Under the pieces are notes generated by a model. That model ran no database searches. It worked only from the letters and a program-made list of their open reading frames with translations, and was not told the DNA's origin. Made by a program: the position numbers and the translations under genes. Of a stretch of 61,865 bases of DNA, positions 1 to 61,865 are shown piece by piece. The DNA lies in the NCBI GenBank assembly GCA_024697025.1, contig JAILGH010000059.1, positions 1 to 61,865 on the forward strand, in the 5' to 3' direction. Each line of letters starts with the position of its first letter. Position 1 is the first letter of the stretch. This DNA is from Pseudobutyrivibrio sp. (GTDB taxonomy: Bacteria; Bacillota; Clostridia; Lachnospirales; Lachnospiraceae).

Positions 1-28
1 TTCGCTACCTTTAAAACATCAGTAGCGA
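1..28. repeat. inverted repeat at window edge
   Basis: TTCGCTAC at 1-8 is the exact reverse complement of GTAGCGAA at 21-28, giving an 8-bp stem with a 12-base loop. It could be the end of a terminator or hairpin belonging to a feature outside the window. No gene is visible from 1 to 201. Confidence 0.4.
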
Positions 29-68
29 AAGCGGCCACACATTTACGATAATCTGTCAATACCTTTTA

Positions 69-109
69 AGAAAAAAAGACCCCTATGTCATTTCTGACAT
101 AGAGATCTT
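69..109 (-). terminator. terminator of small heat-shock gene
   Basis: Read on the minus strand, a 15-bp stem (arms 95-109 and 76-90, two G-U pairs, 4-base loop) is followed by a run of T. It lies about 90 bases after the Hsp20 stop. A second weaker stem (TGTCAT 116-121 with ATGACA 132-137) sits between the gene and this terminator. Confidence 0.7.
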
Positions 110-201
110 TTGGGCTGTCATCTTAACTTAATGACATTGACTTTTAGGGTGCCCAGCCGGAAAAATATTAAGGAGAAAACCAATTTACTTATCTAAAAAT
201 C

Positions 202-642
202 TTATCCTTCAATAGCGATATATTTTGTCTCATCATTCTGAGGAATCGCTTCCTTTTTAGGGATATTCAATGTCAATACTCCATCTTTAAATGCCGCGTG
301 GATATCCTCCTGAGTTACTGCATCGCCTACGTAGAAGCTTCTTGAGCAAGAGCCTGTGTAACGCTCCTTGCGGATGTACTTTCCATCCTCATCTTTTTCA
401 TCGTTGTTCTGATTGGTCTCTGCTTTGATTGTGAGATAACCATCTTTAAGCTCTGCCTTAATATCTTCTTTTGCAAAACCAGGAAGATTCATGTCTACTG
501 AATAACCGTTTTCGTTTTCCTTAACATCGGTGCTCATCATTCTTGAGAAATCTCTCTCGACGTTCTGGCCGAAACCTGTCATACGTGGTACACCAAAGAA
601 ATCATCCATAAAATCATTTGTAAAAATACTAGGCATCAACAT
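202..642 (-). CDS. Hsp20 / alpha-crystallin family small heat-shock protein
   Basis: This is a 146-residue cytoplasmic chaperone that holds unfolding proteins in a refoldable state. An alpha-crystallin domain spans roughly residues 35-135, with the family's Glu/Gly/Leu-rich end (GVLTLNIPK) and a short C-terminal tail. The ATG at 642 is chosen because GAGGAGG lies 7 bases upstream; the longer reading from a TTG at 663 would place that ribosome site inside the gene. It is a single gene with its own CIRCE-embedded promoter upstream and a terminator downstream, so control by HrcA is expected. Family assignment is firm; client proteins are unknown. Confidence 0.95.
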   Translation of the reverse strand: MLMPSIFTNDFMDDFFGVPRMTGFGQNVERDFSRMMSTDVKENENGYSVDMNLPGFAKEDIKAELKDGYLTIKAETNQNNDEKDEDGKYIRKERYTGSCSRSFYVGDAVTQEDIHAAFKDGVLTLNIPKKEAIPQNDETKYIAIEG

Positions 643-738
643 AATTATTACCTCCTCTTTCAACTATCTGTAAGTTCCCGTTTACTCAGTTGGTTCAGGA
701 ACATTTTCGTCTTTTATTTGTTCCCTTGTTGTAATTAT

Positions 739-767
739 GTTATACACCCGCTATTAGCACTCGTCAA
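739..767 (-). promoter_or_regulatory. sigma-A promoter of hsp20
   Basis: On the minus strand TTGACG (762-767) and TATAAC (739-744) are separated by exactly 17 bases. The -35 box lies inside the spacer of the CIRCE element, so a bound HrcA repressor would cover it. Confidence 0.75.
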
Positions 768-780
768 TAGAGAGTGCTAA
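754..780. promoter_or_regulatory. CIRCE element (HrcA operator)
   Basis: A perfect TTAGCACTC, nine-base spacer, GAGTGCTAA. This is the known operator of the HrcA heat-shock repressor. The clpB gene has the same arrangement near 50.75 kb. Confidence 0.95.
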
Positions 781-830
781 TAATTTATAAATATTTAAGA
801 ATTGATTTATAAATTGTCTGACTTTTGTTT

Positions 831-897
831 TGGACCTAGGGGACGGGGTTAGTGGGCCAAAATAAAAATGGCCCACTAACCCCGTCCCCTAGGTCCA
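831..897. repeat. 29-bp perfect inverted repeat, 9-base loop
   Basis: The arms 831-859 and 869-897 are exactly complementary over 29 bp with loop AAATAAAAA. The arms are GC-rich (GGGGACGGGG core) in AT-rich surroundings. No T-run follows on either strand, so it is a poor intrinsic terminator. It resembles palindromic REP/REPIN-type units mobilised by Y1 transposases, but no transposase is present here. Confidence 0.85.
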
Positions 898-902
898 CCC
901 CA

Positions 903-932
903 TTGACACAAATATATGTTCGGGTTTATTAT
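903..932 (+). promoter_or_regulatory. SOS-type promoter of the Y-family polymerase
   Basis: TTGACA (903-908) and TATTAT (927-932) are separated by 18 bases. The spacer is largely filled by a LexA-like box, so LexA would block the polymerase footprint. Confidence 0.7.
909..922. promoter_or_regulatory. LexA (DinR) box 1
   Basis: CAAATATATGTTCG matches the Gram-positive SOS consensus (CGAAC, four bases, GTTCG) at all but two conserved positions. It lies between the -35 and -10 boxes. Confidence 0.6.
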
Positions 933-946
933 AGTATCAGAAAACA

Positions 947-960
947 CGAATCTACGTTCT
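947..960. promoter_or_regulatory. LexA (DinR) box 2, degenerate
   Basis: CGAATCTACGTTCT matches the SOS consensus at 8 of 10 conserved bases. It lies downstream of the -10 box, just before the ribosome site, giving a tandem arrangement with box 1. Confidence 0.45.
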
Positions 961-988
961 GTTTTCTATTTGTGAGGTAAGTGATTTT

Positions 989-2245
989 ATGAAAGAACGT
1001 TATTATTTGGCCATAGATTTAAAGAGCTTTTATGCCAGCGTAGAGTGCATCGACAGGAAGCTAGATGTTATGACAACGCGGCTTGTGGTGGCAGATCCTG
1101 AGCGCAAGCGAGGCACCATATGTTTAGCTATTACCCCTGCCATGAAGGCTTTGGGCGTCAAGAACAGATGCCGTATATTCGAGATTCCACCGGACATTGA
1201 TTATATCGTGGCACCTCCTAGGATGAAGCGCTATATTCAGGTTTCAGCAGAGATTTACGAGATTTATCTTTCCTTTGTCGACAAGGAAGACATCCATGTT
1301 TACTCCATCGACGAGGCTTTTTTAGATGTGACCTCCTATCTTAGCCTATATAATCTCACCCCTAGGCAGCTCGCGCAGGCCATTATCGATAAGATTTATA
1401 AAAAAAGAGGGCTGAGGGCCACCTGTGGTATCGGCACCAACATGTACCTTGCCAAGGTTGCTCTTGATATTTTAGCCAAGCACTCTCCGGACTTTATTGC
1501 TCAACTTGACGAAGAATCCTACAAGAAGCGACTCTGGAGCCACCGTCCACTGACAGATTTTTGGCGTATTGGCTATGGCACCGCGAAGCATCTAAATTCC
1601 CTTGGCATATTTACCCAAGAGGATATCGCAAAGACACCACCCCAAATTTTACTGAAAGAATTCGGAGCTCAATCAGAATTCCTTATTGACCATGCCTGGG
1701 GCCTCGAGCCGTGTACAATCGCAGAAATCAAGAACTACAAGCAGAAATCCCACTCTCTTTCTGCTGGGCAGGTTTTGATGCGAGATTACACCTTTGATGA
1801 GGGACTAATCATAGTAAAAGAAATGGCCAATCAGCTATCCCTGGATATGGTTGCTGCCAATGTGGTAAGCAACAACCTCTCGCTATATGTAGGCTACAGT
1901 TATAACACTATGCCATCAAGCGGAGGCAGTACAACTTTGCAAGTTACAACTAATTCTGTGCGGATTATCACTGATGCATTCACGCAAATCTACAAAAATA
2001 TTGTGCCAAAGGACAGTCTTGTTCGCCGCCTAAATTTGAGTGCCAACTCCATTGTTAGCGACAGCTTTGAGCAATATAGCTTTTTTGTAGACCCTACAAT
2101 AATGGAAAAGGATAGAAATATTTCCCAATCTGTAAACGCCCTTAAGTCAAAGTTCGGTAAGAACGCTGTTTTGAAGGGCACAGATTTACAAGATGCCGCC
2201 ACCACCATAGAGAGAAATTCTCAGATCGGCGGTCATAAAGCATAA
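989..2245 (+). CDS. Y-family DNA polymerase (UmuC/DinB-like)
   Basis: This 418-residue translesion polymerase copies damaged templates at the fork. Its metal-binding acidic residues are visible: D10 in AIDLKSFYASVE, and D108-E109 in YSIDEA. The palm, fingers and thumb occupy roughly residues 1-240 and the little-finger domain 245-360. A QYSFF motif at 362-366 sits where related Firmicute enzymes carry the QLSLF beta-clamp motif and is a degenerate version of it. It is followed after 11 bases by a small partner gene and preceded by SOS boxes. It is closer to the Firmicute UmuC-like group than to classic DinB. Confidence 0.92.
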   Translation: MKERYYLAIDLKSFYASVECIDRKLDVMTTRLVVADPERKRGTICLAITPAMKALGVKNRCRIFEIPPDIDYIVAPPRMKRYIQVSAEIYEIYLSFVDKEDIHVYSIDEAFLDVTSYLSLYNLTPRQLAQAIIDKIYKKRGLRATCGIGTNMYLAKVALDILAKHSPDFIAQLDEESYKKRLWSHRPLTDFWRIGYGTAKHLNSLGIFTQEDIAKTPPQILLKEFGAQSEFLIDHAWGLEPCTIAEIKNYKQKSHSLSAGQVLMRDYTFDEGLIIVKEMANQLSLDMVAANVVSNNLSLYVGYSYNTMPSSGGSTTLQVTTNSVRIITDAFTQIYKNIVPKDSLVRRLNLSANSIVSDSFEQYSFFVDPTIMEKDRNISQSVNALKSKFGKNAVLKGTDLQDAATTIERNSQIGGHKA

Positions 2246-2256
2246 GGAGGATTATC

Positions 2257-2466
2257 ATGCCAAGAGCAGATAGAGCCAGCCAATTCATGCCCTTTGCAGC
2301 TTTGAAAGGATATGAAGAGGCCTTAAGATTAAAAGAAATAAATGAGGCTCCCCAGGGGGAGCCATCTGATATCGCGTTAGATTTTATGGAATATGAGTAC
2401 CTAGAATCCCAAGTTGAATTATCCCAAAGCCACATCAAGAGCCATCATAAGGGTGAATCCCAGTGA
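2257..2466 (+). CDS. small YolD-like partner protein of the Y-family polymerase
   Basis: A 69-residue protein opening with RADRASQFMPFAALKGYEEA, a sequence typical of small genes beside Y-family polymerases in Clostridia. A strong AAGGAGG precedes the ATG by 7 bases, and the gene is 11 bases behind the polymerase, so co-transcription is very likely. YolD-type proteins are thought to modulate the polymerase, but no mechanism can be read here. Its last 48 bases overlap the 3' end of the oppositely transcribed ZIP transporter gene. Confidence 0.75.
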   Translation: MPRADRASQFMPFAALKGYEEALRLKEINEAPQGEPSDIALDFMEYEYLESQVELSQSHIKSHHKGESQ

Positions 2467-3201
2467 AAACATTATAACACCCACGTTTGAATGCTCACCG
2501 CTGGACATCTCTGGAATGAGTTCCTCGACTACGACATATATCATTGCACCTGCTGCAAAGCTTAGAAAATATGGCATAGCCGGAACAATTATTCCTGCAG
2601 CAATTATTGTAATCATGGCAGCCACTGGCTCAACAGCACCAGAAATAAAACCATACCAAAATGACTTGCCGCGACTCATACCCTCGCCGTGAAGTGGCAT
2701 AGAAATAATGGCGCCCTCAGGAAAGTTCTGTATAGCTATACCAAGTGCTAATGCCATAGCCCCACCAACTGTGATAAGTGAGCTATTGGCAACCAAGCCT
2801 GCAAATACAGCGCCTACGGCCATTCCCTCAGGAATATTGTGAATTGTAACAGCAAGCACCATAAGCGTAGTCTTTTTGAATTTGCTGCTACGCCCCTCTG
2901 GCTTTTCTGCAAACATGTGCAAATGAGGAGTCAAACTATCAATCAACAATAGGAAAAATATTCCAAGCCAAAACCCAACTACAGCAGGTAAAAATGATAG
3001 TTTGCCCATATCCTCAGACTGAGTCATAGCTGGAATCAAAAGACTCCATATAGAAGCAGCAACCATAACACCACCGGCAAATCCAGTGAGGGCGCGCTCA
3101 ACCTGGCTGCTAAGATTTTTCTTCATAAAGAATACGCAGGCTGCGCCAGCAGTTGTTCCGATAAACGGAACCATAACCCCCCATATAATTTCTAAATTCA
3201 T
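2419..3201 (-). CDS. ZIP family divalent metal transporter
   Basis: A 260-residue inner-membrane permease with about eight hydrophobic segments. The two metal-site signatures are present in order: HNIPEG at 121-126 and NFPEG at 159-163. A His-containing loop (PHLH, 92-95) precedes them. The length is normal for ZupT-like members. GGAGG stands 6 bases before the ATG. Such proteins import Zn, Fe or Mn; the metal cannot be told from sequence. It is monocistronic. Confidence 0.9.
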   Translation of the reverse strand: MNLEIIWGVMVPFIGTTAGAACVFFMKKNLSSQVERALTGFAGGVMVAASIWSLLIPAMTQSEDMGKLSFLPAVVGFWLGIFFLLLIDSLTPHLHMFAEKPEGRSSKFKKTTLMVLAVTIHNIPEGMAVGAVFAGLVANSSLITVGGAMALALGIAIQNFPEGAIISMPLHGEGMSRGKSFWYGFISGAVEPVAAMITIIAAGIIVPAMPYFLSFAAGAMIYVVVEELIPEMSSGEHSNVGVIMFSLGFTLMMALDVALG

Positions 3202-3327
3202 AATAAGCCTCCAAAATTGTTCTAATTAATCGCGACTCTTACGATAGAAATCATTATACTCCCCGTCAGTTAGTTTTAACTAACCAAACTTATATTTAAA
3301 ATTCAAAATAGATTCGTAAAAAAGTAC

Positions 3328-3374
3328 AAAAAAAATGGAGCTTCGCCTTCGCATAAAGCGAAGACACAAAGCTC
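3328..3374 (-). terminator. intrinsic terminator
   Basis: On the minus strand a two-part hairpin (GAGCTT 69-74 side with 3338-3343; CTTCGC with GCGAAG at 3358-3363 and 3347-3352) is followed by eight T. It lies about 100 bases after the stop of the gene ending at 3476. Confidence 0.65.
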
Positions 3375-3475
3375 ACACCTCAAAAAAGATACATTTCATA
3401 CATGAGTATTATAACACAGAGCATTTTAAAATTCATCTTTTTTTCACAGAAAAAAATAAAATTTTACGGATATTT

Positions 3476-4228
3476 TTAATCGGATAAAACTAGATCTGAA
3501 CGGGCCATAATTAAATATCCATGCTCCTTGTCAAACACTTCTATTATGTTGCCTTCATCTCGCTTAACTCTGTATTCTTTGTTGTTACAAATGTTTTTAA
3601 CGATGGTTCCATCACTCCATCTATTGTACTTCTTTTCCTTAACTACAGGCTTGATATTAGTACTAACATCTACTTTAGTTTCTGTTTTTTTCTCTGAATC
3701 AACTTGAGTTTTTCTAGCAGACTCCTCAACTTTCTTTGTCTCTTGTTGAGTATTTATATCAGACTTTTTATTCTTAGGTAAGTCAAATAAAGTTATCTGC
3801 TGGTAAGAACTATTATTAGTCTTGGTGCTACGCTTTGCCCTATCCTTTTCCTCCACCGATTTGGTGGCAGCATCATAGGTAAGAGTAACCACACGATTCT
3901 CCAATTCGATTTTGAGAATACCTTCCTCAAATGACTTCTTCACCACCTTGGCACCTGTGTAATAGTCGTTATAGTAGTTGCTGATTGCGTTGTAAGCCTC
4001 CTGCTTTACCAAGAAATCATCCTTGGAACCGGCTCCCTTGCGCATTCTAAAATCCTCAACCACATTGGCCTTGTCATCACAGGACAGACTAATAATTCTA
4101 GTCTTGGTTTGAAGCTTAATTGAAGGGTCGTCAGCATCAAGCTGATCCTCCAAAACCTCAAACTCCTCTGGAAGGGAATCCATGTAATTTGCTATCTGTC
4201 TTCTCTTTGCTCCTGAGCCTGCTCCCAT
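3476..4228 (-). CDS. hypothetical protein with a beta-clamp-binding-like motif
   Basis: A 250-residue protein I do not recognise. Residues 1-135 look like a folded, charged domain without signal peptide or membrane segment. Residues 136-200 are Lys/Thr/Glu-rich and probably disordered, and they begin with QITLF at 144-148, which fits the QxxLF beta-sliding-clamp-binding pattern. Residues 205-250 form a small beta-rich end (YNRWSDGTIV...KEYRVKRDEGN). AGGGGG precedes the ATG. No neighbour indicates function. A clamp link is inference from five residues and could be chance. Confidence 0.7.
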   Translation of the reverse strand: MGAGSGAKRRQIANYMDSLPEEFEVLEDQLDADDPSIKLQTKTRIISLSCDDKANVVEDFRMRKGAGSKDDFLVKQEAYNAISNYYNDYYTGAKVVKKSFEEGILKIELENRVVTLTYDAATKSVEEKDRAKRSTKTNNSSYQQITLFDLPKNKKSDINTQQETKKVEESARKTQVDSEKKTETKVDVSTNIKPVVKEKKYNRWSDGTIVKNICNNKEYRVKRDEGNIIEVFDKEHGYLIMARSDLVLSD

Positions 4229-4413
4229 AAAGTGCCCCCTTGCTTGAAACCATTATACCGACTCCATTAACTATAAGATAATTTTAACACTCTCCTCCCA
4301 CAAATGGTATTACTTAACAGATAATTATTTAATAGACGAATCGATTTATCTTTGCATATATTAATTTTACATTTATAATTACAAATATACTTTAGATAGT
4401 AAGGGGGATTTCC

Positions 4414-4935
4414 ATGAGAAAAATATTAATAGTTGTAGATATGCAAAAAGACTTTGTTGATGGTGCTTTGGGCACTAAGGAGGCCGAGGCTATTGTTCCT
4501 GCAGTCATTGAAAAGATTAAATCATATGACATCAACGATGTGTTAGTAACAAGAGATACGCACCAGCCAAACTACATGCAGACCCAAGAAGGCCACAACC
4601 TACCAGTTGAGCATTGCATAAAGGGCACTCCTGGTTGGGAGATTGATGCTAGGGTTGCCAAAGTTTTGAATGGTGCAACATATTTTGACAAACCAACCTT
4701 TGGCTCCACAGAACTTGTTGAAGCAGTAAAAGCCATAGCTGAAAAGGAAGAAATCGAACTCGAGCTCATTGGGCTTTGTACCGATATCTGTGTTGTTTCA
4801 AATGCGTTAATGCTCAAAGCATTTATGCCAGAAATTAAAATCAGCGTAGATTCGTCCTGCTGTGCAGGCGTCACACCTGAAAAACATGCTGCAGCTCTCG
4901 AAACTATGCAGTCATGCCAGATATATGTAAAGTAA
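4414..4935 (+). CDS. isochorismatase-family cysteine hydrolase (nicotinamidase-like)
   Basis: A 173-residue cytoplasmic hydrolase. The catalytic triad of nicotinamidases is in place: D9 (VVDMQKDFVDG), K93 and C126 (GLCTDICV). Candidate metal ligands are D48, H50 and H67. Nicotinamidase converts nicotinamide to nicotinate for NAD salvage; the same fold also serves other amidases, so pncA function is likely but not certain. GGGGG precedes the ATG. It stands alone and ends in a strong terminator. Confidence 0.85.
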   Translation: MRKILIVVDMQKDFVDGALGTKEAEAIVPAVIEKIKSYDINDVLVTRDTHQPNYMQTQEGHNLPVEHCIKGTPGWEIDARVAKVLNGATYFDKPTFGSTELVEAVKAIAEKEEIELELIGLCTDICVVSNALMLKAFMPEIKISVDSSCCAGVTPEKHAAALETMQSCQIYVK

Positions 4936-4958
4936 ATCTATATTAGATTTTAAATTGG

Positions 4959-4998
4959 AGTATGACTTTTAGCTATATATAAAAGTCATACTTTTTTT
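4959..4998 (+). terminator. intrinsic terminator with repeated stem sequence
   Basis: AGTATGACTTTT (4959-4970) pairs perfectly with AAAAGTCATACT (4981-4992) and is followed by a T-run. It terminates the nicotinamidase-like gene. The same stem sequence recurs twice downstream. Confidence 0.85.
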
Positions 4999-5066
4999 AA
5001 CAATTTTCTGTCTATATACTCTGCAATAATTACTTTCAAGTATCATTAATAGTTAAAATACAAAAT

Positions 5067-5135
5067 GTCATACTCCAATTATTCTTTTTCTATACAAAAT
5101 AAGTATGACTTTCATATATCCTCGAAAGTCATACT
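5067..5135. repeat. further copies of the AGTATGACTTT stem
   Basis: GTCATACTCCAATT (5067-5080) is the exact complement of 4953-4966. AGTATGACTTTC (5102-5113) and GAAAGTCATACT (5124-5135) form a second perfect 12-bp hairpin with a 10-base loop. The gap 4936-5275 therefore holds two hairpins with the same stem plus one extra complementary arm. The second hairpin could terminate treC on the minus strand. Confidence 0.8.
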
Positions 5136-5275
5136 CAACATTAAAATTTGTAACTAATGTAATCTTTTCAATATCATCAAACTTATCGTAAAATAACAAT
5201 AAAACTCCAAAAATTCAAACCTTACTTCCCCAATTAAACATAACTCAGCATTTATCTGTGATTCAAATCTTGCAC

Positions 5276-6919
5276 TTATATCATCACTGCCACAAATTCA
5301 TAAGGTCTTAATTCAATCGTACCGTCAAAACACTCAGCAGCGTCGCTATAATTTCCAATCAGTACATTATCCATAGAAATTTTCGGCACGCCAGCAACAC
5401 TTACACTCTCACCTGAAAGATTTCCATAAACCACAAGCTGCTGATTTCCAAAGCTTCGCTTATAGCTAATAACATCCTCTGGCACCTGATAGTTGAAGCT
5501 TATTTCACCCTCAGAAATTATTTTGTATTTCTTTCTAAGTGCAATTAGCTTTTTATAAAATGACCAGATTGAATCCTCATCATTAATTTGAGATTCAACC
5601 GTTATAGCTTTGCCGTACTCTGGCACCTCAATCCAAGGAGTGCCGGTGGTGAATCCGTCATTTCTTGTTGAATCCCACTGCATTGGCGTGCGGCAGTTAT
5701 CTCGAGAACGCTCGTTGATGATTTCAAGAGCCTGAGCCTTGGTCTTGCCCCTGTCTAATAGAATCTTGAAATAATTAAGACTCTCCACATCCTTGTACCG
5801 ATTAATGTCGGTGAAGTGGGTGTTTAACATACCTATCTCCTCGCCTTGGTACACATAAGGAGTACCACGCATCAAATGAATGATGCCAGCAAAGAGCTTT
5901 CCCGATTCCTTCCAATATTTGTTTTCGTCACCAAATCTTGAAATTGTACGAGGCTGGTCGTGATTGGTCCAAAACACTGCGTTCCAACCTTGCCCCTTAG
6001 CCATGTTTTCCTGCCAATCCTTCAAGAGCTTCTTAAGCTGAACTTTGTCGTAAGGCATAAGCTCCCACTTATTGCCATTTTTATAATCCACCTTCAAATG
6101 ATGGAAGCTGAAAACCATGGATAGTTCCCGCTCAGCAGGATTGGAATATTTTATACAGTTGTCGATGGTAGTTGAGGACATTTCCCCCACTGTCACCATA
6201 TCTGCAATGCCGGTATCTGCCACCAGTTCCTTGAGATACTCATGAACCTTTGGCCCATCAGTATAAAATCTGCGGCCGTCACCCTCATAATCATTTTCTA
6301 AAATCTCAGGCTTTGAAATAAGGTTGATAACATCAAATCTGAATCCGCTAACACCCTTATCCTTCCAAAATCTGATGATATCCTTTAGCTCCTGACGCAC
6401 TGCCGGGTTTTCCCAATTAAGGTCAGCCTGAGTGACATCGAAAAGATGCAAATACCATTTCTTAAGATCCGGCACATACTGCCAAGCATTACCACCAAAT
6501 TTTGAAACCCAGTTTGTAGGAGGAGAATCCGGCTCCCCCTCCACAAACATATAATAATCCTGGTACTTTTCATCTCCGGCAAGAGCCTTTTTAAACCACT
6601 GATGCTCGGTGGATGTGTGATTGAAAACCATGTCCAGCATAATCCCTATGCCATGGGCCTTAGCCTGGCAAGCCAGTTCCTCAAAATCTGCCATGGTACC
6701 AAACCTTGGGTCAACCTCCCGATAATCTGCAATATCATAGCCATTATCCCTCTGAGGCGAAACGAAAAATGGTGTAATCCAAATGTAATCAACACCTAGC
6801 TGGCTCAAGTAATCTAGCTTTGCTGTAATACCCTTTAAATCCCCAAATCCATCTCCATCAGTATCATAAAATGATCTTGGATATATCTGATAAACTACCT
6901 TGTCTTTAAAATTGGACAT
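5276..6919 (-). CDS. treC: trehalose-6-phosphate hydrolase (GH13)
   Basis: A 547-residue cytoplasmic GH13 enzyme that splits trehalose 6-phosphate into glucose and glucose 6-phosphate. The catalytic residues are readable: nucleophile D196 (GFRFDV), acid/base E246 (VGEMS) and the third acid D321 (TNHDQPR). The (beta/alpha)8 barrel runs from residue 1 to about 470, with a C-terminal beta domain after it. Sequence alone would also allow oligo-1,6-glucosidase. The adjacent trehalose PTS and regulator decide for trehalose phosphate. The ATG is 17 bases behind treB and is preceded by GGAGG. Confidence 0.88.
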   Translation of the reverse strand: MSNFKDKVVYQIYPRSFYDTDGDGFGDLKGITAKLDYLSQLGVDYIWITPFFVSPQRDNGYDIADYREVDPRFGTMADFEELACQAKAHGIGIMLDMVFNHTSTEHQWFKKALAGDEKYQDYYMFVEGEPDSPPTNWVSKFGGNAWQYVPDLKKWYLHLFDVTQADLNWENPAVRQELKDIIRFWKDKGVSGFRFDVINLISKPEILENDYEGDGRRFYTDGPKVHEYLKELVADTGIADMVTVGEMSSTTIDNCIKYSNPAERELSMVFSFHHLKVDYKNGNKWELMPYDKVQLKKLLKDWQENMAKGQGWNAVFWTNHDQPRTISRFGDENKYWKESGKLFAGIIHLMRGTPYVYQGEEIGMLNTHFTDINRYKDVESLNYFKILLDRGKTKAQALEIINERSRDNCRTPMQWDSTRNDGFTTGTPWIEVPEYGKAITVESQINDEDSIWSFYKKLIALRKKYKIISEGEISFNYQVPEDVISYKRSFGNQQLVVYGNLSGESVSVAGVPKISMDNVLIGNYSDAAECFDGTIELRPYEFVAVMI

Positions 6920-6936
6920 TCAATTTCCTCCAAAAA

Positions 6937-8367
6937 CTATTGGGCTTCGCCGTATAAATCTTCTTTGGTAAGCTTTTTCTTGCCGATGATAACTGTAAGC
7001 ACAAATGGCACCACAATGGCAATAATCATTGCAAGAGCGAAAATGCCCATGTACTTTGTCTGAATCGAAAGAATTCCCGGAATACCACCTACACCGATTG
7101 AGTTGGCCATTACGCCGCTACCAACTGAGAGGATAGCTGCAATGCACGAGCCAATCATTGCGCATATAAATGGGAATCCATATTTAATATTTACACCAAA
7201 CATAGCTGGCTCTGTTACGCCAAGGTAACATGAAATACATGCTGGAATAGAAACTTCCTGAGTCTTGGCATTCTTTCTCTGTAAGAAAATCATACCAAGT
7301 ACTGCTGAACCCTGAGCGATATTTGAAAGAGCAATCATAGGCCAAAGAATTGTTCCGCCAAAATCAGCCACAAGCTGTGTATCGATTGCATTTGTCATAT
7401 GATGCAAACCTGTGATAACAAGTGGTGCATAGAAGAAACCAAAGATACCGGCAAAGAGCCAGTTAGCAGCACTTGTAAGTCCAGCGTGAACACCTGCTGA
7501 AATCAATGAACCAATCTTCCAGCCGATAGGTCCAAGGATGAAATGTGACGCCATAACTGCAAGGATTAATGAACAGAAAGGCACAACAATCATTGATATA
7601 ACCTTTGGACAAATCTTTGTGAAAAATCTCTCTAAGAATACCAGGCAGAAACCTGCCAAAATCGCTGGAATAACCTGTGCCTGATAACCAATCATATTTA
7701 CCTGTGCAAATCCAAAATCCCACTTTGGAATTGCATCAGCTGCTGCGCCGGCAACACCATAAGCATTTAAAAGCTGGCCCGATACAAGTGTACATCCAAG
7801 GATGATACCAAGGATCTGAGTTGTACCCATCTTTTTAGTGATTGACCAACAGATGCCTACTGGAAGCATATGGAAAATAGCTTCGCCGATAAGCCATAAG
7901 AAGCTGTGAACACCTGCCCAGAACTGTGACTGAGAAACAATGGTGCCGTTTCCGAAATCAATGTCACCGATTACATTTCTGAAACCTAAAATCAAACCTC
8001 CGACTACAAGTGCCGGGATGATTGGTGCAAAAATCTCAGCAATTGATGACATGATTCTCTGTAATATATTTTGATTTTGTTTGGCAGCCTTCTTTACCTG
8101 GTCCTTTGAAACGCCTTCAAGACCAGAAACCGCAGTGAAATCATTGTAGAATTCCTGCACCTCCTGCCCGATGATAACCTGAAACTGTCCAGCCTGAGTA
8201 AATGTACCCTTTACTCCTTCAATCTTCTCAATTGCTGCCACGTCAGCCTTTTGAGGATCGTTTAAAACGAATCTCATTCTTGTGACGCAATGTGATACTG
8301 CTGCAATATTGTCATTGCCCCCTACGAGTTTCAATAACTGCTTGCTTTGCTCCGTAAATTTTCCCAT
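6937..8367 (-). CDS. treB: PTS trehalose-specific EIIBC
   Basis: A 476-residue membrane permease that imports trehalose and phosphorylates it to trehalose 6-phosphate. The IIB domain (about residues 1-85) carries the phospho-cysteine C27 in SHCVTRMRF. The IIC domain (about 105-465) has roughly ten membrane segments and the stretch HHMTNAIDTQLVADFGG typical of trehalose and sucrose IIC. No IIA domain is fused, so a IIA from another system must donate phosphate. It is the first gene of treBC; AAGGAG precedes the ATG. Confidence 0.9.
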   Translation of the reverse strand: MGKFTEQSKQLLKLVGGNDNIAAVSHCVTRMRFVLNDPQKADVAAIEKIEGVKGTFTQAGQFQVIIGQEVQEFYNDFTAVSGLEGVSKDQVKKAAKQNQNILQRIMSSIAEIFAPIIPALVVGGLILGFRNVIGDIDFGNGTIVSQSQFWAGVHSFLWLIGEAIFHMLPVGICWSITKKMGTTQILGIILGCTLVSGQLLNAYGVAGAAADAIPKWDFGFAQVNMIGYQAQVIPAILAGFCLVFLERFFTKICPKVISMIVVPFCSLILAVMASHFILGPIGWKIGSLISAGVHAGLTSAANWLFAGIFGFFYAPLVITGLHHMTNAIDTQLVADFGGTILWPMIALSNIAQGSAVLGMIFLQRKNAKTQEVSIPACISCYLGVTEPAMFGVNIKYGFPFICAMIGSCIAAILSVGSGVMANSIGVGGIPGILSIQTKYMGIFALAMIIAIVVPFVLTVIIGKKKLTKEDLYGEAQ

Positions 8368-8407
8368 GATATTCTCCTTTACTGGTGTTAATTTACTTTA
8401 CCCATTC

Positions 8408-8423
8408 ACCTGTTTGAATAGGT
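8408..8423. promoter_or_regulatory. TreR operator, downstream half-perfect copy
   Basis: ACCTGTTTGAATAGGT differs at two positions from the perfect palindrome 36 bases away. It lies between the treBC -10 box and the treB start, over the early transcribed region. Confidence 0.6.
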
Positions 8424-8433
8424 TCTTAATTAT

Positions 8434-8462
8434 TTTATATCACACCTGTTTAAACAGGTCAA
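8434..8462 (-). promoter_or_regulatory. treBC promoter with operator in its spacer
   Basis: On the minus strand TTGACC (8457-8462) and TATAAA (8434-8439) are 17 bases apart. A perfect palindrome ACCTGTTTAAACAGGT (8444-8459) fills most of the spacer and touches the -35 box. The promoter and operator overlap the last codons of treR. Confidence 0.75.
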
Positions 8463-9186
8463 CATCTTTATGTCTAACAGCTGTATCCATAAAGCAGAAA
8501 TATTCCGGTACATGCCTTGACTGGGTATATTCAAACAGCAATCCTTTTTTATTAAATGTTTGGCTGGACACCACCGCAAGACAATTAGAATCCCCCAAGC
8601 TTAAGTACATAGAATCTACCTGCGTGACTCTCTCCACTGTCATCTTGCGCTTACTCATGCTGATTTCCATATTCAATTCGTTTTCTATATATTCATAAAT
8701 CGACTTGCTAGCTATCTCCTTGGTAAGACCTGTGACAATGGATTTGTCAAAAAGGTTGATATCCAAAATACATGGTTTACCATCTAGCTTTCTAAGTCTT
8801 TGTATGTAATAAAGCTCTGTTCCCTCTTTGAAGCCAGATCTTTTGGCGACTCTTGCATCTGCAACAATTTCTGCAAAAAGCACAACCTCTGTAGTGCTCT
8901 TAAGCTTATTGCGAGTGGCAGACTCTTTAAAGGTTTCAATGCCACCTATTACAAAGCTTGCCTTGTCCACTGGTTGATACACCACCCTGACTCCTACGCC
9001 ATTGATGGCCTGAACATAGCCAATCTCCGCCAGCTGCGCCAGAGCTCGTCTTACTGTATTTCTCGAGCAATCGTATGTTTTAATCAAAGTATTTTCTGAA
9101 GGAAGAATTGTCTGGTACTCGTACTCCTCCCCTTCGATTCTTTCTTTTAAATCTCTGTAAATGCTTTCGTATTTTGATTTTGCCAT
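8440..9186 (-). CDS. treR: GntR-family (UTRA) trehalose operon repressor
   Basis: A 248-residue regulator. The winged-helix DNA-binding domain is at about residues 1-70 (LIKTYDCSRNTVRRALAQLAEIGYVQ), followed by a UTRA ligand-binding domain at about 85-235. Members of this group bind trehalose 6-phosphate and release DNA. Near-identical ACCTGTTTAAACAGGT palindromes lie in front of treR and of treBC, so it probably represses both. The gene is upstream of treBC on the same strand, and its 3' end contains the treBC -35 box and operator. Confidence 0.88.
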   Translation of the reverse strand: MAKSKYESIYRDLKERIEGEEYEYQTILPSENTLIKTYDCSRNTVRRALAQLAEIGYVQAINGVGVRVVYQPVDKASFVIGGIETFKESATRNKLKSTTEVVLFAEIVADARVAKRSGFKEGTELYYIQRLRKLDGKPCILDINLFDKSIVTGLTKEIASKSIYEYIENELNMEISMSKRKMTVERVTQVDSMYLSLGDSNCLAVVSSQTFNKKGLLFEYTQSRHVPEYFCFMDTAVRHKDVDLFKQV

Positions 9187-9198
9187 AAAACTTCTCCA

Positions 9199-9214
9199 TC
9201 TTGTTTAAACAGGT
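9199..9214. promoter_or_regulatory. TreR operator in front of treR
   Basis: TCTTGTTTAAACAGGT is the third copy of the tre palindrome. It lies just after a TATATAAC stretch on the minus strand and 13 bases before the treR start, as expected for autorepression. Confidence 0.6.
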
Positions 9215-9291
9215 TATATAAAAAGGGTATCATATTTTTATAAAGCTAGAAAGAGTTTTACTATGTATGCGATTGCAAAATAAGTTCCGAC

Positions 9292-9320
9292 AAAAAAAGA
9301 CCACCGCCAAAGCGATGGTC
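9292..9320 (-). terminator. mecA terminator
   Basis: On the minus strand a 9-bp stem (arms 9312-9320 and 9299-9307, one G-U pair) is followed by seven T, 16 bases after the mecA stop. Confidence 0.85.
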
Positions 9321-9335
9321 TAATATTATTCTATG

Positions 9336-10037
9336 TTATACCTGTGACAATGTATTTACGCAATCTTCGCAAATCAAATCGCCATGCTCTAGTAAAAATG
9401 CTCCATCAAAACTCTCTGTAAACATCTGGCTTGCATACTCTGCAATTACCAAAATTACTGATGAAATCTGGCGACGTGTAAGTCTAAAGTTAAGCTTGAT
9501 GTAGTAATCATCACCATAACGATAAAGTGAACTCTGAATGCCACTGTACTTTGGAATGTGCTTACAAAGCATAATAGCTGCGTCTAAGTCTGGAAGGATT
9601 GCCCACAGTGGAGTATCGAGATACTGATCTGTTATCTCGTCCTTATCATCCTGTAATGCAGATGCATTCTGTACAGGTACATCAGATGTAGTCCTAGAAC
9701 CCATGCCTGGTGCATTCTTTGTGGTAGAAAGTGTTTCCTGTAATCCTGTTAAATGCTTTTTGAGTTCCTCTATAGCTGTTGCCAAACCAGAACTAGAATC
9801 TGGGGAAATGAGCAACGCAACATCTCCTTGTGGCATAACTGTCATCTGTACGCTGTAAGCTTTAGCGTGTGTTTCAATACCAAGTGTTTCACATGCCTCT
9901 GCTAAAATGTCCCGGATAAAGCTTTGGGTCTTTTCCTGGTCACTGACGAAATCTCCAAGCTCCATGCCGTTCTGTTCCATTTCTTCTTTAGTGATGACGC
10001 AACGAATCTTGTCTTCACCTATCTTCTTGAACTTCAT
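9336..10037 (-). CDS. mecA: MecA adaptor protein for ClpC
   Basis: A 233-residue cytoplasmic adaptor that hands substrates to the ClpC-ClpP protease; in Bacillus it targets ComK. The N-terminal part (MKFKKIGEDKIRCVITKEEM) and the C-terminal substrate/ClpC-binding domain (about residues 130-225) both fit the family. A poorly conserved Ser/Thr-rich linker lies at about 95-130. The ATG at 10037 follows AAGGAGGGG; a GTG at 10055 would put that site inside the gene. The clients in this organism are unknown. Confidence 0.9.
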   Translation of the reverse strand: MKFKKIGEDKIRCVITKEEMEQNGMELGDFVSDQEKTQSFIRDILAEACETLGIETHAKAYSVQMTVMPQGDVALLISPDSSSGLATAIEELKKHLTGLQETLSTTKNAPGMGSRTTSDVPVQNASALQDDKDEITDQYLDTPLWAILPDLDAAIMLCKHIPKYSGIQSSLYRYGDDYYIKLNFRLTRRQISSVILVIAEYASQMFTESFDGAFLLEHGDLICEDCVNTLSQV

Positions 10038-10074
10038 CAGCTCCCCTCCTTTCACAGTCTTTCGAGGTAAGTAA

Positions 10075-10103
10075 AGTGTAGCAAATCCAAGTCAATGTGT
10101 CAC
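10075..10103 (-). promoter_or_regulatory. probable mecA promoter (extended -10)
   Basis: On the minus strand GTGACA (10098-10103) and TGC-TACACT (-10 at 10075-10080) are 17 bases apart, with the TGn extension before the -10. It is about 40 bases upstream of the mecA start. Confidence 0.5.
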
Positions 10104-10149
10104 GGAATTTTCTGAGTAATTTATCTGAATTTTATGTGAACATCAGCTT

Positions 10150-10163
10150 GTTGTATATACAAC
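10150..10163. repeat. perfect palindrome in pyrD-mecA gap
   Basis: GTTGTATATACAAC is a perfect 14-bp palindrome, 11 bases after the pyrD stop and upstream of the mecA promoter. It could be an operator or a short transcript-end hairpin; no T-run follows. Confidence 0.5.
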
Positions 10164-10174
10164 TTCTCCTACTA

Positions 10175-11083
10175 CTATTTTACAACACCTATGATAGAAT
10201 TGATATCCTCAATATTTTTGCGAATCATATAATCTTTGACCCCAGCTAAAATATCCACCGTTGCAGTAGGATTAAAGAAATTTGCTGTGCCAACAGATAC
10301 TGCTGTCGCGCCTGCCAACATCATTTCCACTGCATCTTCCCAAGTGCTAATGCCTCCCATTCCAATGATAGGAATCCTTACAGCATTGGCACATTCATAT
10401 ACCATTCTCACTGCTATAGGATGGACTGCTGGACCAGACATACCACCGGTCTTATTTGCTAGAACAAAGCTTTGACGCTCAACATCGATTTTCATTCCTG
10501 TAAGAGTGTTTATAAGTGAAATGGCGTCTGCTCCACCGGCCTCTGCCGCCTTTGCCATCACCTTGATATCTGTAACGTTAGGTGAAAGTTTCATAACAAT
10601 AGGCTGCTTGGCATGCGCTTTTACCAGACGAGTGATTTCTTCAACTGCCTTTGGATCCTGTCCGAAAGCAATTCCGCCTTCCTTAACATTAGGGCAAGAT
10701 ATATTGATTTCTAACATATCTACGCGGCTTTCTGAAGATAATCTGTCAACCACTTCAATATATTCTTCGGCTGAATGTCCGCAAACATTAACCAAAACTT
10801 TCGTGTCCACAAATTGTTCAAGAAATTTTAAATCTCTCTCACAGAATACTTCCACTCCTGGATTCTGCAAACCAATAGCATTTAGCATGCCTGAGCTTAC
10901 CTCAGCAATACGTGGTGTTGGATTGCCTGGCCATGGCACATTTGCAACACCTTTGGTAACAACAGCACCAAGCTGATTTAAATCTACAAACTCCGAGTAT
11001 TCCATTCCAGAACCAAATGTACCGGAAGCTTCCATAATTGGATTTTGAAATTCTACTCCTGCGATGGTAACTTTTGTGTTCAT
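10175..11083 (-). CDS. pyrD: dihydroorotate dehydrogenase B, catalytic subunit
   Basis: A 302-residue FMN enzyme (PyrDB, class 1B) oxidising dihydroorotate to orotate, with electrons passed through PyrK to NAD. The active-site base C130 stands in NISCPNVKEGG, as required for class 1. The TIM-barrel and the phosphate-binding end (GMGGIS ... GTANFF) are intact. Its ATG overlaps the pyrK stop by one base (TAATG), indicating translational coupling with its partner. Confidence 0.95.
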   Translation of the reverse strand: MNTKVTIAGVEFQNPIMEASGTFGSGMEYSEFVDLNQLGAVVTKGVANVPWPGNPTPRIAEVSSGMLNAIGLQNPGVEVFCERDLKFLEQFVDTKVLVNVCGHSAEEYIEVVDRLSSESRVDMLEINISCPNVKEGGIAFGQDPKAVEEITRLVKAHAKQPIVMKLSPNVTDIKVMAKAAEAGGADAISLINTLTGMKIDVERQSFVLANKTGGMSGPAVHPIAVRMVYECANAVRIPIIGMGGISTWEDAVEMMLAGATAVSVGTANFFNPTATVDILAGVKDYMIRKNIEDINSIIGVVK

Positions 11084-11847
11084 TATAATTCTACCTCCGT
11101 AGCTAAGAATACTGGACCGTCCTTACATACTCTCTTATTGTGAACGTGGCTGTGGTCATCTACCTCAGTAGATTTGCATACGCATCCCAGACATGCACCA
11201 ACACCACATGCCATACGCTCTTCCATGGAAACGTAGCATTTAATACCATGCTCCTTGGCATAGGCTGCAGCACCTCTAAGCATTGGCTTTGGACCGCAAG
11301 CATAAATCACATCTGCCTGTAGATTGTTTTCATTCATAGCATCTACAACAGTACCATGCACACCTACCGAGCCATCATCTGTTGCAATGATAAGCTCTGC
11401 AGCAACATCTGTGAACTCTTCAGTGAGAAACATATCGTCATTTCTGTAACCCATAACTGCTGTTACAGAACCTGGCAACTGCTTTGCAAGCTCAAGCATT
11501 GGAGGAACACCAATTCCACCTCCAACGACTATGGACTTTTCTCCTTCAAGTGGAAAACCGTTTCCAAGAGGTCCCATAACCTCAACTTCATCGCCAGAAA
11601 CCAGCTTTGAGAACTCGTTGGTTCCTGCACCAACTACTCTAAATACCACTCTAAGAGTAGAAGCCTCCTTATCTATCTCGCAAATACTTATTGGACGAGG
11701 CAAAAGCTTGCTGCCGTCCTTTGAAAAAATATTGATAAACTGACCAGGAATAGCATCCTTTGCTGCAGTTGTCTTTATCTTAAGGCTGTACACGCCCTGC
11801 GCCAGATTTTTTGATTCTATAATTTTTGCAGTTTCTTTTACTTTCAT
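11083..11847 (-). CDS. pyrK: dihydroorotate dehydrogenase B, electron-transfer subunit
   Basis: A 254-residue ferredoxin-reductase-like subunit carrying FAD and a 2Fe-2S cluster. RPIS at 51-54 binds FAD and GGGIGVPP at 109-116 belongs to the NAD-binding lobe. The cluster cysteines are C214, C219, C222 and C241. It forms an alpha2-beta2 complex with the PyrD encoded immediately downstream. It is separated from pyrF by 88 bases containing two small hairpins. Confidence 0.95.
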   Translation of the reverse strand: MKVKETAKIIESKNLAQGVYSLKIKTTAAKDAIPGQFINIFSKDGSKLLPRPISICEIDKEASTLRVVFRVVGAGTNEFSKLVSGDEVEVMGPLGNGFPLEGEKSIVVGGGIGVPPMLELAKQLPGSVTAVMGYRNDDMFLTEEFTDVAAELIIATDDGSVGVHGTVVDAMNENNLQADVIYACGPKPMLRGAAAYAKEHGIKCYVSMEERMACGVGACLGCVCKSTEVDDHSHVHNKRVCKDGPVFLATEVEL

Positions 11848-11935
11848 TAATTAAACTCCTTTGCCCCTCATCAGGGTCATTCTGCACCCAAAATTTCTCC
11901 TGCACTACACTCAGTGCAGCAAACCCATGAGAGAA
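11848..11935 (-). other. pyrF-pyrK gap with two small hairpins
   Basis: Read on the minus strand, CTGCAC/GTGCAG (arms at 11914-11919 and 11900-11905) and a CCCTGATGAGGGG stem precede the pyrK ribosome site. No T-run follows, so these are not terminators. They may be mRNA processing or stability elements. Confidence 0.4.
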
Positions 11936-12853
11936 TTATAATGCAGAGCGAATATCTGCAAGCATATCTTCAACCGCTGCTCTACTTGCATCAGCAAAAT
12001 TGGCCTCTCCGAACTTTGCATATTTCTCCTGCTGGTATGCAGCAATTATTCCACGGCTTGAATTTACAATTGCTCCAAGGCCGTCTTCATTAAAGAAGTT
12101 AACAAGGTCTGCACCCTTGCCACCCTGTGCACCATAACCAGGTACTAAGATATATGTATGAGGCATGAGCTTGCGAAGCTTTGCTCCCATTTCTGGATAT
12201 GTAGCACCTACAACAGCACCAACATTTGAGTAGTCGCCCTCGCGAGTATCAGCACCCCACTCCTCAATCTTTTCAGCCATATGCTCATAGAGAGGTCTGC
12301 CATCAATGAGTCTATCCTGGAACTCTCCTGATGAAGGATTAGATGTCTTGCAAAGTACAAAGATACCCTTGTCCTCCTCCTTGCAAACATCAACAAATGG
12401 CTTAACACCATCTGTTCCAAGGTAAGGATTAACTGTAGCCATATCTGCATCAAATCCCTTAAATGTATTGTCACCAACCTGCACTGAGCCAAGATGTCCA
12501 AGTGCGTAGGCTGTAGATGTAGAACCAATGTCGCCGCGCTTGATATCAGCGATAACTACAAGGCCAAGTTTCTTTGCATAATCTACCGACTTCTTGTAAG
12601 CAATAAGTCCTGGAATGCCATAGCTTTCATACATGGCGATTTGTGGCTTAACAGCTGGAATCAAGTCTGCAGTAGCATCCATAATCTGCTTGTTGTAATC
12701 AAACATTGCCTCACCAACAGCCTCAAGTGTCTGACCCATATCTGAGATGTACTTGTCCACAAGCGACTTTGGCATAAGCTTCATTGTAGGGTCGAGGCCT
12801 ACAACTATAGGAGCATTTTTAGCTTGAATTTGAGTTATTAGTTTTTGAATCAT
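11936..12853 (-). CDS. pyrF: orotidine 5'-phosphate decarboxylase
   Basis: A 305-residue enzyme that decarboxylates OMP to UMP, the last step of UMP synthesis. It is the long (type 2) form. The catalytic D-K-D set is in IADIKRGDIG: D103, K105 and D108. It lies 26 bases after pyrC. pyrE (orotate phosphoribosyltransferase), often next to it, is not in this window. Confidence 0.94.
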   Translation of the reverse strand: MIQKLITQIQAKNAPIVVGLDPTMKLMPKSLVDKYISDMGQTLEAVGEAMFDYNKQIMDATADLIPAVKPQIAMYESYGIPGLIAYKKSVDYAKKLGLVVIADIKRGDIGSTSTAYALGHLGSVQVGDNTFKGFDADMATVNPYLGTDGVKPFVDVCKEEDKGIFVLCKTSNPSSGEFQDRLIDGRPLYEHMAEKIEEWGADTREGDYSNVGAVVGATYPEMGAKLRKLMPHTYILVPGYGAQGGKGADLVNFFNEDGLGAIVNSSRGIIAAYQQEKYAKFGEANFADASRAAVEDMLADIRSAL

Positions 12854-12879
12854 AATGTATCCTTTCTTAAATACGCATG

Positions 12880-14157
12880 TTACGCTTCGTATACTACGCG
12901 TCCACCATAAATTGTTTTAACTACCTTACCCTGTACCTTGCGGCCTTCGAATGGCATGTTCTTGGATTTGCCAACAAAGTCTGCAGCGTGAATCTCGTAT
13001 TCAACCCTAGGGTCAAAAATTGTTATATCTGCTGCCTTTCCTGTAGCAATATTTCCCAAGTCGTCGCGGCCAAGAATCCTTGCTGGATTGCTGCTCATAT
13101 ATGCAGCCATAGTAAGTGGTGTGATGAGCCCTGATAAAACGAGCTCTGTATATGTTAAGCTTGCAGATGTCTCCAAGCCTACGATACCAAATGGTGAAGC
13201 AAAGCCCTTGGCCTTTTCCTCAGCGGTGTGTGGAGCATGGTCTGTGGAAATGACCTCAAAGACACCCTCAGCAAGGCCCTTTCTAAGGGCTTCCCTATCG
13301 GCAGCTGTTCTGACTGGTGGATTCATCTTGTAATTGCCATCTCCTGGCACGATGTCATCCTCTGTGAGTGTAAAGTGATGAGGGCAAACCTCGCCTGACA
13401 CCTTAACACCTCTGGCCTTAGCCTCCTTGACTATGTCATAGCTTTCTTTGGTTGAGCAATGACAAAGATGAAGTGTTGCTCCTGTCTCCTCAGCCAACAT
13501 AATGTCACGCATCTCAATTATATTTTCAACAGCATTACTAATGCCCTTTTCACCCATGGAATCAGACTTGGCACCAAGGTTCATAACTCCACCTTGCACC
13601 AAATTAATATCCTCGCAGTGGGCAAGCACTGGAACATTTGCCTTGGCAACAATCTTCATTGCCTCACGGTATAAGCCAGAGTCCATAACGGATTTACCAT
13701 CCTCAGAAATAGCTGGTATCCCAGCATCAATCATTCCCTGTAAATCAGAAAGCTCCTTGCCTTCCATTCCCTTGGTAACAGAACCAACCTGAAGAACCCT
13801 TGTAAGGCCAACCTCTTTAGCCTTGTTATGAACATAATTTACAAGCTCTGGGTTATCTACAACAGGCTTGGTATTTGGCATAGCAAGCACTGTGGTGACT
13901 CCGCCTCTTGCTGCCGCCTTTGAACCGGTTTCGATGTCCTCCTTCTCAATCTGACCTGGATCTCTAAAGTGAACATGCATGTCAATGAATCCAGGGAACA
14001 CATAACACCCCGATGCATCAACTACCGTATCAGAAGAAACGGGAACAATATCAGCCTCTACAGCTGAGATAATGTTCCCGTCTATCTTAATATCTAATAA
14101 TTTATCTGTATTTGTTGGAGGGTTTAAAACTCTTCCATTTTTGATTATAAGGCTCAT
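12880..14157 (-). CDS. pyrC: dihydroorotase
   Basis: A 425-residue zinc amidohydrolase that cyclises carbamoyl aspartate to dihydroorotate. The metal motif DMHVHFRDPG (H61, H63), ALAHCED and a C-terminal STDHAPH are all present. This is the long type I form. The ATG at 14157 follows AGAGAGGA; the longer TTG reading at 14175 would contain that site. It is the first gene of pyrCFKD and lies just downstream of the lysC terminator. Confidence 0.94.
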   Translation of the reverse strand: MSLIIKNGRVLNPPTNTDKLLDIKIDGNIISAVEADIVPVSSDTVVDASGCYVFPGFIDMHVHFRDPGQIEKEDIETGSKAAARGGVTTVLAMPNTKPVVDNPELVNYVHNKAKEVGLTRVLQVGSVTKGMEGKELSDLQGMIDAGIPAISEDGKSVMDSGLYREAMKIVAKANVPVLAHCEDINLVQGGVMNLGAKSDSMGEKGISNAVENIIEMRDIMLAEETGATLHLCHCSTKESYDIVKEAKARGVKVSGEVCPHHFTLTEDDIVPGDGNYKMNPPVRTAADREALRKGLAEGVFEVISTDHAPHTAEEKAKGFASPFGIVGLETSASLTYTELVLSGLITPLTMAAYMSSNPARILGRDDLGNIATGKAADITIFDPRVEYEIHAADFVGKSKNMPFEGRKVQGKVVKTIYGGRVVYEA

Positions 14158-14183
14158 GTTATTCCTCTCTTTCAACGTTCTTT

Positions 14184-14225
14184 AAAAAACCCCTTGGCCG
14201 CCACTTAAAAGTAGCAGCCTCAGGG
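14184..14225 (-). terminator. lysC terminator
   Basis: On the minus strand an 11-bp stem (14209-14219 with 14196-14206, two G-U pairs), extended by CCC/GGG, is followed by AAGGGG and six T. It separates lysC from pyrC. Confidence 0.7.
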
Positions 14226-14233
14226 CAATACAT

Positions 14234-15556
14234 TTAAAGCTTTGTTGTAACAAAAATATCGTATATAGACTTAACAGCTGTATCGAAATCTTCGTTTTGA
14301 ACACCGATGATGATGTTGAGCTCGGAAGAACCCTGATCAATCATGCGAACGTTTACATGTGCATGGCTAAGTGCTGAGAAGATACGTCCGGCAGTACCAC
14401 GTGTGCTCTTCATACCGCGACCTACAACTGCGATAAGTGCAAGGTCTGACTCAATCTCGATAGAGTCTGGTGAGCAATTTCTGTGAATAGCAGAAACAAC
14501 TGCCTGCTCCTTGTTGATGAACTCATCCTCGTGAACAACAACTGTCATTGTATCGATACCTGATGGCATGTGCTCGATGTTGATTCCATTGTCCTCGAAT
14601 GCCTGAAGCGCCTTACGACAGAAACCAATCTCAGAGTTCATAAGAGACTTTGTGATAAGTACTGTACAGAATCCCTTCTTACCAGCAATACCTGTGATAA
14701 CGTACTCATTGCGCTGAGCTGTAGACTCAACAATCCATGTGCCATCATCCTCTGGCTTGTTGGTGTTCTTGATGTTGATTGGAATACCAGCTGAACGAAC
14801 TGGGAAAATAGCATCCTCGTGAAGAACGCCTGCACCCATGTATGAAAGCTCGCGAAGCTCTCTGTATGTGATAGTCTGCATACCAACTGGGTTGTCAACG
14901 ATACGTGGATCGCAAATCAAGAAACCAGAAACGTCTGTCCAGTTCTCGTAAACATCAACCTTAGCTGCGCCTGCTACGATAGAACCTGTAACATCAGAAC
15001 CACCACGTGAGAAAGTCTTAACGCGACCATCCTTGCCACATCCATAGAAACCTGGAATAACTGCATGTGGATGCTCCTCTAATGCCTTTGCCATAGTCTT
15101 CTCTGTCTTGTATGAATTAAGGTGTCCTTCCTCGTTGAAGAAGATAACATCCTTGGCATCGATAAAGTCATAGCCTAAATACTTAGCCATAATCTTGCCG
15201 TTGAGGTACTCGCCACGGCTTGCAAGATAATCAAGTGAAAGGTCTGCCTTGATATCTGCTGCAATCTGCTTGAAATCCTCATCTAAAGAAAAATCCTTAA
15301 GCTTTAATCCATCGATAATCTCGTTGTAACGAGCCTTGATAGCCTCAAGATTCTTGCTAACATCCTTACCTGCCTTGGCATCCTCATATGTGCCAATAAG
15401 CATATCTGTTACCTTGGTATCCTTGCTGTTACGCTTACCTGGAGCAGATGGAACAACGAAAACTCTAGTCTCGTCTGCACGGATAATATCGCCTACCTTT
15501 TTGAACTGCTTAGCGTCAGCCAGTGAGCTACCACCAAATTTAACTACCTTTTTCAT
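14234..15556 (-). CDS. lysC: aspartate kinase
   Basis: A 440-residue enzyme phosphorylating aspartate, the entry to lysine, threonine and methionine synthesis. The kinase signature KFGGSS starts at residue 6, and two ACT domains (about 295-440) provide feedback binding of an amino acid. The ATG at 15556 has GAGGA 8 bases upstream; the TTG at 15586 lacks a good site. It stands alone between terminators, and no leader riboswitch is evident in the 120 bases upstream. Confidence 0.93.
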   Translation of the reverse strand: MKKVVKFGGSSLADAKQFKKVGDIIRADETRVFVVPSAPGKRNSKDTKVTDMLIGTYEDAKAGKDVSKNLEAIKARYNEIIDGLKLKDFSLDEDFKQIAADIKADLSLDYLASRGEYLNGKIMAKYLGYDFIDAKDVIFFNEEGHLNSYKTEKTMAKALEEHPHAVIPGFYGCGKDGRVKTFSRGGSDVTGSIVAGAAKVDVYENWTDVSGFLICDPRIVDNPVGMQTITYRELRELSYMGAGVLHEDAIFPVRSAGIPINIKNTNKPEDDGTWIVESTAQRNEYVITGIAGKKGFCTVLITKSLMNSEIGFCRKALQAFEDNGINIEHMPSGIDTMTVVVHEDEFINKEQAVVSAIHRNCSPDSIEIESDLALIAVVGRGMKSTRGTAGRIFSALSHAHVNVRMIDQGSSELNIIIGVQNEDFDTAVKSIYDIFVTTKL

Positions 15557-15677
15557 TTCTATTTCCTCGTTCAATGTTATTTGCAATCCAAATATTTCGA
15601 ATTCCTAAAGATTGCCGTATTGCTTAACATCTTAGCATATTGCTTTAGTTAATTAAAGTAATAATATGAACAAAAAT

Positions 15678-16478
15678 TTATGACAACAACACTCTATCGT
15701 TATCTAATTCCTCTCCTGCGCCCACCTTAAACTTCTCCAACAGGTCTGCTACAGAAAGTTTTGCTCGCTCTTCACCCTCAGTATCAAAAACAATATTGCC
15801 AGCATTCATCATCAAAGTCCTGTTGCCCACCTCCAGTGCCTGATGCATATTGTGGGTAACCATAAGACAGGTGATACCTCGCTCTGCCACGATACTCTTG
15901 GTGAGATTTAACACCTTTTCTGCCGTAGCAGGATCTAAGGCTGCTGTATGCTCATCTAAAAGTAAAAGCTTAGGTGTAACAAATGTAGCCATGAGCAATG
16001 TAAGAGCTTGCCTCTGTCCGCCGGAAAGTAATCCTACTGGCTGCTTCATTCTATCTTCAAGCCCCATTCCAAGAAGAGAAAGCTGCTCCCTAAATCTAGC
16101 TTTGTCCTTGGAGCTAATTCTTGAAAAAAGCTTGCTTGAAGCCTTAGATGCTCGAAGATAAGCCAAAGCCATATTTTCTTCGATTGTCATATTTGGTGCA
16201 GTACCCTTAAGTGGGTCCTGGAAAAGATGTCCTATATATTTACTGCGAACGTGCTCTTTTTTAAAGGTAATATCCTCGCCATCTAAGTAAATATTGCCTT
16301 CGTCAACAATAAATGTACCAGCTATGGCGTTAAACATAGTTGATTTGCCCGCTCCATTTGAGCCAACAATTGTTGCAAAATCACCATCCTTAAGCTCTAA
16401 AGAAAGATTGGTGAGAGCCGCCTTTTCGTTGACTGTGCCAGGATTAAAAGTTTTAGAAATGTGATCTATTTTAAGCAT
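15678..16478 (-). CDS. ABC transporter ATPase of a TrpXYZ-like uptake system
   Basis: A 266-residue ATPase. Walker A GSNGAGKST is at 39-47, the signature LSGGQRQ near 150, and Walker B LLLLDEHTAALDP follows. The Q-loop and switch histidine (VTHN) are intact. It directly follows the permease gene with no gap and is the last gene of a three-gene importer. Systems of this make-up are annotated as tryptophan or tyrosine importers in Firmicutes; the substrate here is unproven. Confidence 0.88.
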   Translation of the reverse strand: MLKIDHISKTFNPGTVNEKAALTNLSLELKDGDFATIVGSNGAGKSTMFNAIAGTFIVDEGNIYLDGEDITFKKEHVRSKYIGHLFQDPLKGTAPNMTIEENMALAYLRASKASSKLFSRISSKDKARFREQLSLLGMGLEDRMKQPVGLLSGGQRQALTLLMATFVTPKLLLLDEHTAALDPATAEKVLNLTKSIVAERGITCLMVTHNMHQALEVGNRTLMMNAGNIVFDTEGEERAKLSVADLLEKFKVGAGEELDNDRVLLS

Positions 16479-17423
16479 CTACTTTACCTCCTGACCGCGG
16501 TTGCAGCGATAATTGGCAAATTCGCGCTTCTTCAAAGCTGCTTTCTTACGAACGTAAGGTGCAGCTATAGCAACAGCAACAATGATTGCAGATACAAGCT
16601 TTAATGCCTCTGCCGGAACTGACAATCTAAGAGCAATCGCCACTATAAATCTATAAAGTACAGAACCTAAAATGGTACCTAATATACGTCTAAAAATTGA
16701 ACCCTTGTTTCCAATAAGTGTCTGGCCAATGATAAGTGAAGCCAGCGCAATAGTAACCATACCTGTACCAATGTTGATGTCAGCAGACTTTTGATACTGA
16801 GCAATCAATGCTCCTGAAAGTGCTGTAAGGGAATTGGCAAGGCACAGACCAACTGTAATTGTAAATGTAGGATTGATAGATGATGACTTAACCATCTCAG
16901 CATTATCACCGGTAGCTCTGATTGACATACCAAGTGTGGTACCAAGGAACCACCAAAGTGCCAAGGAAATAACTATCACTATGAGGGCAACCATAGCAAC
17001 CTTGTACCAGTCACCAATAAAAGTATTTCCCAAAGTGTCTTTTCCTATAGAAAAAACAGTATCGCATCCAAACAAGTTGATAAGTGAAGCAAATCCCATG
17101 ACAGCAATGTTTATGGTGTACAAACCAGTATTTACGATAATACCTGCCAAAATAGATTCCACCCCTAGTTTAGTCTGTAGGAAAGCAGTTACAAATCCTG
17201 CTAGCGCACCTGTTACGAGTGCCGCTATAAGAGCAAGGAAAGGATGGCCTGCCAATGTAACCATTGCCGCAACTGCGCAGCCCAAGGTAAAGCAACCATC
17301 TGTTGTTAAATCTGCAATATTAAGTATTGTAAAAGAAATAAAAAGTGCCAGAGCTACGAGTGCATAAATGCACCCTAGCTCCAAAGCACTTTGAAAAATC
17401 GAAATTGTAAAAATTGAAGACAT
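16479..17423 (-). CDS. ABC transporter permease (TrpY-like)
   Basis: A 314-residue membrane permease of the BPD_transp_2 family with about eight to nine hydrophobic segments. The conserved cytoplasmic loop reads LGMSIRATGDNAEMVKSSSI. It is preceded immediately by the substrate-binding lipoprotein gene and followed immediately by the ATPase, so one operon. A homodimer would form the channel. Confidence 0.88.
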   Translation of the reverse strand: MSSIFTISIFQSALELGCIYALVALALFISFTILNIADLTTDGCFTLGCAVAAMVTLAGHPFLALIAALVTGALAGFVTAFLQTKLGVESILAGIIVNTGLYTINIAVMGFASLINLFGCDTVFSIGKDTLGNTFIGDWYKVAMVALIVIVISLALWWFLGTTLGMSIRATGDNAEMVKSSSINPTFTITVGLCLANSLTALSGALIAQYQKSADINIGTGMVTIALASLIIGQTLIGNKGSIFRRILGTILGSVLYRFIVAIALRLSVPAEALKLVSAIIVAVAIAAPYVRKKAALKKREFANYRCNRGQEVK

Positions 17424-18476
17424 TTATTTACTAAACTCCTTTGAAGTCTGAATTTCTACAAAGCCATCACACATATCTTTAATCTTAGTATAGTCTAAAT
17501 CAAGGGCTGCTGCTGTCTCTGTGTTGACTGTAGCTGTACCGTTGTCGAGAGTCTTAACTGGGAGGGTTGCTGGCTCTTTGCCATCTACCAATACCTCTGC
17601 GACCATGTTGGCTGTCTCTTTGCCAAGTGTTGCGTAGTTTACGCCATATCCAAGATAAGCACCGTTAAGCGCAAATGAATCTGCACCGCAATAATGTGGA
17701 ATACCTGCATCAATAAACTTCTCATAAATAGCAAGCTCGGCTGTCATAATAGTGTTGTCGGTAGGAGTAAATACTGCCTCTACACCTTCAGCCACAAGTG
17801 CATCTGCTGCAAGCATAACTTCGTCGTTCTTAGTACCTGTCTTTTCAACATACTCTATGCCTGCATTCTTAAGATACTTCTTAGCCTCCTTGATTGGGCC
17901 TGCAGAAGCATCCTGGCTCTTGTCATAAAGTAAACCGACCTTCAGTAAATCTCTATCCTGCTCTAACATCAAATCAAGAACAGCTGATGTATTTAAAGCA
18001 TCTGATGTACCTGTAACGTTTGCTCCTGGTGCATCATTGCTCTCTACAAGACCTGCACCAACTGGATCTGAAACTGCTGCAAATACAACAGGAATCTGAT
18101 TATCCTCTGTAGCAGACTGGCAAATAAGAGCTGTTGGAGTAGCTATTGGAACAATAATATCTACCTCGTCATTAATAAGCTCTGTAACTATCTGATTGAT
18201 AGTTGTCGAATCTGCCTGTCCATTAAAATAGTAATCCTCGTATTCAAACTTGCATTCCTTCTCCTCACTAAGTTCATCAAGTCTTTCCTCGAGATTAGAA
18301 ACTATCTGATTAAGTGAAGCATCGTCCACATACTGGATGATACCAACCTTATATGTTGCCCCTGCAGTCTTGTCAACATCAGTAGTAGCAGGAGTGCTAT
18401 TCTCCTTGCCGCATCCCGCCATCAATGCACACGCCATAGTTGCAACCATGAATAAAGAAAAAATTCTTTTTTTCAT
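17424..18476 (-). CDS. ABC transporter substrate-binding lipoprotein (TrpX-like)
   Basis: A 350-residue lipoprotein. The signal ends in the lipobox ALMAGC (C22), anchoring it outside the membrane. The mature part is a two-lobed ABC_sub_bind domain (VGIIQYVDDASLNQI...IVPIATPTAL). AAGGAGG precedes the ATG. It is the first gene of the importer and has a long non-coding leader region with an upstream promoter, a folded RNA and a terminator; a weaker local promoter (TTGACT, GATAAA) near 18525-18560 may serve it directly. Confidence 0.9.
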   Translation of the reverse strand: MKKRIFSLFMVATMACALMAGCGKENSTPATTDVDKTAGATYKVGIIQYVDDASLNQIVSNLEERLDELSEEKECKFEYEDYYFNGQADSTTINQIVTELINDEVDIIVPIATPTALICQSATEDNQIPVVFAAVSDPVGAGLVESNDAPGANVTGTSDALNTSAVLDLMLEQDRDLLKVGLLYDKSQDASAGPIKEAKKYLKNAGIEYVEKTGTKNDEVMLAADALVAEGVEAVFTPTDNTIMTAELAIYEKFIDAGIPHYCGADSFALNGAYLGYGVNYATLGKETANMVAEVLVDGKEPATLPVKTLDNGTATVNTETAAALDLDYTKIKDMCDGFVEIQTSKEFSK

Positions 18477-18597
18477 AAGAAACCTCCTTCAACCTAGATT
18501 ATATCTAGCAAACTAGTAAATATTTTATCACACTACTTTAGCAAGATAAAGTCAAAAAAGTGTTGCTTGGCGTGGATTACAATTGATTTTTCTGCAA

Positions 18598-18624
18598 AGA
18601 AAAAAGCACAGGAAAAACCTGTGC
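18598..18624 (-). terminator. terminator ending the hairpin array
   Basis: On the minus strand GCACAGG, five T, CCTGTGC and then six T. It lies about 120 bases upstream of the lipoprotein start. It would end transcripts from the promoter at 18922-18950, either as a stand-alone RNA or as an attenuator. Confidence 0.85.
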
Positions 18625-18915
18625 CTAAATAGAGCATTAAAGTAGGTTTTATTGGTTCAAATGAAGGCACCAATAAAATCTGACTTTCATTTCATTCAAG
18701 TCAGACTACTTTCTTGAACTGAGTTCAAGAAAGTATCCCATTACGGAATTAAATAAGCTTGATGCTTATTTAATTCCTACACATTACTAATGCATGTCAA
18801 ACATTCATAACATTATTAATTAAATATATTATCTACCGACTAGGAAGCAACGCGTAATTAAAACACGATAACAGGCTCCCTAAACCGCAGTGCCGGTAGC
18901 ATTATCTCCCTTTCG
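18600..18915 (-). ncRNA. candidate structured RNA plus hairpin array, unknown family
   Basis: A consensus promoter would start a minus-strand transcript near 18915. The first 100 bases fold into one long arm: CTACCG with CGGTAG (closing, 18894-18899 side and 18835-18840 side), then TAGGGAGC with GCTTCCTA, then a CGTG/CGCG tip. Four more perfect hairpins and a terminator follow down to 18600. I find no good open reading frame. It does not match the riboswitch cores I know (TPP, FMN, SAM, purine, lysine, T-box, GEMM, cobalamin, yybP-ykoY). It may be a leader of the downstream importer or an independent RNA. Confidence 0.6.
18647..18777. repeat. four consecutive perfect hairpins
   Basis: In order: 10-bp stem 18647-18656/18669-18678; 8-bp stem 18679-18686/18698-18705; 13-bp stem 18707-18719/18723-18735 with 3-base loop; 14-bp stem 18745-18758/18764-18777 with 5-base loop. 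With the terminator at 18606-18624 this makes five hairpins in 172 bases, spaced 0 to 22 bases apart. Confidence 0.85.
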
Positions 18916-18921
18916 AGTATT

Positions 18922-18950
18922 ATAATACTACCTTGTTCGCTCTATGTCAA
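18922..18950 (-). promoter_or_regulatory. strong sigma-A promoter for the candidate RNA
   Basis: On the minus strand TTGACA (18945-18950), 17 bases, TATTAT (18922-18927). A 14-bp palindrome AGTATTATAATACT (18916-18929) covers the -10 region. Confidence 0.75.
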
Positions 18951-18978
18951 TACTTTTTTTGAAATTTTTTCAAGAGAA

Positions 18979-19004
18979 AAAAGCCAAGCTTAAGCTTGGC
19001 TTTT
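18979..19004. terminator. bidirectional-looking terminator after proC
   Basis: A perfect 26-bp palindrome, AAAAGCCAAGCTT and its complement, followed on the minus strand by more T. It lies 82 bases after the proC stop. Confidence 0.75.
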
Positions 19005-19033
19005 AAAATTCTAGGTTTTATTTAATTCCTGGG

Positions 19034-19078
19034 TTTTATTGGTGCAAATGTAAGCACCAATAAAATCTGACTTTCATT
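19034..19078. repeat. second copy of the TTTTATTGGT hairpin segment
   Basis: Forty-two of 45 bases match 18647-18691. The stem is longer here: TTTTATTGGTGC with GCACCAATAAAA (12 bp, 8-base loop). Flanking TTATTTAATTCC and TAATTCCTAC also recur at 18767-18780. It forms the proC 3' untranslated region. Confidence 0.8.
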
Positions 19079-19085
19079 CTAATTC

Positions 19086-19880
19086 CTACAAATCTCTAGA
19101 CTTCTCAATACATACTCTCTCAGCTTCAATAACTGCATTTCTAAAACCAAGAGCCTCTAAGGAAGCAACAGCTTCGATTGTAGTACCTCCTGGACTACAA
19201 ACTGCATCCTTCAATGCGCCTGGATGCTCTCCTGTTTCAAGCACCATCTTTGCAGAGCCAAGAACTGCCTGCGCCGCAAATTTGTATGCCTGATTTCTAG
19301 GCATTCCCTCTGCAACAGCCCCATCTGCTAATGCTTCGATAAACATATATACGTAAGCAGGTGAAGAACCACTGATACCTACTACTGCATCCTGAAGCTT
19401 CTCAGGAACAATCTCTGCCTCTCCAAATGATTCAAATAACTTAAGCACAGTCTCGCACTCGTCATCTGTAACAAGGGCATTTGGGCTGAGGGCGCTCATG
19501 CCTTCTCCAACAAGCGCAGGTGTGTTTGGCATTACGCGAATAAGCTTAATCTCTTTTCCAAACAAGCCTGTAAGCTTCTCAAGAGACTGACCTGCAGCAA
19601 TGCTTACAACAACCTTTCCTGTAAAATCTAAATTCTTGATTCCCTCAATTGCATCTGGAAGATACTGTGGCTTTACAGCAAGGAAAATGATGTCTGCAAA
19701 ATTAACTACATCTGCGTTGCTTGTGCTTGTGTTTACTCCAAACTCCTCAGCAACTCTATCAAGAACAGCCTGAAAGATATCACTAGCCATTACATTTTCA
19801 GCATCAACAATCCCTGATTTTACCATGCCACCCATCATGGCACTTCCCATGTTACCTGTTCCAATAAAACCAATTTTCAT
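19086..19880 (-). CDS. proC: pyrroline-5-carboxylate reductase
   Basis: A 264-residue cytoplasmic enzyme making proline from pyrroline-5-carboxylate with NAD(P)H. The Rossmann motif GFIGTGNMGSAM is at the N terminus and the C-terminal signature SPGGTTIEA(V)ASLE is present. The ATG at 19880 has GGAG 8 bases upstream; the TTG at 19892 is rejected. It lies 36 bases after an aminotransferase gene on the same strand. Its 3' untranslated region carries the repeat shared with 18.65 kb. Confidence 0.94.
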   Translation of the reverse strand: MKIGFIGTGNMGSAMMGGMVKSGIVDAENVMASDIFQAVLDRVAEEFGVNTSTSNADVVNFADIIFLAVKPQYLPDAIEGIKNLDFTGKVVVSIAAGQSLEKLTGLFGKEIKLIRVMPNTPALVGEGMSALSPNALVTDDECETVLKLFESFGEAEIVPEKLQDAVVGISGSSPAYVYMFIEALADGAVAEGMPRNQAYKFAAQAVLGSAKMVLETGEHPGALKDAVCSPGGTTIEAVASLEALGFRNAVIEAERVCIEKSRDL

Positions 19881-19916
19881 AATGAACTCCAATCTGATTG
19901 ATTATTCAATCCACAA

Positions 19917-21203
19917 TTACTGCTTTGCATGGATAAGCTTTTCAATGTATGCAATACGTGCACATACAGTAAATATCTCAGCCGCCTGCTCTAACTCCTC
20001 AATAGAAGGAAGTGTTGGTGCAAAACGGATAATAGAATCCTCTGGATCAATGTGATGAGGGAATGGAGCACCTGCTGGTGTAAGCTTAACTCCTGCCTCG
20101 CCTGCAAGGTCTACTATGCGTGTAGCTGTACCACTTGGAGCCTCGAAAGTGATGAAGTATCCACCCTTTGGTGAAATCCAGCTACCACAAGCAGCTTCTC
20201 CAAGATCTCTTTCGAATGTCTTGATAACAAGCTCAAACTTTGGACGAATAATCTTAGCATGCTTTTCCATGTGCTTGCTAACAGATTCAACATCTGTAAA
20301 ATATCTTGCATGACGAAGCATGTTAATTTTATCAAAACCAATTGTCTGAACTGTAAGTGTCTTTTTGAGCTCCTCACGGTTTCTGTGATTGCATGCGATT
20401 GCAGCGATACCGCCGCCTGCGAATGTAATCTTTGAAGTAGAAGCAAACTCAAATACTAAGTCAGGGTTGTCTGCCTCCTCACACTCGTGAAGGATATTTA
20501 AAATCTTGCACTTTTCCTTATATAAATGATGAACCGCATATGCGTTATCCCAGAATACTCTGAAATCCTTAGCAGCTGGCTTAAGATTTGCCATGCGTCT
20601 AACTACTTCATCTGAATAAACGATACCCTGTGGATTAGAATACTTTGGAACACACCAAATACCCTTGATGCTCTCATCCTTTGATACTAAATCCTCAATC
20701 ATGTCCATATCAGGACCATCCTCATTCATTGGGATGTTAATCATTTCAAAGCCAAAGTGCTGTGTAATAGCAAAGTGTCTGTCGTAACCTGGTACAGGAC
20801 AAAGCCATTTAACCTTGTCGAGCTTACACCAAGGAGTGCATCCGCCAAAACCAAACATATAACCACGAGCCACTGCATCAAACATAAGATTAAGTGATGA
20901 GTTACCACCAACAATAACCTGCTCTGGCTGACAATCCATGATTTCTGCCATAAGATGCTGAGCTTCAACGATACCTTCTAACTGGCCATAGTTGCGTGTC
21001 TCCACACCGTTCATGCACTTCATCAATGATTTGCCATCAAGAATATCAAATAAAGGCATAGAAAGATTGAGCTGCTCTACTGATGGCTTACCACGGCTCA
21101 TATCGAGCTTGAGCCCTTTTGCTTGCCAGCTCTTGTACTGAGCTGTGAGCTGCTCCTTCTCAGATGCTAATTCTTCTAGTGACATTTCGCTGTACTTTTT
21201 CAT
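19917..21203 (-). CDS. aspartate aminotransferase, class Ic (PLP)
   Basis: A 428-residue PLP enzyme. The Schiff-base lysine is K258 in FASTSKITFAGGG; YSNPQG (188-193) and DNAY (219-222) bind cofactor and substrate. The sequence fits the MocR-like Asp_aminotransf group (subgroup Ic), which transfers amino groups between aspartate/glutamate and 2-oxoacids. Pairing with proC hints at glutamate-family metabolism, but this is inference. Confidence 0.88.
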   Translation of the reverse strand: MKKYSEMSLEELASEKEQLTAQYKSWQAKGLKLDMSRGKPSVEQLNLSMPLFDILDGKSLMKCMNGVETRNYGQLEGIVEAQHLMAEIMDCQPEQVIVGGNSSLNLMFDAVARGYMFGFGGCTPWCKLDKVKWLCPVPGYDRHFAITQHFGFEMINIPMNEDGPDMDMIEDLVSKDESIKGIWCVPKYSNPQGIVYSDEVVRRMANLKPAAKDFRVFWDNAYAVHHLYKEKCKILNILHECEEADNPDLVFEFASTSKITFAGGGIAAIACNHRNREELKKTLTVQTIGFDKINMLRHARYFTDVESVSKHMEKHAKIIRPKFELVIKTFERDLGEAACGSWISPKGGYFITFEAPSGTATRIVDLAGEAGVKLTPAGAPFPHHIDPEDSIIRFAPTLPSIEELEQAAEIFTVCARIAYIEKLIHAKQ

Positions 21204-21280
21204 TACAAGTCCTTCCTTTGCTAAATATATTACTTATTTATTGTTGATATATAAATCAACTTGAGAATTAATCTTGTGGA
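21204..21280. other. rarA-aminotransferase gap with two small hairpins
   Basis: On the minus strand AATTAATC cacaa GATTAATT and GTTGAT ttatat ATCAAC follow the rarA stop. Neither has a T-run. They repeat the pattern of short perfect hairpins just after stop codons seen elsewhere in the window. Confidence 0.5.
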
Positions 21281-22600
21281 TTAATTATTTCTTATCATAT
21301 CTAAATACTGATTGATAACCTTTTCGTAGCCTAAATCGCCAGGCTGATAGAAATCCCCTCTTTCCAAACCGTCTGGGAGATAACGCTGATGTGAAAAATG
21401 GTTTGGAAAATCGTGGGCATACTCATAACCAACTCCGTGCCCTAGCTTGCTTGCCGATTTGTAGTGGGCATCCTGTAGATGAGTCGGAATCTGTCGCGTG
21501 GTGTTGTTTTTAACCTCTGCCATTGCCAAGTCGATAGCTCCGTAGGCTGAATTGGACTTTGGCGCGCAAGCAACATAGGTTGCTGCATGGGAAAGGATAA
21601 TTCGAGACTCTGGCATGCCAATTCTTTCAACTGCAAGAAATGCAGATGTGGCTACTACCAGCGCCTGTGGGTCGGCATTTCCAACATCCTCGGAAGCACA
21701 TATGCAAATGCGCCTTGCGATGAATTTGGGATCCTCCCCTGCGTAGAGCATACGAGCCAAATAATAGACCGCAGCATCTGGGTCTGAGCCTCGCATACTT
21801 TTAATGAAAGCTGAGATGGTATCGTAATGATTGTCGCCATCCTTATCGTACTTGATAACTCGGCGCTGAATACACTCACTTGCCACATCTATAGTGATAT
21901 GAATCTTGCCATCTTCTGCTCTGTCGGTGGTGAGAACACCAAGCTCGATAGCTGTAAGAGCCGCCCTGGCGTCGCCGTTGGCAATATCTGCCAAAAACTC
22001 CATGGCATCATCGTCGATAACTGCATCGTAACTGCCAAGGCCCTTTTCCTGATCTGTCAAAGCTCTCTCAATTAGCGTCTTGATGTCCTGAGTATCAAGT
22101 GGCTTGAGCTCAAAAATAATTGATCTGGAAAGCAGAGCACCGTTAACCTCAAAGTATGGGTTCTCAGTGGTAGCACCAATTAAAATAATTGTGCCATCCT
22201 CTACAAATGGAAGCAGATAATCCTGCTGCCCTTTGTTAAATCTATGAATCTCATCTATAAAAAGGATTGTCTTCTTGCCGTAGGCGCCAAGGGTCTGTTT
22301 GGCCTGCTCAACTACGGCCTCCATATCCTTCTTGCCAGAAGTAGTGGCATTGATAGATGTAAATTCCGCTGAAGTGGTATGGGCTATTACCTGCGCAAGA
22401 GTAGTCTTGCCTGTACCAGGTGGTCCATAAAATATGATAGAAGAAAGCTTGTCAGCCTTAATAGCTCGATAAAGGAGCTTATCTTTGCCGATGATATGCT
22501 GCTGTCCCACTACCTCATCTAAAGTAGTTGGCCGCAGGCGAGCAGCCAAAGGTGATTCCTTCTTCTTAGCTTCCTGTCTCATGTAATCGAATAGATCCAT
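21281..22600 (-). CDS. rarA: replication-associated recombination protein A (AAA ATPase)
   Basis: A 439-residue clamp-loader-like ATPase (RarA/MgsA) acting at stalled forks. Walker A GPPGTGKTT is at 59-67, Walker B LFIDEIHRF near 112-120, and the C-terminal tetramerisation domain (residues about 265-435, ending PGDLGYEKVINQYL) is complete. AGGAAGG stands 7 bases before the ATG. It appears monocistronic. Confidence 0.94.
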   Translation of the reverse strand: MDLFDYMRQEAKKKESPLAARLRPTTLDEVVGQQHIIGKDKLLYRAIKADKLSSIIFYGPPGTGKTTLAQVIAHTTSAEFTSINATTSGKKDMEAVVEQAKQTLGAYGKKTILFIDEIHRFNKGQQDYLLPFVEDGTIILIGATTENPYFEVNGALLSRSIIFELKPLDTQDIKTLIERALTDQEKGLGSYDAVIDDDAMEFLADIANGDARAALTAIELGVLTTDRAEDGKIHITIDVASECIQRRVIKYDKDGDNHYDTISAFIKSMRGSDPDAAVYYLARMLYAGEDPKFIARRICICASEDVGNADPQALVVATSAFLAVERIGMPESRIILSHAATYVACAPKSNSAYGAIDLAMAEVKNNTTRQIPTHLQDAHYKSASKLGHGVGYEYAHDFPNHFSHQRYLPDGLERGDFYQPGDLGYEKVINQYLDMIRNN

Positions 22601-22735
22601 GTGATACCTTCCTTAATTAAGCATCTTACTTTAATAAACTAAAGTTTTTGCTTTTGATACTATACTATAAAATATATTAAGATACAACAATTATTTTTCC
22701 CAGGACGGACATTTGTCCGCGGTAGAAAACAATTA

Positions 22736-22763
22736 ATATGGCAGCTTACTTAAGCTGCCATAT
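22736..22763 (-). terminator. terminator overlapping the microprotein stop
   Basis: Arms 22736-22748 and 22751-22763 are perfectly complementary over 13 bp with a 2-base centre. On the minus strand the 5' arm is made of the last codons and stop of the microprotein gene. The following T-run is broken (TTAATTGTTTTC). Confidence 0.6.
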
Positions 22764-22851
22764 ACTCGTAGTACTCATCTTCGGTTGCAAAAAGCTCATA
22801 GACACCATCAACCCAGCCCATGTAGCCCGCATCAATCAAATATCCTTTCAT
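22750..22851 (-). CDS. conserved 33-residue microprotein
   Basis: Minus-strand reading gives MKGYLIDAGYMGWVDGVYEL followed by FATEDEYYEYMAA, 33 residues. GGAGG stands 8 bases before the ATG. It is acidic, aromatic-rich, without a membrane segment. I recall very similar 30-35-residue proteins (MKGYM..GYMG.....Y.LFA.E..YYEYM) in many Clostridia; no function is known to me. It has its own leader with a possible ribosome-site-masking stem and a terminator at its stop codon. Confidence 0.8.
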   Translation of the reverse strand: MKGYLIDAGYMGWVDGVYELFATEDEYYEYMAA

Positions 22852-22857
22852 AAAAAA

Positions 22858-22912
22858 ACCTCCATATCAAAACAACCACTGTCATTAACTGTGATTATAA
22901 TAATATGGAGGT
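22858..22912 (-). promoter_or_regulatory. possible ribosome-site-sequestering stem before the microprotein
   Basis: ACCTCCATAT at 22858-22867 (plus strand) and ATATGGAGGT at 22903-22912 are exact complements over 10 bp with a 35-base loop. In a minus-strand RNA starting upstream of 22912 the upstream arm would pair with the GGAGG ribosome site of the microprotein and block translation. The promoter is not clearly identified. Confidence 0.5.
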
Positions 22913-22994
22913 ATGTCCCTATTTAGACTCTCTCAATTGATTGCCTGCTGGACAAAACTTGCATTTAGTTTTTCAATTTAAATGGTCACCTGTT

Positions 22995-24797
22995 TTACAT
23001 CCAGCCCATCTTAGAAAGTTCTTTATATAAATCTGGCGTTATACCAATTGACAACTTGCTACCATAATAAAGCGCTATAGGGTCCTGTGAGATTGCTTTA
23101 AGATCATTTACATCATCGTACTTTGCAAAACATTCTTCATTGATAAGCTTTGATGACTCTACTAATCCATTATTTACATTAAATTCCATTGTGCCCTTAG
23201 GAACATTGTATATCCAATGCTCCCCGCCATTATCATTAGCCTTAGCTTCATCAGGATTTCCCAATTTGTTTAAAACATAATCAGTAGTTATCTTAAAGGT
23301 TGTACCATCAGGAAACTCCACTGCATCTGCCTTGAAATCAAGGTATGCAAGTCTTTTTATACCGTTTTCATTAAAAATTCCTACGGTTATATCTTTACCT
23401 TCAATACCTGGGCCATCTGTATAATAAAACATTTCATATTTAACACCTGGGTAATCTTTAAGTTCATAATCCCAAGAGTTCTGTTCATTATAATTAATGA
23501 AATCATAACGAGCATCTTCTGATGTGCTTGGAGCTACAAGTGGCTTTCCATTATAACTGAGAATCTCAAAATCAAATAAATCTTCTGCTGCCTCATCTCC
23601 AGCCTCAGCTTCAATATCAGTCTCAGCATCTTCTGAGGCTTGCTCGGCTTCTAGCTCATTTACTCTTGCCATTATCTGTGCGAGAATCTCAGGATCGATT
23701 TCATCATTTGCGAATTGACGGCCCCATCCTCCTACATAATTTGCCGGAACAGAAACTCTAGCCAGTACTTCATTAAGTTGCTTCTTATATGAATCAGGTG
23801 TAACGCCAGTATTTAAAGCCTTCCCATACAATGGTGACATTACATCATATGATATTTCTAATAAATCATTTTTATCATCATATTCTTCATACAAACTTTT
23901 ATTTACTAACTCTATATAATCCAATTTTCCTTCCACAAAAGAAAATTCTGATCTGTTATCACCATTAACATATATTAAATAATCGCATGATGAATCTGTT
24001 TTTACCTCATCAGGCTCCCCATAAACCGCCTTTACATCCTCAACTGAAGCACCCATTTTTATGCCTCCAGCCAATTCTACTTTGTCCGATGAAACCATTA
24101 AATAGGCAAGTTTATTAATAACAAAATCCTTAAAGACCCCTACGCTTATATCATTATTCAATGGATCTTCACCGTCATTGTAATAATACATATCAAAGCT
24201 AACTAATGAGTGATTTTCAAGATCATAAGACCAAGAATCTGTGGCGTTAATCATTTCATATCGGCTTCTATCATAAGGCTCAACTTGAACGATATATTCT
24301 CCGTTGTATTTAATCTGTCGTACGCCCATGCCCTGTTCTCTCAACTCAATATCCTCTATGCCTATCATAGCTAATTTTTCATGTAATTGGCGTACGCGAT
24401 CCATCATTTCATTAAATCTATCAATGTTTTCATCTGATTCGCTGTATTCCCACACTTCTACTTGTGCATCTTCACTTGAGTCTTCATTATAAGCAGCTTC
24501 ATCAGTTGCCACTTCTGCCGCCACTTTCTGGTCTTGAGTTTCCTCAGCTACAACTTCTTCACTTATAACCTCTTCATTTGTGTCCTCGTCAATTGCCGCT
24601 TCTTCACTTACAATCTCTTCACTTGCGTCCTCGTCAATTGCCGCTTCTTCACTTGAAACTGTCTCCTCAGAGACAACTTCAGATTCTGCTTCTGCAACAA
24701 CCGCTTCATTATTGATAGCTTCTGCATGTACAACAACTGTAGTTGCAGCAAAAGCAAATGATGTTGCCAATAAGCTTGTCACAATTCTCTTCTTCAT
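22995..24797 (-). CDS. secreted acidic protein with a duplicated domain
   Basis: A 600-residue protein I do not recognise. A signal peptide (residues 1 to about 26, cleavage after VHA) is followed by an acidic low-complexity region (28-118) with repeats of SEEAAIDED/EEVVSEE. Two homologous domains follow, about 160-340 and 410-600. They share YNGxxxV, SW(S/D)YxLxxxxxVxxxMxYYxDG, ISVGxF, (N/R)KLAYL and YDDxNDLxxIS. The second ends at the C terminus. GGAGG precedes the ATG. It is probably extracellular or wall-associated; binding partners are unknown. Confidence 0.75.
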   Translation of the reverse strand: MKKRIVTSLLATSFAFAATTVVVHAEAINNEAVVAEAESEVVSEETVSSEEAAIDEDASEEIVSEEAAIDEDTNEEVISEEVVAEETQDQKVAAEVATDEAAYNEDSSEDAQVEVWEYSESDENIDRFNEMMDRVRQLHEKLAMIGIEDIELREQGMGVRQIKYNGEYIVQVEPYDRSRYEMINATDSWSYDLENHSLVSFDMYYYNDGEDPLNNDISVGVFKDFVINKLAYLMVSSDKVELAGGIKMGASVEDVKAVYGEPDEVKTDSSCDYLIYVNGDNRSEFSFVEGKLDYIELVNKSLYEEYDDKNDLLEISYDVMSPLYGKALNTGVTPDSYKKQLNEVLARVSVPANYVGGWGRQFANDEIDPEILAQIMARVNELEAEQASEDAETDIEAEAGDEAAEDLFDFEILSYNGKPLVAPSTSEDARYDFINYNEQNSWDYELKDYPGVKYEMFYYTDGPGIEGKDITVGIFNENGIKRLAYLDFKADAVEFPDGTTFKITTDYVLNKLGNPDEAKANDNGGEHWIYNVPKGTMEFNVNNGLVESSKLINEECFAKYDDVNDLKAISQDPIALYYGSKLSIGITPDLYKELSKMGWM

Positions 24798-25080
24798 TCA
24801 TTATCCTCCTTCTATGAACTGATTTCGAGTAACAAGGTATTATAGGCATTAAAAAGCGCTAAATGCAACACTATAGAAATTATGTCCAAATATAATTATT
24901 GTGATTAATCCTCCTATCATCGCCTATGCTACAACTTGTGTTTGTGTCAATTATTTTTCAGTCTTTTTCTTGTAGAAATTCTCATTTTTCTTGATATTAA
25001 AAAATATTTCTTAGCAAGAAATCCATAACACACGAGAAACACTTTCCTTCATAAAGATTACAAACTATTTTCTTATGACA

Positions 25081-25158
25081 CAAGAAAGAGTTTTGCTTCG
25101 CAAAACTCCAGTAGTGCGAGGCGACAATTGCTGTAAGCAATTAATTTCTCCTGTCGCC
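25081..25158. repeat. hairpin repeat unit, copy 1
   Basis: GAGTTTTGC ttc GCAAAACTC (25088-25108, 9-bp stem) is followed by GGCGACA/TGTCGCC (25120-25126, 25152-25158) enclosing AATTGC tgtaa GCAATT (25126-25142). The first 65 bases are about 90% identical to 29565-29633. Confidence 0.8.
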
Positions 25159-25171
25159 GAGACACATCTTT

Positions 25172-25232
25172 CACACAAAGTGTGTTTTTTACTTTATAGG
25201 AGATTGCAAAGCAATTTCCTATAAAGTAAAAA
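25172..25232. repeat. short hairpin plus 22-bp hairpin
   Basis: CACAC aaa GTGTG (25172-25184) is followed at once by arms 25186-25207 and 25211-25232, complementary over 22 bp with a single G-T position and an AAA loop. They fill the space between the repeat unit and the yqeY terminator. Confidence 0.8.
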
Positions 25233-25261
25233 AGGAAGCCAACTTCAGCGCCAGCTTCCTT
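25226..25261 (-). terminator. yqeY terminator
   Basis: On the minus strand AAGGAAGC (25254-25261) pairs with GCTTCCTT (25232-25239), 14-base loop, followed by six T. It lies 21 bases after the yqeY stop. Its T-run is also part of the 22-bp hairpin. Confidence 0.75.
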
Positions 25262-25282
25262 AAAATTACAATTATTATTAAG

Positions 25283-25720
25283 CTATTTGCACATCTCAGC
25301 TACAATCATGTTTATGGCCTTACCATCAGCTTTGCCTTTAAGAGCCGGCATAACAGCCTTCATGATTTCGCCCTTATTCTTTGAAGCGATAACCTCTGCG
25401 AAATTATCAGCAAGATATTTGCGAATCTCATCTTCGCTCATTAGCTTAGGTGCATACTCGGTAATAACATCATATCTAAACTGATATTCTTCCTTAAGGT
25501 CTGTCCTTTCAGCTGGGCATGTGTCCAACTGCTCCTTAGCAGTTTTAAGAGATTTTAAAATGACCTGGTCAACCAAATCTTCCGAAATATTATCTCTTGT
25601 TCCTGAATCGATAGCAGCCTTCTTAACATCAGATACTAAAGATGATATGGCATCCTTACGAGCCTTATCTCTAGCCTTCATTGCAGCTACCATATCTTTT
25701 TGTAATGTCTCAAATTGCAT
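25283..25720 (-). CDS. yqeY: GatB/YqeY domain protein
   Basis: A 145-residue cytoplasmic protein of the YqeY family, related to the tail domain of the GatB amidotransferase subunit, which contacts tRNA. The whole length fits: an N-terminal helical part (LQKDMVAAMKARDKARKDAISSLVSDVKKA) and the C-terminal GKADGKAINMIVAEM end. The cellular role of free YqeY is not established. It follows the flavin reductase gene by 18 bases. Confidence 0.92.
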   Translation of the reverse strand: MQFETLQKDMVAAMKARDKARKDAISSLVSDVKKAAIDSGTRDNISEDLVDQVILKSLKTAKEQLDTCPAERTDLKEEYQFRYDVITEYAPKLMSEDEIRKYLADNFAEVIASKNKGEIMKAVMPALKGKADGKAINMIVAEMCK

Positions 25721-25738
25721 GATTGTTTCTTCTCCTCT

Positions 25739-26212
25739 CTATTTAATAATCTCAACCACTTCACCAATATACATGTCGTGATCTGCATCATTGCCATAAA
25801 ATTGCTCTGCAATCTCCTGCGCCATATTTGAAGTTTCAAGAGGCTGACACATAAGCTTTCTGCAAAGAAGTGTCGTCTCTGCCTCTGCAAAAGTCATGCT
25901 TCCCTCCACCTCTTTTGGAGTCAATCCTGAATCATTCATCTTGTCCATATCTCTACCTGATTTAGAACCAAGAACACCTAATGCCTGCTTGTATGACTCT
26001 GGGAAAAAGCTAATTGTAAAATACTCATTGTTGTCTAAAAACTGGTGTGTATAGCGAGAAGTTCTAACATACACTGTAGCCACTGGCTTGCTCCATAATG
26101 TACCCAAGCCACCCCAGCTAATTGTCATAGTGTTAAAGCTGTCTTTGTCTCCAGCTGTAAGCAAAGCCCATTTCTTGTCGTATTGCTCAAATATGTTTGT
26201 TGTAAATTCCAT
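25739..26212 (-). CDS. flavin reductase family (FMN-binding split barrel) protein
   Basis: A 157-residue flavoprotein of the DIM6/NTAB type, expected to bind FMN. Typical segments are LLTAGDKDSFNTMTISWGGLGTLW and VRTSRYTHQFLDNNEYFTISFFPE. The ATG at 26212 follows AGGAGA; the reading from 26269 adds 19 residues without a ribosome site. The electron donor and acceptor are unknown. It shares an operon with yqeY. Confidence 0.88.
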   Translation of the reverse strand: MEFTTNIFEQYDKKWALLTAGDKDSFNTMTISWGGLGTLWSKPVATVYVRTSRYTHQFLDNNEYFTISFFPESYKQALGVLGSKSGRDMDKMNDSGLTPKEVEGSMTFAEAETTLLCRKLMCQPLETSNMAQEIAEQFYGNDADHDMYIGEVVEIIK

Positions 26213-26452
26213 AATAATTGATGTCTCCTTTAGATACTTAATACCATCTGCGAATACTCCTGAAAGCATTCCATATGATTATAACATATTAGGGCATTCT
26301 TAGATTCTTTCATTAATCATTTTTTGAATGCTATTATAATTTTGCTGAAATATTATTAGTTTGGTTTTATACTAGATATGGAATAGTAATTATGGGGCCA
26401 GTTTTTTCTTGAATAATAGCAAGAATCTGACATCATTTTTCGAGGTTTTTCA

Positions 26453-26935
26453 ATGAAAGAATTTAACAAAGCCTTATCAAATTTTATAAATGACGCTGCA
26501 GCCGGTGGGGCCGTGAGACACTTGGCAGATTTGGGATATTCCATTAGCAAAATTGCCAGCGAACTGGATTATCCCATTTCAAAAGAAAAAATCGCCGCCA
26601 TCATGTGGGAGCATTTCGTAAGTATAGGAAAGATTTGTCTTGAAGAACCAACTCCCATTCATGAGCAAGCTCAATTTATAAAGGAGCAGGATGAATTTGG
26701 TCGAATCAGTTTTAGAAGAGTTACCCAGACCATCGATAATTCTGATAAGAAATATGTACAATGTGATTTTGGAAAACAGCTGTATCAAAACACAGCAGAG
26801 TTCAACTCTTGGCTTGCAAAGCTTGATAAGGATGATGCCGAATACATAAAGCTAATGCCTTGGCCGCTCGCGCCCGTTTATCATCAATTAGACGAGCGCA
26901 TGAAGAGAATTAAAAATTTTATTCAACTCTATTAA
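26453..26935 (+). CDS. hypothetical protein with HTH-like N terminus
   Basis: A 160-residue soluble protein I do not recognise. Residues 18-55 (GGAVRHLADLGYSISKIASELDYPISKEKIAAIMWEHF) could form a helix-turn-helix. The rest is charged and aromatic, with no membrane segment. GAGG precedes the ATG. Its last 17 bases overlap the 3' end of the oppositely transcribed EamA gene. Confidence 0.7.
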   Translation: MKEFNKALSNFINDAAAGGAVRHLADLGYSISKIASELDYPISKEKIAAIMWEHFVSIGKICLEEPTPIHEQAQFIKEQDEFGRISFRRVTQTIDNSDKKYVQCDFGKQLYQNTAEFNSWLAKLDKDDAEYIKLMPWPLAPVYHQLDERMKRIKNFIQLY

Positions 26936-27839
26936 CTACATATATTCCAAGACTTACCAGTGCCAGAGCAACTAAATATTTGATGCTGATGCTACTCCAC
27001 TCTGCCAGAAAAACTGCAGATAAAATTGCACCAAAAATTGGATTCGTAAATCCGTATATTGTAACTGATGAAACCGGATTGTATTTTAATAAAATACCCC
27101 AGATTGAATATGCCACCGAAGATATTAGCGCCATATAAATCATAAGGGCCACACACGCCCCTGAAGTTGGCTGCAATCTTGCACCAGCAAGGGACGAACC
27201 CGCAATCATAACAATTCCACCAATCATAAATTGATATCCGCTTAGGGTAACCGGATTTTCATATTTAGAGTACTCTTTTATCATCACAGAAGAGATGGCA
27301 TAGGATACTGAAGCAATCAATATAAAGCCCTCTCCGTTTATGGCAAATCCATTGCCCAAATCTCCCCCGCTAAGACTTACCAAAATAACTCCTATAGCAC
27401 CTAAAATACAACCTAGCATTTTGTTTCCAGTAAGCTTCTCCTGCTTGCGAACAAGACAGGCAAGGAGGATTGCAAAAAACGTGCTCATACCATTTATTAT
27501 GGAAGATTTTACTCCAGATGAATGAGCCAATCCTATATAAAAAAAGAAGTACTGAATGATGGTCTGAAACAAACTCAAAATACCGATTTTGCCCCAGGAA
27601 TCTCTTTTAGGAAAAAGCACTTTTCTTTGTAGCAGACTTCCAAAAATGATTGCAAGCACGCCTGCCAAAAAGAATCGCACTCCTGCAAATTGGATTTGAG
27701 AAATATAATCAGCAGAATCAATATTAAAAAGCCTGTAGCCTATTTTAATACTTGGAAATGCACTGCCCCATAGCAGGCAGCATACCACTGCCAAAAGGCA
27801 AACTATTATTTTGTTTTCTAGTAAATTTTTATTGTTCAT
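26919..27839 (-). CDS. EamA (DMT superfamily) exporter
   Basis: A 306-residue membrane protein with ten hydrophobic segments in two EamA repeats (about 10-150 and 165-303). The motif LLWGSAFPSIKIG opens repeat 1 and WGILLKYNPVSS ... NPIFGAILSAVFLAE lies in repeat 2. Members export amino acids or other metabolites; the substrate is unknown. It follows the merR-type gene by 68 bases on the same strand. Confidence 0.88.
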   Translation of the reverse strand: MNNKNLLENKIIVCLLAVVCCLLWGSAFPSIKIGYRLFNIDSADYISQIQFAGVRFFLAGVLAIIFGSLLQRKVLFPKRDSWGKIGILSLFQTIIQYFFFYIGLAHSSGVKSSIINGMSTFFAILLACLVRKQEKLTGNKMLGCILGAIGVILVSLSGGDLGNGFAINGEGFILIASVSYAISSVMIKEYSKYENPVTLSGYQFMIGGIVMIAGSSLAGARLQPTSGACVALMIYMALISSVAYSIWGILLKYNPVSSVTIYGFTNPIFGAILSAVFLAEWSSISIKYLVALALVSLGIYVVNRVE

Positions 27840-27907
27840 TTATATACTTATGTCCCTATCTTTTTCTACATTTGATATGCCTAAAATTTTGTATCACATA
27901 TCATTTT

Positions 27908-28321
27908 TTATTTATAGTCATCCCACTTTGGAATTGGCTTATTATTAATCTTCGCTTCCTTAATAGCCGAATAAAATTTAATCTTTTTCTGCAGATGCTT
28001 GTACGACTTTTTCATATTTGAAAGCTGAGTTTCCACAAGCTCTTTCCTTGTTTGAAGTAGATTTAAAATATCATCAATGGACCCAGCCTCATCCTTTTCA
28101 TACTGGAAAAATCTAACCAATTCCTGAATAGACATTCCTGCATCCTTAAAGCATTGGATGGCGTTTAATCGTTCCACATGGTTTTGGTGATATATGCGCT
28201 GATTGGAGCTGGTTCGCTCAACACCTTCCAACAATCCCAGCTCCTCATAATATCGCAGGGTTGAAGCAGGCAAATCAAATAATGCCGATATTTGTTTGAT
28301 AGTAAAATTATCTTGTGTCAT
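27908..28321 (-). CDS. MerR family transcriptional regulator
   Basis: A 137-residue regulator. The winged helix is at residues 4-72 (TIKQISALFDLPASTLRYYEELGLL ... SSNQRIY), followed by a dimerisation coiled coil (about 80-125). No metal-binding cysteines are present, so it belongs with the organic-compound or stress sensors of the YhdM/AdhR kind. It faces the aldo/keto reductase gene, whose promoter has the 19-bp spacer typical of MerR targets. Confidence 0.9.
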   Translation of the reverse strand: MTQDNFTIKQISALFDLPASTLRYYEELGLLEGVERTSSNQRIYHQNHVERLNAIQCFKDAGMSIQELVRFFQYEKDEAGSIDDILNLLQTRKELVETQLSNMKKSYKHLQKKIKFYSAIKEAKINNKPIPKWDDYK

Positions 28322-28447
28322 AATCGAATCCTCTTACATCAATATTATCTGTACTAAATATCTCAAAATTAAATTTATCTCTATTTAGAATTTTAATCTT
28401 TTATGATTATTTTAAATTATCCCAGCATATAAGTCTTCACAAAAAAG

Positions 28448-28478
28448 TTGACTTAAAGTTAACTTGAAGTTATATAAT
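28448..28478 (+). promoter_or_regulatory. MerR-type promoter of the aldo/keto reductase
   Basis: TTGACT (28448-28453) and TATAAT (28473-28478) are 19 bases apart, the long spacer that MerR activators untwist. The dyad GTTGACTT a AAGTTAAC covers the -35 side. Confidence 0.75.
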
Positions 28479-28569
28479 CTGTGTAACATAGATTTTATAC
28501 TATGCTCCTTTGTTGAAAATATAAGGGCTATATCTGGTAAACAAAAAAATTATAATTTGGGAGGTCAAT

Positions 28570-29559
28570 ATGTATCTAGCAAATGACAAAAGATATGACA
28601 ATATGAAATATAACAAATGCGGTGACAGCGGTCTTTATTTACCAGCTGTCTCTCTTGGGCTATGGCACAACTTTGGTGACACAGGAGTGTATTCAAACAT
28701 TGAGCAAATGTGTTTTACTGCCTTTGATAATGGTATTACACATTTTGACTTGGCAAACAACTATGGCCCAAAGCCAGGAAGCGCAGAGCTTAATTTTGGA
28801 AAAATCTTAAAGGAACATTTTATGCCTTACCGTGATGAAATGATTATTTCAACAAAAGCAGGTTATGATATGTGGCCAGGACCTTATGGTGATGGTGGCA
28901 GTAGAAAATATTTAATAGCTAGTTTGGATCAGTCTCTCAAACGCATGGGGCTTGATTACGTTGATATCTTTTATCATCATCGTATGGATAAGGACACACC
29001 ACTTGAAGAAACAATGGGAGCCCTTGCTCAGATTGTCAAAAGCGGTAAAGCCATATATGTGGGTTTGTCAAATTATGATGGTCCAACTCTGGAAAAAGCT
29101 ACAGCTATTTTAGACGAATTACAGGTACCATTTATCATCAATCAAAATTGCTACAATATGCTTAATCGCACAGTTGAAGAAAATGGATTAAAGGATACCT
29201 CAACAAAACTTGGCAAAGGTATCATTTGCTTCTCACCTTTGGCGCAAGGTATGCTGACAAATCGTTATTTTGATGGCATTCCAAACGACAGTCGCGTTCG
29301 CACAGACGGAAGATTCCTACATGAAGATCAAGTAACTTCAGAGCGCATGGAAAACATAAAAAAGCTTAATGAGATTGCAAAAGACAGAGGTCAAACTCTT
29401 GCTGAGATGGCTCTTGCATGGCTCTTACACGATGGTAAAATCACCTCAGTTCTTGTAGGTGCATCAAAGCCAGCTCAGATTTTAGATAACCTAAAAGCCA
29501 TCGAAAATATCGTATTTACGGAGGATGAACTTAAGATAATTGATGAGCTGACAAAATAA
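28570..29559 (+). CDS. aldo/keto reductase (YghZ-like)
   Basis: A 329-residue NADPH-dependent oxidoreductase. The catalytic tetrad region is visible: D59-area (THFDLANNYGP) with the Tyr of NNY, the Lys in IISTKAGY, and the His of IFYHHRMD. The TIM-barrel and the C-terminal NADP site (LVGASKPAQILDN) are complete. It resembles the methylglyoxal/glyceraldehyde-3-phosphate reductase group. GGGAGGT precedes the ATG. Control by the divergent MerR protein is likely. Confidence 0.92.
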   Translation: MYLANDKRYDNMKYNKCGDSGLYLPAVSLGLWHNFGDTGVYSNIEQMCFTAFDNGITHFDLANNYGPKPGSAELNFGKILKEHFMPYRDEMIISTKAGYDMWPGPYGDGGSRKYLIASLDQSLKRMGLDYVDIFYHHRMDKDTPLEETMGALAQIVKSGKAIYVGLSNYDGPTLEKATAILDELQVPFIINQNCYNMLNRTVEENGLKDTSTKLGKGIICFSPLAQGMLTNRYFDGIPNDSRVRTDGRFLHEDQVTSERMENIKKLNEIAKDRGQTLAEMALAWLLHDGKITSVLVGASKPAQILDNLKAIENIVFTEDELKIIDELTK

Positions 29560-29564
29560 GATAA

Positions 29565-29633
29565 CAAGAAAGAGTTTTGCTACGCAAAACTCCAGCAGTG
29601 CGAGGCGACATTTGCTGTAAGCAAATAAATTTC
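29565..29633. repeat. hairpin repeat unit, copy 2
   Basis: GAGTTTTGC tac GCAAAACTC (29572-29592) and ATTTGC tgtaa GCAAAT (29610-29626) match copy 1 at 25081. In the second stem an A has become T and its partner T has become A, so pairing is kept. It begins six bases after the aldo/keto reductase stop. Confidence 0.8.
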
Positions 29634-29666
29634 TACAAGGACTTTTCCTTAATTTGATTTTATACT

Positions 29667-30536
29667 TCACCATTTAAGCCAACCTTTTCGTGCAATTTTT
29701 TGAATATCGTTTTCAATAGTATTTACAGATTCAATTGGCTTACCAACACTATCTTTATTGTAAACGGGATTTTCATAATCTACTTCCAAATTACCATTAT
29801 AATATACTAGAAATGCCTCTTTTTCTATAAGATGTTCCTTTGTTTTTTCGACTCTTTCTACAACATCTTTAGGAGCCTTATTCTCCCTAAGCTCTTCTAT
29901 TTCTTTATCCAATACATATTTTTCTATCTCAAAATACTTCCCATGATACCACGGATTCTCTCGATTTATTTTCGCCTTCATCTCAATTTCCGTAGTAACC
30001 CAAGGATTATTTCTTTTTTCATCATTGTAAGCATTTACAAATTCTCTCTGTACACGCGCCCGCTTTGCCTTGTACGTATTTTGTTCTATTAATTCAATTA
30101 ATTTCTTTACTTCGGGCTTGTTAACCTTTGAATATAAGACCTTACCATTTTTATCCAAATACTGTGCGAGGTCTTCTTTAAGTTTAGCAGTCTTTTTATT
30201 AAAAAACTCCTCCCCATCATTATAATATTTTATAACCATATTATCTGGTACAGGAATCATATTATGTATATTTAACACACCATATTCTTCTCCATCATCT
30301 CCTATTATTCGTACTGATTTATCGGGATCTATATTCATGTTTCGCTTCAACCCTTTCATCCACAATCCATCCTCGGTTTTTACCATATTAGATGTAAGCG
30401 GAATATAATATTTAAATCCCCCTACTAAAATAGGTCCAACATATGGTCTATCAACCTTATAATTTTCTAAAAAATTACATGTCTTCATATCTTCCAAAAA
30501 CTCTTTTTTTAAAAAATAAATATCAATTTCATACAT
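29667..30536 (-). CDS. ToxN/AbiQ-like protein with a long C-terminal extension
   Basis: A 289-residue protein. Residues 1-110 follow the ToxN/AbiQ pattern of type III toxin-antitoxin endoribonucleases: IYFLKKEFLEDM, then RPYVGPILVGGFKYYIPLTS, then GVLNIHNMIPVP. ToxN and AbiQ are about 170-185 residues. Here some 110 extra, highly charged residues follow, with two NPW motifs. The ATG at 30536 has AAGG upstream; the TTG at 30560 is less likely. I see no tandem ToxI-type repeats upstream, so either the antitoxin differs or the gene is an orphan. Base composition is lower in GC than its neighbours. Confidence 0.55.
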   Translation of the reverse strand: MYEIDIYFLKKEFLEDMKTCNFLENYKVDRPYVGPILVGGFKYYIPLTSNMVKTEDGLWMKGLKRNMNIDPDKSVRIIGDDGEEYGVLNIHNMIPVPDNMVIKYYNDGEEFFNKKTAKLKEDLAQYLDKNGKVLYSKVNKPEVKKLIELIEQNTYKAKRARVQREFVNAYNDEKRNNPWVTTEIEMKAKINRENPWYHGKYFEIEKYVLDKEIEELRENKAPKDVVERVEKTKEHLIEKEAFLVYYNGNLEVDYENPVYNKDSVGKPIESVNTIENDIQKIARKGWLKW

Positions 30537-30841
30537 AAACAACCTTATATGCTTAATCAATATAGATTAATCATATTTTCCTTTCTTATTGCTCAAAAGT
30601 TCTGTTCCAATTAAATAGCGTTCGCGTCACGTTGCATAATGTAATAATCGTATATGCGTTGCTATTAAACCAAGTATATGTTTTTTTCTTCCATATGTCC
30701 CTGATATTTGATTTATTTAACCAAAAATTAAGCTTTGATTTATTTTTATTATTTTTTGTTAACACTAGCATTTTATGCAACACCGTTATATAATAGTGTT
30801 GTTAGGTAATTAATTTCACTTAATTATGGGGGTGTATGAGA
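30537..30841. other. 305-base AT-rich gap
   Basis: This region separates the ToxN-like gene from the histone-like gene. It holds a -10 box and inverted repeat for the latter. A 65-codon open frame at 30586-30783 (minus) lacks a ribosome site and looks random. No ToxI-like direct repeats are visible. Confidence 0.5.
30761..30800 (+). promoter_or_regulatory. -10 box within an inverted repeat, DUF6465 gene
   Basis: AACACTA (30761-30767) and TAGTGTT (30794-30800) are complementary and flank TATAAT (30789-30794), which overlaps the right arm. The -35 is poor, suggesting a regulated promoter. Confidence 0.45.
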
Positions 30842-31210
30842 ATGGCAAAAACAGCTACAACTAGTACTACAAAAGCTACTACAGCAAAGAAAACTACTAC
30901 GGCCAAAAAAGCTGCTACAGTTAAAAAGACTACTGCAGCTAAGAAAGCTACTACAGCTAAGAAGGCTACCACAAAGACTACTAAGACTGCATCTTCTAGA
31001 GCACGCAAGAAAGCAGTTGCTTCTACAACAGTGATTCAGTTCCAGGGTCTTGAGTTTTCTGAGTCAGATTGCCTCAAGAAGGCTAAGGCAGGTTTCCGCA
31101 AGCACTACAGAGGGATAGAGCTTAAGGATCTTAAAATCTACATTAAGCCTGAGGAAAGAAAGATTTACTACGTTGGTAATGGCGATAGAGTTGGATCAGT
31201 TGATTTATAA
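30842..31210 (+). CDS. DUF6465 protein with histone-H1-like tail
   Basis: A 122-residue basic protein. Residues 1-60 consist of Lys/Ala/Thr repeats (KKTTTAKKAATVKK type), as in bacterial H1-like nucleoid proteins. Residues 65-122 form a small conserved domain (VIQFQGLEFSE ... DLKIYIKPEERKIYYVGNG). The tail probably binds DNA or RNA. The ATG at 30842 is chosen since GGGGGTG is about 8 bases upstream; an ATG at 30836 is too close. A terminator follows. Confidence 0.8.
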   Translation: MAKTATTSTTKATTAKKTTTAKKAATVKKTTAAKKATTAKKATTKTTKTASSRARKKAVASTTVIQFQGLEFSESDCLKKAKAGFRKHYRGIELKDLKIYIKPEERKIYYVGNGDRVGSVDL

Positions 31211-31244
31211 TTTTATCGCAGTGTTATGAATAAAATTGGATTAT

Positions 31245-31281
31245 AAAAAGGCTAGATGCAAATCGCATCTAGCCTTTTTTT
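31245..31281. terminator. bidirectional terminator
   Basis: AAAAAGGCTAGATGC (31245-31259) pairs with GCATCTAGCCTTTTT (31265-31279) with a 5-base loop; A-run and T-run flank it. It serves the convergent DUF6465 and beta-helix genes. Confidence 0.9.
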
Positions 31282-31288
31282 GTAGTTA

Positions 31289-33103
31289 TTAATGTCTGCA
31301 AGAATGCTTGTCGAACGATCTACAATGATTCCTATGATGATGGTGATGATGATGCTCATCATCGTCGCCGTCATCTTCATCTTCGACATCTTCGTCGTCG
31401 ACATTCTCGTCTTCAACGTCTTCGTCGTCAATGTTCTCATCATCAATGTTTTCGTCATCGATGTTCTCATCATCAATGTTCTCGTCATCAATGTTCTCAT
31501 CATCAATGTTCTCATCATCAATGTTCTCATCGTCTACATCTTCAACATCTGGTTTGTCTGTATCCACTAAATTTTGCTCTGTTCCATTAGCTCCATAACC
31601 AGCCAAATCATCTGGTGAAGAAACATTAGCGCTCATATCAGACACATCGATGCCTTCAAGCTTAAACTGACCAACACCCTCTGTCTTAAACTTCTTATCA
31701 TTTGTCATGTTGTCAGTAAATGTATTGCCCTCAGAATACTTACTTTCTTCAAACGCCTCGTCATAAGCACGAGCCTTACCATCTGTGATGAAAAGATTCT
31801 TTTCAAATACGTTTGCTGGATAATCTCCTGACTTCAAGTTATCCGCATCTGCTGTATGCTGTACCTTTAGGCAAACATTCTCGCTGTTGTAAACTGTATT
31901 GTTTGTAAACTCGCAACCATACACAATTTCTCTCTCTTCTTCATAACCTCCGATACAAATACCGGCCTGACCATTGTTCTCATAGAGAGTGTTGTTGGTT
32001 ACCTTAATACCTGTAACTGAGAAGTCGAACGACTTATCCTTTTGGATAACACGCTCAGAAGCGATTTCTACACCAATATCGCAATTACGAACGAAGTTGT
32101 TGGCGATAGTGATGTCACATCCACCATCCACATAAATACCATCGGCACTAGCCTCTCTGTAATCAGTTCCGGCTGGTCTTGGATTCTCCTCATCATAAGG
32201 ATATGCTGGATTGCCTGTACTTGAGATATTTTCAACGATGTTTCCTGAAATCACACCACCACGAGCTCTATCTCTCATGGCATCCTCAAGAGTAACGCCA
32301 TCCTTCAAAGTCTCGCCACCATCATTTATATTAACTGTCTTCTCAAAACCGATGGCATCGATACCGATGTTGTCGTTATCATGAACATGGTTGTTCAAAA
32401 TCTTGAAATTATCTACATTACCATTTACAACGAGAGACTCACTCTGTCCAAGTCTGAGATTGTAAATCTCGCATCCCTCAATAGTAACGTTATTAATACC
32501 CTCATTTTCTTTATACATACCCTGGACTAAAATACCATGTGAATTGAAGCCTACATCTAAGACCTTGCCTGTGGTATCTCCATCCTCTGTATTATAATTA
32601 CATCCCATATCGTGAATCTTACACTTAGAGATATTGATGTCACTTAACCCTGGATTAACCTTAATACCCATCGGAGACACATCTGGATTTGCGCTATCCA
32701 AATATAAGTGCTCTATCTCGATATTATTAACTGTTACGCCACTGGCGCAAACATTAATCATTGCAAACTTATCTTCTGTAGGAAGGATATCATTCTTTCT
32801 AGGATTTGCCTTTTCCTCTTCTGTTTCATCTGGAACATAAGCGTCAAGGATTGTTCCTTCCTCTCCAACTAACGAAATATTATTTTTATCTATATTTAAT
32901 TGTTCGTGATATACTCCCGCAGGAATATATACAGTATCGCCTTCTTGGGCTACCGCTAAAGCTTCGTTGATAGTTGCCGCGTCTTCACCTACTCTAATAG
33001 TATTTCCAGCTGCATCAACTGTAATAAACTGCGTAGAAAATAATCCAGCTGCGAAACCTGCAGCCAAAACGCTAGCTGCAAAAGCTTTTGTTTTATTCCT
33101 CAT
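31289..33103 (-). CDS. secreted right-handed beta-helix protein with acidic repeat and poly-His tail
   Basis: A 604-residue exported protein. A signal peptide (1 to about 32) is followed by a right-handed parallel beta-helix (about 35-470: INEALAVAQEGDTVYIPAGVY ... NISLVGEEGTILDA ... VTVNNIEI ... ITIANNFVRNC). This pectate-lyase-like fold often binds polysaccharide; catalytic residues cannot be assigned. The C terminus has seven DDENI pentads, five degenerate pentads, then seven consecutive His and a basic, Cys-containing end. The tail is likely to bind divalent metal. The encoding 15-bp repeats could change number by slippage. Confidence 0.85.
   Translation of the reverse strand: MRNKTKAFAASVLAAGFAAGLFSTQFITVDAAGNTIRVGEDAATINEALAVAQEGDTVYIPAGVYHEQLNIDKNNISLVGEEGTILDAYVPDETEEEKANPRKNDILPTEDKFAMINVCASGVTVNNIEIEHLYLDSANPDVSPMGIKVNPGLSDINISKCKIHDMGCNYNTEDGDTTGKVLDVGFNSHGILVQGMYKENEGINNVTIEGCEIYNLRLGQSESLVVNGNVDNFKILNNHVHDNDNIGIDAIGFEKTVNINDGGETLKDGVTLEDAMRDRARGGVISGNIVENISSTGNPAYPYDEENPRPAGTDYREASADGIYVDGGCDITIANNFVRNCDIGVEIASERVIQKDKSFDFSVTGIKVTNNTLYENNGQAGICIGGYEEEREIVYGCEFTNNTVYNSENVCLKVQHTADADNLKSGDYPANVFEKNLFITDGKARAYDEAFEESKYSEGNTFTDNMTNDKKFKTEGVGQFKLEGIDVSDMSANVSSPDDLAGYGANGTEQNLVDTDKPDVEDVDDENIDDENIDDENIDDENIDDENIDDENIDDENIDDEDVEDENVDDEDVEDEDDGDDDEHHHHHHHRNHCRSFDKHSCRH
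31400..31545 (-). repeat. 15-bp tandem repeat inside the beta-helix gene
   Basis: About twelve in-frame 15-bp units encode (DDENI)n and variants. Central units differ mainly at third codon positions. It is coding and not a CRISPR array. Confidence 0.85.
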
Positions 33104-33317
33104 AGTATTACCTTTCTGTCGAAAACTTTGCGCGCAACACTGTTAATTTTTCCTGATTAGCTAACCTTGTCTTCTACCATAACACACTTTGAGTAAAAAA
33201 TGAAGAAAAAATTACATTTTTCTCAATTGCGTAATAATTACGTAATATTGATGAAATTAATTTTATCAAGCAATTCGTCATAAAAGATAGAATTTTGCTT
33301 CGTAATTTCCTGATTAA

Positions 33318-33347
33318 GAAAAAAGACAGGCTCTATATGAGCCTGCC
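33318..33347 (-). terminator. terminator of the zinc operon
   Basis: On the minus strand a 9-bp stem (33339-33347 with 33325-33333, one G-U) is followed by six T, 9 bases after the lipoprotein stop. Confidence 0.85.
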
Positions 33348-33355
33348 AAATCACC

Positions 33356-33904
33356 TTACTCCATTGTAGAATTTACAATTGTGAGATACTGTTCTCCATC
33401 TTCCTCGTAGGTTGTAAAAGTACCAGTAATTGTTACGTCATCACCTGATTTAGGATAATCCTCCTTGGAATATTTGCTGTCATCTAAGACAAATTCCAAG
33501 CCCTTCGAACAACACTGTGTCGCATCCTGAACTATGCAAGAATAATAAGTTTTATCTGTATATGGGTCCGTATATACGTTACAAGTGCCCTCAAGCTTTA
33601 TGATTTTTCCAACGTAATCCTGTGGAGAAACCACCATGTTAAATACCTCAGAATAAATCATTGTTGACGAAAGCATGGTCAAGTCTAAATCAATACCGGC
33701 AGGTGAACTTACTACATCAGGATTTGGATCCTGACCTTCATACTCTGACTGCAACAAGTCATCTTCCTCTTCTTCCGGCTCTTCATCTTCTTCATCAACA
33801 GTTTGCACCCTAGCATCAGGCTCCTTCTCATTCTTTGTCGTATTACCACAAGCCTGAAACATCATTGCTATTGCACATATCAAAATCACTAGACGTTTTT
33901 TCAT
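33356..33904 (-). CDS. acidic lipoprotein of the zinc operon
   Basis: A 182-residue lipoprotein. The lipobox FQAC places the lipid on C19. An acidic linker (EEDEEPEEEEDD, about 38-50) is followed by an OB-fold-like domain (YVGKIIKLEGTCNVY ... CIVQDATQCCSKGLEFVL) with three nearby cysteines. Similar domains are common beside ZnuABC/AdcABC in Firmicutes. It starts 4 bases after znuB, so it is part of the operon; metal capture at the surface is a reasonable inference. Confidence 0.78.
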   Translation of the reverse strand: MKKRLVILICAIAMMFQACGNTTKNEKEPDARVQTVDEEDEEPEEEEDDLLQSEYEGQDPNPDVVSSPAGIDLDLTMLSSTMIYSEVFNMVVSPQDYVGKIIKLEGTCNVYTDPYTDKTYYSCIVQDATQCCSKGLEFVLDDSKYSKEDYPKSGDDVTITGTFTTYEEDGEQYLTIVNSTME

Positions 33905-33908
33905 GACT

Positions 33909-34742
33909 TTAGCCTTTCACTTTTCCTATAACATAACAAACAAAAAACATTACTACATCTACAGCTACAATTGTAGAGCCAACTGGAGTGCCTACCAGGA
34001 TAGAAACCAAAAGGCCTGTCAGGGCACCAATAACAGATGAAATAGCTGCAAAAATAATAACTCTTTTAAAGCTCTTAAATATGCTCATTGCCGATAATGC
34101 TGGAAAAATAACCAGCGCAGACATAAGCAAAGAACCCACCAGATTCATTGCAAGAACAATAATTATCGCAATTACGGTAGCAATTAAAAGGTTGTAAAAA
34201 CCTACATTGGTGCCTACCGCATTTGCGAAATTCTCATCAAAAGTTATGGCAAAAATCTTGTTGTAAAAAAGGATGAAAATCCCCACTACAACTATTGCCA
34301 GGACACCACTTATAAACACCTCGTTTGCTGACAATGTAAGCAGTGATGTTGAACCAAACAGTGTGGAGCAAACATCTCCAGATACATTTGCCGAGCTTGG
34401 AAACAGGTTCATAATCAGATAGCCAAAGGCAAGGGCTCCAACAGAAATCATTGCAATTGCTGCATCGCCCTTCACCTTAGTGTTCTGTCCCTTTCTAAGA
34501 AGAAGAATGGCACTGATAATTGTAAGTGGCAATACTATAACCATTCGGTTTGTATAATTGAGAACTGTGGCTATTGCCAAGGCTCCGAAGGCCACATGTG
34601 ACAATCCATCCCCTATGTAAGAATATCTCTTAAGCACCAGTGTAACACCTAACAGTGATGAACAAAGTGCTATTAGTACAGCTACAATAATGGCATAACG
34701 CACGTATGGAAAAGACAGGTACAATATAAGTTTATCAATCAT
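33909..34742 (-). CDS. znuB: zinc/manganese ABC transporter permease
   Basis: A 277-residue membrane protein of the ABC-3 family with about eight segments. It carries the GDGLSHVAFGALA motif near the N terminus and NLVGSLLMSALVIFPALSA in the second half. It is two bases behind znuC, which points to one transcript with ATPase and binding protein. Zinc rather than manganese is favoured by the operon content but is not proven. Confidence 0.9.
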   Translation of the reverse strand: MIDKLILYLSFPYVRYAIIVAVLIALCSSLLGVTLVLKRYSYIGDGLSHVAFGALAIATVLNYTNRMVIVLPLTIISAILLLRKGQNTKVKGDAAIAMISVGALAFGYLIMNLFPSSANVSGDVCSTLFGSTSLLTLSANEVFISGVLAIVVVGIFILFYNKIFAITFDENFANAVGTNVGFYNLLIATVIAIIIVLAMNLVGSLLMSALVIFPALSAMSIFKSFKRVIIFAAISSVIGALTGLLVSILVGTPVGSTIVAVDVVMFFVCYVIGKVKG

Positions 34743-34744
34743 TT

Positions 34745-35377
34745 CTATACCTCCTCTGCCACATCGTATATACGATTTGCGTAGCCTTGTACATTTTGAA
34801 TATCATGGCTAATCATAATAATAGTTAAGCCATCATCATTTAGCTGTTTTATAAGCTCATACATTTCAGCAGTAACATTTGGATCAAGTCCAGCAACAGG
34901 CTCATCTAAAAGCAATGCTCTTTGAGTTGCACAAAGGGCTCTAGCAAGTAACACTCGCTGTTGTTGGCCACCTGATAACTCTCGATAGCATCTATCTTTA
35001 AGATGTTCAATGCCCATTTTTTTGATATTTGAAAGTGCAAGGGCTTTTTGCTCCTTGGAATAGAAAAACTTTTTCCCCAAAGCATTTTGACAGCCTGATA
35101 AGACAATTTCATAAACCGATGCCGGAAAATCTCTTTGAACATCTGTCTGCTGTGGCAAGTAACCGATTTGATTCTTAGCAAGTCCTTCTCCAAATTCAAT
35201 GGCCCCAGAAATCGGCTGCTGCAATCCAAGAATTGTTTTCATCAATGTAGTCTTTCCCGAACCATTCTCACCTACTATGCAAAAATAGTCTCCTGCATTA
35301 ATTTCAAAATTGAGGTTGGACAGCACTGGATGTCCATCATATCCAATTGTTAAATTATTCGCTGAAATTAAAGCCAT
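34745..35377 (-). CDS. znuC: zinc/manganese ABC transporter ATPase
   Basis: A 210-residue ATPase, short as usual for this family. Walker A GENGSGKTT at 38-46, signature LSGGQQQRVLLARAL near 133-147, and Walker B LLLDEPVAGLDP follow. It lies 10 bases after znuA and 2 bases before znuB. Confidence 0.92.
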   Translation of the reverse strand: MALISANNLTIGYDGHPVLSNLNFEINAGDYFCIVGENGSGKTTLMKTILGLQQPISGAIEFGEGLAKNQIGYLPQQTDVQRDFPASVYEIVLSGCQNALGKKFFYSKEQKALALSNIKKMGIEHLKDRCYRELSGGQQQRVLLARALCATQRALLLDEPVAGLDPNVTAEMYELIKQLNDDGLTIIMISHDIQNVQGYANRIYDVAEEV

Positions 35378-35387
35378 GATACTCTCC

Positions 35388-36470
35388 TTAATTAAGGGCT
35401 TCCTTTAATACCTCAAGATTCTTTTCCATCGCCTTAAGATATGTCTCTCCTGCAGCAACGTCATCACTTGTTGTAGACTGCATAGAATCCATTGTTAATA
35501 CCTTAGCATCCTTTGCCTTAGTATTTTCAATTATCGTATTTGCGATTTTCTGGTCTGAATTTTCAATAGTGAAAACTGACTTAAGGCCAAGCTCATCTAC
35601 CTTTGAAGAAAGGAAGTGAATAGTCTCAAAGCTAGCCTCTGTCTCTGCGGAGCAGCCTACGAATGCTGCATAATAATCAAGACCATAATCGTCTACCATA
35701 TATCTAAATGGGAATCTATCACCAAATAATACAACTTTTCCGCTGGCATTTGAAACAGCATCTTCATATTTAGCATCTAAATCAGCAAGCTTTTCATTGT
35801 AAGCATCTGCATTTGCCTTGTAAGTATCAGCATTTTCTGAATCAACTGTTGAAATAGCATCAGCTATGGCACTTACTAACACCTGGCTATTTTTAAGTGA
35901 AAGCCATACATGCTCATCATACTCTGGGCCTTCTTCTTCCTCTTCGCCCTCTTCTTCCTCTTCTTCTTCACCTTCCATTCCTTCTACCACTTCTTCCTCT
36001 TTTACAGAGCTACCAAGTATGTTAAGAAGATTGATTACCTGCATATTATCATTTGTTGCTTCTTCAAGGGCATCCTCTACCCACTCGTCTGACTCACCAC
36101 CAACATAGACAAACACGTCACATGTGGCAATTTTCATAATGTCATCTGCAGTTGGCTGATAGCTGTGCAAATCCACACCATTATCAAGAAGCATTGTGAT
36201 TTCAACATTATCGTTGTCACCAACTATCTCCTTTACCCAATCGTACTCTGGAAAAATAGTTGTAACTACAGAAATCTTGTTATCTTCAGTTGCAGACGCT
36301 GCTGCAGTAATATCATTATCCGCTGTACTTGTGCCGGCATCTGAGGCCTTATTTCCACAGCCTGTAAATGCACAGATGCACATAGCAGCTGTTGCGATAA
36401 TAGCCATTAGTCTACGGTTCTTATTTAAAATCTTTTTAGTAAAAATCTTTGTCAATAACTTGTTATTCAT
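35388..36470 (-). CDS. znuA: zinc/manganese-binding lipoprotein
   Basis: A 360-residue solute-binding protein (cluster A-I). The lipobox FTGC anchors C38. Metal ligands include H102 (DLHSYQPT) and H187 (DEHVWLS). The third site, usually His in HDAFGYF, reads GDRFPFRY, so Asp probably takes its place, as in other Firmicute members. The loop between the ligands (158-184) is a Glu/Gly run where ZnuA normally has a His-rich loop. Metal identity is inferred from family and context. Confidence 0.88.
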   Translation of the reverse strand: MNNKLLTKIFTKKILNKNRRLMAIIATAAMCICAFTGCGNKASDAGTSTADNDITAAASATEDNKISVVTTIFPEYDWVKEIVGDNDNVEITMLLDNGVDLHSYQPTADDIMKIATCDVFVYVGGESDEWVEDALEEATNDNMQVINLLNILGSSVKEEEVVEGMEGEEEEEEEGEEEEEGPEYDEHVWLSLKNSQVLVSAIADAISTVDSENADTYKANADAYNEKLADLDAKYEDAVSNASGKVVLFGDRFPFRYMVDDYGLDYYAAFVGCSAETEASFETIHFLSSKVDELGLKSVFTIENSDQKIANTIIENTKAKDAKVLTMDSMQSTTSDDVAAGETYLKAMEKNLEVLKEALN

Positions 36471-36615
36471 TTTTTAACTCAATTCCTTTCATACCTTAAC
36501 AGGCCTATAACTTGCAGAACAACCAATTCTACAAATAATATAACTCTCAAAAAGATAGAGTCCACCTGTATATTTTATCAAATTTCCTGCGAGAGAAAAC
36601 TCTCAAAAGTTGGTT

Positions 36616-36924
36616 TTAAGAATCAAGTCTAACCTTTTGTGAAACCAATGTAGTCTGAATAGACTGGTAGTTGAAATGAGAAACAACCTCATTGATTGCC
36701 TTTGTAATAAAGGCAATTGCAGCTGCTACAATTAGACCAGTGCCAAGTGTCTTAACAACATTTTCGCACTGAAGAATCATTGTACATACAGGGCAGTGTG
36801 AAGAATCATCACAGTGATGCCCTGTATGCTCTGATATATATTGACATGAAAAATGCATTACAAAAACAGTAGCTATCATGGCTACTACAGCAAGTATTCT
36901 ATTAAAACTGCTATTTGTTTTCAT
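36616..36924 (-). CDS. small membrane protein with Cys/His metal motif
   Basis: A 102-residue protein with an N-terminal hydrophobic segment (8-27), a cluster of His and Cys at 33-47 (HTGHHCDDSSHCPVC) and a second hydrophobic segment (about 58-77). The cluster is placed between the two segments and looks like a zinc site. It lies upstream of znuA on the same strand and is probably the first gene of the zinc operon. I do not know a named family with certainty. Confidence 0.75.
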   Translation of the reverse strand: MKTNSSFNRILAVVAMIATVFVMHFSCQYISEHTGHHCDDSSHCPVCTMILQCENVVKTLGTGLIVAAAIAFITKAINEVVSHFNYQSIQTTLVSQKVRLDS

Positions 36925-37001
36925 AATTATTTCCCTAGTGTTTCAAATAAGATATAACTTAGAATGACATCTTGATAAACATACGTCATTAATTATTTAT
37001 C

Positions 37002-37041
37002 ATCCTTCAAGGATAATAGGTAAGAAATCTTTATTTGTCAA
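37002..37041 (-). promoter_or_regulatory. zinc operon promoter with candidate metalloregulator dyad
   Basis: On the minus strand TTGACA (37036-37041), 17 bases, TATTAT (37013-37018). The dyad ATCCTT c AAGGAT (37002-37014) overlaps the -10 and extends imperfectly outwards. Position and context suggest a Zur/Fur-type operator, though it does not match the Bacillus consensus closely. Confidence 0.55.
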
Positions 37042-37072
37042 CTCTTAAAGATATTATTGAGGTTTTTTCTTA

Positions 37073-38380
37073 TTAACCAATAATATCTATATATTCACCA
37101 CTAAGAGCCTTGTTCATACTGCGTACTGCACAGAACTTACCGCACATAGAGCATGTGTCATCGAACTCTGGCGAACGGTCAGCGCGAATAGCCTTGGCTG
37201 TCTCTGGATCAATTGCACACTCCCACTGCTTATCCCAGTCAAAGCACTGTCTTGCTTCAGCCATTTCGTTATCAATATCCATTGCATGCGGAATCTTCTT
37301 GGCAATATCAGCTGCATGAGCTGCGATTTTTGAAGCAATGATTCCCTGCTTTACGTCATCAACATTAGGAAGTGCAAGATGCTCTGCTGGTGTAACATAG
37401 CACAAGAATGCCGCACCGTTTTGAGCTGCTATAGCACCACCAATTGCAGATGTAATGTGGTCATATCCTGGAGCAATATCTGTCACAAGAGGTCCGAGTA
37501 CATAGAATGGAGCTCCCATACAAATCTTCTGTTGAATCTTCATGTTTGCTGCAATCTCATCCATTGGCATGTGGCCAGGGCCTTCAACCATTACCTGTAC
37601 ATCTCTTGCCCATGCACGCTTTGTAAGCTCTCCAAGGCGCACAAGCTCTTCAATCTGACATACGTCTGATGCATCAGCAAGACATCCAGGTCGACAAGCG
37701 TCACCAAGGGAAATTGTCACATCGTGTTCACGACAAATCTCGAGAATCTCATCATAATATTCATAGAAAGGATTCTCCTCGCCAGTCATAGTCATCCATG
37801 CAAAAATAAGCGAGCCTCCGCGGCTTACGATATTCATTTTACGCTTGTGCTTTTTAATCTGGTCGATTGTCTTTCTTGTGATTCCACAGTGAAGTGTGAC
37901 AAAATCCACACCATCCTCAGCGTGAAGTCTTACAACGTCAATGAAGTCCTGCGCTGTTAGTGTAGCCAAATCTCTCTGATAATGAATTACACTATCATAA
38001 ATTGGAACTGTTCCAATCATAGCTGGGCACTCAGATGTAAGCTTGCGGCGAAAAGGAATTGTATCTCCGTGACTAGATAAATCCATGATTGCCTCGGCTC
38101 CCATATTTACAGCGGCCATAACCTTTTCCATCTCAATGTCATAGTCCTTGCAGTCACGCGACACACCAAGGTTTACATTAATCTTGGTGCGAAGCATACT
38201 TCCAACGCCCTCTGGATTGATGCACTTATGATTCTTGTTTGCTGGAATTGCTACCTTACCCTCGGCAACCAAATCTCTAATTTCCTCTGGTGTGCGGTAC
38301 TCCTTCTTTGCTACGATTTCCATCTCAGGTGTGATAATTCCCTGTCTTGCAGCATCCATTTGTGTAGTGTAGTTTTTCAT
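37073..38380 (-). CDS. thiC: phosphomethylpyrimidine synthase
   Basis: A 435-residue radical-SAM enzyme converting aminoimidazole ribotide to HMP phosphate, the pyrimidine half of thiamine. The C-terminal cluster motif [10 protein letters not shown] (C-x2-C-x4-C) binds the 4Fe-4S cluster. It is the short anaerobic/archaeal-length form, lacking the N-terminal extension of the E. coli protein. AAGGAGATG precedes the ATG. It is the last gene of the operon. Confidence 0.96.
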
Positions 38381-38392
38381 TGTTCATCTCCT

Positions 38393-39646
38393 TTAAACAT
38401 ATATATAATCATTAAAAACTGGTTGTAATCCTTCATCAGAAATATCTAAATACATCTTGTCTAAGCTGCGACCATCCGATATTTCAAACTGCTCATCTCC
38501 CGATGCATTCTCGGTTTCTTCCCCGGTGTACTTTTCCTCATGGTCACCTATTCCCGTTGATACACCTGCAGAAACTTTTGTTGCAGCAATCTTAACTATT
38601 CCATTTCTAAACTCTGCAGTTTCTCTTGAAGAAACCGTAATTCCACAAAATGGTAAAAATATACGATAGGCACAAATAATCTGACACAATTGCTTCTCTC
38701 CAACATCCAATGGGTTGATTGTATCGTTATTGATTATTGGTCTAAGCCGCGGACATGATAATGACATCTCCGCATACGGATATTTCCTTTGCAAAAAATA
38801 AACGTGTAAAGCTGATGCCAGCGCATCCTTTCTAAAATCAGAAAGTCCTAGTAATGCAGAAAAAGCAACGCCTCGCATACCTCCCATTAGAGCTCTCTCC
38901 TGAGCATCAAATCGGTATGGCCAGATTCTCTTGTTACCCATCAAATGCAGTGTCTCATATTTATCGGAATCGTATGTTTCCTGAAAAACAGTTACGTAAT
39001 CAGCTCCGCATTCATGCAAGTACTCATAATCCTTTACATTTACAGGATATATTTCAATACCAACCATTCTGAAATATTTTCTGGCAATCTTGCAGGCTTC
39101 GCCTATATATTCGACATCTGATTTTGCCGGACTCTCTCCAGTGAGAATCAGGATTTCTTCCATCCCGCTGTCAGCAATAATCTTCATTTCGTGCTCTATC
39201 TGTTCATAGGTCAGCTTCAATCTTTTGATTTTGTTATAACAGTTAAATCCACAATAAACGCAATAATTCTCACAGTAATTTGCAATATAAACTGGTGTAA
39301 AAAGATATACCGTATTTCCGAAGTGCTTGCTGGTTTCACGCTGAGCTCTCTTTGCCATTTCCTCTAAAAATGGCTCTGCCGCTGGCGAAAGAAGTGCCTT
39401 AAAATCTTCTATTGTACATTTATCACTAGCTAAAGCTTTTCTAACATCAGCTGCTGTATATTGGTTGTAATCATAGGAATTAAAATGTTCCATTACATTT
39501 TGTCGCATATCGGATTCAATAATATCCATCCCTGGCAAATATTCCATATGGTTAATCCTTGAAGAAGGGTCTGTTTCAATCTGATGCTTACGCTTAAGTC
39601 CAGTTGAGGATAGCTCCTTAGAATCAAACAAAAAATTATTTTCCAT
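38393..39646 (-). CDS. thiH: 2-iminoacetate synthase
   Basis: A 417-residue radical-SAM enzyme that cleaves tyrosine to dehydroglycine for thiazole synthesis, the oxygen-independent alternative to ThiO. The cluster cysteines are C125, C129 and C132 (CENYCVYC). A variable, acidic stretch of about 25 residues lies near the C terminus. GGAGG precedes the ATG. It sits between thiG and thiC. Confidence 0.95.
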   Translation of the reverse strand: MENNFLFDSKELSSTGLKRKHQIETDPSSRINHMEYLPGMDIIESDMRQNVMEHFNSYDYNQYTAADVRKALASDKCTIEDFKALLSPAAEPFLEEMAKRAQRETSKHFGNTVYLFTPVYIANYCENYCVYCGFNCYNKIKRLKLTYEQIEHEMKIIADSGMEEILILTGESPAKSDVEYIGEACKIARKYFRMVGIEIYPVNVKDYEYLHECGADYVTVFQETYDSDKYETLHLMGNKRIWPYRFDAQERALMGGMRGVAFSALLGLSDFRKDALASALHVYFLQRKYPYAEMSLSCPRLRPIINNDTINPLDVGEKQLCQIICAYRIFLPFCGITVSSRETAEFRNGIVKIAATKVSAGVSTGIGDHEEKYTGEETENASGDEQFEISDGRSLDKMYLDISDEGLQPVFNDYIYV

Positions 39647-39654
39647 GGTGCCTC

Positions 39655-40422
39655 CTAACGTAAAAATCCCGTAAGAGGATCTGAAGCTGCAGCACCACGT
39701 GTAAGGACTCTACCAAGGCCTGCAAGATAAGCCTTTCGACCTGCTACTATAGCATCCTTAAAAGCTGATGCCATGAGAGTTAGGTCACCGGCTGTTGCCA
39801 ATGCCGTATTTGCCATGATTGCAGCGGCACCCATTTCCATAGCCTCGCATGCTTGAGATGGCTTGCCAATTCCTGCGTCTACAATAATAGGTAAATCAAT
39901 CTCATCAATAAGAATCTGAATAAACTCTTTTGTTGCCAATCCCTTGTTTGAACCGATTGGTGAGGCAAGTGGCATAATTGAAGCCGCACCAACATTTTTA
40001 AGTTCTCTTGCTACATTCAAATCTGGATACATATATGGCATTACCACAAATCCTTCTTTAGCAAGAATTTCTGTTGCCTTTATGGTCTCGTAGTTATCTG
40101 GAAGAAGATACTTGGTATCCCTCATGATTTCTATTTTTACAAAATCGCCGCATCCCAATTCTCTGGCAAGACGTGCAATCCTCACTGCCTCCTTAGCGTC
40201 CCTTGCACCGCTTGTGTTGGGAAGTAAGGTCACATTCTTTGGAATATAATCCAATATATTTTCTTCATCCTTAGTATTAGTTCTTCGAACAGCAAGGGTG
40301 ATTATTTCTGCTCCTGCATCTCTTGTTGCTGCCTCAATAAGCTTCATGGAATATTTTCCTGAGCCTAAAATAAAGCGTGAATTAAACTCTTTTCCACCAA
40401 TTACCAGTTTGTCATTTTCCAT
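39655..40422 (-). CDS. thiG: thiazole synthase
   Basis: A 255-residue TIM-barrel enzyme that forms the thiazole phosphate from DXP, dehydroglycine and ThiS thiocarboxylate. The Schiff-base lysine region (VKIEIMRD) and phosphate site ([28 protein letters not shown]) are intact. It lies between thiF and thiH. Confidence 0.96.
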
Positions 40423-40449
40423 TTCCTTTTCCTCTTACATTTAAGTCCT

Positions 40450-41085
40450 TTATGCTTCCATTTCTCCAATAAGAATCCTAAGTACCATGTGGGCTTCGTG
40501 AGCGCCGCAAACCATAACCCTAGATGAAATCAGGCCTATTCCTGCATTCACATCACTGACCTCATCCCCCGAAAGATAAAACCGCCTTGATACTTTTCTT
40601 GTCTTTATATTATTTGCACTATCAAACCCAGCCATGCCAGAGCTGGAAAGAATATATTTATCTGCCATCTTCTCCAACACCAGATTAACTAGCATCGCTT
40701 TGCTTTCTGGAGAATCAAAAGCCTCGCAGATAATATGTGCCCCATCAATTAGTGACTCTACGTTTTCCTCTGTCATTTTCACTTGATGAGTCTCAACCTT
40801 TATATACGGATTGATTTCCTTCAAATTGGCTACCAAAGCCTCTGTCTTTTTCATGCCAACCTGAGTGATTTTGTATTGCTGCCTATGTAGATTGCTTATG
40901 TCAACTAAGTCATAATCTATTAAAATCAAATGGCCAACTCCTGCTCGCGCAAGGCATGTGGCTATGTTGGAGCCCAAGCCTCCTAGACCACATATTGCAA
41001 CAACAGCCTCATCAAATTTCTTTTGATTTTCCGCCCCGTGGCGTTCTACCAACGCTTGGTAAAATTCATCTTTAGTCGGTATCAA
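40450..41085 (-). CDS. thiF: ThiS adenylyltransferase (ThiF family 2)
   Basis: A 211-residue E1-like enzyme that adenylates the ThiS C terminus. The nucleotide motif is GLGGLGSNIATCLARAGVG. It is shorter than E. coli ThiF and lacks the four-cysteine zinc site, as in the clostridial family. It starts with TTG at 41085. The ribosome site GGAGGTGG is formed by the Gly-Gly-Gly codons of thiS. Confidence 0.92.
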   Translation of the reverse strand: MIPTKDEFYQALVERHGAENQKKFDEAVVAICGLGGLGSNIATCLARAGVGHLILIDYDLVDISNLHRQQYKITQVGMKKTEALVANLKEINPYIKVETHQVKMTEENVESLIDGAHIICEAFDSPESKAMLVNLVLEKMADKYILSSSGMAGFDSANNIKTRKVSRRFYLSGDEVSDVNAGIGLISSRVMVCGAHEAHMVLRILIGEMEA

Positions 41086-41280
41086 TCAACCACCTCCAAC
41101 AAAGCTTACCACCTCGACAACATCTCCATCCTTTAGAATCGTCTCATCGAATGTTGCCTTTGGGACTATCTCTTCATTTATCTCTACTGCAATAGTTTCT
41201 TTTTTGTAATTTAACTCCTTTAGAACATCCGATAAATTCGCATTTACGTATTGATATTCTTCTCCATTAATAAAAACCAT
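41086..41280 (-). CDS. thiS: sulfur carrier protein ThiS
   Basis: A 64-residue ubiquitin-like sulfur carrier. The essential C-terminal Gly-Gly is present, here as three Gly (FVGGG). Its stop is directly followed by the thiF start codon, so the two are translationally coupled. Confidence 0.94.
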
Positions 41281-41324
41281 AGTGCTCCTTTCTCACATCA
41301 GTTTAGGAAGTTTGTTATTCTATC

Positions 41325-42098
41325 TCAAATTAAATGACACAAAGGACCTGAGCCTTTACCTAAATTAAGTCCTGCAGCAATAGCCTTTGTTAAATAATCC
41401 TTGGCATTTCTAATTGATGTTTCTAAGTCAAATCCAAGCGCCAAGTTACAAGCTATGGCACTTGACAATGTGCAGCCTGTACCATGGGTATTTGGGTTGT
41501 CTATTTTTTTACCTTCAAACCATGTGATGGACCCTTTGTTATACAAAACATCGTTGGCATCCTCTATGGCATGTCCGCCTTTTAATAAAACGGCACAGCC
41601 ATACTTCGTCCCTATTATCTTTGCTGCAGTTTCCATGTCTGACTTGCCTTCTATTTTCATATCTGCTAAGGTCTCAGATTCAGGAATATTAGGAGTGATT
41701 ACTGTGGCCAGAGGAAACAGCAATTTGGCCATAGTTTCGCTAGTTGAATCGTGCATCAGCTTGCTTCCACTAGTGGCAACCATCACAGGATCTACCACCA
41801 AATTGGTGCCGTTAAAGCTTTTAAGATTATCTGCCACTACTTCCACCTGCTTTGCCGAAGGAAGCATTCCTATCTTCACCGCATCTGCCGGAATATCTGA
41901 AAGGCATGCCTTTATCTGAGCATCCAAAAACTCTGGTGTTGATTCTGAAATCCCAGTTACTCCAGTTGTATTTTGAGCAGTAAGTGCAGTGATTGCAGTC
42001 ATTCCGTAAACACCATGGGCACACATTGTCTTTAAATCAGCTTGTATGCCTGCGCCACCACTGCTATCGCTTCCCGCAATAGATAAAACTACTTTCAT
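41325..42098 (-). CDS. thiD: hydroxymethylpyrimidine (phosphate) kinase
   Basis: A 257-residue ribokinase-fold enzyme phosphorylating HMP and HMP-P. SIAGSDSSGGAGIQADLKT at the N terminus and NTHGTGCTLSSAIA near the C terminus are the family signatures. Its ATG overlaps the thiE stop (ATGA). Confidence 0.95.
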   Translation of the reverse strand: MKVVLSIAGSDSSGGAGIQADLKTMCAHGVYGMTAITALTAQNTTGVTGISESTPEFLDAQIKACLSDIPADAVKIGMLPSAKQVEVVADNLKSFNGTNLVVDPVMVATSGSKLMHDSTSETMAKLLFPLATVITPNIPESETLADMKIEGKSDMETAAKIIGTKYGCAVLLKGGHAIEDANDVLYNKGSITWFEGKKIDNPNTHGTGCTLSSAIACNLALGFDLETSIRNAKDYLTKAIAAGLNLGKGSGPLCHLI

Positions 42099-42715
42099 AG
42101 GGCTTCAAATGCTCCTTTCAATTCTCTTGCTGCTTCCTTTGGAGAATCAGCTTTCATAATTGCCGATACTGCACAGACACCATCTATATCTATGCCCTTT
42201 AACACATGAAGATTGCCTGCATTTAATCCTCCAATGGCATTTACCTTAATTGGCACAGCCTTACAAATATCTGCCAAGGTTTCTGTGGGAGTCAAAACCG
42301 TTTTGACCTTGGTTGTTGTTGGATAAATGGCACCTACACCAAGATAGTCAGCGCCAGCCTCATATGCCGCCTTAGCCACCTCAACTGTCTTTGCTGTAGC
42401 ACCAAGAATCTTATCTTTGCCAATCAGCCTTCTTGCAGTTGCAACAGGCATATCCTCGGCCCCAACATGTACTCCCTCTGCATCAACTGCAAGCATTACA
42501 TCCACTCTGTCATCTATGATAAGTGGCACATTATATTTTTTTGTAATGTCATGAACTGCTGCTGCAAGCTCAATGTACTCTCTAGTTGTTCTATTCTTTT
42601 CCCTAAGCTGAATGATAGTAACCCCACCTTGAAGAGCCTCATCAACTCTTCTAAGGAACTCATCCCTCTCATAACCAGTGCTATCAGTAATAAAATAAAG
42701 TGTTGTATCAAGCAT
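42095..42715 (-). CDS. thiE: thiamine phosphate synthase
   Basis: A 206-residue TIM-barrel enzyme joining HMP-PP and thiazole phosphate into thiamine phosphate. QLREKN, DDRVDVMLA, GVHVG and the loop VGAIYPTTTK are diagnostic. The second of two ATG codons (42715) is better spaced from AGGAG. It overlaps thiM and thiD by a few bases. ThiL, which makes the diphosphate, is not in the window. Confidence 0.95.
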   Translation of the reverse strand: MLDTTLYFITDSTGYERDEFLRRVDEALQGGVTIIQLREKNRTTREYIELAAAVHDITKKYNVPLIIDDRVDVMLAVDAEGVHVGAEDMPVATARRLIGKDKILGATAKTVEVAKAAYEAGADYLGVGAIYPTTTKVKTVLTPTETLADICKAVPIKVNAIGGLNAGNLHVLKGIDIDGVCAVSAIMKADSPKEAARELKGAFEAL

Positions 42716-43448
42716 CATATTCTCCTAATCTATCCATCAATTTGACCATGAAGGTTCCACTTCCCTTTTCAGTCATTGCTTTGTTCCCACATTCTTTAAA
42801 AAACTTGCAGGCCCTTTCAACAGCTGTGAGGTCGTTATCAAATGCCAAGAACGTTGCTATTATCCCACCAAGCATACAGCCTGTTCCTGTGACACTTCCA
42901 AGCTGTGGACATGAGTTGTCTACAAGTGTTACATCTCCACCATCTGTTATCACATCGATACTTCCTGTTGCAAGAATAATGGCGCCTAGCTTATCTGCTA
43001 GCTCTAGTGCAGCGCCTTTAACTTTTTCCAATTCGAGATTTGGCTCTGCATCCACTCCACTAGCCTTATAATCTCTACTTTGCAGCGCAAGGATTTCAGA
43101 GTAATTTCCCTTTATCACCATCGCCTTGCCTATAGCCATTAGCTTCTCGAAAAAGTCTAATCTAAGCTTAGAGCATGCCACTCCAACAGCATCTACCACT
43201 ACGGGTATGTCGCAGCTATTGGCGACGGCCATCGACTTTTCCATTGCTAACATACGTATATCCGATATGTTTCCAAAATTTAAAAGCAGGGCCTGAGCGG
43301 TTTTTGTAATTTCCTCCACCTCAAGTGGATGCTCTGCCATTATCGGTCTTCCACCAACAGCCAATATCGCATTTGCGGATTGATTCATAGCTATTGGATT
43401 AGTAATACAGTGTATTAAAGGCTTTCCTTCTCTGTTTTTTTCTGCCAT
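42708..43448 (-). CDS. thiM: hydroxyethylthiazole kinase
   Basis: A 246-residue salvage kinase for hydroxyethylthiazole. Typical segments are PLIHCITNPIAMNQSANAILAVGGRPIMAEHP and SVTGTGCMLGGIIATFLA. Its first 34 bases overlap the end of thiW, and AGGAG lies inside thiW. Together with ThiW it recovers external thiazole. Confidence 0.94.
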   Translation of the reverse strand: MAEKNREGKPLIHCITNPIAMNQSANAILAVGGRPIMAEHPLEVEEITKTAQALLLNFGNISDIRMLAMEKSMAVANSCDIPVVVDAVGVACSKLRLDFFEKLMAIGKAMVIKGNYSEILALQSRDYKASGVDAEPNLELEKVKGAALELADKLGAIILATGSIDVITDGGDVTLVDNSCPQLGSVTGTGCMLGGIIATFLAFDNDLTAVERACKFFKECGNKAMTEKGSGTFMVKLMDRLGEYDA

Positions 43449-43963
43449 ATGCTATCTTCTCCTGAAAGTTTACTTTGAATCTCTCTAAGGGCACCCATTC
43501 GCTGAAGCTGATACAAAAATATTGCTGCAATACTGCCACCGATTAAAGTGCCACATATAAATGATGGAACATAGAAAAGCCAACTTAAGCCTTCCCTTCC
43601 CCATAAAAATGTCATTACAGGATAAGAAATAATGGCTCCAATCACGCCTGTTCCAACTATTTCTCCAAGCACAGCTGCCCAGATTTTCCCCTTGGAAACC
43701 TTGTATAAAATTCCTGATAATAATGCTCCAAACACTGCACCTGTAAGTGCAAGTGGTGGAATTCCCATCAAGGTCATTCTAATCACTCCTATCATAAGGG
43801 CAACCAAAAATGCATCAAGTGGACCTAAGAAAACTGCCGCAGTAATATTAATTAAATGTGCCATCGGACACATGCCCTCTACTCTAAGAAGTGGTGAAAT
43901 AACTACACCAATCGCCACAAGCATAGCCATCATAATCATTCTTAATAAATTGTACCTTTTCAT
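43415..43963 (-). CDS. thiW: ECF-type thiazole transporter S component
   Basis: A 182-residue membrane protein with five to six hydrophobic segments, matching ThiW (LVAIGVVISPLLRVEGMCPMAHLINITAAVFLGP). It is expected to bind hydroxyethylthiazole and use a shared ECF energising module encoded elsewhere. It is the first gene after the TPP riboswitch. Confidence 0.92.
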   Translation of the reverse strand: MKRYNLLRMIMMAMLVAIGVVISPLLRVEGMCPMAHLINITAAVFLGPLDAFLVALMIGVIRMTLMGIPPLALTGAVFGALLSGILYKVSKGKIWAAVLGEIVGTGVIGAIISYPVMTFLWGREGLSWLFYVPSFICGTLIGGSIAAIFLYQLQRMGALREIQSKLSGEDSIWQKKTEKESL

Positions 43964-44018
43964 AATTAGTCTCCTTTAACACTTGCAATAGTCTTCTTTG
44001 AAAAACGCCAGTAGTATC

Positions 44019-44048
44019 AAAAAAGGAGCACCCATTTGGGTACTCCTT
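44019..44048 (-). terminator. TPP riboswitch expression-platform terminator
   Basis: On the minus strand AAGGAGUACCC AAAU GGGUGCUCCUU with one U-G pair, followed by T-run. It lies between the aptamer and thiW, giving transcription attenuation when TPP is bound. Confidence 0.88.
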
Positions 44049-44079
44049 ACGCATTCCAATTGTCTCCTACTAAAAATAG

Positions 44080-44162
44080 GCATCCCTACGTTGGCATTAT
44101 CCAAATCAGGTTCTCGGTCGAAGGTCACACCTTCCTCTCAGCCTGTCTACAAGCTCCCGTTT
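44080..44162 (-). promoter_or_regulatory. TPP (THI-box) riboswitch
   Basis: The minus-strand RNA contains GGGAGC, the pyrimidine-sensing GGCUGAGAGG, then ACCUGAUUUGGAUAAUGCCA and GCGUAGGGA-type ending (here ACGUAGGGAUGCC). These are the conserved core of the TPP aptamer. It heads thiWMEDSFGHC. Confidence 0.96.
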
Positions 44163-44245
44163 ATTAAATTGAACGTTCTATAATAGTATAAGTGTTTTTA
44201 ATGTAATTTCAAGTAAATTTTTATCGTTAATAAATCTTTTTTAAA

Positions 44246-45424
44246 CTATACTGTTGCTCCACTAGAAATCATCTCAATTCCCTTCTTCAATCGACTAAGG
44301 CCATCCTCTAAGGTCGCCTTAGTGCAGGCCACATTCATTCGAAGGAAATATCTTCCCGGCTCACCGTATTCGATACCATCAGATAGATAAAGGCCTGTGT
44401 TTTTGCGAATTAATTTAGCCACTTCGTCACTAGATCTGCCAAGTGAGCTTATGTCGAGCCACACCAGATATGTAGCATCACTCTTTACAACTTTTATTTC
44501 TGGAATCTCAGCTTTAACAAACTCCTCTAGCCTCTTGCGGTTGGCAAATACGTATTCACACATTTCATCTAGCCACTGTCCGCCCTCGTTAAATGCGGCC
44601 ATAGTTATCACCTGCGCAAACGCATTTGGCTCAGCAACTTCATCTGTGTTTAATGCTCTCCAAACCTTGTGGTGCAAGAAACGATTTGCTGTAAATACTG
44701 CAGAAGTCTGCATTCCTGCTATATTAAAGGCCTTGGTTGGGGCTATAAGAGTAATGCTAATATCCTTACATGTCTCTGAAACAGATGCAAAAGGTACATA
44801 CTCCTTGCCCGGCTCAGTAATGTCACAGTGGATTTCATCAGAAATAACTGTCACGCCATATTCCTTGGCCAATTCACCAACTCTTGCCAAGGATTCTTTG
44901 TCCCATATTTTACCTGCAGGATTTTGGGGATTACATAGAATCATCAAGCTTGCCTGTGGATTGGCCATCTTCTCCTCTAAGTCCTCAAAGTCCATAGAAT
45001 ACTGACCATCCTCGTATCTCAATGGATTTTCCAGTGGCTTACATCCGTTGTTGATGATGCTGTTGAAAAAGATATTGTAAACTGGAGTCTGGATAATAAC
45101 CTTTTCATTTGGAGTTGTAAGCTTTCGTATTATAGAAGAAAGTGATGGAATTACTCCTGTAGAAAAGATTAGCCACTGCTTTTTAATCTCAAAATGATGT
45201 CTTTGCTTCCACCAGTTTTGGTAAGCCTCGTACCAGCCATCCACTATGTCAGAATAGCCAAACACACCATGTTCTAGGCGCTTTGCCATTGCTTCACGAA
45301 TCTCTGGTGCCGCCTGAAAATCCATATCAGCCACCCACATTGGAAGCTCATTTTCCTTCACGTCCCACTTAAGTGAACCTGTCCCTCTGCGATTCACAGG
45401 AGTATCAAAATCATATTTCCCCAT
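44246..45424 (-). CDS. PatB/MalY-type PLP C-S lyase (aminotransferase class I fold)
   Basis: A 392-residue PLP enzyme. K231 (IAPTKAFNIAG) forms the Schiff base, with NPQNP at 165-169 and D196 as cofactor contacts. Enzymes of this group cleave cystathionine or cysteine. The ATG at 45424 is preferred over a GTG at 45430 because of GGAG spacing. It overlaps the DUF3737 gene by 14 bases, so the two are coupled. Confidence 0.88.
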   Translation of the reverse strand: MGKYDFDTPVNRRGTGSLKWDVKENELPMWVADMDFQAAPEIREAMAKRLEHGVFGYSDIVDGWYEAYQNWWKQRHHFEIKKQWLIFSTGVIPSLSSIIRKLTTPNEKVIIQTPVYNIFFNSIINNGCKPLENPLRYEDGQYSMDFEDLEEKMANPQASLMILCNPQNPAGKIWDKESLARVGELAKEYGVTVISDEIHCDITEPGKEYVPFASVSETCKDISITLIAPTKAFNIAGMQTSAVFTANRFLHHKVWRALNTDEVAEPNAFAQVITMAAFNEGGQWLDEMCEYVFANRKRLEEFVKAEIPEIKVVKSDATYLVWLDISSLGRSSDEVAKLIRKNTGLYLSDGIEYGEPGRYFLRMNVACTKATLEDGLSRLKKGIEMISSGATV

Positions 45425-46304
45425 ATTCACGTCTCCACTCTACTACGTTCTCATTTTTAGAAATTTTAGCACATACAATATTGGTCTTGCTTGGATCAAC
45501 CTGATCTGGTTCAACGATTAAAGTGTCAATCGCCGGAGCACTAATTGAACCGCTGCCCGGATTAAATACACTGTCAATCTTAGTTGTAATCTCTGCATCT
45601 AAATCATAAGCATATTCAAAAGCAAGAGTTGTATTAATCAACTTGCAATTCTTCATGGTAATGCTATTAACGTAACACATTCCTTGAAGACTCTCAATTG
45701 TGCAATTAACAAATGTAAGGTTCTTGGAATTCCAGCCAAGATATTCGCCACAGATGTACGAATCGTAAACAGTAACATTCTCTGTATTCCAAAATGCGTC
45801 CTTTGAAAGAAGCACAGCATTTCTAATCGTTACATTCTTAGCACCATCAAAAGAATAGTTGCCATCTAGCTTAAAGCCATCAACCTCAATATTCTCAGAA
45901 TTCATGGCAAAGTAATGGCCCGCAGCTGTAACATTTTTGAGCTTTATATTTTTACACATCCAAAATGTTTCCTCAGCGTGGGTCATAGTAACATTTTCAA
46001 GACTAACTCCATCACAACGACGGAAGTTCTTAGGTGCTTGAATAAGGGCATCTTTTACTGAAATGTTCTTGGTATACCAAACTCCAGACCTTGCCATCTC
46101 AAGCCAATTGCTGCCTTCAACCTTAACATTATTTGAATACCAAATTGGATATTTATACTTAAACTGTGAGCCATAAATCTCAACATTTTTACTCTCCTTG
46201 AGAGGTGACTCACCCTCATCAAAAATCGAATCATATATCTTGACACCATCAACTGCAAACAAAGCACGTTCGCCTTTGAAAAATTTCTGTCTATATTCTT
46301 TCAT
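45411..46304 (-). CDS. DUF3737 family protein (predicted beta-helix)
   Basis: A 297-residue protein matching DUF3737. It is built of about ten short repeats with regularly spaced hydrophobics (KNVEIYGSQF, NNVKVEGSNW, KNISVKDALI, KNVTIRNAVLL), consistent with a right-handed beta-helix. There is no signal peptide, so it is probably cytoplasmic. Its function is unknown; coupling to a C-S lyase is the only clue. Confidence 0.88.
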   Translation of the reverse strand: MKEYRQKFFKGERALFAVDGVKIYDSIFDEGESPLKESKNVEIYGSQFKYKYPIWYSNNVKVEGSNWLEMARSGVWYTKNISVKDALIQAPKNFRRCDGVSLENVTMTHAEETFWMCKNIKLKNVTAAGHYFAMNSENIEVDGFKLDGNYSFDGAKNVTIRNAVLLSKDAFWNTENVTVYDSYICGEYLGWNSKNLTFVNCTIESLQGMCYVNSITMKNCKLINTTLAFEYAYDLDAEITTKIDSVFNPGSGSISAPAIDTLIVEPDQVDPSKTNIVCAKISKNENVVEWRREYGEI

Positions 46305-46422
46305 ATGGAATAACCTCCAAATCTAATACTTCTTTAAAAATCCTAATTCAATAATTGCGGAAATTTTTACAAAGACATTATACTACCTATAATCGATTTT
46401 GTAAAATTTAATTTTATACAAA

Positions 46423-48063
46423 CTACATTCCACTTTTTCGCATTTCTTCGTGCTCTTTATAGGCTTTTCGGCATATCATAAGCAAGTTGACTATTCCATC
46501 AACCATGAATACAATGCCAAGGAATATCATATACCACTTCAAAGTGTCCTTTGGTGCAACCAGGATAAACGCTCCAAGTATCACGAGCATCACAATCTCT
46601 ATCATAAGTTTGATTTTCTCGCCGAGACGCTCCTTTTTTTCCGTGTTCTCGCAAAGGTTTCTATACACAATAGCATTGCGATATGCCCAAGCTAGGAATG
46701 CCACACCGATGACAACGCTTCCTATGAAGAAAAGCGCATCCTCCTTTACGAGAATCATGGCATATATTCCTAGCAGGGCAATACAAACGTACACCCTGGC
46801 GGATTCTTCCTGCAAATTCCACCCTGTTTTCTTGAGATGCTTTATAGTAACGCCCACTTCAAAAATTATCACAGCAAGAAGCAGCAAACTGATTCCCACC
46901 TGCAAGGTGTACTCAGGAATAATATATAAAATGACGCTAGTCAAAATCATAATCAGATAAGGAAGCCACGCTCTATCTTGGATTCTATCCTTCACCTTCT
47001 TAGCTTTCTCGGTGTCTGGAGCATGGTCCAAAGCTGCTGTGACAGGCAGCTTCATAATGGTCCTGACTGTGCTCTTATCCAAGTTCAAAAGCTCAATAAA
47101 AATCTTCTCTAAGGCAAATGGTCCACGCTCAGCAATCTGAGTTGTTGTGGTAATGCCACTATTTTCTATAGAATTAAACATATCGTTTACGAATCCGATA
47201 CGTCGCTCATTGCTAACACATTCTATCCACTGATCCAAAACCTGATTGATAAAAATAGAGCCTGGCGCGTTGGTCTCCACAGTATCTGGCTTGCCGTGGG
47301 CAACACCCCAGGAGCATAGTTCATGTTGAAGCAGGCCTTCTGCACTGCTTCGCACAATTTTCACCGGGATATCTTTTTCCTCAAAGAGCATTCCAAAAAT
47401 TGAATACTCTGGTATAAATCTGATTGCCTTATCCTTAATCTTGTCCACAAGGGATTTGTCACAAACCTCTGGACACAGTCCAGGCCCGTCATTTATATAA
47501 ACAAAAGCTAATTTGTCCTGATACTTGTCATCTAAATGCGCAGCAGAATAAAGGGCTAGATTTCCGCCCTTACTATGGCCTGCAACATAAACCTTATGTT
47601 TATCGTCAAAGCTATTCTTCAGAAACTCCAAGGCTCTTTTTTGAGCCTCGGTTTCTGTGAAGCTAATCATAAAATCCTCTTTCCAACCTGCCATGGTATC
47701 ATCCGTACCACGGAATACCACAAACCTTACATCATCTGTCAAATCAAATGCAAAGGCAGCAAACTGGGCCGAAATTGTATCATCATACACATCCTCGTGT
47801 GCCACAAGAATTATGTCGCCAAATCGCTTAGTGGATGCTGCCTCATCTACGATATACTCATAGCTACCAAAGGTGCCCTGTATACCTGTCTTGGCCTTTA
47901 TCTCGTCCACAACATGCCTAAACTTCCTTGGCTTATCAAGCTTGATATCCGTAAGAATCAAATATGCAAGCTTGCTTAGGACAAAATTGTCCACCTCTGT
48001 CAGTGGCATTTCTTCAAAAGAAATCTCCCCGTACCACTTAAGGTAATCTGAAATATTATCCAT
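46423..48063 (-). CDS. DUF2974 (Mbeg1-like) hydrolase fused to a membrane region
   Basis: A 546-residue protein in two parts. Residues 1 to about 355 form an alpha/beta-hydrolase of the Mbeg1-like type with nucleophile S164 in AGHSKGG and VVFRGTDD before it. Residues about 375-530 hold six membrane segments resembling HdeD/DUF308. The lipase-like half probably faces the cytoplasm since no signal peptide is present. Substrate is unknown. Confidence 0.82.
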   Translation of the reverse strand: MDNISDYLKWYGEISFEEMPLTEVDNFVLSKLAYLILTDIKLDKPRKFRHVVDEIKAKTGIQGTFGSYEYIVDEAASTKRFGDIILVAHEDVYDDTISAQFAAFAFDLTDDVRFVVFRGTDDTMAGWKEDFMISFTETEAQKRALEFLKNSFDDKHKVYVAGHSKGGNLALYSAAHLDDKYQDKLAFVYINDGPGLCPEVCDKSLVDKIKDKAIRFIPEYSIFGMLFEEKDIPVKIVRSSAEGLLQHELCSWGVAHGKPDTVETNAPGSIFINQVLDQWIECVSNERRIGFVNDMFNSIENSGITTTTQIAERGPFALEKIFIELLNLDKSTVRTIMKLPVTAALDHAPDTEKAKKVKDRIQDRAWLPYLIMILTSVILYIIPEYTLQVGISLLLLAVIIFEVGVTIKHLKKTGWNLQEESARVYVCIALLGIYAMILVKEDALFFIGSVVIGVAFLAWAYRNAIVYRNLCENTEKKERLGEKIKLMIEIVMLVILGAFILVAPKDTLKWYMIFLGIVFMVDGIVNLLMICRKAYKEHEEMRKSGM

Positions 48064-48076
48064 AAAAACCTCTCAA

Positions 48077-50659
48077 TCAACTAGTTAATAGCCTACTTCC
48101 ATCTGAGTCAATAGTAATGACCGAACCTTCGTGTATATCCCCAGCAAGGATAATCTTGGCAGCCATTGTTTCCACATTTTTCTGTATATATCTACGAAGT
48201 GGTCTCGCGCCATAGGCTGGGTCGTAGCCTTGGTCAATAACAAACTTCTTTGCTGCATCTGTAAGCTTAATTGTAAGCTGACGATCAGCAAGTCTGTCAT
48301 TGAGTTCTTTCATAATAAGGTCTACTATACCTCCAATATTACTCTTGGTAAGAGGCTTAAACAAGATAACTTCATCAAGTCGATTCAAAAATTCTGGTCT
48401 AAATGAATTTCTAAGGTCATTCATAACCATGTCTTCTGTGGTCTTTGTGATTTCACCTGTTTGCTCGTCGATACCCTCAAGTAGATACTGAGAACCTATA
48501 TTACTTGTAAGTATAATGATTGTATTCTTAAAGTCTACAGTTCTGCCCTGAGAATCTGTAATTCTACCATCATCTAACACCTGCAAAAGCACGTTAAACA
48601 CATCTGGGTGTGCCTTTTCAATCTCATCGAAAAGTACAACTGAATATGGCTTACGTCTAACTGCCTCAGTAAGCTGGCCACCTTCATCGTAGCCTACATA
48701 TCCTGGAGGCGCTCCAATTAATCTGCTGACGCTAAACTTCTCCATATACTCTGACATATCAAGACGTACCATGGCGTTTTCATCATCAAACAAGGCCTGG
48801 GCTAATGTCTTTGCAAGCTCAGTTTTACCAACACCAGTTGGTCCTAAGAATAAGAATGAACCTATTGGCTTAGTTGGATCCTTGATGCCTGCCTTTGAAC
48901 GAATAATAGCCTCTGAAACAAGCTTTACAGCGTCATCCTGCCCCATAACTCGTTTGTGCAATTCCTCATCAAGGTGCAAGGTCTTATTGCGCTCCGACTC
49001 GTTTAGCTTTGCCACAGGAATGCCTGTCCATCTTGAAATAATGCGGGCAATTTCTTCCTCAGAAACATTTTCATGTACAAGGCTCGCATCTCTGCTCTTA
49101 AGCTTTTCCTCGGCCTCAGCAAGCTTTGCCTCTATCTCAGGCAACTTACCATACTGAAGCTTTGCTGCTTCCTCCAAATCATACCTCTGCTGGGCAATCT
49201 TTATCTGGCCCTGTACGTCGTCGAGCTCTTCCTTAGCCTTTGCAACATCCTCAACCAATTTCTTTTCATTGTCCCAAGCAGCCTTTTTAGTATTGTATTC
49301 ATCACGAAGCTCTGACAATTCCTTCTGCAAATCTGCCAGTCTATCCATTGAAAGCTTGTCTGTTTCCTTCTTAAGGGCTGCCTCTTCAATCTCAAGCTGC
49401 ATTACTCTACGATTCATCTCATCTAGCTCAGCTGGCATAGAATCAAGCTCTGTCTTAATAAGGGCACAAGCCTCATCCACAAGGTCAATGGCCTTATCTG
49501 GAAGGAATCTGTCAGAAATATATCTATTGGAAAGTGTAGCTGCACTAACTAAAGCGCTGTCAGTAATCTTAACGCCGTGGAATACCTCGTAGCGCTCCTT
49601 CAAACCACGGAGTATAGAAATAGTATCCTCCACTGTTGGCTCGTCAACAGTTACCGGCTGAAAACGTCTCTCTAAGGCTGCATCCTTTTCAATGTACTCG
49701 CGATACTCATCAAGTGTTGTTGCACCGATACAGTGAAGCTCGCCCCTTGCAAGCATAGGTTTTAACATATTGCCGGCATCAAGACCGCCACTGCCATTTT
49801 TACCTGCACCGATTATTGTATGTAACTCATCTATAAATAGAATGATTTCGCCTTCAGAACTCTTTATCTCATCAAGGACAGCTTTTAATCTTTCCTCGAA
49901 CTCGCCCTGATACTTGGCACCTGCAATCATTGAACCAATCTCAAGCGAGAACACTCTCTTATTCTTTAAGGCATCTGGCACATCACCTCGTACAATACGC
50001 TGGGCCAAACCTTCTACTACTGCAGTCTTACCTACACCAGGCTCACCGATAAGCACTGGGTTGTTTTTGGTCTTTCGGCTGAGGATTCGGATAACATTTC
50101 TAATCTCGTCATCTCGACCAATTACGGGATCAAGCTTATTTTGTCTTGCGCGCTCAACCAAATCGTAACCATATTTTTCCAAAGTGTCATAGGTAGCCTC
50201 AGGATTGTCTGTATCTACAGTTCTATTGCCTCGCACTGTAGAAAGCACTTTGAGAAAGGCGTTTCTTGTTATGCCAAAGTTGGTAAATATGTTTTTAATA
50301 GGCGTGCTTGGCTTTTTAATCATAGCAAGTACTAAATGCTCTACCGATACGTAGCTATCCTTCATCGCCTTGGATTCATCCTCTGCATAGGTAAGCACAT
50401 AGTTTAGATGCTGACCTATTCTAAGGTCGCCGCCCTGAACTTTTACTCTTGCTTTCAAGGCTCCATCTAAGGCACTCTTAAGGTCTTCCAAATTAATGTC
50501 CATCTTTTCAAAAAGAGATGGAATCAAGCCATCTTCCTGTTTTACCAGAGCCATCAAAAGATGCTCCTGTTCTATCTCCTGATTGCTATAATCCATGGCT
50601 ATTTTTTCGCAGGCATTTATTGCCTCGATTGATTTTTGGGTGAATTTCTGTATGTTCAT
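48077..50659 (-). CDS. clpB: ClpB disaggregase
   Basis: An 860-residue AAA+ chaperone that extracts proteins from aggregates with DnaK. The N domain is at 1-145, the first Walker A GEPGVGKT at 205-212, a middle coiled coil about 405-525 and the second Walker A GPTGVGKT near 605. No ClpP-binding loop is evident, so it is ClpB and not ClpC. The ATG follows AAGGAG. Its promoter carries a CIRCE site. Confidence 0.96.
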
Positions 50660-50732
50660 ATCATTCTCCTTTCTCCCTAAATTCCACTACGGGATAACCG
50701 GATGAGGGTATATTTCTCTATGTACTAATTAT

Positions 50733-50761
50733 GTTATAAAACAGAAATTAGCACTCGTCAA
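50733..50761 (-). promoter_or_regulatory. sigma-A promoter of clpB
   Basis: On the minus strand TTGACG (50756-50761), 17 bases, TATAAC (50733-50738). Boxes, spacing and position relative to CIRCE are the same as at hsp20. Confidence 0.8.
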
Positions 50762-50774
50762 CATAGAGTGCTAA
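50748..50774. promoter_or_regulatory. CIRCE element (HrcA operator) of clpB
   Basis: Perfect TTAGCACTC, nine-base spacer, GAGTGCTAA. Confidence 0.95.
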
Positions 50775-50864
50775 TTATTAATAAAGATTTAAGAATTCTT
50801 ATGCGAAGCCTACACTGTTTTTACATATTTAACCTTTAAAATCTTAGAAAAGGAGGGATTTGCC

Positions 50865-51044
50865 ATGGCTGTATATCGATGTAGAGTTTGTGGTTATATT
50901 TTTGATGAAGAGAAGGAAGGAAAAAGCATACGCGACATAGACTACTGTCCAAGATGCAAGCAACCAGATGATAGATTTGAACTGGTGGAAGAAACACAAG
51001 ATAGTAACTTAACAGATTCAGAAACGCAAAACAACCGCAGCTAG
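50865..51044 (+). CDS. small rubredoxin-like protein
   Basis: A 59-residue protein. CRVCGY at 6-11 and CPRC at 28-31 form the four-cysteine iron site, followed by KQPDDRFE, very like the C-terminal domain of rubrerythrin. The distance between the cysteine pairs (18 residues) is shorter than in classic rubredoxin. An acidic, polar tail of 17 residues follows. AGGAGGG precedes the ATG. It is divergent from clpB and likely serves electron transfer or metal binding. Confidence 0.85.
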   Translation: MAVYRCRVCGYIFDEEKEGKSIRDIDYCPRCKQPDDRFELVEETQDSNLTDSETQNNRS

Positions 51045-51060
51045 AGCCTGCGGTTGTCTT
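51028..51060. terminator. bidirectional terminator
   Basis: ACAACCGCAG (51031-51040) pairs perfectly with CTGCGGTTGT (51048-51057). It includes the end of the rubredoxin-like gene and also serves the convergent small membrane-protein gene, with TTTT on the minus strand. Confidence 0.8.
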
Positions 51061-51063
51061 GGT

Positions 51064-51273
51064 TTACAACGTGAAATTATGCTGAAGTAAGAACTTTAGA
51101 AACAGCGTGGTGATGACCAATACCCCTAGTACAATCGACGCAATTGCCCTAGCAAGACAAGTCTTGTCTCCAAGCTCTATTGAACGCTTTAAATACTTCA
51201 CGTTTTGTATAATAAAAGAAAAGAAGAATAATGTAATTGCCAAATAGACAATTTCTATAACCATGTGACCCAT
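51064..51273 (-). CDS. small two-helix membrane protein
   Basis: A 69-residue protein with two hydrophobic segments (about 5-24 and 44-63) joined by a charged loop (KRSIELGDKTCLARA). The ATG at 51273 is chosen because AAGGGGG lies about 6 bases upstream; a GTG at 51297 lacks a site. Function unknown. Confidence 0.65.
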   Translation of the reverse strand: MGHMVIEIVYLAITLFFFSFIIQNVKYLKRSIELGDKTCLARAIASIVLGVLVITTLFLKFLLQHNFTL

Positions 51274-51398
51274 TCCATTCCCCCTTAATATTTGCACTTA
51301 TGTGAAAATATTAAAACTGGAATTAACTTGGGTCAAGAGTTATTTTTCACAATTAAAAAACTTTTCATTGTGAATTATGTAATGTTTTGACAATAGTA

Positions 51399-52133
51399 TC
51401 AAATTGATAACTTATTTTCCATGAGCCATGCACCAATGTAGTAAATTATCACTGACACAATAGTGCACGCTACGCAAATAAAGATAGAAATTGCACACAT
51501 ATCATCTGCGAGATTAAATGCAGTGCTGATTCTAGTAATGACGTCACTAACAATAAAGTTAATCACTAAAAATAATCCAAAACTAAGCAATCCGCTGTAT
51601 TTCTTGCCATTTAATAATGTAGCTGAAACTATAACTGCTAGAAAAGCAATTGCTACTATTGCCACCACATTAAAAAGAATAGAAATCACATTCAATGCAA
51701 TGCCACCTGCGTTTGCCCAAAAATTTTCGCTCTCCAATTCAACAAATACTAAGCTAAGGAGATTCTTTTCAGTCAGCATTTTAACATCTATAAATTCTAA
51801 TAGGATAAAAAGCGCACCAAATCCAAAAATTGTAATTACACTTTCAACTATCTTGGCACCAAGAATCTTATAGCTACTGTTAGGAGTCATAAAAAGCATA
51901 TATCCCTGCTTGGTGTTAAACTCTTTTGATAACACTCGAATGGTCAAAATCGCTAAAACCGATATGGAAATTATCGCACAAAAGAGTACTAACACACTGG
52001 ATATACAAAGAAATGAAATGCTTTTAGCAGCCATACCAACCAAAAACATCACCTGAAATATCCCTGTCAAAACTAAAATAATAAACTTTATATTAAGAAG
52101 CTTTCTAAATTCATATTTAATCAACGACCCCAT
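51399..52133 (-). CDS. ABC-2 type permease
   Basis: A 244-residue membrane protein with six hydrophobic segments, typical of the permease partner in YtrA-type cassettes. Its start overlaps the ATPase gene by 17 bases and is served by GGAGG. The transported molecule is unknown; relatives respond to cell-envelope stress. Confidence 0.8.
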   Translation of the reverse strand: MGSLIKYEFRKLLNIKFIILVLTGIFQVMFLVGMAAKSISFLCISSVLVLFCAIISISVLAILTIRVLSKEFNTKQGYMLFMTPNSSYKILGAKIVESVITIFGFGALFILLEFIDVKMLTEKNLLSLVFVELESENFWANAGGIALNVISILFNVVAIVAIAFLAVIVSATLLNGKKYSGLLSFGLFLVINFIVSDVITRISTAFNLADDMCAISIFICVACTIVSVIIYYIGAWLMENKLSI

Positions 52134-52839
52134 CTTCTGCCTCCTTATATGTCTTTGCGTATAATTCGCGGTACTTATCTGCTACAGACATTCCTTCTTC
52201 GAATCGCATTGCTTCAAGCTCATACATACCTATGAACTTGCCATCACAAAAGAAAATTGCTGTATCAGCAACTGCCTCCAGCTCTTCCACAAGATGACTT
52301 GAGATGATAAGAATTTTGTCATCGCTGGCGTATGTAACTATCGCCTTGATAACTTTGTCGCGTGATAAAAGGTCTATACCATTCAAAGGCTCATCTAACA
52401 TGTATACCTTTGCATCCCTTCCCATGGTGGCTGCAATCTTAAGCTTTGCCATCATACCTGAAGAGAGTGTTTTAAGTTTTAAATCCATCTCAAGGTTCAT
52501 TGCGGAAATAAGCTGTGCATACCTATCTAAAGAAAAATCTTCAAAGAAATCATTGTAATACTTTCCAACATCCTCAACTGTCATCCAATCATAGAAAAAT
52601 GGCTCTGTTGGCATGTACGCAATTTCTTTTTTAGATTGTAAATCTACTGGCTTGTCATCAAATTGAATCTCGCCAAATGATGGCTTAACTAAACCTGCCA
52701 CCATCTTCATCCAAGTGGTCTTACCACTACCGTTTGGGCCCAACATTGCATAGACATGACCTGGCTCAAGAGTCATTGAAACGTTGTCCACAACTATTTT
52801 ATTAAGATACTTTTTACATACACTAATACTTTGTAACAT
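52117..52839 (-). CDS. ABC transporter ATPase (YtrB-like)
   Basis: A 240-residue ATPase. Walker A GPNGSGKTT at 34-42, signature LSSGMMAKL and Walker B YMLDEPLNGIDLL are present. It lies 14 bases behind a GntR regulator and overlaps the permease. Confidence 0.9.
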   Translation of the reverse strand: MLQSISVCKKYLNKIVVDNVSMTLEPGHVYAMLGPNGSGKTTWMKMVAGLVKPSFGEIQFDDKPVDLQSKKEIAYMPTEPFFYDWMTVEDVGKYYNDFFEDFSLDRYAQLISAMNLEMDLKLKTLSSGMMAKLKIAATMGRDAKVYMLDEPLNGIDLLSRDKVIKAIVTYASDDKILIISSHLVEELEAVADTAIFFCDGKFIGMYELEAMRFEEGMSVADKYRELYAKTYKEAEDGVVD

Positions 52840-52853
52840 CTGCTATATCCTCC

Positions 52854-53219
52854 CTACACAAGGCAAATATCATTTGCTTCGTTAATCATATCTATCGCCT
52901 CTTCCTTGGTGATACCAAGATCCTTAAGGCTAATCAAAAACTTGCTAAGCGCCTCCTCTGCCATCTGACTCTTGCAAAGAGCAATACGCTCCTTGTCCTC
53001 AGTGACAAATGTGCCCATGCCTCGTCTGGTAAAACAAATCTCCTGACGCTCTAGCTCCTGATAAACACGAGCTGCGGTGTTGGGATTGATTGTATAATGA
53101 AGAGCCAAATCCCTACCAGATGGAAGCTTCTCTCCAGCAGCAAGTCTGCCATTTATAATTTCAAGCTTAAGTGCATCAACTACCTGTAAATAAATTGGTG
53201 CGTGGGCATCAAAATTCAT
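52854..53219 (-). CDS. GntR family regulator, YtrA subfamily
   Basis: A 121-residue repressor. A winged helix (about 8-75: IYLQVVDALKLEIINGRLAAGEKLPSGRDLALHYTINPNTAARVYQELE) is followed by a short dimerisation tail and no effector domain, which defines the YtrA group. It is the first gene of the regulator-ATPase-permease operon and probably represses it through the dyad just upstream. Confidence 0.92.
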   Translation of the reverse strand: MNFDAHAPIYLQVVDALKLEIINGRLAAGEKLPSGRDLALHYTINPNTAARVYQELERQEICFTRRGMGTFVTEDKERIALCKSQMAEEALSKFLISLKDLGITKEEAIDMINEANDICLV

Positions 53220-53241
53220 ATTATACTCCTATCTCCTCGTT

Positions 53242-53287
53242 ACTAGTGTACCATGTGTATAGTACACTAGTGTTATATGTCTGTCAA
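53242..53287 (-). promoter_or_regulatory. promoter and palindromic operator of the YtrA-type operon
   Basis: On the minus strand TTGACA (53282-53287), 17 bases, TACTAT (53259-53264). ACTAGTGTAC (53242-53251) and GTACACTAGT (53262-53271) are perfect 10-bp inverted arms with a 10-base centre, covering the -10 box. Confidence 0.8.
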
Positions 53288-53342
53288 CCGATTATTTGAA
53301 ATCTTCTGAAAATTTTTCATTGACCACTGCTTTAGATACACG

Positions 53343-53368
53343 AAAAGAGCCTCGGCGAACCGAGACTC
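53343..53368 (-). terminator. xylB terminator
   Basis: On the minus strand GAGTCTCGG ttcg CCGAGGCTC (53360-53368 with 53347-53355) followed by TTTT, about 80 bases after xylB. Confidence 0.75.
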
Positions 53369-53449
53369 CTTTCTTTGGATTTATTCTTTAATAGGATTTA
53401 TTTTGAAGATTTAGCCTATTGGAAAAAGGCAAATCCTTCAAGCGTAATA

Positions 53450-54907
53450 CTAGAAAAGTGACTTAACTGTTGGGTAAAGCTTCTTGAACTCCTGATAACG
53501 CTCCTCGTATTTAGCTACAAGGTCAGCATCAGGCTCTACTGTAGTCTTTACCTTAACAAGCTTGTCACAAGCCTCTTCAACTGAAGCATACTCACCACAG
53601 CCAACTGCTGCAAGAATAGCTCCACCAAGACCTGGGCCTTCCTCATTCTCTAGGATATCAAGCTTAAGATTCATAACAGAAGCGATAATCTTCTGCCAAA
53701 GTGGAGACTTTGCACCACCACCGCAAATCTTAGAGCGCTCGATAACTATACCCTGTGAACGTGCAACCTCAAGGGAATCACGAAGACCAAATGCAACACC
53801 CTCAAGAACAGCCTGTGTCATATCCTCACGAGTTGTATCCATTGACATACCAATAAACATAGCACGTGCATCTGGATTGTTGTGAGGGCTACGCTCTCCC
53901 ATAAGATATGGAAGATAGAATACATGGTTCTCACCAAGATTCTTGATACCAGCCTGCTCTGCTGGATAATCCTTTGTCTTTAGGATGTCATCCATCCACC
54001 ACTTGTTACAGCTTGCTGCTGAAAGCATACAACCCATAAGGTGATAACCACCATCGGCATGGTCAAATGAATGAAGAGCATTTGCTGCATCAACAGTAAA
54101 GTTCTTGCTAGAGATAAAGATTGTACCTGATGTACCAATTGAAAGATTGCACTTACCCTCTCCAACTGTACCTGTACCAACTGCTGCAGCTGCGTTGTCA
54201 CCTGCACCAGCAATAATCTTAACATCGTTAGTGAATCCAAGCTCAGAAGCAACCTCTGGCTTGATGTTTCCAACTACTTCGTAACTCTCGTAAAGCTTTG
54301 GAAGCTGAGACTCTGAAACATGGCAAATATCCATCATTTCCTTGCTCCAGCATCTGTTCTTTACATCAAGTAAAAGCATACCGCTGGCATCAGAATAATC
54401 TGTGCAGAATGAACCTGAAAGCTTATAAGCAATATAATCCTTAGGAAGCATAATCTTTGCAACCTTTGCCCAAAGCTCTGGCTCGTTCTCCTGCATCCAA
54501 AGAATCTTTGGAGCAGTGAAACCTGCGAATGCAATATTAGCTGTGTAATTAGAAAGCTTGTCTTTACCAATTACAGTGTTGAGATAATCTGTCTCTTTGC
54601 CTGTACGTCCATCATTCCAAAGAATTGCTGGACGAATAACATTATCATCTGCATCAAGTGTAACAAGACCATGCATCTGACCGCCGAAAGAAATACCAGC
54701 TACCTGGCTCTTATCAACCTCTGATGTGAGCTCCTTGATACCTGCTACAACCTGTGTCCACCAATCAGCTGGGCTCTGCTCAGACCAACCTGGATGTGGA
54801 AAGCTAAGGCCATATTCTTTTGAAACGATTTTCTTGATAGCGCCGTTGCCTTCCATAAGAAGGAGCTTTACAGCGGATGTACCAAGATCTACTCCAATAT
54901 AATACAT
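53450..54907 (-). CDS. xylB: xylulokinase (FGGY family)
   Basis: A 485-residue carbohydrate kinase phosphorylating D-xylulose to xylulose 5-phosphate. GVDLGTSAVK opens the first domain; the catalytic base is D237 (GAGDNAAAAVGTG); MHGLVTLD at 78-85 matches xylulokinases. It lies 127 bases after a fucose-isomerase-family gene on the same strand. Activity on D-ribulose is possible given that partner. Confidence 0.88.
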   Translation of the reverse strand: MYYIGVDLGTSAVKLLLMEGNGAIKKIVSKEYGLSFPHPGWSEQSPADWWTQVVAGIKELTSEVDKSQVAGISFGGQMHGLVTLDADDNVIRPAILWNDGRTGKETDYLNTVIGKDKLSNYTANIAFAGFTAPKILWMQENEPELWAKVAKIMLPKDYIAYKLSGSFCTDYSDASGMLLLDVKNRCWSKEMMDICHVSESQLPKLYESYEVVGNIKPEVASELGFTNDVKIIAGAGDNAAAAVGTGTVGEGKCNLSIGTSGTIFISSKNFTVDAANALHSFDHADGGYHLMGCMLSAASCNKWWMDDILKTKDYPAEQAGIKNLGENHVFYLPYLMGERSPHNNPDARAMFIGMSMDTTREDMTQAVLEGVAFGLRDSLEVARSQGIVIERSKICGGGAKSPLWQKIIASVMNLKLDILENEEGPGLGGAILAAVGCGEYASVEEACDKLVKVKTTVEPDADLVAKYEERYQEFKKLYPTVKSLF

Positions 54908-54944
54908 AATAATTCTCCTTTTTTATTCAACTCCACAAGACGGG

Positions 54945-55031
54945 AAAGCGCACCCATTATAATCCCCTGTGGGGAAGAGGGGTGCGCTGTGGCAATATAA
55001 AATCATACTAGCAAGCTAGTTGATTTTATAT
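54945..55031 (-). other. two intercistronic hairpins between isomerase and xylB
   Basis: Just after the isomerase stop, ATATAAAATCA/TGATTTTATAT plus ACTAGC/GCTAGT form a stem of 17 pairs with one bulge (about 54999-55031). Then GCGCACCC/GGGTGCGC encloses CCCC/GGGG (about 54945-54985). Neither is followed by a T-run, so they look like mRNA processing or stability elements. Confidence 0.6.
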
Positions 55032-55034
55032 ATG

Positions 55035-56519
55035 CTATTTCCATGGATTCTCTGTAGGATATCTTACACCTGCAGGCTGGTTGTATCCGATTTCGTCAAC
55101 ATCTACTCCGATGTACTTAAATACCTCAAAGAGTGACTTTCCGAAGTGACCGAATGCAACAGCACCGTGATGTGGGAATCCCTTTTCGATTAACCAGTGG
55201 CGATAGAAGCGTCCCATTTCTGGAATAGCAAATACACCGATTGAACCGAATGACTTTGTACGAACGTCAAGTACTTCACCCTGAGCGATATAAGCGCGAA
55301 GCTTGTTGTCAGCTGTAGACTGAAGTCTGAAGAATGTGATGTCGCCAGGAGCGATATCGCCTTCAAGTGTTCCGTTTGTAACCTCGATAGGAAGTGCACG
55401 AGCCATAATCTTCTGGTACTTCATCTCACAGAACGCAAGCTTCTTAGAGCATGTATTTCCGCAGTGGAAGCCCATGAATGTATCCTCAAGTGTGTAATCT
55501 GTCTTACCCTTGATTTCCTCGTTGTACATATCCTTAGGTACTGAGTTGTTGATATCGAGAAGTGTTACGATATCGTCTGATACAACTGTACCAATAAACT
55601 CTGAAAGACATCCATAGATATCAACCTCACATGATACAGGGATTCCTTCACCTGTAAGACGTGAGTTAACATAACAAGGAACAAAGCCAAACTGTGTCTG
55701 GAATGCAGGCCAGCACTTACCAGCGATTGCTACGTATTTACGATATCCCTTGTGATCGCGAACCCAATCCTTAAGTGTAAGCTCGTACTGAGCAAGCTTC
55801 TCAAGAACCTCTGGCTTCTTGTTACCAGCGCCAAGTTCCTTTTCCATATCTGCAACAACTTCTGGGATACGTGAATCACCAGCGTGCTTGTTGAATGCTT
55901 CGAAAAGATCAAGCTCTGAGTTCTCCTCGATTTCAACACCAAGGTTGTAAAGCTGCTTGATAGGTGCATTACAAGCAAGGAAGTTGAGTGGACGTGGACC
56001 AAAGCTGATGATCTTAAGATCTGAAAGTGCGATTACGGCACGAGCGATTGGCTCGAACTCATGAATCATATCTGCACAATCCTCAGCATCTCCAACTGGA
56101 TACTCTGGGATATAAGCCTTAATATTGCGAAGCTGTAAGTTGTAGCTTGCATTAAGCATTCCGCAATAAGCATCTCCTCTGCCATCAAGAAGGCTGTTAC
56201 CAGACTCCTCAGCAGCTGCTACGAACATCTTAGGTCCGTCAAAGTGCTTTGCAAGAAGTGTCTCAGAAATTTCTGGACCGAAGTTTCCTAAATATACGCA
56301 AAGTGCATTACATCCAGCTTTCTTGATATCCTCAAGAGCCTGTACCATGTGAATTTCGCTTTCTACGATACATACTGGGCACTCATAAATGTGCTCGCTA
56401 CCATATTTCTTTGTATAGGCCTCGATAAGTGCCTTTCTACGATTTACTGATAAACTTTCTGGAAAGCAGTCACGAGAAACTGCTACAACACCAATTTTAA
56501 CGTTTGGCATATTGTTCAT
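55035..56519 (-). CDS. L-fucose/D-arabinose isomerase family protein
   Basis: A 494-residue aldose-ketose isomerase of the FucI fold. The N-terminal domains (GVVAVSRDCFPESL) and a C-terminal fucose-isomerase domain (FFRLQSTADNKLRAYIAQGEVLD ... HHGAVAFGHFGKSL) are present. FucI relatives convert L-fucose/L-fuculose and D-arabinose/D-ribulose with Mn. Pairing with xylulokinase hints at a pentose, perhaps D-xylose or D-arabinose, but this is inference. AAGGAGGG precedes the ATG. Confidence 0.82.
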   Translation of the reverse strand: MNNMPNVKIGVVAVSRDCFPESLSVNRRKALIEAYTKKYGSEHIYECPVCIVESEIHMVQALEDIKKAGCNALCVYLGNFGPEISETLLAKHFDGPKMFVAAAEESGNSLLDGRGDAYCGMLNASYNLQLRNIKAYIPEYPVGDAEDCADMIHEFEPIARAVIALSDLKIISFGPRPLNFLACNAPIKQLYNLGVEIEENSELDLFEAFNKHAGDSRIPEVVADMEKELGAGNKKPEVLEKLAQYELTLKDWVRDHKGYRKYVAIAGKCWPAFQTQFGFVPCYVNSRLTGEGIPVSCEVDIYGCLSEFIGTVVSDDIVTLLDINNSVPKDMYNEEIKGKTDYTLEDTFMGFHCGNTCSKKLAFCEMKYQKIMARALPIEVTNGTLEGDIAPGDITFFRLQSTADNKLRAYIAQGEVLDVRTKSFGSIGVFAIPEMGRFYRHWLIEKGFPHHGAVAFGHFGKSLFEVFKYIGVDVDEIGYNQPAGVRYPTENPWK

Positions 56520-56635
56520 TGTTATTACCCTCCTTAATACTGACCTTCTAAAAAGAAAGCCCTTAAAACGTTTTTCTTTATGGTCCTATATTAGCAAAAT
56601 TATTTTCCTACAGACTTTTTAATCTTTACTATGTG

Positions 56636-56653
56636 ATGTCATTTTTTTGACAT
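56636..56653. promoter_or_regulatory. inverted repeat in divergent promoter region
   Basis: ATGTCA, six T, TGACAT is a perfect palindrome in the 252-base gap between the isomerase and acyltransferase genes. It could be the site of a sugar regulator. A CcpA-like fragment AAAAACGTTTTAAG lies nearer the isomerase start. Confidence 0.45.
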
Positions 56654-56771
56654 TTTATTCTAAAATATTTTAAAATCGACTAGATTTATTTTTACTAATG
56701 CTTATAATTCATTAAGTATCTTGTTTAAAACAACATTTGTTTTACTAAAATATAGATAATAGGAGTTTTAT

Positions 56772-57920
56772 ATGCCTGAGAAAAAAATTCGTTCATCTAA
56801 TATAGAATTATTGCGAATAGTTGCAATGCTTATGATTATCGTTTATCACATCCTGATCCATTGCATCAATGTACAGTTAATAAACACCAGCTCCATAGAA
56901 AAGCTGCAGAATGGCTGGTTCAATAATCCTACATATTATAATGAACTTTTATTTTTGGAATTGCTTATGCCTCTTGGCCTGGTTGGAAATGCAATATTCG
57001 TCATGATTTCGGGATATTTCATGGCCGAGCGAGAAATTGATATTTTGAAAGTATCTAAGAAATTATTATCCCAGCTTGTGTTTGCAGGCACCACACTTGT
57101 TTTGGTGTCAGCCATATTCATATATAAAAACACCGATATTTCTACCACAGAAAATCTATTCAGCTATATCAGAATCCAATACATTAATAAAATGTCCTGG
57201 TTCGTGGGTTATTACCTTATTATAATTCTGATAGCTTTCATGTGGCTCAATAGCTTTCTTTCAAAGCTGGATCAGAAAAAATACCTAGGATTTCTTGTTA
57301 CGCTGCTTGCAATATCTCAGCTTAGTTGGTCGGGTTCTCTTTTGGACAGCCTGGCCACCGGTATGCGAACAGTCTTCATCGGTCTGTTCCTTTATGCCAT
57401 GGGCGGCTACATGAAAAAATACAATCCATTTGAAAAGGTCAGAGGCTATGTTTTTATTGTAATAATCGTGGCTACCAATATTCTAATTGGAATTTCCTAC
57501 CACAACACTGTTATAGGAAAAATCCAAACCTACTACTACAATACCGACACCTTAAAACTGCCACCCGCCGATTTCATTCAGTCCGTACCCAAATTCGAAA
57601 ACTATAGCTTTGTTGTAGTTATTTTGGGTATATGTATTTTTGAGTTGTTCCTGCGCATTAAAATGCCATCTCTGAAAATTATCAATGCCATTGCCCAGGC
57701 AACCTTCATGATTTACCTTATTCATGATAACGGCTTTGTGTATAGTATATGGCTCACAAGGGATTGGATTACTGTTCTTTACAACGATTTCCACCAGTTC
57801 GTAAAGGAATTATGCATTTGTGCCTTAGCAGTATTTGGACTTGGATTAGTCATCTATGCTATCTACATAATCCTCACCATATTGTTAAAAAAGACACGTT
57901 TCTTATATATGAAAGAATAA
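56772..57920 (+). CDS. membrane acyltransferase 3 family protein
   Basis: A 382-residue integral membrane protein with about ten segments. The opening SSNIELLRIVAMLMIIVYHILIHC has the family's Arg and catalytic-type His. Relatives O-acetylate exopolysaccharide or wall polymers. It is a single gene with its own terminator. Confidence 0.88.
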   Translation: MPEKKIRSSNIELLRIVAMLMIIVYHILIHCINVQLINTSSIEKLQNGWFNNPTYYNELLFLELLMPLGLVGNAIFVMISGYFMAEREIDILKVSKKLLSQLVFAGTTLVLVSAIFIYKNTDISTTENLFSYIRIQYINKMSWFVGYYLIIILIAFMWLNSFLSKLDQKKYLGFLVTLLAISQLSWSGSLLDSLATGMRTVFIGLFLYAMGGYMKKYNPFEKVRGYVFIVIIVATNILIGISYHNTVIGKIQTYYYNTDTLKLPPADFIQSVPKFENYSFVVVILGICIFELFLRIKMPSLKIINAIAQATFMIYLIHDNGFVYSIWLTRDWITVLYNDFHQFVKELCICALAVFGLGLVIYAIYIILTILLKKTRFLYMKE

Positions 57921-57922
57921 GC

Positions 57923-57954
57923 AAAAGGCTCTGGGAAATCCCCAGAGCCTTAAT
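57923..57954. terminator. bidirectional terminator
   Basis: AAGGCTCTGGG (57925-57935) pairs with CCCAGAGCCTT (57941-57951). It serves the convergent acyltransferase and AraC genes. Confidence 0.85.
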
Positions 57955-58791
57955 TTATCCCTTATTTTCTTTTTTTCTGTACTCACTAGGTAGCACGCCG
58001 TATTTCTCTCGGAAAGCATTCGAGAATGCCTTGGAATTAGGGAAACCGTTGCCCAGTGCAATGTCTACAATCTGTCCACCTGTTTCCTCCAGCTCGCGAA
58101 CCGCATGCTCTAAACGAATACCAAGAAGATAATCCTTGAAATTGATACCTGCATGCTTTTGGAACATTCGAGACAGATATGAAGGTGAATAGCTAAACTG
58201 TTCTGCCATCATCTCAAGGGATAATGGTTCAGAATAGTGGTCCTTCATATATCTGGTGATGTTTGAAAGCTTTTTCAGCTGCTTATTACTCTTAAGAATA
58301 TCCTCGTTTACATTAAACTTACGATACTTTGTAACGAGTATATACAAAAGCTCATAATAAAGGCTGAGAACCTGCAGCTTATTGCCCTCCTCACCATTGG
58401 TATAAATAAGGTACATTTCCTGAAGCAGGGTGAACACACGATGATCTGTTTCCCTGTCCCCATGCGAGAACCAAATGAACTGATCATCCGTGAAATACTC
58501 TGAGAATGTATCCTGTGGAATCTGTAAAACCACTGTCTTGTTCTTATTAGGGGCCACAATACTGTGAACCTCATTGCTGTTGACAATGACAAACTCGCCC
58601 CCCTGTAAAGGGAATTTTTTGTCATGCAGTGTGAATTCCAGCTTTCCTTCCCACACAGCAAATATTTCAATTGAACGATGCCAATGCTTATCTCTTATAT
58701 AATTTCCATTCGCTCCTTCGAAAGAAAAAAGTTTGAATGGAAGGCCTGCATCAGTAACAACCACCTCATGCTGATAATTCTTTAAATCCAT
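57955..58791 (-). CDS. AraC family regulator with cupin sensor
   Basis: A 278-residue regulator. An AraC-type cupin domain (about 10-150: HWHRSIEIFAVWEGKLEFTLHDKKFPLQGGEFVIVNSNEVHSI) is followed by two helix-turn-helix motifs (about 175-272: SLEMMAEQFSYSPSYLSRMFQKHAGINFKDYL and IVDIALGNGFPNSKAFSNAFREKYG). It probably responds to a sugar. It directly follows the GNAT gene. A link to the nearby xylulokinase pair is possible. Confidence 0.9.
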   Translation of the reverse strand: MDLKNYQHEVVVTDAGLPFKLFSFEGANGNYIRDKHWHRSIEIFAVWEGKLEFTLHDKKFPLQGGEFVIVNSNEVHSIVAPNKNKTVVLQIPQDTFSEYFTDDQFIWFSHGDRETDHRVFTLLQEMYLIYTNGEEGNKLQVLSLYYELLYILVTKYRKFNVNEDILKSNKQLKKLSNITRYMKDHYSEPLSLEMMAEQFSYSPSYLSRMFQKHAGINFKDYLLGIRLEHAVRELEETGGQIVDIALGNGFPNSKAFSNAFREKYGVLPSEYRKKENKG

Positions 58792-59538
58792 CTAACTCAT
58801 CTCCATAAAATATCTACAATCGCCGTCAGGCTGATACCCATCCAGATTAAACCCCAGCTTTTCCAGGAGCCTGCGGCTCGCGATATTTTTAGGATCACAT
58901 CTGGCGATAAGGCTTGTTAGCCCATATCGTTCTCTGGCAAGTCTTACGATTTCAGAACACACCTCGTAAGCTAACCCCTCTTGCCAGCGGTCGGACGCTA
59001 TGCAAAATCCAAGCTCTGCCTGCCCGTCCCTTTTACAGGTTTCACGCACTTCTATGCCTGCTCGACCAATTAGTTCATCTGTGATTGTATCATAAATCAA
59101 CCACATTCCAAACCCATATAGTTTATAAATATACCGGATATAATTTAGTTCATAGGCCTTTTCTTCCTCGTATTCAAAAAGCGGCTCCATGTAATCCGTC
59201 ATATGCGGTTTGGCATATAGCGCGAATAAATCATCAAGGTCATCCATACCAAATTCTCTGATATGTGTGCGTTTTGTATCAGATATGTCGAGGGGAATCC
59301 CCCTGCATCTTCTGTAGATATCTTCAAAATCCTCGTCATCCACATCATCCACATTGAGAAGAATGTGGTCGCACTTAAGATAACCTGAGCCCTCATGCTC
59401 GAAGGCTGCCACCGGAATATTTCTATTGTTGCACTCATCAATAACAGCCTGGCTGTCCGTGAGTATAAGAATACCCATAGGATAGTCAGGCTGTAAATCG
59501 TCTAATGAAGTTACTCTAATAATATCTTTTAAATACAT
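58792..59538 (-). CDS. GNAT acetyltransferase with N-terminal extension
   Basis: A 248-residue protein. The GNAT fold occupies about residues 90-245 (HIREFGMDDLDDLFALY ... ELGFCIASDRWQEGLAYEVCSEIVRLA ... NIASRRLLEKLGF), as in RimJ/RimL-type enzymes. The first 85 residues look like a small alpha/beta unit (LILTDSQAVIDECNNRNIPVAAFEHEG) of the kind fused to GNATs in Clostridia. The ATG at 59538 is preferred. Substrate unknown. Confidence 0.82.
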   Translation of the reverse strand: MYLKDIIRVTSLDDLQPDYPMGILILTDSQAVIDECNNRNIPVAAFEHEGSGYLKCDHILLNVDDVDDEDFEDIYRRCRGIPLDISDTKRTHIREFGMDDLDDLFALYAKPHMTDYMEPLFEYEEEKAYELNYIRYIYKLYGFGMWLIYDTITDELIGRAGIEVRETCKRDGQAELGFCIASDRWQEGLAYEVCSEIVRLARERYGLTSLIARCDPKNIASRRLLEKLGFNLDGYQPDGDCRYFMEMS

Positions 59539-59558
59539 TATTTCTCTCATCAAATATA

Positions 59559-60263
59559 TTAATCATCTCTGCTTCTGCCATTTACAAGCATTACCAATCT
59601 AAGAAGCTGAAGTATGGTTGCAAACAAAGCTGCCACATAGGTAAGTGCTGCTGCAGTAAGTACCTTTTTAGCACCTGCATGCTCATCACCATCCAAAATA
59701 TGATCCCTCTCAAGAATCTTAAGAGCTCTGGCACTGGCATCAAACTCAACTGGAAGTGTTATGAGTTGGAAGGCAACAACGAATGTAAAAAGAAAAATAC
59801 CAAGCTGTGCCAAAGGTGTGTACCCGATAATAAGACCAATCAGGATAACAGGCCATGAAATCCATGAACCAATATTAGCCAAAGGTACTGATGCTGAACG
59901 AAGCTTTAAAGGCGCATACCCCTCCTGGTGCTGAATGGCGTGACCACATTCATGAGCAGCTACTCCAAGGGCAGCTACGCTGGTCTGACCATAAACTGCA
60001 TCTGAAAGTCTTAAAACCTTTTCGTTAGGTGAATAATGATCTGTAAGATTACCTCTGATTCGTTCTATTCTAACATCATAGATTCCTGCAGAATGAAGTA
60101 TGTGCTCTGCCACCTCATTGGATGTTATTCCTCTATAATTTTTAATTCTACTGAATTTATTGTATGTACTTCTAACATTCATGGAAGCAAGTCCACTAAT
60201 AGCTGCACCGATTAAAACAAGTATGATTGTCCAATCATAGCCAAAACCATATCCGTAGTACAT
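59559..60263 (-). CDS. membrane zinc metallopeptidase (YugP-like)
   Basis: A 234-residue membrane protein. H104-E105-x-x-H108 (AHECGHAIQHQEG) is the zinc site; a Glu further on (LPVEFDASARA) is the likely third ligand. Hydrophobic segments lie at about 11-27, 125-170 and 205-225. The ATG at 60263 follows AGGAGG, which the 60278 reading would place inside the gene. The biological substrate is unknown. Confidence 0.9.
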   Translation of the reverse strand: MYYGYGFGYDWTIILVLIGAAISGLASMNVRSTYNKFSRIKNYRGITSNEVAEHILHSAGIYDVRIERIRGNLTDHYSPNEKVLRLSDAVYGQTSVAALGVAAHECGHAIQHQEGYAPLKLRSASVPLANIGSWISWPVILIGLIIGYTPLAQLGIFLFTFVVAFQLITLPVEFDASARALKILERDHILDGDEHAGAKKVLTAAALTYVAALFATILQLLRLVMLVNGRSRDD

Positions 60264-60366
60264 ATTAATCCTCCTCATTTCTTATTGATTATACCAATAG
60301 TATAAATGTATTCCCTAAATAATACTAATAAAAAAATATAAAAGTTTTATAAAGCGAAACGGCAAA

Positions 60367-60395
60367 TAAAAAACCCTCTGGCCTTAGCCAGAGGG
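60367..60395 (-). terminator. terminator of secreted-protein gene
   Basis: On the minus strand CCCTCTGGC taag GCCAGAGGG followed by seven T, 8 bases after the stop. Confidence 0.9.
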
Positions 60396-60402
60396 TGGAT
60401 TA

Positions 60403-61641
60403 TCAGTCGACATCGATTCGACAACTCATTGTATATATTTTTCCATTTGATTTTTTCATACGGACCGTGACATTTGATGCACCAGAATTGTTAGCCGTCA
60501 TGACGCCCTTGGCATCCACGGTAAGCACTCCGCCATTTGATGATTTATAGGTGACCGTGTAATCCTTATCCGTGCTATTAAGATATTCCATATCAATTGC
60601 AATCTGTGCTGTAGAGCCCTTCTTCATAGAATAAGAAGAGTCATCCGGAAGTGTAACATTTCCTGTATTGGTACCATTATTCGCATAGGATGCTTTTTTT
60701 ATGGTCTTTGCTTTTTCTGCTGTGTTACTTGCAGCCTTTGTGTTTTTTTCATCTGTGTCCTTGGCATCCGTATTTGTAGCCTTTGTATCTGTATTAGCGT
60801 CACTGGCCTTAGTATCACTTTTTGCAGTGTTTTCATCTGTCTTAGAAGTGGTAGTAGTACTATTTTTTGTATCGTCTACCTCTACCTCGCCAAGCTTTAC
60901 ATACATAGCTGGTCTGATGGCATCGCCACTATAGTAGTATTGGCGATATATCATTTTATCCCTCTCGTTTACAAAAAGTCCCTGCACTGGATCATCGTAG
61001 GCATTTGTTCGAAGTGGCCATATATTCGACGACTCTGAAAAGCCCATTTTATCCTTATATTTAATATATTCATCCACTGACATGAAAAAGATATAGTCTG
61101 ATGTGGTGGTCTGCGAATTGTATATAGCCATATTGATGGAATTCTTAGCAGTTCCCTTCGCAAATAAAGCATCTAATTCCTTATTGTGATAATAATTCAG
61201 GATACTGCTTCTGGCATCCTTTTCCGAGAGAGTTGTTTTTTGTATCATCTCTCGTTCTTCGTCAGTAAAATTATTGCGATAGAACACCTCGTTACACCAT
61301 CCTCGCCAATAATTCTCCGACCATCTGACATAACCCGCCGTTTGTCCTGTATTGCGATACAGTTGATCGATTGAACGTCTATAATCTGTGATTGAAATTG
61401 TTGATAACGCCTTTCTTCCAACGACAAAAGCTATTTTTGTTTTATCATCATATTCAAGAATGGTCCAGCTTAAAACCTTGCCATCCAGCACACCAAAGGA
61501 AATATTATCCCCCACCGCATAGGTCGCTCCCTTATCCTTTTTCGCCTGTGCCTCTATTGGCAACAATACAAAACTCGCGCATGTAACGAAAGCAAGCAAT
61601 ATAGCCAATATAGATTTTTTCACGCAAACTAACCTTTTCAT
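60403..61641 (-). CDS. secreted DUF6273-like protein with Ig-like domain
   Basis: A 412-residue exported protein. A signal peptide (to about residue 34, AQA) leads to a DUF6273-like domain (about 40-250: GDNISFGVLDGKVLSWTILEYDDKTKIAFVVG ... WRGWCNEVFYRNNFTDEEREMI). A Thr/Lys/Asp-rich linker (about 255-320) precedes a BIG2-type Ig-like domain (about 335-412). The ATG at 61641 has GAGGG upstream; a GTG at 61692 would add 17 polar residues before the signal. It is probably displayed at the cell surface. Confidence 0.8.
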   Translation of the reverse strand: MKRLVCVKKSILAILLAFVTCASFVLLPIEAQAKKDKGATYAVGDNISFGVLDGKVLSWTILEYDDKTKIAFVVGRKALSTISITDYRRSIDQLYRNTGQTAGYVRWSENYWRGWCNEVFYRNNFTDEEREMIQKTTLSEKDARSSILNYYHNKELDALFAKGTAKNSINMAIYNSQTTTSDYIFFMSVDEYIKYKDKMGFSESSNIWPLRTNAYDDPVQGLFVNERDKMIYRQYYYSGDAIRPAMYVKLGEVEVDDTKNSTTTTSKTDENTAKSDTKASDANTDTKATNTDAKDTDEKNTKAASNTAEKAKTIKKASYANNGTNTGNVTLPDDSSYSMKKGSTAQIAIDMEYLNSTDKDYTVTYKSSNGGVLTVDAKGVMTANNSGASNVTVRMKKSNGKIYTMSCRIDVD

Positions 61642-61769
61642 ACTCTTTCCCTCAATATCTCCACAATCTGCAGTTTTAGCCATATTCTCCACTTTGTAAT
61701 TTCATAGTAGACTTACGAAAAATTAAAGTCAAACGAAAGGCAAAAAATTAACAAATTTGTCACGATTGA

Positions 61770-61798
61770 TTGTAAAAATAGATTTCAGTTGATATACT
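61770..61798 (+). promoter_or_regulatory. promoter of the gene at the right edge
   Basis: TTGTAA (61770-61775), 17 bases, TATACT (61793-61798). Confidence 0.55.
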
Positions 61799-61832
61799 AG
61801 TGAAAGTTTTTCGTTTTTTTAAGGAGTTATAC

Positions 61833-61865
61833 ATGACAAAAAAAGATATGCTTAAACTACTGCGC
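61833..61865 (+). CDS. start of a gene cut by the window edge
   Basis: AAGGAG (61821-61826) precedes ATG at 61833, which opens MTKKDMLKLLR and continues beyond the window. Too short to identify. Confidence 0.6.
   Translation, partial: MTKKDMLKLLR

Follow-up and report, generated by a model that had tools for sequence, protein, structure and literature searches.

A dispersed four-hairpin repeat, placed mostly at gene stop codons in Pseudobutyrivibrio, and its copy in a composite intergenic region

A composite intergenic region

Is the strongly structured DNA ahead of a TrpX-like ABC importer in Pseudobutyrivibrio a leader of that importer, a small RNA in its own right, or something else? The region occupies positions 18600-18950 on the minus strand of contig JAILGH010000059.1 (Pseudobutyrivibrio sp., GCA_024697025.1), within the stretch of 61,865 nt that was analysed and is here called the window; unless a strand is given, the features discussed below lie on the minus strand. 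An earlier note had described a promoter-driven RNA of no known family that passes through four perfect hairpins to an intrinsic terminator, and had proposed a riboswitch-like leader or an independent small RNA. That description is partly confirmed and its interpretation partly supported. Very probably 18600-18950 is a composite intergenic region, the hairpins of which are one full copy of a mobile, GTAG-tagged four-hairpin element that occurs genus-wide and mostly at gene stops.

The 313 nt of the region fold with a z-score of -7.8 against shuffles, a value that is owed to the repeat at 18645-18780 (z -8.4) and the terminator stretch at 18600-18644 (z -4.7), where the excess is located. The intrinsic terminator that had been seen at the end of the region is present at 18626-18604, with nine pairs and a U-rich tail. 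The claim that no known family is represented also stands: in the Rfam scan that the earlier note had called for, no Rfam 15 family matched the region at gathering scores, and at E<=5 the 25 matches to the stretch 18480-19085 belong to unrelated families, all of them below their own gathering scores and none near them. The sole match of the window at gathering scores is a TPP riboswitch at 44066-44170 (minus strand, 59.2 bits).

Structure, dispersal and placement of the repeat

The element has the layout GTAG, H1, CGTA linker, H2, GTC, H3, H4, AACC, and spans about 120-140 nt. In the window copy, delimited by genome searches, covariance model and fold, the hairpins lie at 18777-18745 (H1), 18735-18707 (H2), 18706-18678 (H3) and 18677-18648 (H4). 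All four hairpins of the earlier description are thus there, but only the first two are perfect 14-nt inverted repeats; H4 has 13-nt arms at 92%, and H3 forms nine pairs in the fold, which falls below the length needed for the inverted-repeat listing. When 11 copies are aligned, 98.5% of cells pair, against 33-49% in slid controls, and in 23 of 45 pairs both partners vary. An alignment of 87 matches (82 distinct), which leans towards the structure because it was fitted to the model, gives 97.2% paired cells, changes on both sides in 45/45 pairs and 34-47% in slid controls. The covariation among homologues that had been named as a test is therefore very strong, but it lies within the repeat family. 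Two of the 87 are plus-strand window matches, images of palindromic minus-strand copies, and were dropped from all counts of context, leaving 85. Matches start with xTAG in 67/85 cases (GTAG in 45 of these), with H1 directly after. A gathering-score scan of 20 loci with other copies likewise returned no Rfam match.

The repeat is widely dispersed. A search of the own genome (G000) with the region turned up other copies, 94% and 78% identical, as well as an adjoining partial copy at 19032-19078. Matches were obtained by blastn in 8 of the 29 genus genomes, own included, and a covariance model built from the 11 copies detects the repeat at E<=0.01 in at least 24 of the 29, a lower bound, since 114 of some 1,800-4,300 first-look candidates were scored per genome. 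In the wider family at least 2 of 299 genomes were positive at E<=1e-5, the own and one weak case outside the genus (2.3e-7, two adjacent matches); this search, with 11 candidates scored per genome, was shallow enough to miss one genome positive in the genus search and does not settle the family limit. Two further stretches of the window, 31243-31369 (plus strand) and 53239-53376 (minus strand), match the element model weakly with filters off (26 and 23 bits) and are possibly decayed copies or chance. No copy was found in plasmids and phages at E<=0.01, nor in viral contigs with one exact pattern, and the open-access literature, by titles and abstract openings, yielded no paper on this repeat.

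Mobility is argued for by one genome, G009, in which seven copies at 97-100% identity stand at different places (L301-L307, at 801-923) with differing 24-nt upstream flanks. These copies are scattered, with no long frame ending within -60 to +45, and are probably a recent burst. It was observed that this subfamily starts with ATAGATT and sits away from gene stops. Adjacent tandem matches occur in four genomes (G010, G021, G018 and G009). Mobilisation by a Y1 transposase (PF01797) was considered and found no support: the family is present in 10 of the 29 genus genomes but absent from the own genome (91% complete), and the repeat model found no copy in 16 fetched Y1 loci.

The repeat usually lies on a gene's stop codon, mostly in sense orientation and often before a co-directional next gene. 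For 55 of the 85 matches, the stop codon of a same-strand frame of at least 60 codons falls at +4 to +21 of the repeat, against 1/85 in a mirror control on the opposite strand at the other end. These 55 stops are confined to two of the three reading frames (29 and 26 cases; third frame 0), and are supplied by the TAG of xTAG or by an in-frame stop within the 5' arm of H1. Among the remaining matches, 19/85 have no frame of at least 60 codons ending within -150 to +60, and for 11/85 a frame ends elsewhere; these 11 include four copies from the interior of tandem arrays and the copy at proC, where the match extends into the gene. Downstream, 49 of the 83 matches outside the window are followed within 160 nt by the start of a co-directional frame of at least 60 codons. 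When upstream frames are taken over a narrower range they form 30 clusters, 27 of them with a stop at +4 to +21; one of these 27, L272 with 67 codons, may not be a true gene. A Pfam scan of representatives of 28 clusters gave a family for 25 and none for three. The host families with stops in range include Hsp70 (DnaK), Cpn10 (GroES), ATP synthase c, trigger factor, ribosomal proteins L9 and S12, RNA polymerase Rpb1 domain 5 (by our reading RpoC), His_biosynth (by our reading HisF), thiolase and several transport proteins. An MnmG gene ending at -8 and an RpiB-type gene ending at -24 fall outside the range. In the own genome, ten model matches, two of them palindromic images, correspond to eight copies, to which a 36-nt fragment on C68 is added. 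Six of the copies lie at stop codons, those of atpE, a HisF-type gene, a thiolase, an NlpA lipoprotein, ribosomal L9 and a periplasmic binding protein, with families from Pfam and two assigned via a cluster representative of another genome. The repeat is a structured, mobile and stop-codon-anchored element that is absent from Rfam 15.

Close relatives provide sites both with and without it. In the atpE-atpF spacer of the 26 genomes with atpE, read by eye, the full element is present in five (G000, G007, G009, G010, G022), a remnant in G018, another insert in two (G021, G028) and a short spacer in 18. Between dnaK and dnaJ the element was seen by eye in 7 of 26 genomes, six of which (G002, G009, G010, G012, G020, G022) were also matched by the model, G025 having been recognised by eye only; at the threshold applied, no DnaK was matched in the own genome. 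In genomes lacking the element, the dnaK-dnaJ spacer is occupied by a simple hairpin or by some other structured insert, except in G004 and G019, where dnaJ follows dnaK almost directly with neither repeat nor other insert. By eye, spacers L355, L357, L372, L373, L376 and L379 carry structured inserts of a GCTGTGAAA...TTTCAC type, and L360, L362 and L368 simple hairpins in species without the four-hairpin element. Since no U tract follows H4, the element is unlikely to act as a terminator inside these operons.

What, then, might the repeat do for its hosts? By analogy with REP elements, this GTAG-REP-like mobile element probably protects the cistrons upstream of it or tunes their output. Were it transcribed with the gene, its four stems would guard the upstream cistron against 3' exonucleases; H1, lying against the stop codon or enclosing it, would respond to the terminating ribosome; and the two effects together would tune the ratio of upstream to downstream gene products. 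The fuller proposal is put forward tentatively, with well under even confidence: a mobile RNA module that would settle on the stops of housekeeping genes (for chaperones, ribosomal proteins, RNA polymerase and ATP synthase) and, through a hairpin at or around the stop and three further covarying hairpins behind it, would couple translation termination to mRNA stability and operon product ratio, forming a regulatory class outside Rfam 15. Counting against the overall reading of the region and its repeat are the window copy, which departs from the stop-codon rule, the matches without a nearby frame (19/85) or with one ending elsewhere (11/85), the negative searches for a mobilising Y1 enzyme, the single weak case outside the genus in the shallow family search, and the two dnaK-dnaJ species without any insert.

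The repeat may instead be selfish, with no host function and tolerated at stop codons only as the least harmful sites, a reading to which we give appreciable weight while still judging it rather improbable. The seven near-identical copies of G009 away from gene stops and the many species with sites that lack the repeat are what it would lead one to expect, and REP elements are themselves reported, in the text of Di Nocera (2013, PMC3733652), to supply stop codons. It accords less well with compensatory changes in all four stems across species, with placement on the sense side only (55/85 against 1/85), and with dnaK-dnaJ, where most species without the repeat have another hairpin or structured insert, two having none. 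If the stop-codon placement is functional, as the protecting or tuning role would have it, a portable RNA module could set operon product ratios in these bacteria, and close relatives with and without the element at atpE-atpF and dnaK-dnaJ make such a role directly testable.

The window copy, its 5' segment and the importer

The window copy itself is an exception to the stop-codon rule, with no gene stop before it. The stop codon of proC (TAG, 19088-19086) stands at the start of an internally deleted copy of the element at 19089-19032, which the model matched as 19032-19141, running into proC, and whose true start was read from the sequence. This copy is followed by CAGGAATTAAATAA at 19031-19018, which looks like the opening 14 nt of another tandem unit, and then by a predicted intrinsic terminator downstream of proC (19004-18979). 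The AACC/CAGG junction at the proC array resembles the tandem copies in L273. A 13-nt direct repeat, AGGAATTAAATAA, stands at 19030-19018 and again at 18778-18766, on both sides of a 239-nt segment (19017-18779) that holds this terminator, the promoter-like site and the core described below; because of this repeat, the window copy may once have stood in tandem within the proC array, which the segment, as a possible insertion, then divided. A displaced member of the family, the copy would, if the promoter at 18950 fires, form the 3' part of a noncoding transcript of about 310 nt ending at 18604.

That promoter is a predicted sigma-70-like site, TTGACA-17-TATTAT, at 18950-18922. The minus-strand promoter of the earlier note is thus present and matches at 11/12 positions, but its consensus quality is weak evidence, since seven sites scoring 11/12 or better occur in the window, where 20 Markov simulations yield 2.15 on average (range 0-5). 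Overlapping its -10 box is a perfect 14-bp palindrome, AGTATTATAATACT, at 18929-18916, which could be an operator. The absence of an open frame that had been claimed is nearly right: a putative frame of 14 codons (MLPALRFREPVIVF) is read at 18902-18858, behind an SD-like AAAGGGAG at 18913-18906. The core arm, an orphan sequence of 67 nt at 18899-18833, does show the three paired segments in the fold, with z -2.3 to -2.7 for a core picked after being seen. The 5' segment from the presumed start to the repeat (18916-18781, 136 nt) reaches only z -0.96, and 27 of 200 shuffles fold as well. With the repeat removed and the terminator kept, z is -2.6 for the remaining 177 nt; that the DNA on either side of the repeat might fold into a single hairpin once joined was rejected, the junction having z +0.19.

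Homologues of the core were sought in several ways. Among the 29 genus genomes, blastn at E<=10 gave no match outside the own genome better than 0.03. A single-sequence covariance model matched weakly in 4 of 298 other family genomes (E<=0.1) and in 1 of 28 other genus genomes (E<=1); all five matches, including one in L184 that resembles an RsmI-like gene, are taken as chance because each sits inside a same-strand open frame (176-431 codons), and a conserved small-RNA core was rejected over the 29 genus and 299 family genomes on the same grounds. The DNA 3' of proC was read by eye for 25 of the 30 matches outside the own genome, one of these flanks being only about 180 nt long, and bore no trace of the core. 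Core patterns with up to two mismatches occurred in 74 fetched trpX loci only at the window's own place. The core region gave one match of 26-30 nt each in phages and in plasmids, outside the core arm, and none in viral contigs for two exact patterns. By these searches the 5' segment is unconserved DNA that may or may not be transcribed.

These results bear on the second of the earlier proposals, an independent small RNA gene in which transcription from 18950 would yield an RNA of about 310 nt ending at 18604, the core acting alone or by base pairing and the repeat being a later insertion in the 3' half. Such a gene is conceivable because the 11/12 promoter-like site and the terminator bracket the region, and the z-scores of the core alone and of the 177 nt without the repeat point the same way. 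The hairpins, however, belong to a dispersed repeat and not to one dedicated RNA; no convincing homologue of the core turned up among the 29 genus and 299 family genomes, the complete 5' segment does not fold exceptionally, and promoter-like sites of equal quality number seven in the window. We regard the small-RNA gene as doubtful, while a species-specific small transcript from the region is possible.

The importer has a predicted promoter of its own. Its first gene encodes a TrpX-like substrate-binding protein (18476-17424; NF041285, 203.7 bits against a cut-off of 390), and between the terminator and the start of this gene lie a predicted operator, the inverted repeat CTTTATCTTGCTAAAG at 18551-18536, and an extended -10, TGATAAAAT, at 18530-18522. 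Both are conserved in relatives: where upstream DNA could be read, TTTAA-spacer-TAAAG followed by TGnTA is found at 19/19 Pseudobutyrivibrio trpX loci. The window operator is one base off, with TTTAT instead of TTTAA, and a stricter form of the operator pattern is found at 18/19 of these loci and at 0/52 others. CTTTATCTTGCTAAAG is a candidate site for an amino-acid-responsive repressor, conceivably of TrpR type. The comparison upstream of orthologous importers that had been suggested detected no conserved aptamer, whether core or repeat, the repeat model finding nothing at E<=0.01 in the 71 loci scanned of the 74 fetched. A riboswitch or attenuator leader controlling the importer, for which the upstream position on the same strand and the terminator before the gene would speak, is accordingly rejected as extremely improbable on the importer's separate conserved operator and extended -10, the trpX-locus scans, the core searches and the Rfam results. 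Given the importer's own predicted promoter, the window copy very probably does not regulate it, and a riboswitch candidate is removed at 18600-18950.

Comparison with known repeat systems

Short, dispersed and structured intergenic repeats are familiar from elements of the BOX, RUP and ERIC type, and set side by side by description the present element shares these properties with them; to our knowledge, precise anchoring at stop codons is not among the features of those families. A closer likeness is to the GTAG-tagged REP elements, small palindromes of 20-40 bp that, in the text of Di Nocera (2013, PMC3733652), belong predominantly to gamma-Proteobacteria where they bear the GTAG tag; that text, figures aside, contains neither 'Firmicutes' nor 'clostridi'. 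As in those elements, GTAG or xTAG stands at the end of a palindrome, the copies are dispersed and extragenic, mostly downstream of genes, and their termini supply stop codons. Unlike them, the Pseudobutyrivibrio element consists of four different hairpins in about 120-140 nt instead of one small palindrome, and no Y1/RAYT-type gene was found beside it in the 16 Y1 loci.

A further parallel is provided by work cited in the RepRanger paper (PMC12306157), according to which ribosomes stall at REPs that lie no more than 15 nt from a stop codon. The element likewise places a stable hairpin at or beside the stop codon, but here the 5' arm of H1 often contains the stop itself, and H1 is succeeded by three further hairpins. 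It may thus work like REPs while departing from them in two defining features, the single small palindrome and the association with a RAYT-type transposase. If its placement is functional, REP-like repeats at stop codons would extend to the Lachnospiraceae, and in a more complex form.
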